27,398 nucleotides of DNA, from the IMG/VR virus record IMGVR_UViG_3300007516_002762, positions 1 through 27,398 of that record. One strand, 5' to 3'. A program made the position numbers and the translations under genes. Shown here in pieces: positions 1 through 27,398 of the stretch (positions within the stretch are counted from its first letter, which is position 1; every line of letters begins with the position of its first letter). The stretch is from a virus. Below the pieces are notes generated by a model. The model made no database searches, was not told where the DNA came from, and was given only the letters and a program-made list of their open reading frames with translations.

Positions 1-133
1 ATTTATATCCGATCAACCCAACAACCGGCTGACCGTCAACGCCAGTTGTTACCGCATCCCACACAAACGTAATTGTATCAGCGTACGTGCGGAGTGGCGC
101 TAGGAGTAGCAGAGCAAGTAAGATTTTTTTCAT
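1..133 (-). CDS. Partial secreted fibronectin-III-like protein (cut by window edge)
   Basis: The first 44 codons are visible; the gene runs off the left edge. The reading starts at ATG 133 behind a strong Shine-Dalgarno (AAAAGGAA, 4-5 bases upstream). Residues 1-18 are a classical signal peptide: MKK, a leucine-rich core (LLALLLLAP) and a TYA cleavage site. The mature part starts DTITFVWDAV and continues with DGQPVVGLIGYK, the first strands of a fibronectin type III fold (strand A with Trp, then the DGxP...GY motif). It resembles the start of the gene immediately upstream (78-467), so the two look like tandem paralogues. It overlaps the end of that gene by 56 bases in another frame. The role is unknown; it is expected to be exported. 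Confident that it is coding; less so of the fold. Confidence 0.72.
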   Translation of the reverse strand, partial: MKKILLALLLLAPLRTYADTITFVWDAVTTGVDGQPVVGLIGYK

Positions 134-467
134 AAATTCCTTTTCCTTTTATTGTAACTTTATCTGTTTTTACACTCTCGATGTTTTTATTATTAATAGA
201 TGCAATCTGCACATAGAAACAATCATTGTCCCCAACTAAAAACGGCCATTTAACCACGGTCTGATTTATTGCAAGAATCGGAAACACACTATAGGCGGAA
301 TTTTTGCGAGGATTATCAGAGGTAATGTAAATAGCGTACCCCTTGAGATCTGTCAGAGGAGATCCGTCAGTATTTATCAATGGGCGCTTCCACTCCGTCC
401 ACACTACCTCACCCCTCACCATGCCCATGCAACAACACGCCGCGATTGCGATAAGTATTCTGATCAT
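78..467 (-). CDS. Small exported protein with a fibronectin-III-like domain
   Basis: A 129-residue protein with a short hydrophobic N-terminus followed by one beta domain. Residues about 21-105 contain VVWTEW, then DGSPLTDLKGYAIY, and FYVQIASINN, which is the usual strand pattern of fibronectin type III modules (early Trp, DGxPL..GY.IY, later Y.V.....N). Two export readings are possible: signal peptidase I cleavage near residue 19 (VRG/E), or a lipoprotein, because IAAC at residues 8-11 fits a lipobox, although the hydrophobic core before it is short. It follows the metzincin gene after a 145-base gap and precedes a paralogous secreted gene. No strong Shine-Dalgarno lies at the usual distance from ATG 467; GAGAGG lies further upstream, inside a small hairpin. 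Function unknown. Confidence 0.7.
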   Translation of the reverse strand: MIRILIAIAACCCMGMVRGEVVWTEWKRPLINTDGSPLTDLKGYAIYITSDNPRKNSAYSVFPILAINQTVVKWPFLVGDNDCFYVQIASINNKNIESVKTDKVTIKGKGIYEKNLTCSATPSATPHVR

Positions 468-476
468 TTTAAAATG

Positions 477-491
477 GAGAGGTTTCCTCTC
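477..491 (-). promoter_or_regulatory. Small hairpin in the leader of the 129-aa gene
   Basis: A perfect 6-bp inverted repeat with a 3-base loop (GAGAGG, loop, CCTCTC) sits just upstream of ATG 467 on the coding strand. It contains the only GAGAGG run near this start, so it could mask a ribosome site. The surrounding gap (468-612) also shows TTACAG, 16 bases, TACAAA on the minus strand as a weak promoter-like pair. Both readings are tentative. Confidence 0.25.
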
Positions 492-612
492 ACTAGTATG
501 CTCAACTCCATTACATACGATTCTAATTTTTGTACTCTCGCCTCTAGGCTCAACGCTCTCTTCTTTGTAGCTCTTAAATTACGTACTGTAAGATCTTGAG
601 AGTTTTTCTTCT

Positions 613-1263
613 TTACCACTTTCTTATACACTTTTTTATCCTCTCACTTGTTTGGTTAGAGTAGCGGATTTTCGTCATCCTCTCAGTTCGCGCTAATGCA
701 TCGGCGTGCATGAGAGTGTTCGAATCCTCATGCTCTCCGCCCACTAAGTGCCCTAGCTCGTGTAAAAACGCGACAAGGGAATGTTCGAACCGTGGAGCTC
801 CGTAGTTATTAAACATCTCGGCGGTTGAGTACGCGGTGCCGTTTTTCTTACATACGCCCTCTGAGTATCCCGCCATCCAGTATAGGCCGCCGTCCTCAAA
901 CGGTGGAGTGATTGCATAATTAACATCCGCCCCCACACCGCGCCTACTAAACCATCCGTCCCACAGCCGCAAAAGTCGCAGTCTTTTAGATAGTCTCTTC
1001 TGCTCCTTGGGAAATGGATTAGAGATTATCCGGTATTTTTTTAGTACGAGAGGCTCTCCCATCTGCAGCGTAAATTGCATATTCGCGGCATTAAATAAAT
1101 TATCTGCCTCTTCCCTTGTTAGGCTATTAGGTCCCTGTGCTACGACAAGGTTTACAGAGATCTCCGCGTTCGCTCTGTCAATAAAAAAGAATGCCGTTAA
1201 GATTATCAGCACCCACAAGATTACTGATAGCGTGGTTCCGAGAAAGATCGTCTTTAGATTCAT
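613..1263 (-). CDS. Secreted metzincin-type zinc metalloprotease
   Basis: A 216-residue protein. Residues 1-33 form a signal peptide or signal anchor: basic NLK start, a long hydrophobic stretch (about 10-28) and an ANA site before E34. The zinc site HELGHLVGGEH at residues 168-178 matches the metzincin signature HExxHxxGxxH, with H168, H172 and H178 as metal ligands and E169 as the general base. A downstream NTLMH (Met185) is well placed for the Met-turn that defines metzincins such as matrixins. The region before it (35-165) has no recognised domain; two Cys (138 and 212) could form a disulfide after export. ATG 1263 has a good Shine-Dalgarno (AAGGGGA). It follows the holin-like gene after 13 bases. 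An exported peptidase beside a holin suggests a role in lysis, envelope damage or attack on host surface proteins; the substrate is unknown. Confidence 0.85.
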   Translation of the reverse strand: MNLKTIFLGTTLSVILWVLIILTAFFFIDRANAEISVNLVVAQGPNSLTREEADNLFNAANMQFTLQMGEPLVLKKYRIISNPFPKEQKRLSKRLRLLRLWDGWFSRRGVGADVNYAITPPFEDGGLYWMAGYSEGVCKKNGTAYSTAEMFNNYGAPRFEHSLVAFLHELGHLVGGEHEDSNTLMHADALARTERMTKIRYSNQTSERIKKCIRKW

Positions 1264-1276
1264 GTGGTCCCCTTTG

Positions 1277-1591
1277 TTAGGATGTCATTCCTGGTATTTT
1301 AACATGCCCTGAGCTGAGCAGATAAACTATTATCGCTAACAGGCCGAAGATGACAGTCCCTAATATTCCAAACATCGCCATAGCCGTTTTCGTCTGCAAG
1401 TGGTCCTTCCCCGTAGCCGCGTGCATTAAGTGCTCCTTAATGTCCTCAAGGACCTTTAATTTAGAGAGGTGCGGCAAGTGCTCCACCATAACCCTAATAG
1501 CCAGGTGCATTTCCGACACTTTGGTATACGCGTCTTTCCAGTTATTTCTTATCGCACAGCGCCCTTCCCCACTCTGCTGTCCCTCTTCCAT
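1277..1591 (-). CDS. Small protein with one C-terminal membrane segment, holin-like
   Basis: Starting at ATG 1591 the product has 104 residues. This start is preferred to the in-frame ATG at 1636 because it lies one base after the upstream stop (1593) and has TAGGA about 10 bases before it; the longer form would overlap the neighbour by 44 bases. Residues about 18-68 are helical and His-rich (EHLPHLSKL, EDIKEHLMHAA). Residues about 70-92 form one transmembrane helix (AMAMFGILGTVIFGLLAIIV), followed by a short tail. A soluble helix plus one C-terminal membrane helix is the layout of XhlA-type holin-associated proteins. The position between ejection proteins and a secreted protease supports a lysis role. 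No sequence signature proves holin activity. Confidence 0.65.
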   Translation of the reverse strand: MEEGQQSGEGRCAIRNNWKDAYTKVSEMHLAIRVMVEHLPHLSKLKVLEDIKEHLMHAATGKDHLQTKTAMAMFGILGTVIFGLLAIIVYLLSSGHVKIPGMTS

Positions 1592-1592
1592 T

Positions 1593-3602
1593 TTAATGGA
1601 TCCTATCTTGATTATGAATATTTGTGACTCTCTCAAGCTGACTGATCATGCCATCCATCTCTGGGCTTGTTGATGGGGGCTTAGCTTCCGCAGGATCAAA
1701 ATCTAGGGAAGCGCTAACGTCCGCTAAGTCAAAACTAGGAGCTGGTTGCGCCGGAGCAATGGCGCTAGGGGTAGGGTTCACCACGGCCTTATTCTGCCAT
1801 CCTTGGCTAATAATTAACGCCCTTTCAGAGGGAGATTTATTAAGTGCCTCTTTAAATGCAAAGTCCTTTTCTAACGGGTTAACCCATTCACCGTTGATAA
1901 TGTTGTAGTTATTAGGTCCGGGCTCTGCGTTAAAAGGGTCATTCGTTACTACCTGCTTGTGTAGCTCTATTTGAGCAGGCTCGGGAAGAATATTAAACGT
2001 TTGAGGAGGAACGCCTGTTTTTATGGCGATAGCAAGCTTTGCCATGGAATCGTTCTTAACTGCTGACCAGTCTCTGGGCATCTTCTTAGGCTGAGGCTGC
2101 ATCCCTGTCATATTCGCCAGATCGCTAGTCGCCGCCGTCGTACTAGCCATTACTGGACCAGTGGTATTTTTAGCAAAGTTTAGTGTGTTCGCCACCCCTT
2201 GTGCCGAGCTAGAGATAGCTCCTCTTACCCCTGGCTGATTTAGCTCTTCCGAGGCTATGTCCCCTATTGCACTACGTAGTCCAAAGTCTCCCCCCTCCTT
2301 TAATGCCTCCGCCGCCGCCACATTCTTTGAGTTTTGGAGAGTTGGTATAATAGACAGGTGTTGTTGTTGTAACCGCCCTAATTGCGCTAACTGTTCCCCA
2401 GCTCCAGGTCCTAATAATTCAGACGCCGTATTTTGAATCTGTTTATTAAGATCGTACTGCATAACCCTAGCGAGTACTTTCTCATTACTAGATGCCGTCC
2501 CCGTGTACCCCTTATTCTGGAGCGCCTGCTTTACTTTGTAGAGAGACCCAATAGTTCCGTCAGAATTCTTATTAATTTCAGAGATAAGCCGGGAGAACTC
2601 TTCCTTTAATCCAGCATCATAAGGGTGTTCAGTTAAAAACTTTTGCGCCTCCGTGAAGGTTGGGATAACCACGTCTTTTTGCGCGGCCCCAGCAGCGTCT
2701 AGAATAGAAGTCGCCTCAGCGCTCGCCGTATCTATTACCTGTCTATTTCTCGCTTGCAGAAGGTTAGGAGTATTCTCCGCCGCGTTTTGGCTAAACACCC
2801 CATTCTGTTTTGCCACCGCTACGGAGTCCACAAGGTTCGGTTCATCCATTGGACCGGAAGGGGAATATTTTTCAGCCTTCGCTAACGCCCCTTTCCCGAT
2901 TCCAAGGTCTGCAATCGCCTGTTCCTCGGGAGCTAAGGGAGCAGCTTTTTGAGAGAACTTCCCAAAGAATCCCCCTATTTTCCCTATACCCTCTCCAACC
3001 ACACCTAGGGCACCACCCCCAACCGCGCCAAGGGCGAGGCCGAGAGCCCCTTGCTTGAACCTATTCTCTGTCCCCTCTGCGTTCCCAAAGTTGTAAGCGC
3101 CCTCCAGCTCTCCACCAAGTAGAGCCGTCTTCCCTATCCTTCCTAGGGTCGTCGCTCCTTGTAAGGCGGGGCCCACTGGGAGAGCTGCCCCGCTAGCAAT
3201 GTCTACCCCTAAAGATGCGATAGGGGCGGTCTCATGTGCTGCTTGTTGATAACCTCGAATCTCTCCTAGATTTTTGTCGTACGCATCTCCAAATGAGGCC
3301 CCGGTTCCGCCAAGAAAGCCGGGCAACATTTCGCTCGCCGCTGCTCCTCCTGCAATAATCTCGTCTCCTAGTCCAAAGGGAACGATCTTGGATAGTCCTC
3401 CAGTGGCAAGGCGCGCATTTTGTATAAGGGGAGAATCCCCAGCTCCAAGAAGAGTATCTACGTTAGACGGTTGCGGTTGATAGGAATCATAGGCGGCAGC
3501 TAATTCTTCGGGCGTGTAAGCGGTAGCTTGCTGCTCGGGCGTGGAAGCGGTTTTTGCATACTCATCATAGGCGGCAGCTAATTCTTCGGGGGTGTATGGC
3601 AT
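1593..3602 (-). CDS. Large glycine/alanine-rich putative ejection (internal virion) protein
   Basis: A 669-residue protein, the last of three long helical genes after the hub gene, where P22-like phages carry their DNA-ejection proteins. The N-terminus has a duplicated motif, YTPEELAAAYD at residues 3-13 and again at 29-39, encoded by a near-identical DNA repeat. Residues about 70-215 are hydrophobic and rich in Gly/Ala (GLALGAVGGGALGVVGEGIG), typical of proteins that insert into the host envelope during DNA delivery. The rest is helical with many Gln and Asn. The C-terminus is Pro-rich and acidic. No transglycosylase or peptidase catalytic motif is seen. It starts directly after the preceding stop (TAA-ATG). 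The role rests on composition and gene position, not on recognised homology. Confidence 0.6.
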   Translation of the reverse strand: MPYTPEELAAAYDEYAKTASTPEQQATAYTPEELAAAYDSYQPQPSNVDTLLGAGDSPLIQNARLATGGLSKIVPFGLGDEIIAGGAAASEMLPGFLGGTGASFGDAYDKNLGEIRGYQQAAHETAPIASLGVDIASGAALPVGPALQGATTLGRIGKTALLGGELEGAYNFGNAEGTENRFKQGALGLALGAVGGGALGVVGEGIGKIGGFFGKFSQKAAPLAPEEQAIADLGIGKGALAKAEKYSPSGPMDEPNLVDSVAVAKQNGVFSQNAAENTPNLLQARNRQVIDTASAEATSILDAAGAAQKDVVIPTFTEAQKFLTEHPYDAGLKEEFSRLISEINKNSDGTIGSLYKVKQALQNKGYTGTASSNEKVLARVMQYDLNKQIQNTASELLGPGAGEQLAQLGRLQQQHLSIIPTLQNSKNVAAAEALKEGGDFGLRSAIGDIASEELNQPGVRGAISSSAQGVANTLNFAKNTTGPVMASTTAATSDLANMTGMQPQPKKMPRDWSAVKNDSMAKLAIAIKTGVPPQTFNILPEPAQIELHKQVVTNDPFNAEPGPNNYNIINGEWVNPLEKDFAFKEALNKSPSERALIISQGWQNKAVVNPTPSAIAPAQPAPSFDLADVSASLDFDPAEAKPPSTSPEMDGMISQLERVTNIHNQDRIH
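3487..3596. repeat. Direct repeat coding for duplicated N-terminal motif
   Basis: Two 32-base copies at 3487-3518 and 3565-3596 differ at a single base (tcataggcggcagctaattc onward). The period is 78 bases, or 26 codons, so the frame is kept and the motif YTPEELAAAYD appears twice in the 669-aa ejection-type protein. The near identity at DNA level suggests a recent duplication or pressure to keep both copies. Confidence 0.9.
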
Positions 3603-4943
3603 TTAGCCTCCTGATAATCGTTTCGTATAGTTTTCTCTGCTCTCTCCTTCCATAGGGGGAGGGGGAGGAGGCCGGTTGCCTGACGACTGGACTCCTGGAA
3701 GAGTTGGCCCGCCCATCCCTAAGTCTGTCCCGGGTAGCCGGTACCCGTAAATAGGAAGTTTTCTTTTAACCCCCTCTTCTGCTATTCGCTCTAGGTCGTC
3801 GATCTTTTGTAGAGCATCTTGCCCTTCCAATTCAGCTTGAAGGTAATTAACAAAATCTCCATTACTTATGCTAGCGATATTGGGAAGATTCTGTTTTACA
3901 AGCCGCTCTTCCAGAACCGTGAAACTCGCCCCCATTCCCTCTTGGTTTTTTATTGCGACCACCGCCCTAGCTAAAGCGGATTTTTTTTCTGCTATTGTCG
4001 CATTAGGGTTAGTAAATGCGGTTTTTAGCTCGGGAACTACGATGTCTTTTATCTGCGTATAGCTGACTAATAGTTCTTGTGCTCGTTTCTGACTATTCGA
4101 GTTGGGTTGCTGCCCTGGGATAGTTTCCAGTATTGGGAGAATCCCCTGCTCGTCGTACTTCTTTGTATTGAGCATTACGGATTTATTGTAAGTTGCAGAG
4201 CGTGCTATTTGCGCCGCCTCCCTCTGTGCCTCTGGGGATAGTGCGCTTAATACCTCCGCAGTCAGATTCCCCGAGGCGGCTTGATCGAATGCGGCCTTTT
4301 TCACTGGGTCTGACAATTCCTCCATTAACCGATTGTCCGCCGTTGGTCTAGCGTTAAGCTCATTTAACCTATTAGCGGACCTTGCACCCTCGATTCGCAT
4401 TTGGGATGCCTCATCTAGTGGTCGAGCACGATCTCTCTCGTCCGCCGCTAACCCCGCTAGAGAAGTGCTTCCAATCTGTCCTTCAAGTCTCGCGCTTTTT
4501 TGAGCCTCTATAGAGGCCTGCTTTTGCATTACATCGGCTCTTGCTGCCTGAGCCTCATCCAACCCCTGTAAGTAGCTCCCTGAGCCTTCCAGCCCTATCT
4601 GAGTGCCAGCTAGGCCCCCCGCGTATGCTCCGCTGCCCCCAGCGAGTTTCTTATACTCATCAAAGTTTTGAAAGTGCATAGACCCTGCTGGTCCAAGGTC
4701 CGGGGTTCCTACAGACTTTCCGATCAGGTACCCGCCAAGAGAAGGAATAGCCGCCAACAAAGATGCTGCAATACCCTGTGTAGGGGTCACCTCTGCTGAC
4801 CGTTGCATTGACTGTTTTAGCAGGTCCATGGCGTTAGTTTCTGAATCAGCCTGCTGCCTAGATAGTGCTAGCGCCTGGTTTTTGTAACCTCCGGGAAGGC
4901 TATTAAAATCATAGTCGGTATCATCATTAAATGGATCTGCCAT
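3603..4943 (-). CDS. Helical putative ejection (internal virion) protein
   Basis: A 446-residue protein. The N-terminus is acidic and polar (MADPFNDDTDYDFN). Residues about 55-135 hold a hydrophobic, glycine-rich patch (ASLLAAIPSLGGYLIGKSVG; GGSGAYAGGLAGTQIG). From there to about residue 390 it is Ala/Gln/Glu-rich and likely mostly coiled coil (DEAQAARADVMQKQASIEAQ). The C-terminus carries a proline run (PPPPPP) before a charged end. The start codon overlaps the preceding stop (TAATG at 4941-4945), indicating coupled translation with the 339-aa protein. It is the second of three consecutive proteins with this composition. No family is recognised; the ejection-protein call is by context. Confidence 0.58.
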   Translation of the reverse strand: MADPFNDDTDYDFNSLPGGYKNQALALSRQQADSETNAMDLLKQSMQRSAEVTPTQGIAASLLAAIPSLGGYLIGKSVGTPDLGPAGSMHFQNFDEYKKLAGGSGAYAGGLAGTQIGLEGSGSYLQGLDEAQAARADVMQKQASIEAQKSARLEGQIGSTSLAGLAADERDRARPLDEASQMRIEGARSANRLNELNARPTADNRLMEELSDPVKKAAFDQAASGNLTAEVLSALSPEAQREAAQIARSATYNKSVMLNTKKYDEQGILPILETIPGQQPNSNSQKRAQELLVSYTQIKDIVVPELKTAFTNPNATIAEKKSALARAVVAIKNQEGMGASFTVLEERLVKQNLPNIASISNGDFVNYLQAELEGQDALQKIDDLERIAEEGVKRKLPIYGYRLPGTDLGMGGPTLPGVQSSGNRPPPPPPMEGESRENYTKRLSGG

Positions 4944-5962
4944 TACCTTCTCCTCCCCGAAACAGCTATGGCGCGTTCTTGTAGTCTATCGGCCACCTTT
5001 TGCTGTGCCTTACTTATGCCCTCGGCCCCTGTCCCTGTTACAACCCCGATACGTGCCGCAACCTCGGCGTTCCTCTGTCCAAGGTTTGTTTTCTCCCTAT
5101 CAAACTGCTCTTGTCGTTGACGACTAGCCTCATCTGCGAATCCTTTAGATGCATCGGCCTGCCTCCCATACTCTTCTTGATTAAGACCACGCCCATAATC
5201 CCCGTATTCCCCGAGGCGCCGTTGCTTCTCATCTATATTTTTCACCATGAGCTGCTGCTCAAGATCGTTCTTACTGTTCTGTGTGGACTGTTGCAGGTTC
5301 GCCTGTTGGGCTGTCCCTGCGGCCCCATAAACCTTAGCCCTTGCTTGAGACTTAGCGAGTTGGCCCGCTGATGATGCATAGTTAGAATCTATGCCCCTCT
5401 GCATCTGCTCTCTCTGAGCCTGATACTCGGGGGATGAGTATCCCCCGAGGCCATCTTGCATTCTGTTTAGCACATCAGTCTGCATACCATCTCTTTGTTG
5501 GTACTTCCCGATAAGTGATCGTTTCTGCTCAATGGCTTCCGAGCCCCCCTGGAGAGTGGTGTCAACCTGTCCTAGTACTCCCTCCGGTAGGTATCTGTTA
5601 ATAATGGAGTTCCCCGCGTTTACCGCCTCATTCCCGTATAGGCCCGCTATCGCCTTAGTCTGCGCCTCAACGGATGCCGGGTCATTCCCCGATCGAGATC
5701 CTATCGGCTGCCGCCCAGGAACCTTAGGGTTTTCTATTGATACCTTATCAGAGTTCCCACGGTCCCTAGGGTTCCCTATTGATACCTTGCCAGAGTTCCG
5801 TTCCTGCTGTTTTTTCTCAAAGTCGGAAATGCCCACCTTATTAGGCGTAGATGCTGGAGCGGCCTTAATCTTCTTTTGAGCTTCCGCAAGGCTAGCGGCT
5901 TTAATAGTCTTTCCGGTAGCGGAGTCTTTGTATATTCCTGGAGAAACTCTTTGTAGTGCCAT
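4943..5962 (-). CDS. Coiled-coil putative ejection (internal virion) protein
   Basis: A 339-residue basic protein, very rich in Gln, Arg and Ala. The first 15 residues (MALQRVSPGIYKDSA) look like a small structured cap. Residues about 56-85 contain two tandem 14-residue repeats (NSGKVSIGNPRDRG, then NSDKVSIENPKVPG). From about 130 to the end the sequence is predicted to be long helix or coiled coil (YQAQREQMQRGIDSNYASSA; ASRQRQEQFDREKTNLGQRN). The end is basic (SGRRR). It is the first of three helical genes that follow the hub and the small beta-rich protein. Role as an internal, DNA-associated or ejected protein is inferred from charge, helix content and position. Confidence 0.58.
   Translation of the reverse strand: MALQRVSPGIYKDSATGKTIKAASLAEAQKKIKAAPASTPNKVGISDFEKKQQERNSGKVSIGNPRDRGNSDKVSIENPKVPGRQPIGSRSGNDPASVEAQTKAIAGLYGNEAVNAGNSIINRYLPEGVLGQVDTTLQGGSEAIEQKRSLIGKYQQRDGMQTDVLNRMQDGLGGYSSPEYQAQREQMQRGIDSNYASSAGQLAKSQARAKVYGAAGTAQQANLQQSTQNSKNDLEQQLMVKNIDEKQRRLGEYGDYGRGLNQEEYGRQADASKGFADEASRQRQEQFDREKTNLGQRNAEVAARIGVVTGTGAEGISKAQQKVADRLQERAIAVSGRRR
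5726..5800. repeat. In-frame 42-bp tandem repeat
   Basis: Two copies with a 42-base period, starting at 5726 and 5768 (shared core ctattgatacctt and agagttcc). They code for the two 14-residue units containing KVSIGNP and KVSIENP in the 339-aa coiled-coil protein. The DNA copies have few differences, so the duplication is recent or conserved. Confidence 0.85.
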
Positions 5963-5977
5963 AACGTTTTTCCCTTG

Positions 5978-6448
5978 CTATATAATCTCTATAAACCCAT
6001 TTGCTGAGAACCCACCGATACCCGCCGAGAAATCTACACCTGATCGCACAAATATGATCTCGTTCGTGTTCCCATGTATTACCCAATACCCACTTTCTCT
6101 TGCCAAGTTATTGTTTATCAGCGCCCCACCCGCCTGGCCTTCCGTGTATTGGCTCCCCGCTGCTGTATAAGGGATAGTTACATTAATAACACGAGTGAAG
6201 GGTGCCGCAAGGGTAGCTGTGATATCTACGGAGAACCATAAGAACTTATATATTTTTAGGTACCGGGCTCTCGCTATAAAGTAGGTGGTGCTCACCATCC
6301 CGTTAAAATTAGTTTTCGGGTCAAAATCCCCAAACTCAAAACTTTCTTCTACTAAAAACCTAACGCGCCGTAATTGCGTGAATGCAATTCGGATCGTCTC
6401 TTTCACGTTTGATAACAGAGAGAAGTTAGGGGAGTATAACTTTGTCAT
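5978..6448 (-). CDS. Small beta-rich virion-associated protein
   Basis: A 156-residue protein with alternating hydrophobic and polar residues suggesting beta sandwich structure (TTYFIARARYLKIYKFLWFS; VINVTIPYTAAG; GYWVIHGNTNEIIFV). No family is recognised. Its start overlaps the stop of the 983-aa hub gene by four bases (ATGA, 6445-6448), so the two are probably translated together. In P22 the equivalent position after the hub gene is taken by the tail needle, but this sequence is not a long coiled coil, so it is not a needle of that type. A small tail-tip or accessory protein is a fair guess. Confidence 0.6.
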   Translation of the reverse strand: MTKLYSPNFSLLSNVKETIRIAFTQLRRVRFLVEESFEFGDFDPKTNFNGMVSTTYFIARARYLKIYKFLWFSVDITATLAAPFTRVINVTIPYTAAGSQYTEGQAGGALINNNLARESGYWVIHGNTNEIIFVRSGVDFSAGIGGFSANGFIEII

Positions 6449-9396
6449 TTTACAAAGTCCTCCTTATCATAATTCTCTACAAACATAATCTCATACCCTG
6501 TGATGAATGGAGCCGTACGAATGGTGTTTGTGGTGAACCTAATCAAATAGAAGTGAGTTTTATAGTTGGGAAGCTTTATATCCTTGAATGAATCATTCGC
6601 AGTGCTAAACGTTATAGTGCTAGATGCTGAGCCTGGGCTAGTACCACCTATATACGATGCTATTGCAGAGCAAGCGGTTTCTACCAGAGAAGAGAAAGTT
6701 ACCCACCCATCAACCACGTAATCATTCGGCATAGACCAAATACGAGTTCTAATAGGGGTTTTTAACTGTCCAGGTTCCCCGAAGTTAATGGGGTGGCTCT
6801 CAAGAATATAATTAATGGCGTTCGTGTTATCTATGTAAGAATCCCCATCCCCTACACCAGGACTATTAGATTGAAATCTCGGCAATCTTTTAAATACTGT
6901 GTACGGAGATGTTTGAGAGAGATGATAGAAATTGTCCGCTAAAGATACCTGCCCGCCTGCGGGATCTATTTGAGTGGTGAAACTACGCTCGAAGGTATGG
7001 AGGGTTTCCCGTGAGTAATCTAGTACAAAGGTAACTGGTTCAGTCCCCCCTGCGGAGGTTGGGATAGAACAGATATATGCTCTATTAAATGCGTCGTTTT
7101 CAGCCGTTGCCCAAGCGAACTGGTACGTTTGATTTATAAGTCTAGTATTAAGCCCTGAAAGAGAGAACGAATCTAATGCCCCATCATGGATAATAACAAA
7201 GCCGTTCTTTGATAACCCAATCAGTTTATTTTGCACTCTTTGTATAGAGGCATGAGAGGTGACGCCGTAATCTCCCTCGTGCACTACGTTCACGGAGAAA
7301 GCGCCTCCATCTAAGTCTCCGACAAGATCAAAGTAAGATCGCTCCTTAAAAACAGCGAGTCTATCCGCAGTGTCGGACGCGATCCCGGTAATAAGCCCTT
7401 CGTAGCTAGACGGCACCTCCACTGAATTAGAGGCGAGGGGGAAGTATTCAATCCCATCAGCAGAAGAGAATCCCACGGAGTTAGGGGAATAAGGTCCTCT
7501 TGCTACAATAAGGCTCCCCTGGTGTTGGCACACCACACTACATTGAGGGGGCGGGTCGTGCTCTTTCCCTAAGGAAACTATCTCTAACTGCGCCTTGGTG
7601 GATAGAACCGTATCCGTAACATTATCTAAGAAGCTTGTAGTGGTCGTATATCCGCTGATCGGTATCTCCACCACCTGGTAGAAAGTATTCCCCCCTGCTA
7701 CGGTTCTAAAAAAGGTGATGGTAAGCCCTGTGCTAATAACGGAATTATCTCGAATAGAGTACCCATCGCTATCTGCGACTTTTATACTATTGGGGATAGA
7801 AGCTCCATTAAGAAAAGTGCACGCCGTGCGGCGAATGGTCCCTATTGCGTTGCTTCCAAAAGATCCGGTAATCCACGCCCCTGTTGTTTGCACCACTGTG
7901 CTCGTGAGTATAACGGGGTCCCCAGGTTGGATATTACCGGGGAGTGTCCCGGAATCATCAATTAGAAAAGAGACGTTAGCCGCTGGGGATTCCGTAGTAT
8001 TTTTATACGCGCACCGTTCGAAAAATCCCGACTTCCCATAATTAATTGCGGCCCCGCTTAATTGTACTCTCTCTTGATACGTTGCTGTAATTGTCCCGTA
8101 TTGCGTTGCATAAACTTGGCTCACAGCAAGAGAAGGAGTTCCTTCTATAATATTTCCCTGGGCGTCATATCTACGAACAACCGCTTTATACTGGTACGTT
8201 CCTACAAGGGCCCCCGCTCCAGTGGCCGCTGTTGTAAGCTGTGATGTGAATACCCCAGCTCTAACAGCAGTTTGCCCATCAACCTTTATAAGATTGTTTT
8301 GATAGTTAGAGCTGTACACGCTTGTTGTTGCGTATAGAGTTACCCCCGCCGATTGCTCGGAGGCCGCAGTTATATATAAAGTATTCCCTGCATTAACAGC
8401 GTTAGGGGGGGTGTAAAAGCTATTCGTTGTTCTATTTGACCAGAGGGATCTAGAGGAGGTGAGAAACTCGCCGTATGCTGGTACGGTATCTTTAGCGTCC
8501 CCCTCGGGGATTAACCTCCAGTAGGGGAAAGAAAGGGTAAGATTCCCCGAAGCCGCCGTTGCCGCAGTAGAGATATTGAAAGAACTCGCTGACTGAGCAA
8601 GGTAACCCACTACGTCGTTATCTAAGAGAGTGACGTTAGCCCCCACATAAACAATGGTAGTGGCGGTAGTAGACAGAACTATTCCCCCGTGAATGGTGGA
8701 TAGGGCGGAGGTGGCGGGGAAAGAGATGATATCTCCAGCAAAGAAATTATGTCCTGCGTCCACGGTGATCGTATAGCGTAATCCATACCCCGCCGTTGCC
8801 CCAACGACAGAGGACTGATTCCCGTTAACGATTGCGAAGGGGGGGCAAGTCCCCCTCGTTGTTCTAGCTACCGAGAGTTCGGCAAGTGCGTCTATCGTTC
8901 CCAGTAACGAATAAATAGAGACAATATTATTTATCCCATCCCCCACGCTACTATTAAGGATAGAAATTCCATTCGCCTTTATAACAAAGTTTATGTTCGC
9001 CCCTGAAACAGTAGTGTACCAAGTAAAGGGGTATGTCCCGCTTACTCTAGTAACAACAATGTTCATCGTATCTAGTACCCAGAGCTGCTGGTTCATTCCG
9101 ATGAGCCTACTAATAGATGCGCCGTCAGCCGCCGTTTTTGTCGTGCCGATTGTGGAGGCCCCATAGGTAATGTCGTACTGATCTTTTATTCTTGTATAAG
9201 AGTATGGGAACATTGCGTGAAAGCCATTAGCGCCGATGCTTTGGCTTCCCACTCTTCCACGTAAAGAATTTCCTACCGCATACTCAAGATTAACGGCTCG
9301 ATTAACTCCCTCCGCATCTGCCTCAATAGGTGCTGATAGGCCGTCTATTCCTGTGAAGTCTTTTGCAAAAGCTTGTTTGAAAACCTTGTTTCCCAT
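6445..9396 (-). CDS. Tail hub / nozzle protein (large beta-rich, P22 gp10 / T7 gp12 type)
   Basis: A 983-residue, Thr/Ser/Gly-rich beta protein. The N-terminus (FTGIDGLSAPIEADAEGVNR) fits the conserved opening in which tail-nozzle proteins list virion state. The second half has short repeated strands typical of a beta-propeller: SLIVARGPYSPNSVGFSSAD, IEYFPLASNSVEV, LAVFKERSYFDLVGD, GDYGVTSHASIQR, LIGLSKNGFVIIHDG. That pattern recurs in hub/nozzle proteins of short-tailed phages. It is about twice the length of P22 gp10, with long inserted beta segments (residues about 150-450) that could be outward-facing. It sits directly after the adaptor-like gene, three bases apart, as in P22. The nozzle role is likely; individual domains are inferred. 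Confidence 0.75.
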   Translation of the reverse strand: MGNKVFKQAFAKDFTGIDGLSAPIEADAEGVNRAVNLEYAVGNSLRGRVGSQSIGANGFHAMFPYSYTRIKDQYDITYGASTIGTTKTAADGASISRLIGMNQQLWVLDTMNIVVTRVSGTYPFTWYTTVSGANINFVIKANGISILNSSVGDGINNIVSIYSLLGTIDALAELSVARTTRGTCPPFAIVNGNQSSVVGATAGYGLRYTITVDAGHNFFAGDIISFPATSALSTIHGGIVLSTTATTIVYVGANVTLLDNDVVGYLAQSASSFNISTAATAASGNLTLSFPYWRLIPEGDAKDTVPAYGEFLTSSRSLWSNRTTNSFYTPPNAVNAGNTLYITAASEQSAGVTLYATTSVYSSNYQNNLIKVDGQTAVRAGVFTSQLTTAATGAGALVGTYQYKAVVRRYDAQGNIIEGTPSLAVSQVYATQYGTITATYQERVQLSGAAINYGKSGFFERCAYKNTTESPAANVSFLIDDSGTLPGNIQPGDPVILTSTVVQTTGAWITGSFGSNAIGTIRRTACTFLNGASIPNSIKVADSDGYSIRDNSVISTGLTITFFRTVAGGNTFYQVVEIPISGYTTTTSFLDNVTDTVLSTKAQLEIVSLGKEHDPPPQCSVVCQHQGSLIVARGPYSPNSVGFSSADGIEYFPLASNSVEVPSSYEGLITGIASDTADRLAVFKERSYFDLVGDLDGGAFSVNVVHEGDYGVTSHASIQRVQNKLIGLSKNGFVIIHDGALDSFSLSGLNTRLINQTYQFAWATAENDAFNRAYICSIPTSAGGTEPVTFVLDYSRETLHTFERSFTTQIDPAGGQVSLADNFYHLSQTSPYTVFKRLPRFQSNSPGVGDGDSYIDNTNAINYILESHPINFGEPGQLKTPIRTRIWSMPNDYVVDGWVTFSSLVETACSAIASYIGGTSPGSASSTITFSTANDSFKDIKLPNYKTHFYLIRFTTNTIRTAPFITGYEIMFVENYDKEDFVK

Positions 9397-9399
9397 AAC

Positions 9400-10350
9400 T
9401 CAATACCACTCATATTCATCCATCATGGGAACGTACTGCACCTCTGAGGTCTGAGCAGACAAGGCTTTTAGGATATCTATCTCCATCTTCTCTACTACAC
9501 CAGACTGCTTGCCGTAGTCGTTTGAAGAGTCTCTGTGGAATAATTCCGCTGCAGCGTAGTGTACTAAATATCTTTCGCAAGCATCGGGGAGCTGAGAAAA
9601 CGTAGTCGTGTATTTATTAAATACTGCTACGTCATTTACGGCGGGGGTAGTATCAGAAGCGGTGAAGATAAAAGGGGTTGGGTTCGGGGTGATTATGTTA
9701 GTACCCGCATCATAAGAGGCTGAGAGAATATTAGAACACCGCCTCACCCCATCAGCATTAACGATAGAAAAGTACTGAATATTACTCCACCCTGGAGTGG
9801 TTGATTCGTGGGTATTGGCAAGAGTTGAGAACGTGAGGGTCTCGAACTGTGTTGCGGTCCCTCCGGTTACCGTTGACACCACGGCCCTGGGAATATCTAA
9901 ATCATCCAAGTCCCTCTCGTAGGTAACTCTGAGAGTACCGCCAGCGATTGCGGGGGTAGGTTGTAAAAAGATCTGGCCCCCACGCTTAAAATATCCAATT
10001 GGGTAATTCCCCGTATTGGTGTCTCGATTAAAGAAGTTTAGCTTCCTAATCCTTACGTAATCGGAGAGAAGTCCCGTTGCAGAGAATTCCACTGCATCGA
10101 TCTGTTTATTAAGAAGGAGCCTATCGGGGATAGTATACGCCTCCTGGTTAGCCACTAAGGTGATAATAGCTTGAGTATCGAAGATCTTAGCCACGTTCTT
10201 TTGCGTAGAGATAAGATTCTGCATCCTATCTTGAGCATCATTTAGATACTGCAAGATCTCATTATCAGTAATTGCGAACGTGCCATCAGCGTTGGCCGCG
10301 TTACGTGACACTGTTCTTGCTGCCGTGATAAGAGCATCGACTCGTCTCAT
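9400..10350 (-). CDS. Head-to-tail adaptor protein (P22 gp4 / gp11-type)
   Basis: A 316-residue protein. The N-terminal half has the layout of podovirus adaptors: helices bearing DNEILQYLNDAQDRMQNLI (about 25-45), then beta strands EAYTIPDRLLLNKQIDAVEF, a YVRIRKLN strand and the conserved GGQIFLQPTP, followed by LRVTYERDLDDLDI. Such proteins form the ring between portal and hub. Residues about 155-255 are an extra beta-rich insertion (VSTVTGGTATQFETLTFSTL) not needed by the family, which explains the length compared with the 166 residues of P22 gp4. The C-terminus returns to helix (CERYLVHYAAAELFHRDSSN). Its ATG directly follows the previous stop. Position next to the hub supports the call. 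Confidence 0.78.
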   Translation of the reverse strand: MRRVDALITAARTVSRNAANADGTFAITDNEILQYLNDAQDRMQNLISTQKNVAKIFDTQAIITLVANQEAYTIPDRLLLNKQIDAVEFSATGLLSDYVRIRKLNFFNRDTNTGNYPIGYFKRGGQIFLQPTPAIAGGTLRVTYERDLDDLDIPRAVVSTVTGGTATQFETLTFSTLANTHESTTPGWSNIQYFSIVNADGVRRCSNILSASYDAGTNIITPNPTPFIFTASDTTPAVNDVAVFNKYTTTFSQLPDACERYLVHYAAAELFHRDSSNDYGKQSGVVEKMEIDILKALSAQTSEVQYVPMMDEYEWY

Positions 10351-10605
10351 TTATTTGAACTTAGATGCTAGCGTTGAGGCCATAAGAGCGAGGGAGCTTC
10401 CTTTGAACTTCTTCTTCTCCTGTCCTTCATCATCAGACCCTTTATCTCCAGGGAGAAACTTAAGAGCGGAGTCTTGTCCACCATCATCTATATCTTCTTT
10501 CTGCTTAGGAATCTTAGGGTCTTCCCCCTCATCGCAATCACCAATGCATTCAAGAATAGATGAAGCCATCGCTCTTATTTTTGAGTAATCAATGCTCTTT
10601 GCCAT
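10351..10605 (-). CDS. Small charged protein of unknown function
   Basis: An 84-residue protein with an acidic middle (GDCDEGEDPKIPKQKEDIDD) and a basic/hydrophobic C-terminus (KKKFKGSSLALMASTLASKF). No family is recognised. It is tightly packed between the glycine-rich 388-aa gene (7-base gap) and the adaptor gene (no gap), so it is part of the virion operon. It could be a chaperone or minor internal component, but nothing in the sequence decides this. Confidence 0.6.
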   Translation of the reverse strand: MAKSIDYSKIRAMASSILECIGDCDEGEDPKIPKQKEDIDDGGQDSALKFLPGDKGSDDEGQEKKKFKGSSLALMASTLASKFK

Positions 10606-10612
10606 ACGTTTC

Positions 10613-11779
10613 TTATAGATAAGGGTTCTTAAATAAAGGGGTTGGGGTAACCTCGTAATCGGGGGCTCTTACTTGAGACGGAATTAAACTTCTAAGGAGA
10701 GGGACTTCTTTCTCTTTCTTGGGGAGAGCCTTCTTAGCGGGTTTTCTCTGCCCGCCGCTACTATTACTCGTTCCTACCACGGGGGTGGGCCCTCCTAGCT
10801 GAGCTTGAACAAACTTGTCAAAGTTAGCGCTCTTGCTAAGTTCGATAGTTCCCTTAGTTTCTCGGACGATCCCTTCTTTCAAAGCCTGGTTTGCTATAGC
10901 TTCTTGTTTCGCTGGATCAAGCTGTGCGTAGTTAGGAATGTCTGTATAAAATCTCGCGGCGTGAACGATGTCTTTCCCTGTTAAGTCTGATTCCTTCCGT
11001 GAATTTTTGAATGTTGGGTTTAGCTCCCATTCTTTAACGCCAGAATTACCGACATTAATCCCGTGTTTACCAAGAGTCTTTCTAAGCTCTTCTTCGCCTT
11101 TAGTTCTTGATTTATGCCCAATCCCTAGGGCGTTCCCTATAAGGCCTACCCCTGTGCCTATCCCTGCTCCTACCCCTGCTCCTATAGGGCCGCCCACTGC
11201 CATCCCTATTCCTCCCCCTATTCCCGCCCCTGCGCCAGCCGCTTGCAGGTATCCACTTCGAGTTCCTATACGCTTCCTATTTTGAGAGAGATCATATAAA
11301 AGTGCGGCCCCTGCAACTCCAGGCGCTATTGAGCTAAAAGCACTCGACCCTCCTCCCGCTATGTTGGTAGCGGCTGGTACTACGGTATCAACCCCAGCCA
11401 CGCCGGTGATACCAGAAGCAACGGTTGGAGCGCCGTATCCCACCCCTGTGGCGGCTCCTAAGGTAGGCCCTGCCGCAGAGCCCGCTACGCTAATTCCTCC
11501 ACCCGCTCCGGAGAATCCTAGAGCCTTTGCCCCCTCCTTAATAGCGTAATCTTTTGCCTGCTTTACAGCGTAATCTTTTGCCAGGGTTCCAATTAAAGAG
11601 CTGGGGGTAGGGGCAGGGTTCCCAGGCTGAGGAATCTTTTGTTGCATCGCCTCTTCGAGTGAGACCTGATCTCTTGGTTTTTCAGAGAATGGGAGTTGTG
11701 GAGGAGCGGGAACAATAGAGTTATTGTCATCATTTACAAGAATTATTTGCCCAGTTCTTGGGTCTCTTATCGATCTCAT
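10613..11779 (-). CDS. Glycine-zipper-rich putative internal virion protein
   Basis: A 388-residue protein. Residues about 60-225 are extremely rich in Gly and Ala with repeated small-x-x-small patterns (GAGAGIGGGIGMAVGGPIGA then GVGAGIGTGVGLIG), a glycine-zipper composition suited to membrane insertion or close helix packing. Residues about 225-330 are charged and helical (YTDIPNYAQLDPAKQEAIAN). The C-terminus is Lys/Pro-rich. It begins with a compact N-terminal segment (MRSIRDPRTGQIILVNDD). It follows the 154-aa gene with no gap (TAA-ATG). Composition resembles podovirus ejection proteins, though it lies before the adaptor rather than after the hub. No catalytic motif seen. Confidence 0.58.
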   Translation of the reverse strand: MRSIRDPRTGQIILVNDDNNSIVPAPPQLPFSEKPRDQVSLEEAMQQKIPQPGNPAPTPSSLIGTLAKDYAVKQAKDYAIKEGAKALGFSGAGGGISVAGSAAGPTLGAATGVGYGAPTVASGITGVAGVDTVVPAATNIAGGGSSAFSSIAPGVAGAALLYDLSQNRKRIGTRSGYLQAAGAGAGIGGGIGMAVGGPIGAGVGAGIGTGVGLIGNALGIGHKSRTKGEEELRKTLGKHGINVGNSGVKEWELNPTFKNSRKESDLTGKDIVHAARFYTDIPNYAQLDPAKQEAIANQALKEGIVRETKGTIELSKSANFDKFVQAQLGGPTPVVGTSNSSGGQRKPAKKALPKKEKEVPLLRSLIPSQVRAPDYEVTPTPLFKNPYL

Positions 11780-12244
11780 TTATAGCCTCCCCAGCCTCGC
11801 TATAATTGGGTCAGTCGCCATTTTCCCGGTCTCAATTGCGGCCTGCCCCTGTATTTGTCCTGATTGCACCGTTCGATCTGCCCAGTTACTATACATCTGA
11901 GCCATTAGAGCACGTCTCGCATCGGGGTTTCCGCCACCTCCGCCGCCTCCGCCCCTTAGGGCCGCAAGTTGTAGCTGAGCTTCCATCTCTGCTTTTTTCT
12001 GTGCGGCATATTGCTCTGCTAAGCTCTTATCTTGTGATTGTTTGTAGTATGTTCCGGCAAGGGAGAGCCCTGATTTAAGAACACTTTGTATAAGGTTTCC
12101 GTCAGAGAATAATCCGCCCCCTCCCGTGCTTGGTGTGGTAGTTGATGGTGTTGTAGCCGATGGGGTACCAGACCCACCGAGTAGGCTCTCTATATAGCCT
12201 AAGCCATCTGATACCGAACCTGAAAGACTGTCCCACCAGCTCAT
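11780..12244 (-). CDS. Low-complexity virion-operon protein
   Basis: A 154-residue protein with three parts: a Trp-containing N-terminus (MSWWDSLSGSVSDGLGYIES), a Thr/Ser/Pro/Gly linker (about residues 28-45), and a helical Ala/Gln-rich segment broken by an eight-glycine run (about 98-105). The end is helical (DRTVQSGQIQGQAAIETGKM). Its start overlaps the stop of the 106-aa gene (TAATG at 12242-12246). The make-up is like short internal or minor virion proteins of podoviruses. Not a recognised family. Confidence 0.58.
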   Translation of the reverse strand: MSWWDSLSGSVSDGLGYIESLLGGSGTPSATTPSTTTPSTGGGGLFSDGNLIQSVLKSGLSLAGTYYKQSQDKSLAEQYAAQKKAEMEAQLQLAALRGGGGGGGGNPDARRALMAQMYSNWADRTVQSGQIQGQAAIETGKMATDPIIARLGRL

Positions 12245-12564
12245 TAGTTCACCCTAATTACACCACAAGAAATGAATCCAGAAGATGGAGCCCCTGCCCC
12301 GTCTTGCTTAATAGATACTGTACCAGAGAACTCTACCCCGTTTGCACCAAGGTCAATCGTAAATGAGGTTGATGCTGGTAGTCTTAGAAAGTCCGTAGTC
12401 CCGCCATCCAAAGAGATGACGATTCCAGCATTAAGAGAGTTCGCTATGAGCAGACAAACTCCCCTTCCCGCTATCGGCCCTTGGAGAGTCCCATACCCAA
12501 CAGCTACTGATCCAAAGGCTACGGTGCCAACCGCTTGCGCTACCATTCTTCTATTTGCACTCAT
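12244..12564 (-). CDS. Small beta-sandwich virion protein, possible decoration protein
   Basis: A 106-residue protein that reads as a compact beta sandwich: GVCLLIANSLNAGIVISLDG, then TTDFLRLPASTSFTIDLGAN, GTVSIKQDG and FISCGVIRVN. The pattern of a strand ending in LDGGT, a hydrophobic turn and a strand ending in DLG recurs in small phage structural proteins. It lies downstream of the coat gene among other beta-rich genes, so capsid or fibre decoration is plausible. It is linked to the next gene by a TAATG overlap and starts eight bases after the 339-aa gene ends. Confidence 0.6.
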   Translation of the reverse strand: MSANRRMVAQAVGTVAFGSVAVGYGTLQGPIAGRGVCLLIANSLNAGIVISLDGGTTDFLRLPASTSFTIDLGANGVEFSGTVSIKQDGAGAPSSGFISCGVIRVN

Positions 12565-12572
12565 AAATTTCC

Positions 12573-13592
12573 TTAGTAGTCGTTAACCTCATCTGACCCA
12601 ATTGCAAAGATAAAAGTCTGCCCGTTTGTGTCCGTGGCGGCGCCTGTCGAATTTCGGCAAACAAATCTCGCTACCCCTGCCGTATAATTCGCCATTATTC
12701 TAAGGGACGCGGTTGTTGCAAAGAGTGCGGGCTCTCTAGCAAAAGCTGAGGCTATAGTTACGGAGAAATCCCCCGCTCCTGTATCGACTACGGTGTTAAA
12801 ATCGGCTCCCCCCGTAGCTCCTCCCACCCCAATAGTGATGGTGCCCGACACGTTATTTATTTGACCGGCGACAATCCTAGGCTTTCTCTGATTGTTCATG
12901 AGAATAGACCTATTCTTTCCGCCGTCCGACATGGAGTCTTGCCCTATCGCCATGACATAAAAATCGGCATCCGTAAGAGTGGCTGTTTCTGGGGCTGTTG
13001 TGATGGTCACGCCCGCTGCTGTTTTAGCGGAGAAATTACAGTTAACGACTCCCGCAGTTGAAATACCTGTAGCCATAATAACGGGGATTGTACCGAACCC
13101 TGGGGTGAACTTAATTGCGTAGGTCCCCGCCACCGTTCTAGAGCAGGTAATCCCTCTCTGCCCAATAGCAACGGCCCCGGTTGTTCCTGTTATTTTTGCC
13201 CATACAATACGGGTTTTGTTTAAGGTAGAGGAAACACGCTGAGATTTACAGAAACTAAGATCTGTAGAATCAAAGCCAAACGCAAAGCCGTCTACGGTGC
13301 CCTCGGGGGCAACAGTGGCGTTTGCGTTTAAGGTGTTAAAACTAAAAACTGCTTTAGATGGATCGTCTAAATTCCATCTTACATAAGCACCAGGGGTAGC
13401 GGAGGGGGTGGCGTATATAAAACATGTTCTTGAGAATGATTCTCGTGCGGTTAGTGTGACTTCTCCCGCCGCAGTTCTAACAACGGTAAAATCTCCTGCT
13501 CCGACATTCATAGTCGCAGTGGATGCCGTAGTAGTATAGGAGAACGGAACGATTCTTGGTTTGAAATGTTTATTGATAACTTCGCGTAGCAT
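12573..13592 (-). CDS. Virion protein of three repeated beta modules
   Basis: A 339-residue protein made of three related segments of roughly 95-110 residues. They begin at KPRIV (residue 11), KTRIV (126) and KPRIV (237), continue through alternating strands, and end with FAFGFDS (about 103-109), YVMAIGQDS (212-220) and FIFAIGSDE (327-335). The motif GAGDF-T/S-V occurs in modules 1 and 3. Divergence between modules is high, so the triplication is old. The composition (Thr, Ala, Gly, few charges) suits an exposed capsid or fibre protein. ATG 13592 has AGAGGTG about 10 bases upstream. It is the first gene after a poly-C/hairpin gap. Function not recognised. Confidence 0.68.
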   Translation of the reverse strand: MLREVINKHFKPRIVPFSYTTTASTATMNVGAGDFTVVRTAAGEVTLTARESFSRTCFIYATPSATPGAYVRWNLDDPSKAVFSFNTLNANATVAPEGTVDGFAFGFDSTDLSFCKSQRVSSTLNKTRIVWAKITGTTGAVAIGQRGITCSRTVAGTYAIKFTPGFGTIPVIMATGISTAGVVNCNFSAKTAAGVTITTAPETATLTDADFYVMAIGQDSMSDGGKNRSILMNNQRKPRIVAGQINNVSGTITIGVGGATGGADFNTVVDTGAGDFSVTIASAFAREPALFATTASLRIMANYTAGVARFVCRNSTGAATDTNGQTFIFAIGSDEVNDY

Positions 13593-13632
13593 TTTGGTTA
13601 CACCTCTAAATAAATAGGTAAGCTTTTGTTAA

Positions 13633-13657
13633 CCCAGTGGGGTGTAAACCCACTGGG
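13633..13657 (-). terminator. Perfect 9-bp stem-loop downstream of the 181-aa gene
   Basis: On the coding strand CCCAGTGGG, a 7-base loop and CCCACTGGG form a perfect 9-bp stem between the stop at 13675 and the next gene at 13592. No T-run follows (the next bases are TTAACAAAAG), so it is not a textbook intrinsic terminator. It may lower read-through, protect the upstream mRNA end or act in processing. Confidence 0.4.
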
Positions 13658-13666
13658 GGGGGGGGG
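13655..13666. repeat. 12-base G homopolymer (poly-C on coding strand)
   Basis: Twelve consecutive G residues on the plus strand, overlapping the outer edge of the 9-bp stem-loop. It lies 8 bases after the stop of the 181-aa gene and is not translated in that frame. Such runs are slippage-prone in replication and sequencing, so the exact length is uncertain. Confidence 0.9.
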
Positions 13667-13674
13667 AATTCGAC

Positions 13675-14220
13675 CTAGTAAACGCGGTGCCAAACAAACG
13701 GAACGTTTGTAGTAGCGGTGCCGCCTCTCTGAGCAAGTGCCACGAATTTCTGACACTGTGTAGAGGCAATCGTATGAGCCGCATCAATAACAGCACAAGC
13801 TGCAGTGGTGGTTCCACCGAAGCCCGTTGTTGCAAGAGTTGAGACAATAGAGCCGGTAGTACCAGCGATATTGACGATCTCGAGCTGCTGCCCATGGCTA
13901 ACTGCCTGCTGAAGGTTAAGAGCAATACCCGTAGTGGATATGCTAATAAGCACAACTGCTGCATTATCATGGCTAATCATTCCAGCGGCCGTAAACGCCT
14001 GATAGTCAGTCGTTGCTTGTCCACGAGGTGAGGGGATAAGTGCAAGTGCTCCGCCGTTAGTAGAGTTACTACCAGCTAAAACATTTACATATGACCCCAG
14101 CCCGTATCCAGCTGGATACTGATTACTTCCTATCGTGCTCGCAGTTCCCGAGGTGCCCATAACTGGCTCACCAGAGAACTGGAGAAGTCCGAACTTACTT
14201 TGGATTCTATCTAATGACAT
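13675..14220 (-). CDS. Beta-rich capsid-proximal virion protein, possible head decoration/fibre
   Basis: A 181-residue protein encoded directly after the coat gene. It starts with a short helical segment (MSLDRIQSKFGLLQFSGEPV) and continues as Gly/Thr/Ala-rich beta structure (GALALIPSPRGQATTDYQAF; AAVVLISISTTGIALNLQQA), with two central Cys (142 and 155 approximately). No family is recognised. ATG 14220 has a clear GGGAGAA Shine-Dalgarno. It is flanked on both sides by hairpins (14241-14256 and 13633-13657), which suggests its mRNA level is set apart from its neighbours. Position after coat and composition favour a decoration or head-fibre role. Confidence 0.62.
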   Translation of the reverse strand: MSLDRIQSKFGLLQFSGEPVMGTSGTASTIGSNQYPAGYGLGSYVNVLAGSNSTNGGALALIPSPRGQATTDYQAFTAAGMISHDNAAVVLISISTTGIALNLQQAVSHGQQLEIVNIAGTTGSIVSTLATTGFGGTTTAACAVIDAAHTIASTQCQKFVALAQRGGTATTNVPFVWHRVY

Positions 14221-14240
14221 AAAAATTCTCCCGTTAAATT

Positions 14241-14256
14241 GCCCCCTTTCGGGGGC
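14241..14256 (-). terminator. GAAA-loop hairpin after the coat gene
   Basis: On the coding strand GCCCCC-GAAA-GGGGGC forms a 6-bp all-GC stem closed by a GNRA tetraloop, starting six bases after the coat stop codon (14263). Only AATTTAAC follows, so termination would be partial at most. It fits an mRNA-stabilising or partial terminator element that sets coat expression above the downstream genes. Confidence 0.45.
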
Positions 14257-14262
14257 TTTACA

Positions 14263-15525
14263 TTACGCAGTGGTTAAGCCGGTCATGATGCCGTGTGCGC
14301 TTGGAAGAATTCCAAACTCGCCATAAACAGCATACCTTGCCTGCCACGTATCGTTAGTAGGCGATAGTCGGAAGATGCTTCCGCCCATCGTTGGATCCTC
14401 TACCCATCCGCCTTCAGGGCGTGCATGGAACTCGATGAAGTCCGAGTTAATGGAGTAAAGCGTATCATCCTCTACGAATCTTTCTGCAATAACTGGAATT
14501 GGTCCAGTGTCAGCCATGAATTCTAGAGCCTGGAAGCTAAACTTTCCTTTAGGTCCTGCATTCCTACTTTCTACAATCATGTATCTCTTTTGATCCTCAA
14601 GCTGGTTGAGGAGTTTTCGATACTGAACAAATGAAGTTACGAACATGTCGTGGTTCTCACCAAACGCATATTTGATATCAAGTGCCTGTTGATTAAGAAG
14701 GTCTGGGGTAATACCCACGGACAAGTTAGTAAGCTGACTAGGAGCCTGCCACCTGTAACCCACTGAAACGTTAAAGAGCGTTCCGGAGGTTGCAAGAAGG
14801 GCACCCCTAAGACCAGTACAATCATTGTCTTTAGAGTTCTGCATATAGAAGTGAACGGTATTTCTACCAGTCAAGTCAAAAGCAGCACCATTAGTCTGGG
14901 TAAGAGTTATTGTTGCCGTAGTTGCCGTAGCAGAAGGGGCCACGCCGGTAACTTCATATTCCGCAGTACCTGCAATGAGGGATGCGTTAATAAAGTCCTT
15001 AGTCTCCCAGTTTGCCGTTTTCCACTGAACAGGGTTAGCGCTTGCAGTAAGGAATGTTACTGTGTACACGCCAGCCGCTGAGGTGATGTTTGTAGTAGCT
15101 GAGCTTATCCCAAGTCGTCCGTTGCCGTTTGTGGCGAGAGAATCATTGAACAGCATCCTAGAAAGGTTTGCCTGCCATGACTGAACACCACGCTTTACGG
15201 GCTCTTTCGACAGTTTTACAAATGCACCTTCATCAGTCTGAGAAGCTTTGATTGCCTCATTATCAATTTCGATAATTGCATAAAGTTTCTTAGCTGTGAT
15301 GAGCATCTTCTGATATGCGGTTACGTTTGCTCTGGGAATAACACCAGAACCACGACCACCACCAAAAGAGGTAGGAACCGAGATAAGAGCCTGATCGCCT
15401 ACGAATACATCATTACGTTTGATTTTAGCGAGAACGATGTTCTCACTATTGAACATGTCACGGGACATTTTGACGTATTTAGTTTTAAATACACCTGTGG
15501 CCGTGCTTAAATTATAATTTGCCAT
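14263..15525 (-). CDS. Major capsid (coat) protein, HK97-fold type expected
   Basis: A 420-residue protein directly after the scaffold gene, close in length to the 430-residue P22 coat. N-terminal region: LSTATGVFKTKYVKMSRDMF then ENIVLAKIKRNDVFVGDQAL, typical of coat N-arm and start of the E-loop; GGGRGSGVIPRAN (about 54-66) is a flexible loop. The following YQKMLITAKKLYAIIEIDNE reads as the long spine region (P-domain). Residues about 140-245 hold a beta-rich insertion. TPDLLNQQALDIKYAF and IPVIAERFVEDDTLYSINSD match late-domain features of phage coats. ATG 15525 has a strong GGAGAG site and a hairpin follows its stop, both consistent with high expression. The fold is inferred from family knowledge. 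Confidence 0.85.
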   Translation of the reverse strand: MANYNLSTATGVFKTKYVKMSRDMFNSENIVLAKIKRNDVFVGDQALISVPTSFGGGRGSGVIPRANVTAYQKMLITAKKLYAIIEIDNEAIKASQTDEGAFVKLSKEPVKRGVQSWQANLSRMLFNDSLATNGNGRLGISSATTNITSAAGVYTVTFLTASANPVQWKTANWETKDFINASLIAGTAEYEVTGVAPSATATTATITLTQTNGAAFDLTGRNTVHFYMQNSKDNDCTGLRGALLATSGTLFNVSVGYRWQAPSQLTNLSVGITPDLLNQQALDIKYAFGENHDMFVTSFVQYRKLLNQLEDQKRYMIVESRNAGPKGKFSFQALEFMADTGPIPVIAERFVEDDTLYSINSDFIEFHARPEGGWVEDPTMGGSIFRLSPTNDTWQARYAVYGEFGILPSAHGIMTGLTTA

Positions 15526-15543
15526 TTTAAACTCTCCAAAAAA

Positions 15544-16737
15544 TTAACGAGCGGGTCGAGCAAACACTTTCGGTTGCTTACGATAAAGAAAATCTATCTC
15601 CTCTTTATCGATCCCTTCTATCTTTCCGTCTGCTTTTTTGGTCGAGCTGGCCTGGTTGGACTGGCTTCTGCCAGCTTTCCTGTTTAAGTTCTCAACCACA
15701 TCTGAGGGAGCAATATTAGCCACCCCCGATGTTTCTATGATCTTAACTACATCTTCTACAGTTAGCTCTGGATTAGCAAGGGTGATCCGACTGACCTCAT
15801 CGAGTATCCGATCATCTTTAATACCTAACTCTTCGCCTGCCTGTAAAATCTTCTCTTCATGACGAACGCGCAAACTGAAGTTTATAATATCTTCCGCTTT
15901 AACGTCGTGAAGAGTGTTAAAAACTTTTCCTTCCCCCACGAGAGCCGATTCGAGGGCTTGGTAATTATTCCAGAACTCGTCTTCTCCGATTCCGTGTTGT
16001 TTTTGCAAGGTTTCGACGTGCTCTTTAAGTTGCGAGGTTTGGTCCCCGACTGTTTTTTCTTCTTCAAGCTGTTTAGTCCTTGCGTTTGCTTCAGCTAGGG
16101 CGCGTTTAGAAAAATAAGCATCCCGTTGTTCGGGGGTCATTTTTGTATAAACTTCCCTGACTTTATCTAGCTGGTCAAAGTACTTCTTTTCAAACTCTGT
16201 TACGTCTAATCCTGACGTACCTACGGCAAGCTTAGCAAGTGCACGAATTGAGGTAACGAAGTCCCCATTCTGTGCGGTATCGACGAGTTTGCCTATTTTG
16301 TCTTTAAATTGGTTCTGATCCTGTGTCCACCTCTGTTCTCTCTGTGAGATGTGGGTGATCCTCTTGTCCATGTTCCTGTTAAACTCTTCCTGTTTAACAT
16401 AGGCCTGGATAGCGTCTTTTACCTTAAAATCTACCTGCTTCCCGTTAATGGCCTTGGTTATCTTAGTCTCTTCTAAGCCCTCGCTATCGGGCTCTTCTTC
16501 TTCTTTTGATTCAACCTCTTCTTCTGGAGGAGTTTCGTCAGACGTAGCTTCTTCAAGGGGGGCCTCTGTGTGGGCTTCTTCTTCCTTAGCTTCTTCCTCC
16601 TTAGCTTCTTCTTCCTCGTATGCCTCGAACATATCATCATCATAGGGCTTAGATGATACGAATGGCTTAACTACCAGGGGGCTGGATTCTGTTGTTTCTG
16701 GGGTAATAGGAGCGGAGGGGGGAGTTATTTCTGTCAT
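15544..16737 (-). CDS. Scaffolding protein
   Basis: A 397-residue protein between portal and coat, the scaffold position. The N-terminal third is highly acidic (residues about 38-88, with EEAKEEEAKEEEAH and a run of Glu), the centre is helical/coiled coil (RITHISQREQRWTQDQNQFK; KQLEEEKTVGDQTSQLKEHV), and the C-terminus is basic and short (KQPKVFARPAR), which is how scaffolds bind coat. No catalytic motif. The acidic repeats come from three 15-base tandem units. Seven bases separate it from the portal gene. The call is by position, composition and helix content. Confidence 0.82.
   Translation of the reverse strand: MTEITPPSAPITPETTESSPLVVKPFVSSKPYDDDMFEAYEEEEAKEEEAKEEEAHTEAPLEEATSDETPPEEEVESKEEEEPDSEGLEETKITKAINGKQVDFKVKDAIQAYVKQEEFNRNMDKRITHISQREQRWTQDQNQFKDKIGKLVDTAQNGDFVTSIRALAKLAVGTSGLDVTEFEKKYFDQLDKVREVYTKMTPEQRDAYFSKRALAEANARTKQLEEEKTVGDQTSQLKEHVETLQKQHGIGEDEFWNNYQALESALVGEGKVFNTLHDVKAEDIINFSLRVRHEEKILQAGEELGIKDDRILDEVSRITLANPELTVEDVVKIIETSGVANIAPSDVVENLNRKAGRSQSNQASSTKKADGKIEGIDKEEIDFLYRKQPKVFARPAR
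16571..16615. repeat. Three 15-bp tandem units coding Glu-rich repeats
   Basis: Units at 16571-16585, 16586-16600 and 16601-16615 share gcttcttc-tcc and code for EEEAH, EEEAK and EEEAK on the minus strand in the scaffold N-terminus. Copy number could vary between relatives. Confidence 0.8.
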
Positions 16738-16744
16738 TTATCTT

Positions 16745-18976
16745 TTATATGTTTGGTGGTTGTGGAGGCATAGGGGGTGGAGCTACCGAGGCTCCCATAT
16801 CCATATCCATAACGCCGGTATCTATAGGAGCGGGCTCTAGTGTTGCGCTAGGGTCTCCTGGGGGCATTCCAGGCCCTCCTCCCATTCCAGGCATTCCCAT
16901 CATGGGCGGGGGTGTTGGAGTTTTTAATAACAGAGGGAAGTCGGGGCATTCAACGCTTAATCTTTGAGCGTATCCGGGGTTCCCCATTCTAAGGGGCATA
17001 CCCATTGAATCGTGGATACCGTTTGCTTTTTCAAACATGAGGTATTCAGTTACTAGGTGATGCTGTTCAAGGGCTGCTTTGTTCTGATCTGGAACTATCT
17101 CTTTGTATTCCCTACTTTGGAAAGCTTGCGCGTGAATCTTCCAGTGGGCGATCATGTCCTCTGTTTCAGTAGGGGGCTTTACGGGGCGGCCTGCGATAAA
17201 GTCATCATTCTCGGACTCTGCGCATTTAGTGGCTCTTGTGATGATATCTTTGAATTGATCTGAAGCGGTAAGATCTAAAAGGTCCACGTACTGCTCTCTA
17301 CTAATGGGAGCCATTGGATCGAATCTTACTTGCATGATCTCGTTAATCTCTTCGATTCTTGCTGATGGGCTTTGAGAGAGTGCGGTCGTGTTTTCTATTC
17401 TAAAGTGGAACGGCTTTGTAAGGTTTGAGGTAGAGAACTGTTTAATCTTAAACTCGTTATCTTTCCCTACAATTTGGAGCAGTCTTCCATCTGAGTCATT
17501 ATAGAAAGTTCCAGCAACCGAGATCGACATTCGAGCATTTTCGACAAGTCCAATGTTGTTATACTTGATAGCGGTAATGTAGGCACGTTTATCTTCTTGT
17601 TCTTCCAGAACCCGGAGGGCCTTAGCGGCTCGCACACCTGATGGGGCTTGCCCCCTAGACATAGTAAACACACCGCTTAATTTCTCCATTTCTTCCACGA
17701 GGCTATTTTTATGAGCGAACAAGGCTTCTGCTACTGGGGCTTGAGTCATAAGGCTGGGGGGAACTCCTCCAGAGTATGAGACTACTGTTGATTCGTTAAG
17801 TAGCTGCTGCATATCACAAGAGCCGTCTTGTATGACCATTTTAGGATGAGCATAGAGAACTAGTGATTTATATATAAGGCTTGAGCAAGCATTAACTTGG
17901 TGCTGCAGGGGGAAGAGCTGTTGAAAGAACGACATCCCTCTAATTTGGTCGGGGACTTCAATATCCGCCATGTAGATATAGGGAATCTTTCCATGCTCAT
18001 AGGGGAGGTCAGTGTTTTCAAGGATTACGTTCTTAATCCGTTTAATATAGCGTCCCTTCTCCATGAACTCGTGAGAGCGGTGAAAGAGTTCGTATACTAC
18101 GACCTGGTTTTTGAGTCTTCCCACATCTAAGCGGTACCCTGTGTAGATACTAGAAATATCTAGGTCTGAATTAATCTGGTCGGCTAGATCTGGATATTTT
18201 GCTCGAACATATTCAATATCTTCAAGATGCCATCTGATAGACCAATCGATATTTTTTCTATCCCTGCATGGTTGATCAAATACGTGCCACGGGGCTTCTA
18301 CGATATAATCAAGGTCCCCGATATGGGGGGCTTTGGTCATAAACATAGGGTCCCCTTTGTTATTCTTTACGGGGACTCCTGCGGAGTCGAGGATAGGGAC
18401 TTGCTGACCGGATTTTTTAGCCTGTATCCATTGGGGATCGACATCACCTTTTTGTGGGTTCCAAAGAATCCACATATAGGCTTCCCCGAAGATCTTCATT
18501 TGGCGGGCGAACTCTTGGAGGCGCTCATCAATCCGCATTTCGTACCAGATATAATCTAGTACGTCTTTAGCGATCTTTGCGTCATTTGCATCTTCTTGCG
18601 CGGTGCGGGCGGGGTAAATAGCGACAGCAGGGCGATAACGAGTAAGCCTACTAACCCACTGAGTAACAAAGTCAGCGAGGTGATTAATAACAACACGAGG
18701 GTTACGGTTATTAGAAAAGCCCTGCTTATCGAACATCCGATTCGCGGACCTATCAGCCGACAACCAATGAACACCTTTGAACAGAAGGAGGTTATCCATC
18801 TGAGTTTGGAAGTAATCTCTGTAGTAGTCATGGCAAGCGGAAACGCTATTTTCAAACCACTCCTCAACACACTTAGGTTCGTTGATATCTTTTATAGCCC
18901 ATAGGGGGCTTATCTCTTTGTCAGAGAATTCGAGGTCATCGAAGGCGGATCTATTATTTGGTCCGATTCCTACCAC
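16745..18976 (-). CDS. Portal protein
   Basis: A 743-residue protein, close to the 725 residues of the P22 portal, between the packaging genes and the scaffold. Typical features include the early SVSACHDYYRDYFQTQMDNL then LFKGVHWLSADRS, PRVVINHLADFVTQWVSRLT then RYRPAVAIYPA (about 95-125), a clip-to-stem region around IPYIYMADIEVPDQIRGMSF, and SGVFTMSRGQAPSGVRAAKA near 440-465, a conserved portal segment. The C-terminal 60 residues are Pro/Met/Gly-rich (PPPMMGMPGMGGGPGMPPGD) and probably disordered. The start is GTG 18976, overlapping the preceding TAG (TAGTG), so translation is coupled to the membrane-anchored gene upstream. The portal forms the dodecameric DNA entry ring; no key segment is missing. 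Confidence 0.88.
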   Translation of the reverse strand: MVGIGPNNRSAFDDLEFSDKEISPLWAIKDINEPKCVEEWFENSVSACHDYYRDYFQTQMDNLLLFKGVHWLSADRSANRMFDKQGFSNNRNPRVVINHLADFVTQWVSRLTRYRPAVAIYPARTAQEDANDAKIAKDVLDYIWYEMRIDERLQEFARQMKIFGEAYMWILWNPQKGDVDPQWIQAKKSGQQVPILDSAGVPVKNNKGDPMFMTKAPHIGDLDYIVEAPWHVFDQPCRDRKNIDWSIRWHLEDIEYVRAKYPDLADQINSDLDISSIYTGYRLDVGRLKNQVVVYELFHRSHEFMEKGRYIKRIKNVILENTDLPYEHGKIPYIYMADIEVPDQIRGMSFFQQLFPLQHQVNACSSLIYKSLVLYAHPKMVIQDGSCDMQQLLNESTVVSYSGGVPPSLMTQAPVAEALFAHKNSLVEEMEKLSGVFTMSRGQAPSGVRAAKALRVLEEQEDKRAYITAIKYNNIGLVENARMSISVAGTFYNDSDGRLLQIVGKDNEFKIKQFSTSNLTKPFHFRIENTTALSQSPSARIEEINEIMQVRFDPMAPISREQYVDLLDLTASDQFKDIITRATKCAESENDDFIAGRPVKPPTETEDMIAHWKIHAQAFQSREYKEIVPDQNKAALEQHHLVTEYLMFEKANGIHDSMGMPLRMGNPGYAQRLSVECPDFPLLLKTPTPPPMMGMPGMGGGPGMPPGDPSATLEPAPIDTGVMDMDMGASVAPPPMPPQPPNI

Positions 18977-19386
18977 TAGTTTTCTTTAGTCCTAAGAGAT
19001 TCTTCAGCTTTATCTAGAATATCGAGATCTTCGTCAGATAAGATCGGGCGCAACCAATCGAATTGCCCATCTGAAGTAAATAACTTATCTACCCCTTCTT
19101 TAGCAAGTTCGTTTTGTTTAACTTGCGGCTTTGTTAAGAGCCTTGGAACGGCTAATGCTTTTTGTAGTGCGACTACCCCAAGGTTAGCGGAGGACGCCAT
19201 ATTAAATGCTCTATCTGCCATCTTCTCGGCGATAACAGAGCGGAGGTACATCTTATCGATCTGCCCTTGGAGCTTTCTATTTTTGAGCATCTTAAAATGA
19301 ACGGTTTCTACTGGTCTCTTCTTTGAGATCCTCCATACCGCAAAGATGAGGCAGAGGTTAATTATAATACTCAGAATAAATATCAT
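18976..19386 (-). CDS. Membrane-anchored protein between terminase and portal
   Basis: A 136-residue protein. Residues 2-18 (IFILSIIINLCLIFAVW) form one N-terminal transmembrane helix, followed by a basic patch (RISKKR), which by the positive-inside rule places the C-terminus in the cytoplasm. The rest is helical (GQIDKMYLRSVIAEKMADRA) with an acidic end (SDEDLDILDKAEESLRTKEN). It overlaps the end of the large terminase by 29 bases and the start of the portal by one base, so it is embedded in the packaging operon. P22 has no gene here. It might tether packaging to the membrane or act in lysis like an inner-membrane spanin, but the topology argues against a spanin. No family recognised. Confidence 0.68.
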   Translation of the reverse strand: MIFILSIIINLCLIFAVWRISKKRPVETVHFKMLKNRKLQGQIDKMYLRSVIAEKMADRAFNMASSANLGVVALQKALAVPRLLTKPQVKQNELAKEGVDKLFTSDGQFDWLRPILSDEDLDILDKAEESLRTKEN

Positions 19387-20848
19387 TTGAATTCACCCAT
19401 AAAGAATTCTCCACTACGTTGTCCGCCCAGTCCTCTATTTTCACATCCGTTACTTGGGGCGCTATCTGTACTTCACCTTGCATGATGTCAGCCTCTCCCT
19501 TTTCTATTAACCGCCAAGAGGATCCATTCATTAGATACTTAAAGCAATCGATTAAGTGATTATGTTTATCGGGGTAGTGCCCTGCCTCATCGGTAATGAA
19601 GGCTTCCAGCTCCCATCTGAGCCAATAGCACCTATCGGAAACGTTAAGAGAGCCCGAGTTTGCCATCAGCATTTTGATGCGGGAGATATCGTTCTCCTCA
19701 TTACTCTGGAATTTCTGAGTTGGAGTAAGGCAAATTTTATAGTTTGCTTGAACCTCTCTTTGGAACCAAGCGGCGGCCTCGTCGTAAATACGCCGCCACG
19801 TTTTTGGGGGCGCGTTTGGGTAAAGTTCTTCTTCTTTCTTCTTAATACGTTCCCAGATCTGTCTAGTATCAGTACGAGCCCTATCTTTTTCATAGATCTC
19901 ATCCAAGATAAAAATCTGTTGTGTATAGGGATTATATACGGCGAATAGAACGGCAAAACAGGAGGAAGTACCGGGGTCACAGATAGTGAACCATTTGAGT
20001 TTGTGTTTATCGTGGTCAAGGTAGCTCATTAGAACTTTATGGGATCGGCAATGATTTTTAGGATTCCACTTGGGAAACACGATATCTTCGCCTCCGAATG
20101 CTAGTTTCCCCTCGTACTCTCTGTACCAAATGACTTCATTGTCGCTTTCTATTAGATCTTTTCTTGTCCGATTTAGTTCATTCTTATCGATAGTGGGGTT
20201 AATTTCAGTTTTAAACTCGTAGTATGCGCGGGTAGGGTATTCTTCTTCTTTTATCTGTTTCTGGAGCAGCTCCCAGAACTCCACATAATAGGCGGACCTA
20301 GCTTTAGGGGGCGTGCCGTAAATGATTAGGCTCGACTGTTTAGCGAGGAGGTTAGGGGCCATAACTTCTAGGTGAAACTCTCTATTATGGTGCTGGAACT
20401 CATCATAAATAACGAGGTTCGGTTTTAGTCCTCGATGGGAGTTATAGTTTTCGCATCCATCAACGCAGATAAAAGAGCCGTTATTAAAATTGAGTCGGCT
20501 CTCTGTCATGTTAAAATCTTTAACGTACTCAGGGGGCGGATAGTTAGGGAGTCGTTTAGAGGCGCAGTAGATCTCTCTTCCCTGCTTACGTTCTGGGGTA
20601 ATAATGTAGATTATGAAGTTGTCGTTTAGCATGGCGGCAACGCAAGCGATGAAGAGGCCGCTTTCAGTTTTCCCAGCGCTTCTCCCCCACTGGGACATAA
20701 TTACCCTCATGCCTCGATTGAAATAGTCTTTAGCGAGTTGAACTTGTCCCTCGTGTAGTGGCCGCTTATGAATATTATTCATGCGGTCATACATAGCGTT
20801 CATAATTTTTGCGTGGCGCTCTACGAGTGCGAGAGAATCAGCTTTCAT
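19358..20848 (-). CDS. Large terminase subunit (TerL)
   Basis: A 496-residue protein, near the 499 residues of P22 gp2. N-terminal ATPase: Walker A WGRSAGKT at residues 54-61, Walker B LVIYDE at 145-150 with the catalytic E150, and a coupling motif IIYGTP at 175-180. C-terminal RNase H-like nuclease: first Asp in TICDPGTSS (D291), second in RIYDEAA (D356 approximately), third in HLIDCFKYLM (D434 approximately). All catalytic acids appear intact. It acts with TerS and portal to cut and pump DNA into the procapsid. It overlaps the TerS gene by 11 bases at its start and the membrane-anchored gene by 29 bases at its end. Confidence 0.95.
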   Translation of the reverse strand: MKADSLALVERHAKIMNAMYDRMNNIHKRPLHEGQVQLAKDYFNRGMRVIMSQWGRSAGKTESGLFIACVAAMLNDNFIIYIITPERKQGREIYCASKRLPNYPPPEYVKDFNMTESRLNFNNGSFICVDGCENYNSHRGLKPNLVIYDEFQHHNREFHLEVMAPNLLAKQSSLIIYGTPPKARSAYYVEFWELLQKQIKEEEYPTRAYYEFKTEINPTIDKNELNRTRKDLIESDNEVIWYREYEGKLAFGGEDIVFPKWNPKNHCRSHKVLMSYLDHDKHKLKWFTICDPGTSSCFAVLFAVYNPYTQQIFILDEIYEKDRARTDTRQIWERIKKKEEELYPNAPPKTWRRIYDEAAAWFQREVQANYKICLTPTQKFQSNEENDISRIKMLMANSGSLNVSDRCYWLRWELEAFITDEAGHYPDKHNHLIDCFKYLMNGSSWRLIEKGEADIMQGEVQIAPQVTDVKIEDWADNVVENSLWVNSNDIYSEYYN

Positions 20849-21338
20849 CGTTATCTACCGGGTAATCAAAAACCAGATCTTTTTTCTTAAGTTCTTGGAG
20901 TATTATCTTAGTTTCTTGATAATTATGGGAGATGGTTTCAGTGGCTGTTACTTGTCCCAGCTCTTTACTTAATAGGCCGTCTAAGTCGGTAACTAGTTTA
21001 GCAAGCGAGGCGATATCAGAAACGCGTCCTAGCATTTCACGTCTTCGCTCTGGATCTTTTAGTTCTTCCAGGGATTCCTTAATAGCGGTGAGAGAGAGAT
21101 CCACGATATCTCTGAGCATTGGCACCTTGTGCTTGAATGCTGCTACGAGAATCTTATGCTGTGCTTTTTCTACGCAATCTTTCGTTCTTTTATCACGCAG
21201 TATTTTCCGAACCGTGAGATCGTCTAGGTCAGTTTTAGCTATGATCTGATTTACGGTAAGACCTTTTACGGCCCATCCCATGACCGTCTCTACCTTCTGT
21301 TCCCACAGAGGGTTATTACCGCCTATTAGGTTTACCAC
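20838..21338 (-). CDS. Small terminase subunit (TerS)
   Basis: A 166-residue protein (P22 gp3: 162) directly before TerL. An N-terminal helix-turn-helix spans about residues 26-50 (LTVNQIIAKTDLDDLTVRKI), the expected DNA-recognition part. The middle is helical (RDIVDLSLTAIKESLEELKD), suited to ring assembly, and the acidic C-terminus (DYPVDNDES) fits the segment that contacts TerL. The start is GTG 21338, chosen because AGAGGTGAT lies directly upstream, a near-perfect match to the 16S tail. It overlaps the 91-aa gene by 23 bases. TerS selects the packaging site; no candidate pac sequence is identified here. Confidence 0.88.
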   Translation of the reverse strand: MVNLIGGNNPLWEQKVETVMGWAVKGLTVNQIIAKTDLDDLTVRKILRDKRTKDCVEKAQHKILVAAFKHKVPMLRDIVDLSLTAIKESLEELKDPERRREMLGRVSDIASLAKLVTDLDGLLSKELGQVTATETISHNYQETKIILQELKKKDLVFDYPVDNDES

Positions 21339-21591
21339 GTATCACCTCTTGTTTACCCGCTATTATTGGGGGGGGCATTGCGTCCACCTCGCATATTGCC
21401 ATGAACTTAACTAAGTCTTCATCAGGGAGGTGTCCGACTCGTCTGGCAATGAATTTGGATATTCGCAATTTCTTCATCTCTTCTAGATGATCTTTTATAT
21501 GCTCGTGTTTATATGGGAACCCCATTTCGGCTGAGAACCATCGTTTAACACTTCCTAGAAAAACCTCTAGATCTGCGGAACTTCTTCCCAT
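21316..21591 (-). CDS. Small helical protein before TerS, function unknown
   Basis: A 91-residue basic protein (GSVKRWFSAEMGFPYKHEHI; KLRISKFIARRVGHLPDEDL) with a proline-containing C-terminal tail (DAMPPPIIAGKQ). Predicted mainly helical. No family recognised and no strong Shine-Dalgarno at ATG 21591. It overlaps TerS by 23 bases and follows the DUF5675 gene after 19 bases. Position just before TerS suggests a packaging accessory or DNA-binding protein; the sequence alone does not establish this. Confidence 0.6.
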   Translation of the reverse strand: MGRSSADLEVFLGSVKRWFSAEMGFPYKHEHIKDHLEEMKKLRISKFIARRVGHLPDEDLVKFMAICEVDAMPPPIIAGKQEVIRGKPNRR

Positions 21592-21610
21592 AAGAAATAT
21601 ACATTAGCGC

Positions 21611-22027
21611 TTAAAATTCTTTAATTACGAAATCAAATTTTCTTACGTTTGACAGCATTTTAATGAACCTATCAAAGGCAACTTTAGATTGTAGGAGCAT
21701 CGGCTCTACATCGTGGTAGTTAACTCCCAGTCCTGGGAGTATACACCCGTGTGTATCTTTCAGGTAGTTGCCTACATGGAAGAGGATACCCGACCTATCC
21801 GGTACCAGTAGTACCTCATAAGTGATTGGGATAACCAATCCCCCGTCAGTGGTGCGGTTTTCTGTTCTCACGCATGAGTATCCGCCTGTAGGGATACTGG
21901 ACACCTTTGGGATGTTACTTAAGAATGGTCGTTCTAGTGCAAGGCAGCAGAAGGCTCCGTTGATTTTTATCACTCCGAATTGAGGGCCTGAAGTGACTCT
22001 TCCTACACGGAACAATTCGACTTGCAT
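21611..22027 (-). CDS. DUF5675-family protein
   Basis: A 138-residue protein with the features of DUF5675: an early LERP (residues 31-34), SIPTGGYSCVR (44-54), and the signature LFHVGNYLKDTHGCIL (82-97) with His84, Asn87, Asp91 and Cys95, followed by a helical end containing the usual acidic/aromatic positions. The His...Gly-Cys arrangement resembles L,D-transpeptidase active sites, and family members are common in phage genomes near lysis or tail genes, but no activity has been established as far as I know. A peptidoglycan role is possible; if so, this would be the only candidate endolysin in the window. It follows the short methyltransferase-like gene after eight bases. Confidence 0.85.
   Translation of the reverse strand: MQVELFRVGRVTSGPQFGVIKINGAFCCLALERPFLSNIPKVSSIPTGGYSCVRTENRTTDGGLVIPITYEVLLVPDRSGILFHVGNYLKDTHGCILPGLGVNYHDVEPMLLQSKVAFDRFIKMLSNVRKFDFVIKEF
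21723..21756. repeat. Two adjacent perfect inverted repeats
   Basis: ACTCCCAG-TC-CTGGGAGT (21723-21740, 8-bp arms) is directly followed by ATACAC-CCGT-GTGTAT (21741-21756, 6-bp arms). Both lie inside the DUF5675 gene, over the codons of the catalytic-like DTHGCIL segment and what follows. They could be an operator, an mRNA structure or chance under codon constraint. Confidence 0.7.
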
Positions 22028-22035
22028 AAAATGGG

Positions 22036-22497
22036 CTAGCGTTTAATAAGGGTGAATAGAACACACTGAGCAACGTTTAAATATTTATTGATCCAGAACT
22101 GTCTAGCCTCTTCGCTTCTCTGCATGCAGCTATCTTCTATAGCAAAGCTTCCTTGAATTTCGAAGTCAGCGAGAACTGTGGCCTCGGTGAATTTGTTAGC
22201 TTCTCTCCACGTCTTATCCGAGAAGTTCAGGCTATACTCTGTGATGCCTCTAATAGTGAGGGGGGAGGTCCAAGCTTTAGAGGAAGCGTAGTATGGGGCG
22301 CTGAAAATGGCTTTCCCTCCTGCAGGGAGGAGTCTGTAGCATTCGTCAATGAATGTCAGGAGGCTAGGAACTTTCTCTAAAACGCCTTCCCCCTGAATTT
22401 CTTCAATAGATTCGGATGGGATGTCGGAGGTGACTCCTGGAAGTTTAGGGGTAAGTCCATCTCTTGAGTCAACGCCGTAAGTGAATAAGATTTTCAT
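22036..22497 (-). CDS. Truncated SAM-methyltransferase-like protein
   Basis: From ATG 22497 the product has 153 residues; this start is chosen because it overlaps the preceding stop (TAATG), whereas an in-frame start at 22542 would overlap 46 bases. The sequence matches the second half of a class I methyltransferase of the type seen in phages: IPSESIEEIQGEGVLEKVPS, then FIDECYRLLPAGGKAIFSAP (the LxPGG strand-turn) and a SPLTIRGITEYSLNFSD segment. The N-terminal SAM-binding motif I (ExGxGxG) is absent; residues 1-25 (KILFTYGVDSRDGLTPKLPG) do not supply one. It may be an inactive partner of another enzyme, or use the substrate-binding half alone. It is in an apparent operon with the glycosyltransferase. 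Confidence 0.7.
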   Translation of the reverse strand: MKILFTYGVDSRDGLTPKLPGVTSDIPSESIEEIQGEGVLEKVPSLLTFIDECYRLLPAGGKAIFSAPYYASSKAWTSPLTIRGITEYSLNFSDKTWREANKFTEATVLADFEIQGSFAIEDSCMQRSEEARQFWINKYLNVAQCVLFTLIKR

Positions 22498-23198
22498 TAC
22501 CAGATTACTCCATTTGGGGCATCGAAGTGTCCCACTTTGCACCGTGTATCACAGGCGAATTTATATCCTAAAGAAGCGGCTTTTTGAAAGAAGAATAGAT
22601 CTTGAGTCATGACTTTCCCGATCTCTCCTATAGTTTGGAACCATCGTCCGAAGTCGAAGCCTGGGTTTTTGAACATATCCATTCTAAACAGTGTAAACCC
22701 CATTCCGAGTCCATTACATTGTTGAATAGTATCTTTGATAGGGGCTTGTGGGATGTAGGTATTAGGTTCTTTAGGGTCTCCCCAGATCATGGGGGCGCCT
22801 CCCTCTCCTTTAGTCCAATAGAGTCCCCCTACGGCATCATACTGTTGGATGCTCTCGTAGAGTTTTAGGATTCCATCAGGTGGGGGCGTGTTATCTTCTT
22901 CAACGGTGAGGAGGTAAGTAAATTTGGAGAGTTGTGGGGAGGAGAGGATTTGTTTAAGGGCTTCGTTATAAGCGTGTCCCACCTCGTATCCTTCAACGCA
23001 CATACGGCAGAGTGGTTGATTAAAACCGCCCATAACGTTCATCCAGGAGAATGCTACGCGTGTTCCCATGACGCCTCTTGTGGGTGTCATCCAGATAGTG
23101 GAGAGGTTTTTATATAACCCTAGTTCTTTCCACTTTGCGTATCTTTCGTTTGTATTTAGCTTACCTTCGTAATTCTCAATGAAGATCTGACCAGTCAT
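22497..23198 (-). CDS. GT-A fold glycosyltransferase
   Basis: A 233-residue protein. TPTRGVMGTRVAFSW (38-52) opens the nucleotide-sugar fold. TVEEDNTPPPDGILKL (98-113) has the acidic triad (E100, E101, D102) in the place of the DxD metal motif. QQCNGLGMGFTLFRMDMFKN (159-178) matches the acceptor-side loop, and TQDLFFFQKAASLGYKFACD (198-217) followed by His224 resembles the usual catalytic and metal-binding end of the domain. It probably transfers a sugar to an acceptor on the phage, the tailspike or the host surface. It lies three bases downstream of the beta-helix gene and is coupled by TAATG to the short methyltransferase-like gene. Confidence 0.8.
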   Translation of the reverse strand: MTGQIFIENYEGKLNTNERYAKWKELGLYKNLSTIWMTPTRGVMGTRVAFSWMNVMGGFNQPLCRMCVEGYEVGHAYNEALKQILSSPQLSKFTYLLTVEEDNTPPPDGILKLYESIQQYDAVGGLYWTKGEGGAPMIWGDPKEPNTYIPQAPIKDTIQQCNGLGMGFTLFRMDMFKNPGFDFGRWFQTIGEIGKVMTQDLFFFQKAASLGYKFACDTRCKVGHFDAPNGVIW

Positions 23199-23201
23199 TT
23201 T

Positions 23202-24758
23202 TTATCCACCACCAAAAACACCACCACCGCCGCCGCCTGCTTCCTGTCTTTGTACAGCACCGATATCTAGATATCCAGTGGATTCGGAACCGGAGATAGC
23301 GCCAGGGTACGCGGCGGCTTTCATATTAGTGCCAACGGCGAAGTTATGCCCTACGGGGAGGGACCATACGACGTCCCCGCCGCTTGATGTGCCCAGGGCC
23401 CCGCTTACTGTGATAGTGGTAGCGGTGTGGCTTGTGATTGTGTATCGACCGATGGTGACGCCCGTCCCGCTTATAACCCAGAGGATGTCAGTGCCGTCTG
23501 TTACGGTGGAGAAGTCGCCTGCGGGTTGAGTAAGAACGGAGCCGGAGGTAGTGGCTGTAGAGCCGGTGAGTTGGTTTGCGCCGGTAAAGTTTGGGGTAGT
23601 GGTTAGGTCGGTTGAGTCCAGTGTGTAGTTAGTAGCGTTTGTGGTGTTATTGAAGAGGGCATTATAGACGCCATTATTTGATTTTATGTTGGTGCCTCCC
23701 TGAGTGATGCCGGTAGTGCATCCGTAGATGATATTATTATTGAGGGTCACGTTAGCAGCGGAGCCGTTCATTCTTACCCCTATCCCGAACTTTGCTTCGG
23801 AGCCGTATATAGTGCAGTTTTGAATGTAAAGGGATGTTGAGGTGAGGAGGATATCAATCGCTGCTGTTTGGATGGATTCGAAGAGGCAGTGTGAGAGATT
23901 GAGTCGTCCCGTTCCTGTTGAGGTTTGAAAGCCTATAATGGAGTCGTGAATGTAGCAGCCGATGATTTTATTTCCGAGAGCCGAGACAATGGCGATGCCG
24001 TTTAGGGAGATAGCCTCGCACCCTATGAGGGAGTATTCGGTTGAGCCGTTAAAGGCGTTTCTTGATGCTGTGGTGCTCGTGTTAGTGGATTTAGAGAAGT
24101 AAGCGGTTGAGCCGGAGCCAAGTACAAAGCCTGCGGCTGCCGTGATTGTAATCTGTATTCCTCTAATAATCCAAAATTGTCCAAGGGTGAAGGTATTAGC
24201 GCCGCATATGAAGAGGGGGCGGGTAGAACCTCTTGGATCGTCGCCACGAACGGCGTCATACCCGATAAGATTAACTGGGTCGTTAGCGGTTGAGGAGGTA
24301 GAGGCAACGGCTATGGATTCCCCTATCGTGTAGGAGCCATTTTTAACATAGACGGTATTACCGCCTACGAATGCCTCAAACGCATCATCATCAAGGGTTG
24401 AGGCGAGACTAAGGGCCCCGCCGATATTAATGGCTCCTGAGGCTCCTATGCCCGTACAGCAGGATCTATCAACCGTAACACTTACGCCAACAGAGACTGA
24501 GGTAATTTCGTACCAGCCGACGGTAAAGTTAGTACCTGAGGCAATGTAGCACCCGTTACCGACCATATTAGCTGCAGCGGAGGCGGTATTAAAGACTGCT
24601 CCTGCTCCTGAGGATGCGATACCGGTGAGTGTGTATTGAGCTGTATTTTGTTGAGAGAAGTCTGTCCCGGATGCGCCTGGTCTATAGAATCCTCCGTTAA
24701 TATTTCCAGCGGTAGCGGTGGCTCTAATTTCCCAAACAGCGGTTGATATGATTGCCAT
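23202..24758 (-). CDS. Parallel beta-helix tailspike/fibre-like protein
   Basis: A 518-residue protein. Residues about 110-390 show the coil repeat pattern of a right-handed parallel beta-helix: EAFVGGNTVYVKNGSYTIGE, FTLGQFWIIRGIQITITAAA, IVSALGNKIIGCYIHDSIIG, LSHCLFESIQTAAIDILLTS, SLYIQNCTIYGSEAKFGIGV and VTLNNNIIYGCTTGITQGGT, each about one coil with Asn/Gly turns. Residues about 1-100 are a beta-rich head. The C-terminus is beta-rich and ends in a glycine tract (GGGGGGVFGGG). Beta-helices are typical of tailspikes and pectate-lyase-like enzymes that bind or cleave surface polysaccharide. A catalytic acid pair cannot be assigned by eye. It sits three bases from its neighbours on both sides. 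Confidence 0.8.
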   Translation of the reverse strand: MAIISTAVWEIRATATAGNINGGFYRPGASGTDFSQQNTAQYTLTGIASSGAGAVFNTASAAANMVGNGCYIASGTNFTVGWYEITSVSVGVSVTVDRSCCTGIGASGAINIGGALSLASTLDDDAFEAFVGGNTVYVKNGSYTIGESIAVASTSSTANDPVNLIGYDAVRGDDPRGSTRPLFICGANTFTLGQFWIIRGIQITITAAAGFVLGSGSTAYFSKSTNTSTTASRNAFNGSTEYSLIGCEAISLNGIAIVSALGNKIIGCYIHDSIIGFQTSTGTGRLNLSHCLFESIQTAAIDILLTSTSLYIQNCTIYGSEAKFGIGVRMNGSAANVTLNNNIIYGCTTGITQGGTNIKSNNGVYNALFNNTTNATNYTLDSTDLTTTPNFTGANQLTGSTATTSGSVLTQPAGDFSTVTDGTDILWVISGTGVTIGRYTITSHTATTITVSGALGTSSGGDVVWSLPVGHNFAVGTNMKAAAYPGAISGSESTGYLDIGAVQRQEAGGGGGGVFGGG

Positions 24759-24761
24759 ATA

Positions 24762-25169
24762 TTAAGCTCTTGATACTTCTAGGGTGAAGGTTAGTTGAGT
24801 AACGGAGGCGGTCGCTTTGATATTGAATGCGAGGACATCGAAAGCGGCGATAGTGGTTGTGGTGTAATCGGAGAGGGTAGTGCTACGAACGGTAGTACCT
24901 GAGGAGATAGCGACGCCTGAGGTATTGATTGTATTAGCGACGGTAGGCACGGCGGTCCCTGTAGCGATTTTCCAAACTTCCACGGTAGCGGTCCCTGTAT
25001 CGACGGAGATGTTCCATCCCGTGATAGTGCAGGCGTATGGAACGGTTAGGTATCCCCCTATTTTCCCAGTGGAGATGGCGGCGCCTCCGCCGTCTTTAGT
25101 AGCACCGAGAATAGTTTTAAGTCCCGTTCCGGTAGAGCCGAGGGATCCGCCGCCTGAAATATTACTCAT
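24762..25169 (-). CDS. Small beta-sandwich protein, tail appendage candidate
   Basis: A 135-residue protein that opens with a Gly/Ser stretch (SNISGGGSLGSTGTG) followed by alternating strands: ISTGKIGGYLTVPYACTITG, WNISVDTGTATVEVWKIATG, FDVLAFNIKATASVTQLTF. The layout resembles a single jelly-roll or carbohydrate-binding-like module. It is three bases from the beta-helix gene downstream and from the helical gene upstream, so it is probably a component of the receptor-binding apparatus. Family not named with confidence. Confidence 0.65.
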   Translation of the reverse strand: MSNISGGGSLGSTGTGLKTILGATKDGGGAAISTGKIGGYLTVPYACTITGWNISVDTGTATVEVWKIATGTAVPTVANTINTSGVAISSGTTVRSTTLSDYTTTTIAAFDVLAFNIKATASVTQLTFTLEVSRA

Positions 25170-25172
25170 AAA

Positions 25173-25592
25173 TTATTTCCTATAGGAATGTACGCCTTTC
25201 TGGGTTTTAGCCCATGTATTATAATCATTTTCGGCGTTATGCAGATCTAGGTCTGTATTTTTTTCTTCGAGCTTTGACTTATATTTTTCAAACACTTTTT
25301 CCACTTGGGTAACAATTTCTAAGGCAGTTTGGTCTAAGAGTCTAGCATCGAGGGCATTTCTACCATCATGCGTGGCGAGTCCTCCGAGGATATCTTTAAC
25401 GGCCTGAGATCTTGCGTATCCCGAGAGGATATTAGCAAGGCCGCCGTTAGTAAGGAAGTTAGAGATTTGGGTAGCGGCCTGAGCGAGGGAGGCGAGGGCT
25501 TTTGTTTGTTCCAGATCCTTGGAGCCAGAGGCGTACAGATCCTCTTTGACTTCGTAATGGGGTTTGATGTCGGGGAGGAGTTTTTCGGTCAT
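25173..25592 (-). CDS. Helical protein upstream of the tailspike genes
   Basis: A 139-residue protein, mainly helical, with a likely coiled coil at about residues 92-118 (TQVEKVFEKYKSKLEEKNTD). The middle is Ala/Leu/Gly-rich (ASLAQAATQISNFLTNGGLA). Its ATG overlaps the stop of the zinc-ribbon-like gene by four bases (ATGA). DNA near its start (25521-25538) carries a copy of the right-end repeat, here in opposite orientation, coding for YASGS. No family recognised. An assembly or linker role for tail fibres is possible. Confidence 0.6.
   Translation of the reverse strand: MTEKLLPDIKPHYEVKEDLYASGSKDLEQTKALASLAQAATQISNFLTNGGLANILSGYARSQAVKDILGGLATHDGRNALDARLLDQTALEIVTQVEKVFEKYKSKLEEKNTDLDLHNAENDYNTWAKTQKGVHSYRK
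25521..25538. repeat. Inverted copy of the right-end repeat
   Basis: ggagccagaggcgtacag on the plus strand is the reverse orientation of the 27049-27065 copy (gtacgcctctggctcc when read on the minus strand). It lies in the N-terminal part of the 139-aa helical protein gene. Confidence 0.55.
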
Positions 25593-26086
25593 GCGAGTAC
25601 CAGGTTAGTATCAGTTTTAGTAAGGATGATCCGCATTTCAGTATTACAGGCTTCGCATCCTATGCAGAGGGTACCAGAGTTATGGATGATGATCATTCCT
25701 TTTTGTGTATGATCACAAGCGTATTTTTCTCCAGAGAATTGCGTACCGTTGGCTATATAGGGTAGTTGGACTTTTGTACGGAGGCAGGTGAATCTTCCTT
25801 CTTTATGTGGAATATCCACATCGAGTGGGAGTGCCAAGCGGGAGGAATCGCCGCACGTCATGCATCCCAGCTCTATTTTGTGAGTACCCGGGAAAACCCA
25901 GCATTCGAATTTGTAGCCGTGGCATTTAGAGCAGCACAGGTGTCCCTCTGGGAGGGCTGTGACATCGGTCCCGGTTCCTAGAATAGGGGAGCCCGGCACG
26001 TACTGTTCTCTGACTCTGAGTTTAGTATATTTACTTTCCAAGGGGTTTCCAAGTAATTCCGATGCCGCCCCAAGTCGAGGGGTCAT
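25589..26086 (-). CDS. Cysteine-rich zinc-ribbon-like protein
   Basis: From ATG 26086 it has 165 residues. Two cysteine clusters are visible: CCSKC (51-55) pairs with CMTC (75-78) as in a zinc ribbon; later Cys at about 101 and 124 and CIGCEAC (141-147) could form a second site. The strands between them (YKFECWVFPGTHKIELGCMT) support a ribbon. Start is uncertain: GTG 26107, ATG 26086 and TTG 26041 are all in frame. Only TTG 26041 has GGAA at normal distance and a short overlap with the methyltransferase (stop at 26031), so the true protein may be shorter. It is coupled by ATGA to the next gene. Function unknown; nucleic-acid or protein binding is possible. Confidence 0.68.
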   Translation of the reverse strand: MTPRLGAASELLGNPLESKYTKLRVREQYVPGSPILGTGTDVTALPEGHLCCSKCHGYKFECWVFPGTHKIELGCMTCGDSSRLALPLDVDIPHKEGRFTCLRTKVQLPYIANGTQFSGEKYACDHTQKGMIIIHNSGTLCIGCEACNTEMRIILTKTDTNLVLA

Positions 26087-26690
26087 GAATGATAGAAATG
26101 TACGCACCTGGCACCGTGGAGCGGAGCTCTTTCCAGAATTTTTCTACCTCACAACCTGAGGATGTTTCATGGGTGCAGATATCGTGTAGTGCGATAATTC
26201 CTCCTGGCCGAAGGAGGGTTTTGTATCTCTCGTAGTCAGCCTTAACTCCCTCATAGGAGTGGTCTCCATCAATCATGAGAAAGTCTAGTTTATGGTCCCC
26301 TAGCTCCGTTGCCACGAAGTTAAAAGTAGAGTCTTCGTGAGAATTACCTGGAAAAAAAATATAGGGGCAATTTGAGTTCTCTTTTATGTATTTGATACTT
26401 TCCTCTGTAGGTCCTCCTCCCCAAGGACCGTTAGGTAAGTCAACGGCGATAATTTGTTTAACGGAGGAGAGTTTAGACCAAGCCCAGGAGGTTCCTCCTT
26501 TGCCCACCCCGATCTCTAGGATTCTCTCTGGGGCGAGGGTAGAAACTAAGGCAAGAAGTTCAGAGAGTTCCTCATATTTCTGCATGGCCTGGAAGCCGTT
26601 AATAGCGAGTATGGAGAGTTCTTTAGGTCCCACTGAAAACAAAGATTTGTACGCCTTCGGCTCCAGAGAGGGTTGTACGCTTCGCTCCAT
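26031..26690 (-). CDS. Class I SAM-dependent methyltransferase
   Basis: From ATG 26690 it has 219 residues. This start is preferred to in-frame ATGs at 26753 and 26864 because it lies four bases after the upstream stop and has GGGAGAGGG nearby; the longer forms overlap the upstream gene by 59-170 bases. Motif I RILEIGVGKGGTSW (56-69) is intact, followed by AVDLPNG (82-88), the conserved FLMIDGDHSYEGVKADY (137-153) and LLRPGGIIALHDI (159-171). The combination IDGDHSYE plus LHDI is typical of Methyltransf_24/CmcI-type enzymes, often acting on sugars or small molecules. The first 18 codons consist largely of two copies of a short DNA repeat (ERSVQP, EPKAYKS) and are unlikely to be core structure. 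It may modify surface sugars together with the glycosyltransferase. Confidence 0.85.
   Translation of the reverse strand: MERSVQPSLEPKAYKSLFSVGPKELSILAINGFQAMQKYEELSELLALVSTLAPERILEIGVGKGGTSWAWSKLSSVKQIIAVDLPNGPWGGGPTEESIKYIKENSNCPYIFFPGNSHEDSTFNFVATELGDHKLDFLMIDGDHSYEGVKADYERYKTLLRPGGIIALHDICTHETSSGCEVEKFWKELRSTVPGAYISIIHDPSTWGGIGITWKPLGK
26647..26688. repeat. Two copies of the right-end short repeat inside the methyltransferase start
   Basis: ttgtacgcttcgctcc at 26673-26688 and ttgtacgccttcggctcc at 26647-26664. Read on the minus strand they are GGAGC-GAAGC-GTACAA variants; the upstream copy starts within the ATG codon at 26690-26688. They match the non-coding copies at 27246 and 27283. 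Confidence 0.85.
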
Positions 26691-26694
26691 AGAT

Positions 26695-27021
26695 TTAAGC
26701 ACCCTCTCCCATTTTCTCACGAGATTCCCAAGCTCTCCAGGCTCCAACCTCATTAAGGCCCGGCTCGAATGCGAGCTCTGCTTTGAAGGTTTCTGGTGTG
26801 TCCTGATACAGGTCAGAGGCCCCCATTTTATAACCACTAAAAAAAGCTCTCTTCTCAATATCATTTAGGAGGGAAGTAATGAAGTCAACGAATCCGGCAT
26901 CCTTTTCATCCCCCATAAATGCGAGCTCATCTAAGGTGGGGAATTCACCCTTTTCGTTAGGCTTAAAACAGTATTTCCAGCCACTCCGTAGGGCATCCTC
27001 TACTACACTATTTTTTATCAT
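26695..27021 (-). CDS. Small protein of unknown function
   Basis: A 108-residue protein, acidic overall, with an N-terminal aromatic-containing segment (DALRSGWKYCFKPNEKGEFP) and a helical middle (FVDFITSLLNDIEKRAFFSG). No family is recognised. ATG 27021 has an excellent Shine-Dalgarno (AAGAAGGA, five bases away) and overlaps the upstream ribbon-helix-helix gene by 14 bases. The context suggests an early member of the operon with the regulator-like gene. Confidence 0.62.
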   Translation of the reverse strand: MIKNSVVEDALRSGWKYCFKPNEKGEFPTLDELAFMGDEKDAGFVDFITSLLNDIEKRAFFSGYKMGASDLYQDTPETFKAELAFEPGLNEVGAWRAWESREKMGEGA

Positions 27022-27208
27022 GGGATCCTTCTTCTTGCTCTAAAGACCTATACGCCTCTGGCTCCATGGGAGGGAGGTTTTCCATAACGTTACTTCTCAT
27101 AAACTCACTAATGGAGATCCCTAGCTCGGCACAGATTATTCGGATCTTCCGATGTACCTCTATACTAACACTAAACTGGATATACCGAATTACGTTTTGT
27201 CCCACCAT
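27008..27208 (-). CDS. Ribbon-helix-helix (CopG/Arc-like) DNA-binding protein
   Basis: A 66-residue protein. Residues about 8-15 (RYIQFSVS) form the N-terminal ribbon strand, followed by helix A (IEVHRKIRIICAELG) and helix B (SISEFMRSNVMENL), the canonical ribbon-helix-helix layout with the Gly-Ile-Ser-Ile-Ser-Glu-Phe turn. The C-terminus (EPEAYRSLEQEEG) is charged and partly encoded by a repeat copy. No good Shine-Dalgarno precedes ATG 27208. As first gene after a non-coding leader with repeats and a hairpin it is a natural candidate for a regulator of this operon, perhaps acting on the leader itself. Confidence 0.72.
   Translation of the reverse strand: MVGQNVIRYIQFSVSIEVHRKIRIICAELGISISEFMRSNVMENLPPMEPEAYRSLEQEEGSHDKK
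27049..27065. repeat. Diverged copy of the right-end repeat in the ribbon-helix-helix gene
   Basis: tatacgcctctggctcc differs from the 26647-26664 copy at few positions and codes for EPEAY on the minus strand, near-identical to EPKAY encoded by that copy in the methyltransferase. Confidence 0.6.
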
Positions 27209-27245
27209 ATTCGCTACATGATTACATGAAGTACTAGAAAATAGG

Positions 27246-27307
27246 ATTGTACGCTAACGCTCCAAAAAAGATACTAAAAAAAATTGTACGCTTCGCTCCA
27301 AAAAAAA
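27246..27307. repeat. Two tandem copies of the right-end repeat with A-tracts
   Basis: attgtacgctaacgctcc (27246-27263) and attgtacgcttcgctcc (27283-27299), each followed by a run of A (six and eight), 37 bases apart. On the minus strand each is T-tract, GGAGCG-n-AGCGTACAAT. Confidence 0.85.
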
Positions 27308-27346
27308 TAGGGAAAGTTGATACGTGATATATATGGCGACATAGCC

Positions 27347-27373
27347 CCCCCACCTGGCGGTCTGGGGTGGGGG
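27347..27373. other. C/G-rich hairpin
   Basis: CCCCCACC (27347-27354) and GGTGGGGG (27366-27373) form an 8-bp stem with an 11-base loop. No T-run follows on either strand, so it is not a typical terminator. It could be a leader structure or the end of an upstream unit. Confidence 0.55.
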
Positions 27374-27398
27374 TTGGCATGGATCTTGCTAGTAAGGA

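Follow-up and report, generated by a model that had tools for sequence, protein, structure and literature searches.

The analysis of a linear, 27,398-base virus record, referred to here in its entirety as the window, points to a single-domain metzincin without a prodomain that is encoded in a phage late operon and is kept by selection. The protein, P0001, has 216 amino acids and is predicted to be exported. A gene had originally been predicted at 613..1263, and these coordinates were correct, but the open frame exists only on the minus strand (1263..613), the plus strand there having many stops. The assignment combines the open frame, Pfam profiles, a structural model and fold comparison.

Sequence features of P0001

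The zinc-binding motif HELGHLVGGEH occupies residues 168-178 (H168, E169, L170, G171, H172, G175 and H178), exactly as the original prediction had numbered its intact HExxHxxGxxH site. Met185, proposed there as a possible Met-turn, follows His178 by seven residues; both the methionine and this spacing are invariant among the relatives aligned. Together they form the signature HELGHLVGGEHEDSNTLM (residues 168-185; 709..762, minus strand), located by pattern scan and by invariant positions in relatives. The DNA pattern for HExGHxxGxxH-x6-Met had a single match in the window, and 100 shuffles gave none. Profile search against metzincin families, suggested at the outset as a check, gave scores above the curated Pfam cut-offs for Reprolysin_5 (32.7 bits, cut-off 27, 1.1e-7) and Reprolysin_3 (26.7 bits, cut-off 22.4, 8.5e-6). 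Metalloprotease families were the sole matches: no peptidoglycan hydrolase domain was found in P0001 with Pfam or PHROGs, and PHROGs gave zero matches of any kind. The PF00413 profile also had zero matches in the window's record, because P0001 is reprolysin-like by profile.

Signal peptides were called from hydropathy and motif. In P0001 a strongly hydrophobic stretch at residues 10-28 is followed by an AxA/E junction, in agreement with the signal peptide claimed earlier. The putative signal peptide or signal anchor spans residues 1-33 (1165..1263, minus strand) and ends in ANA/E, where SPase I would cleave. The catalytic domain begins straight after it, with no zymogen prodomain, so that the mature form would have about 183 residues. 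It is possible that the long hydrophobic stretch serves as an uncleaved membrane anchor instead of a cleaved signal.

Fold and family assignment

An AlphaFold2 model was obtained from seven related phage proteins (pLDDT 76.9). Its predicted fold, structure prediction having been one of the checks suggested at the outset, is that of a metzincin catalytic domain of the ADAM type: comparison with human ADAM17/TACE gave Z 18.2 and an rmsd of 2.5 Å over 179 residues, adamalysin II gave Z 17.4, and Foldseek was concordant, with metzincin matches throughout. From sequence alone, the family profile found snake venom metalloproteinases, adamalysin and fragilysin, while more distant relatives score just below the Reprolysin cut-offs in Pfam. 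No targeting domain beyond the catalytic one was seen in the model.

ADAM17/TACE and adamalysin II both belong to M12B and resemble P0001 in predicted fold over about 180 residues (Z 17-18). P0001 differs in sharing 13-18% identity with M12B proteins, in having no prodomain, disintegrin or other domains, in carrying Glu for Asp and in coming from a prokaryotic virus. An Asp directly past the third zinc His (HExxHxxGxxHD) is a typical feature of M12B. In the window and in its closest relative, L001, this residue is Glu179, and in other members it is Ala, Val, Ile or Thr. The astacin (M12A) signature HExxHxxGFxHExxRxDRD does not fit P0001, in which the Glu past the third His is present but Phe and RxDRD are missing. 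Because the M12B Asp varies, the prodomain is missing and the astacin signature fails, neither family was assigned; judged by sequence and model, P0001 is an ADAM-like metzincin of unassigned family. Fragilysin and the Bacteroides bacterial metalloproteinase-II are bacterial metzincins with a similar ADAM-like fold, but are products of the bacterium itself and possess a prodomain, and the comparison is one of fold neighbours only.

Relatives and conservation

One close homologue, L001, was found in viral contigs and is 91% identical to P0001 over the aligned part. A divergent member, L006, was recovered by profile search of the record of G002, a backbone relative of the window. Motif scan and profile added L055, L128, L059 and L082 among the matches listed, and the L055 protein recurs in another record, L130. 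The frame is intact in eight records. When seven proteins with 20-91% identity to P0001 were aligned, only twelve columns proved invariant: Met1, Gly69, Pro121, Cys138, His168, Glu169, Gly171, His172, Gly175, His178, Met185 and Cys212. The zinc motif, whose loss in close homologues would have spoken against the original prediction, is kept in all those found. Comparison of the window and L001 genes gave a pN/pS of 0.136, indicating purifying selection. No homologue in cultured phages was detected by tblastn in 50,697 phage records, and genome_contigs scans revealed none in bacteria or prophages.

The invariant Cys138 (850..852, minus strand) and Cys212 (628..630, minus strand) presumably sit where adamalysins have a disulfide, going by known structures. 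M12B enzymes appear to have their Cys pair, one Cys ahead of the zinc motif and the other near the C-terminus, at matching places, and by this analogy a Cys138-Cys212 disulfide is likely in P0001.

The DNA of the window and that of L001 are unrelated before codon 24, yet an AxA-type ending is present in both. A sharp recombination boundary lies inside the signal peptide (window 613-1263 against L001:6016-6621), joining the gene to two different phage backbones; downstream of it DNA identity is 92% and then 99%. Since the first 23 or so codons are unrelated and the ending is kept, the predicted export has been maintained through recombination. Hydrophobic N-termini with an AxA or AHA ending were observed in the window, L001, L006 (G002) and L055. 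The L059, L128 and L082 proteins have no signal peptide, their sequences opening directly with the fold's first strand, and retain the Cys138/Cys212 pair.

Gene neighbourhood

All long genes of the window are on the minus strand, and terminase, SU10/P22-like portal, SU10-like adaptor and capsid genes were identified with Pfam or PHROGs. These data support the phage late operon of the original prediction as the location of the metzincin gene. The genes of the region are tightly packed, and nothing above chance was found in a search for a separate promoter near the metzincin gene. Of the large virion genes, the final one ahead of the module encodes a 669-aa protein (1593..3602, minus strand) that matches PHROG 5880 and is a probable internal virion protein. 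It is followed, directly upstream of the metzincin, by a gene for a 104-aa protein (1277..1591, minus strand; 119 aa if TTG at 1636 is the start), in which hydropathy shows one C-terminal TM-like stretch. Of the earlier description of this neighbour as a one-TM holin-like protein, the TM-like stretch is upheld; no Pfam match above cut-off and no holin family match were found, and 'holin-like' refers to topology only. The protein may be a holin or some other membrane protein involved in lysis.

On the other side, a 55-aa ORF with a GTG start, coiled-coil-like by eye (464..631, minus strand), overlaps the 3′ end of the metzincin gene; it has a homologue in L001, and a similar small ORF, also judged by eye, lies behind the G002 metzincin. 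Two exported proteins follow. The first has 129 residues (78..467, minus strand), is Fn3-like by eye and a possible lipoprotein with an IAAC box by eye, and accompanies the metzincin in L001. Only the start of the second (2..133, minus strand) precedes the contig end; by comparison with L001, where it has 117 aa, it is cut. A Pfam scan found no recognized endolysin in the window, an absence that means little in a fragment. A DUF5675 protein (21611-22027, minus strand) has an H...THGC arrangement resembling, by eye, L,D-transpeptidase (YkuD) active sites and is a possible cell-wall enzyme.

The window and L001 have in common the metzincin gene (DNA identity 92% where shared) and, at 99%, the 129-aa gene, and their upstream genes differ. 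In L001 the metzincin is surrounded by small membrane-type ORFs whose starts and stops overlap: at its start the gene overlaps a 63-aa ORF's stop, at its end a 41-aa one-TM ORF, and it is closely preceded by a 95-aa one-TM gene. No homology was found between the one-TM neighbours of the window and those of L001. The 41-aa ORF (L001:6606-6731) is missing in the window at about 631; the gap carries a short direct repeat suggestive of a deletion.

Elsewhere the position of the gene varies. In L055/L130 it is between head genes, in G002 and L059 in a convergent or early-type operon, and in L128 upstream of the terminase genes. Besides the metzincin, both G002 and L059 encode a GH24 lysozyme. The convergent operon of L059 also contains a signal-bearing SLT transglycosylase (L059:3701-4198, minus strand), with a lipoprotein-like ORF adjoining, and a small phospholipase A2-like protein with an HDWAY motif by eye (L008:2787-3104, minus strand) has the same operon direction as the G002 metzincin. 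The scanned proteins of G004 (the L130 record) and of part of G001 (the L001 record) include an integrase, RecT and a protein with an Acb2/Tad1 hairpin domain (anti-CBASS type). Structural genes at L003:13425-14615 and L055:5149-6720, from different phages of the same metagenome, contain a near-identical protein segment (GGVATSLGQKAEASSIPVVLATEQDTAKDGTETSQG...).

Other phage metzincins

The view that metzincins are foreign to phages had to be abandoned: the metzincin pattern occurs in at least 120 stretches of viral contigs, Maribacter phage Colly_1 has an annotated matrixin, and the Listeria metzincin Mtz has been published (PMC8235301). By sequence pattern, metzincins are common in viral contigs, and phage metzincins as such are already known.

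Among the matches listed, eight exported metzincin-type proteins of a separate phage clade are encoded 0-40 bases behind an endolysin-type gene of conserved sequence. Amidase_2 was found in all six of these upstream genes that were scanned with Pfam. Loci with an Amidase_2/PG_binding_1 endolysin followed by an exported metzincin-type protein include L014:4695-6179, L096:4226-5712, L041:4307-5863, L031:3779-5217 and L121:337-1830. This gene order was not described in the literature searched. The clade is a separate metzincin-type group that matches solved metzincins weakly and so bears on P0001 by analogy, and the linkage, stemming from one clade, may reflect one evolutionary event. Lysis genes were not found to be enriched near exported phage metzincins: of 111 immediate neighbours, no more than 8 matched any single endolysin/amidase PHROG, counted without a control set, and the identified endolysin/amidase neighbours all come from the one clade.

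A different arrangement is seen at L020:7915-9012 (also L079), where one frame combines an N-terminal export signal, a matrixin (M10) and Peptidase_M15_3; this fusion matches a PHROG endolysin. A large group of M10 proteins in viral contigs, related to one another, comprises, among the matches listed, L018, L024, L026, L027, L034 and about 26 more loci, and L018, the member scanned, has an N-terminal PG_binding_1 domain. PG_binding_1 is also present in matrixins elsewhere. Like P0001, the Colly_1 and PG_binding_1-M10 proteins are metzincins in tailed-phage genomes, but they are of the matrixin sequence type and often have a peptidoglycan-binding-type domain.

Proposed role

Our leading interpretation, which we put at slightly less than an even chance, is that P0001 is an envelope-directed accessory of lysis or release, an exported ADAM-type protease predicted to cleave its substrate. 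The metzincin would be made late, together with virion proteins, and its own signal peptide would direct it through the inner membrane, after which the Cys138-Cys212 disulfide would form. It would then cleave at least one target protein in the envelope of the host, either an envelope tether or a phage-encoded partner (the 129-aa exported protein, for instance), which would make cell lysis and virion release easier, and would act beside a peptidoglycan hydrolase, not in its stead. The motif, the homology, the fold, the export signal, the purifying selection and the place in the late operon come from sequence or model; we infer the disulfide, the activity, the target and the effect on lysis.

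This role is proposed because the gene lies, in the window, behind the virion genes and, there and in L001, next to small membrane proteins, because other phage metzincins follow an amidase endolysin or are fused to an M15 peptidase, and because Listeria Mtz-Tim offers an analogy. The phage-derived Mtz and the lipoprotein Tim sensitize cells to phage lysis, raise virion release about 5-fold in a manner dependent on Mtz catalysis, and are often encoded downstream of holin-lysin genes (PMC8235301). In a full-text literature search for endolysin and matrixin this paper was the only match. Compared by description only, P0001 resembles Mtz as a secreted metzincin with a Sec-type signal, an extended zinc motif, a Met-turn and an exported protein encoded alongside; Mtz differs in belonging to Firmicute prophages or their remnants and in having a TIMP-like (lipo)protein partner. 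By analogy the 129-aa neighbour could be a partner comparable to Tim. A TIMP-like partner was not accepted for P0001, the model of the 129-aa protein (pLDDT 37.7) being too poor to judge TIMP-likeness. Against a fixed lysis role are the varied gene positions in relatives, the signal-less L059, L128 and L082 proteins and the unrelated one-TM neighbours of the window and L001. Replacement of the endolysin was considered and rejected: G002 and L059 have their lysozyme as well, and the window has the DUF5675 candidate, so that the metzincin probably does not replace an endolysin. Among the three roles raised originally, namely attack on envelope proteins, aid to release and action outside the host, aid to release is the best supported.

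Action after lysis or outside the cell, with the protease allowing virions to spread untrapped by clearing away debris, surface layers, receptors or matrix, seems to us rather unlikely. Metzincins are typically secreted (PMC8235301), and the signal-less members, which would be freed at lysis, keep the Cys pair, as would fit an oxidizing place; however, there is no targeting domain beside the catalytic one, and the long hydrophobic N-terminus of the window protein may hold it at the membrane. Superinfection exclusion, in which the exported enzyme would trim a receptor off the surface of the infected cell and so keep other phages out, is less likely still. Accessory genes commonly show such a variable genome position and exchange of modules, and four members would be exported before lysis, but relatives without a signal peptide could not reach a live cell's surface and the window gene is grouped with late virion genes. 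A maturation protease, or a virion-borne entry protease, would suit the gene between head genes in L055/L130, and zincin-like proteases of jumbo phages have been proposed for maturation (PMC7824862). We nevertheless consider it improbable, as signal peptides would take the protease out of the assembly compartment and other phages place the gene differently. A cargo gene benefiting the host or lysogen and not the lytic cycle is very improbable: the single integrase and single RecT mean that a relative may be temperate, but the tight packing within the late operon and the promoter search speak against it. Finally, an inactive remnant or pseudo-enzyme is hardly credible given catalytic residues that are all invariant across divergent relatives, the pN/pS value and the intact frames.

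Phage lysis is usually described in terms of membrane proteins, peptidoglycan enzymes and spanins. A lysis-cassette protease is absent from PMC10847048. A broader proposal is that, in phages of hosts assumed to have a Gram-negative-type envelope, an exported ADAM-like protease is a dedicated lysis protein that cuts protein links of the envelope, either in place of spanins or together with them, and that this is a general but overlooked step used by several unrelated lineages; we regard this as doubtful. The metzincin family of the window is unannotated in PHROGs and in the collection of 50,697 phage records, and the amidase-metzincin gene order provides a second, cleaner system for the lysis role. 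If exported metzincins are a regular part of lysis modules, proteolysis of envelope proteins would be an additional step in phage lysis.
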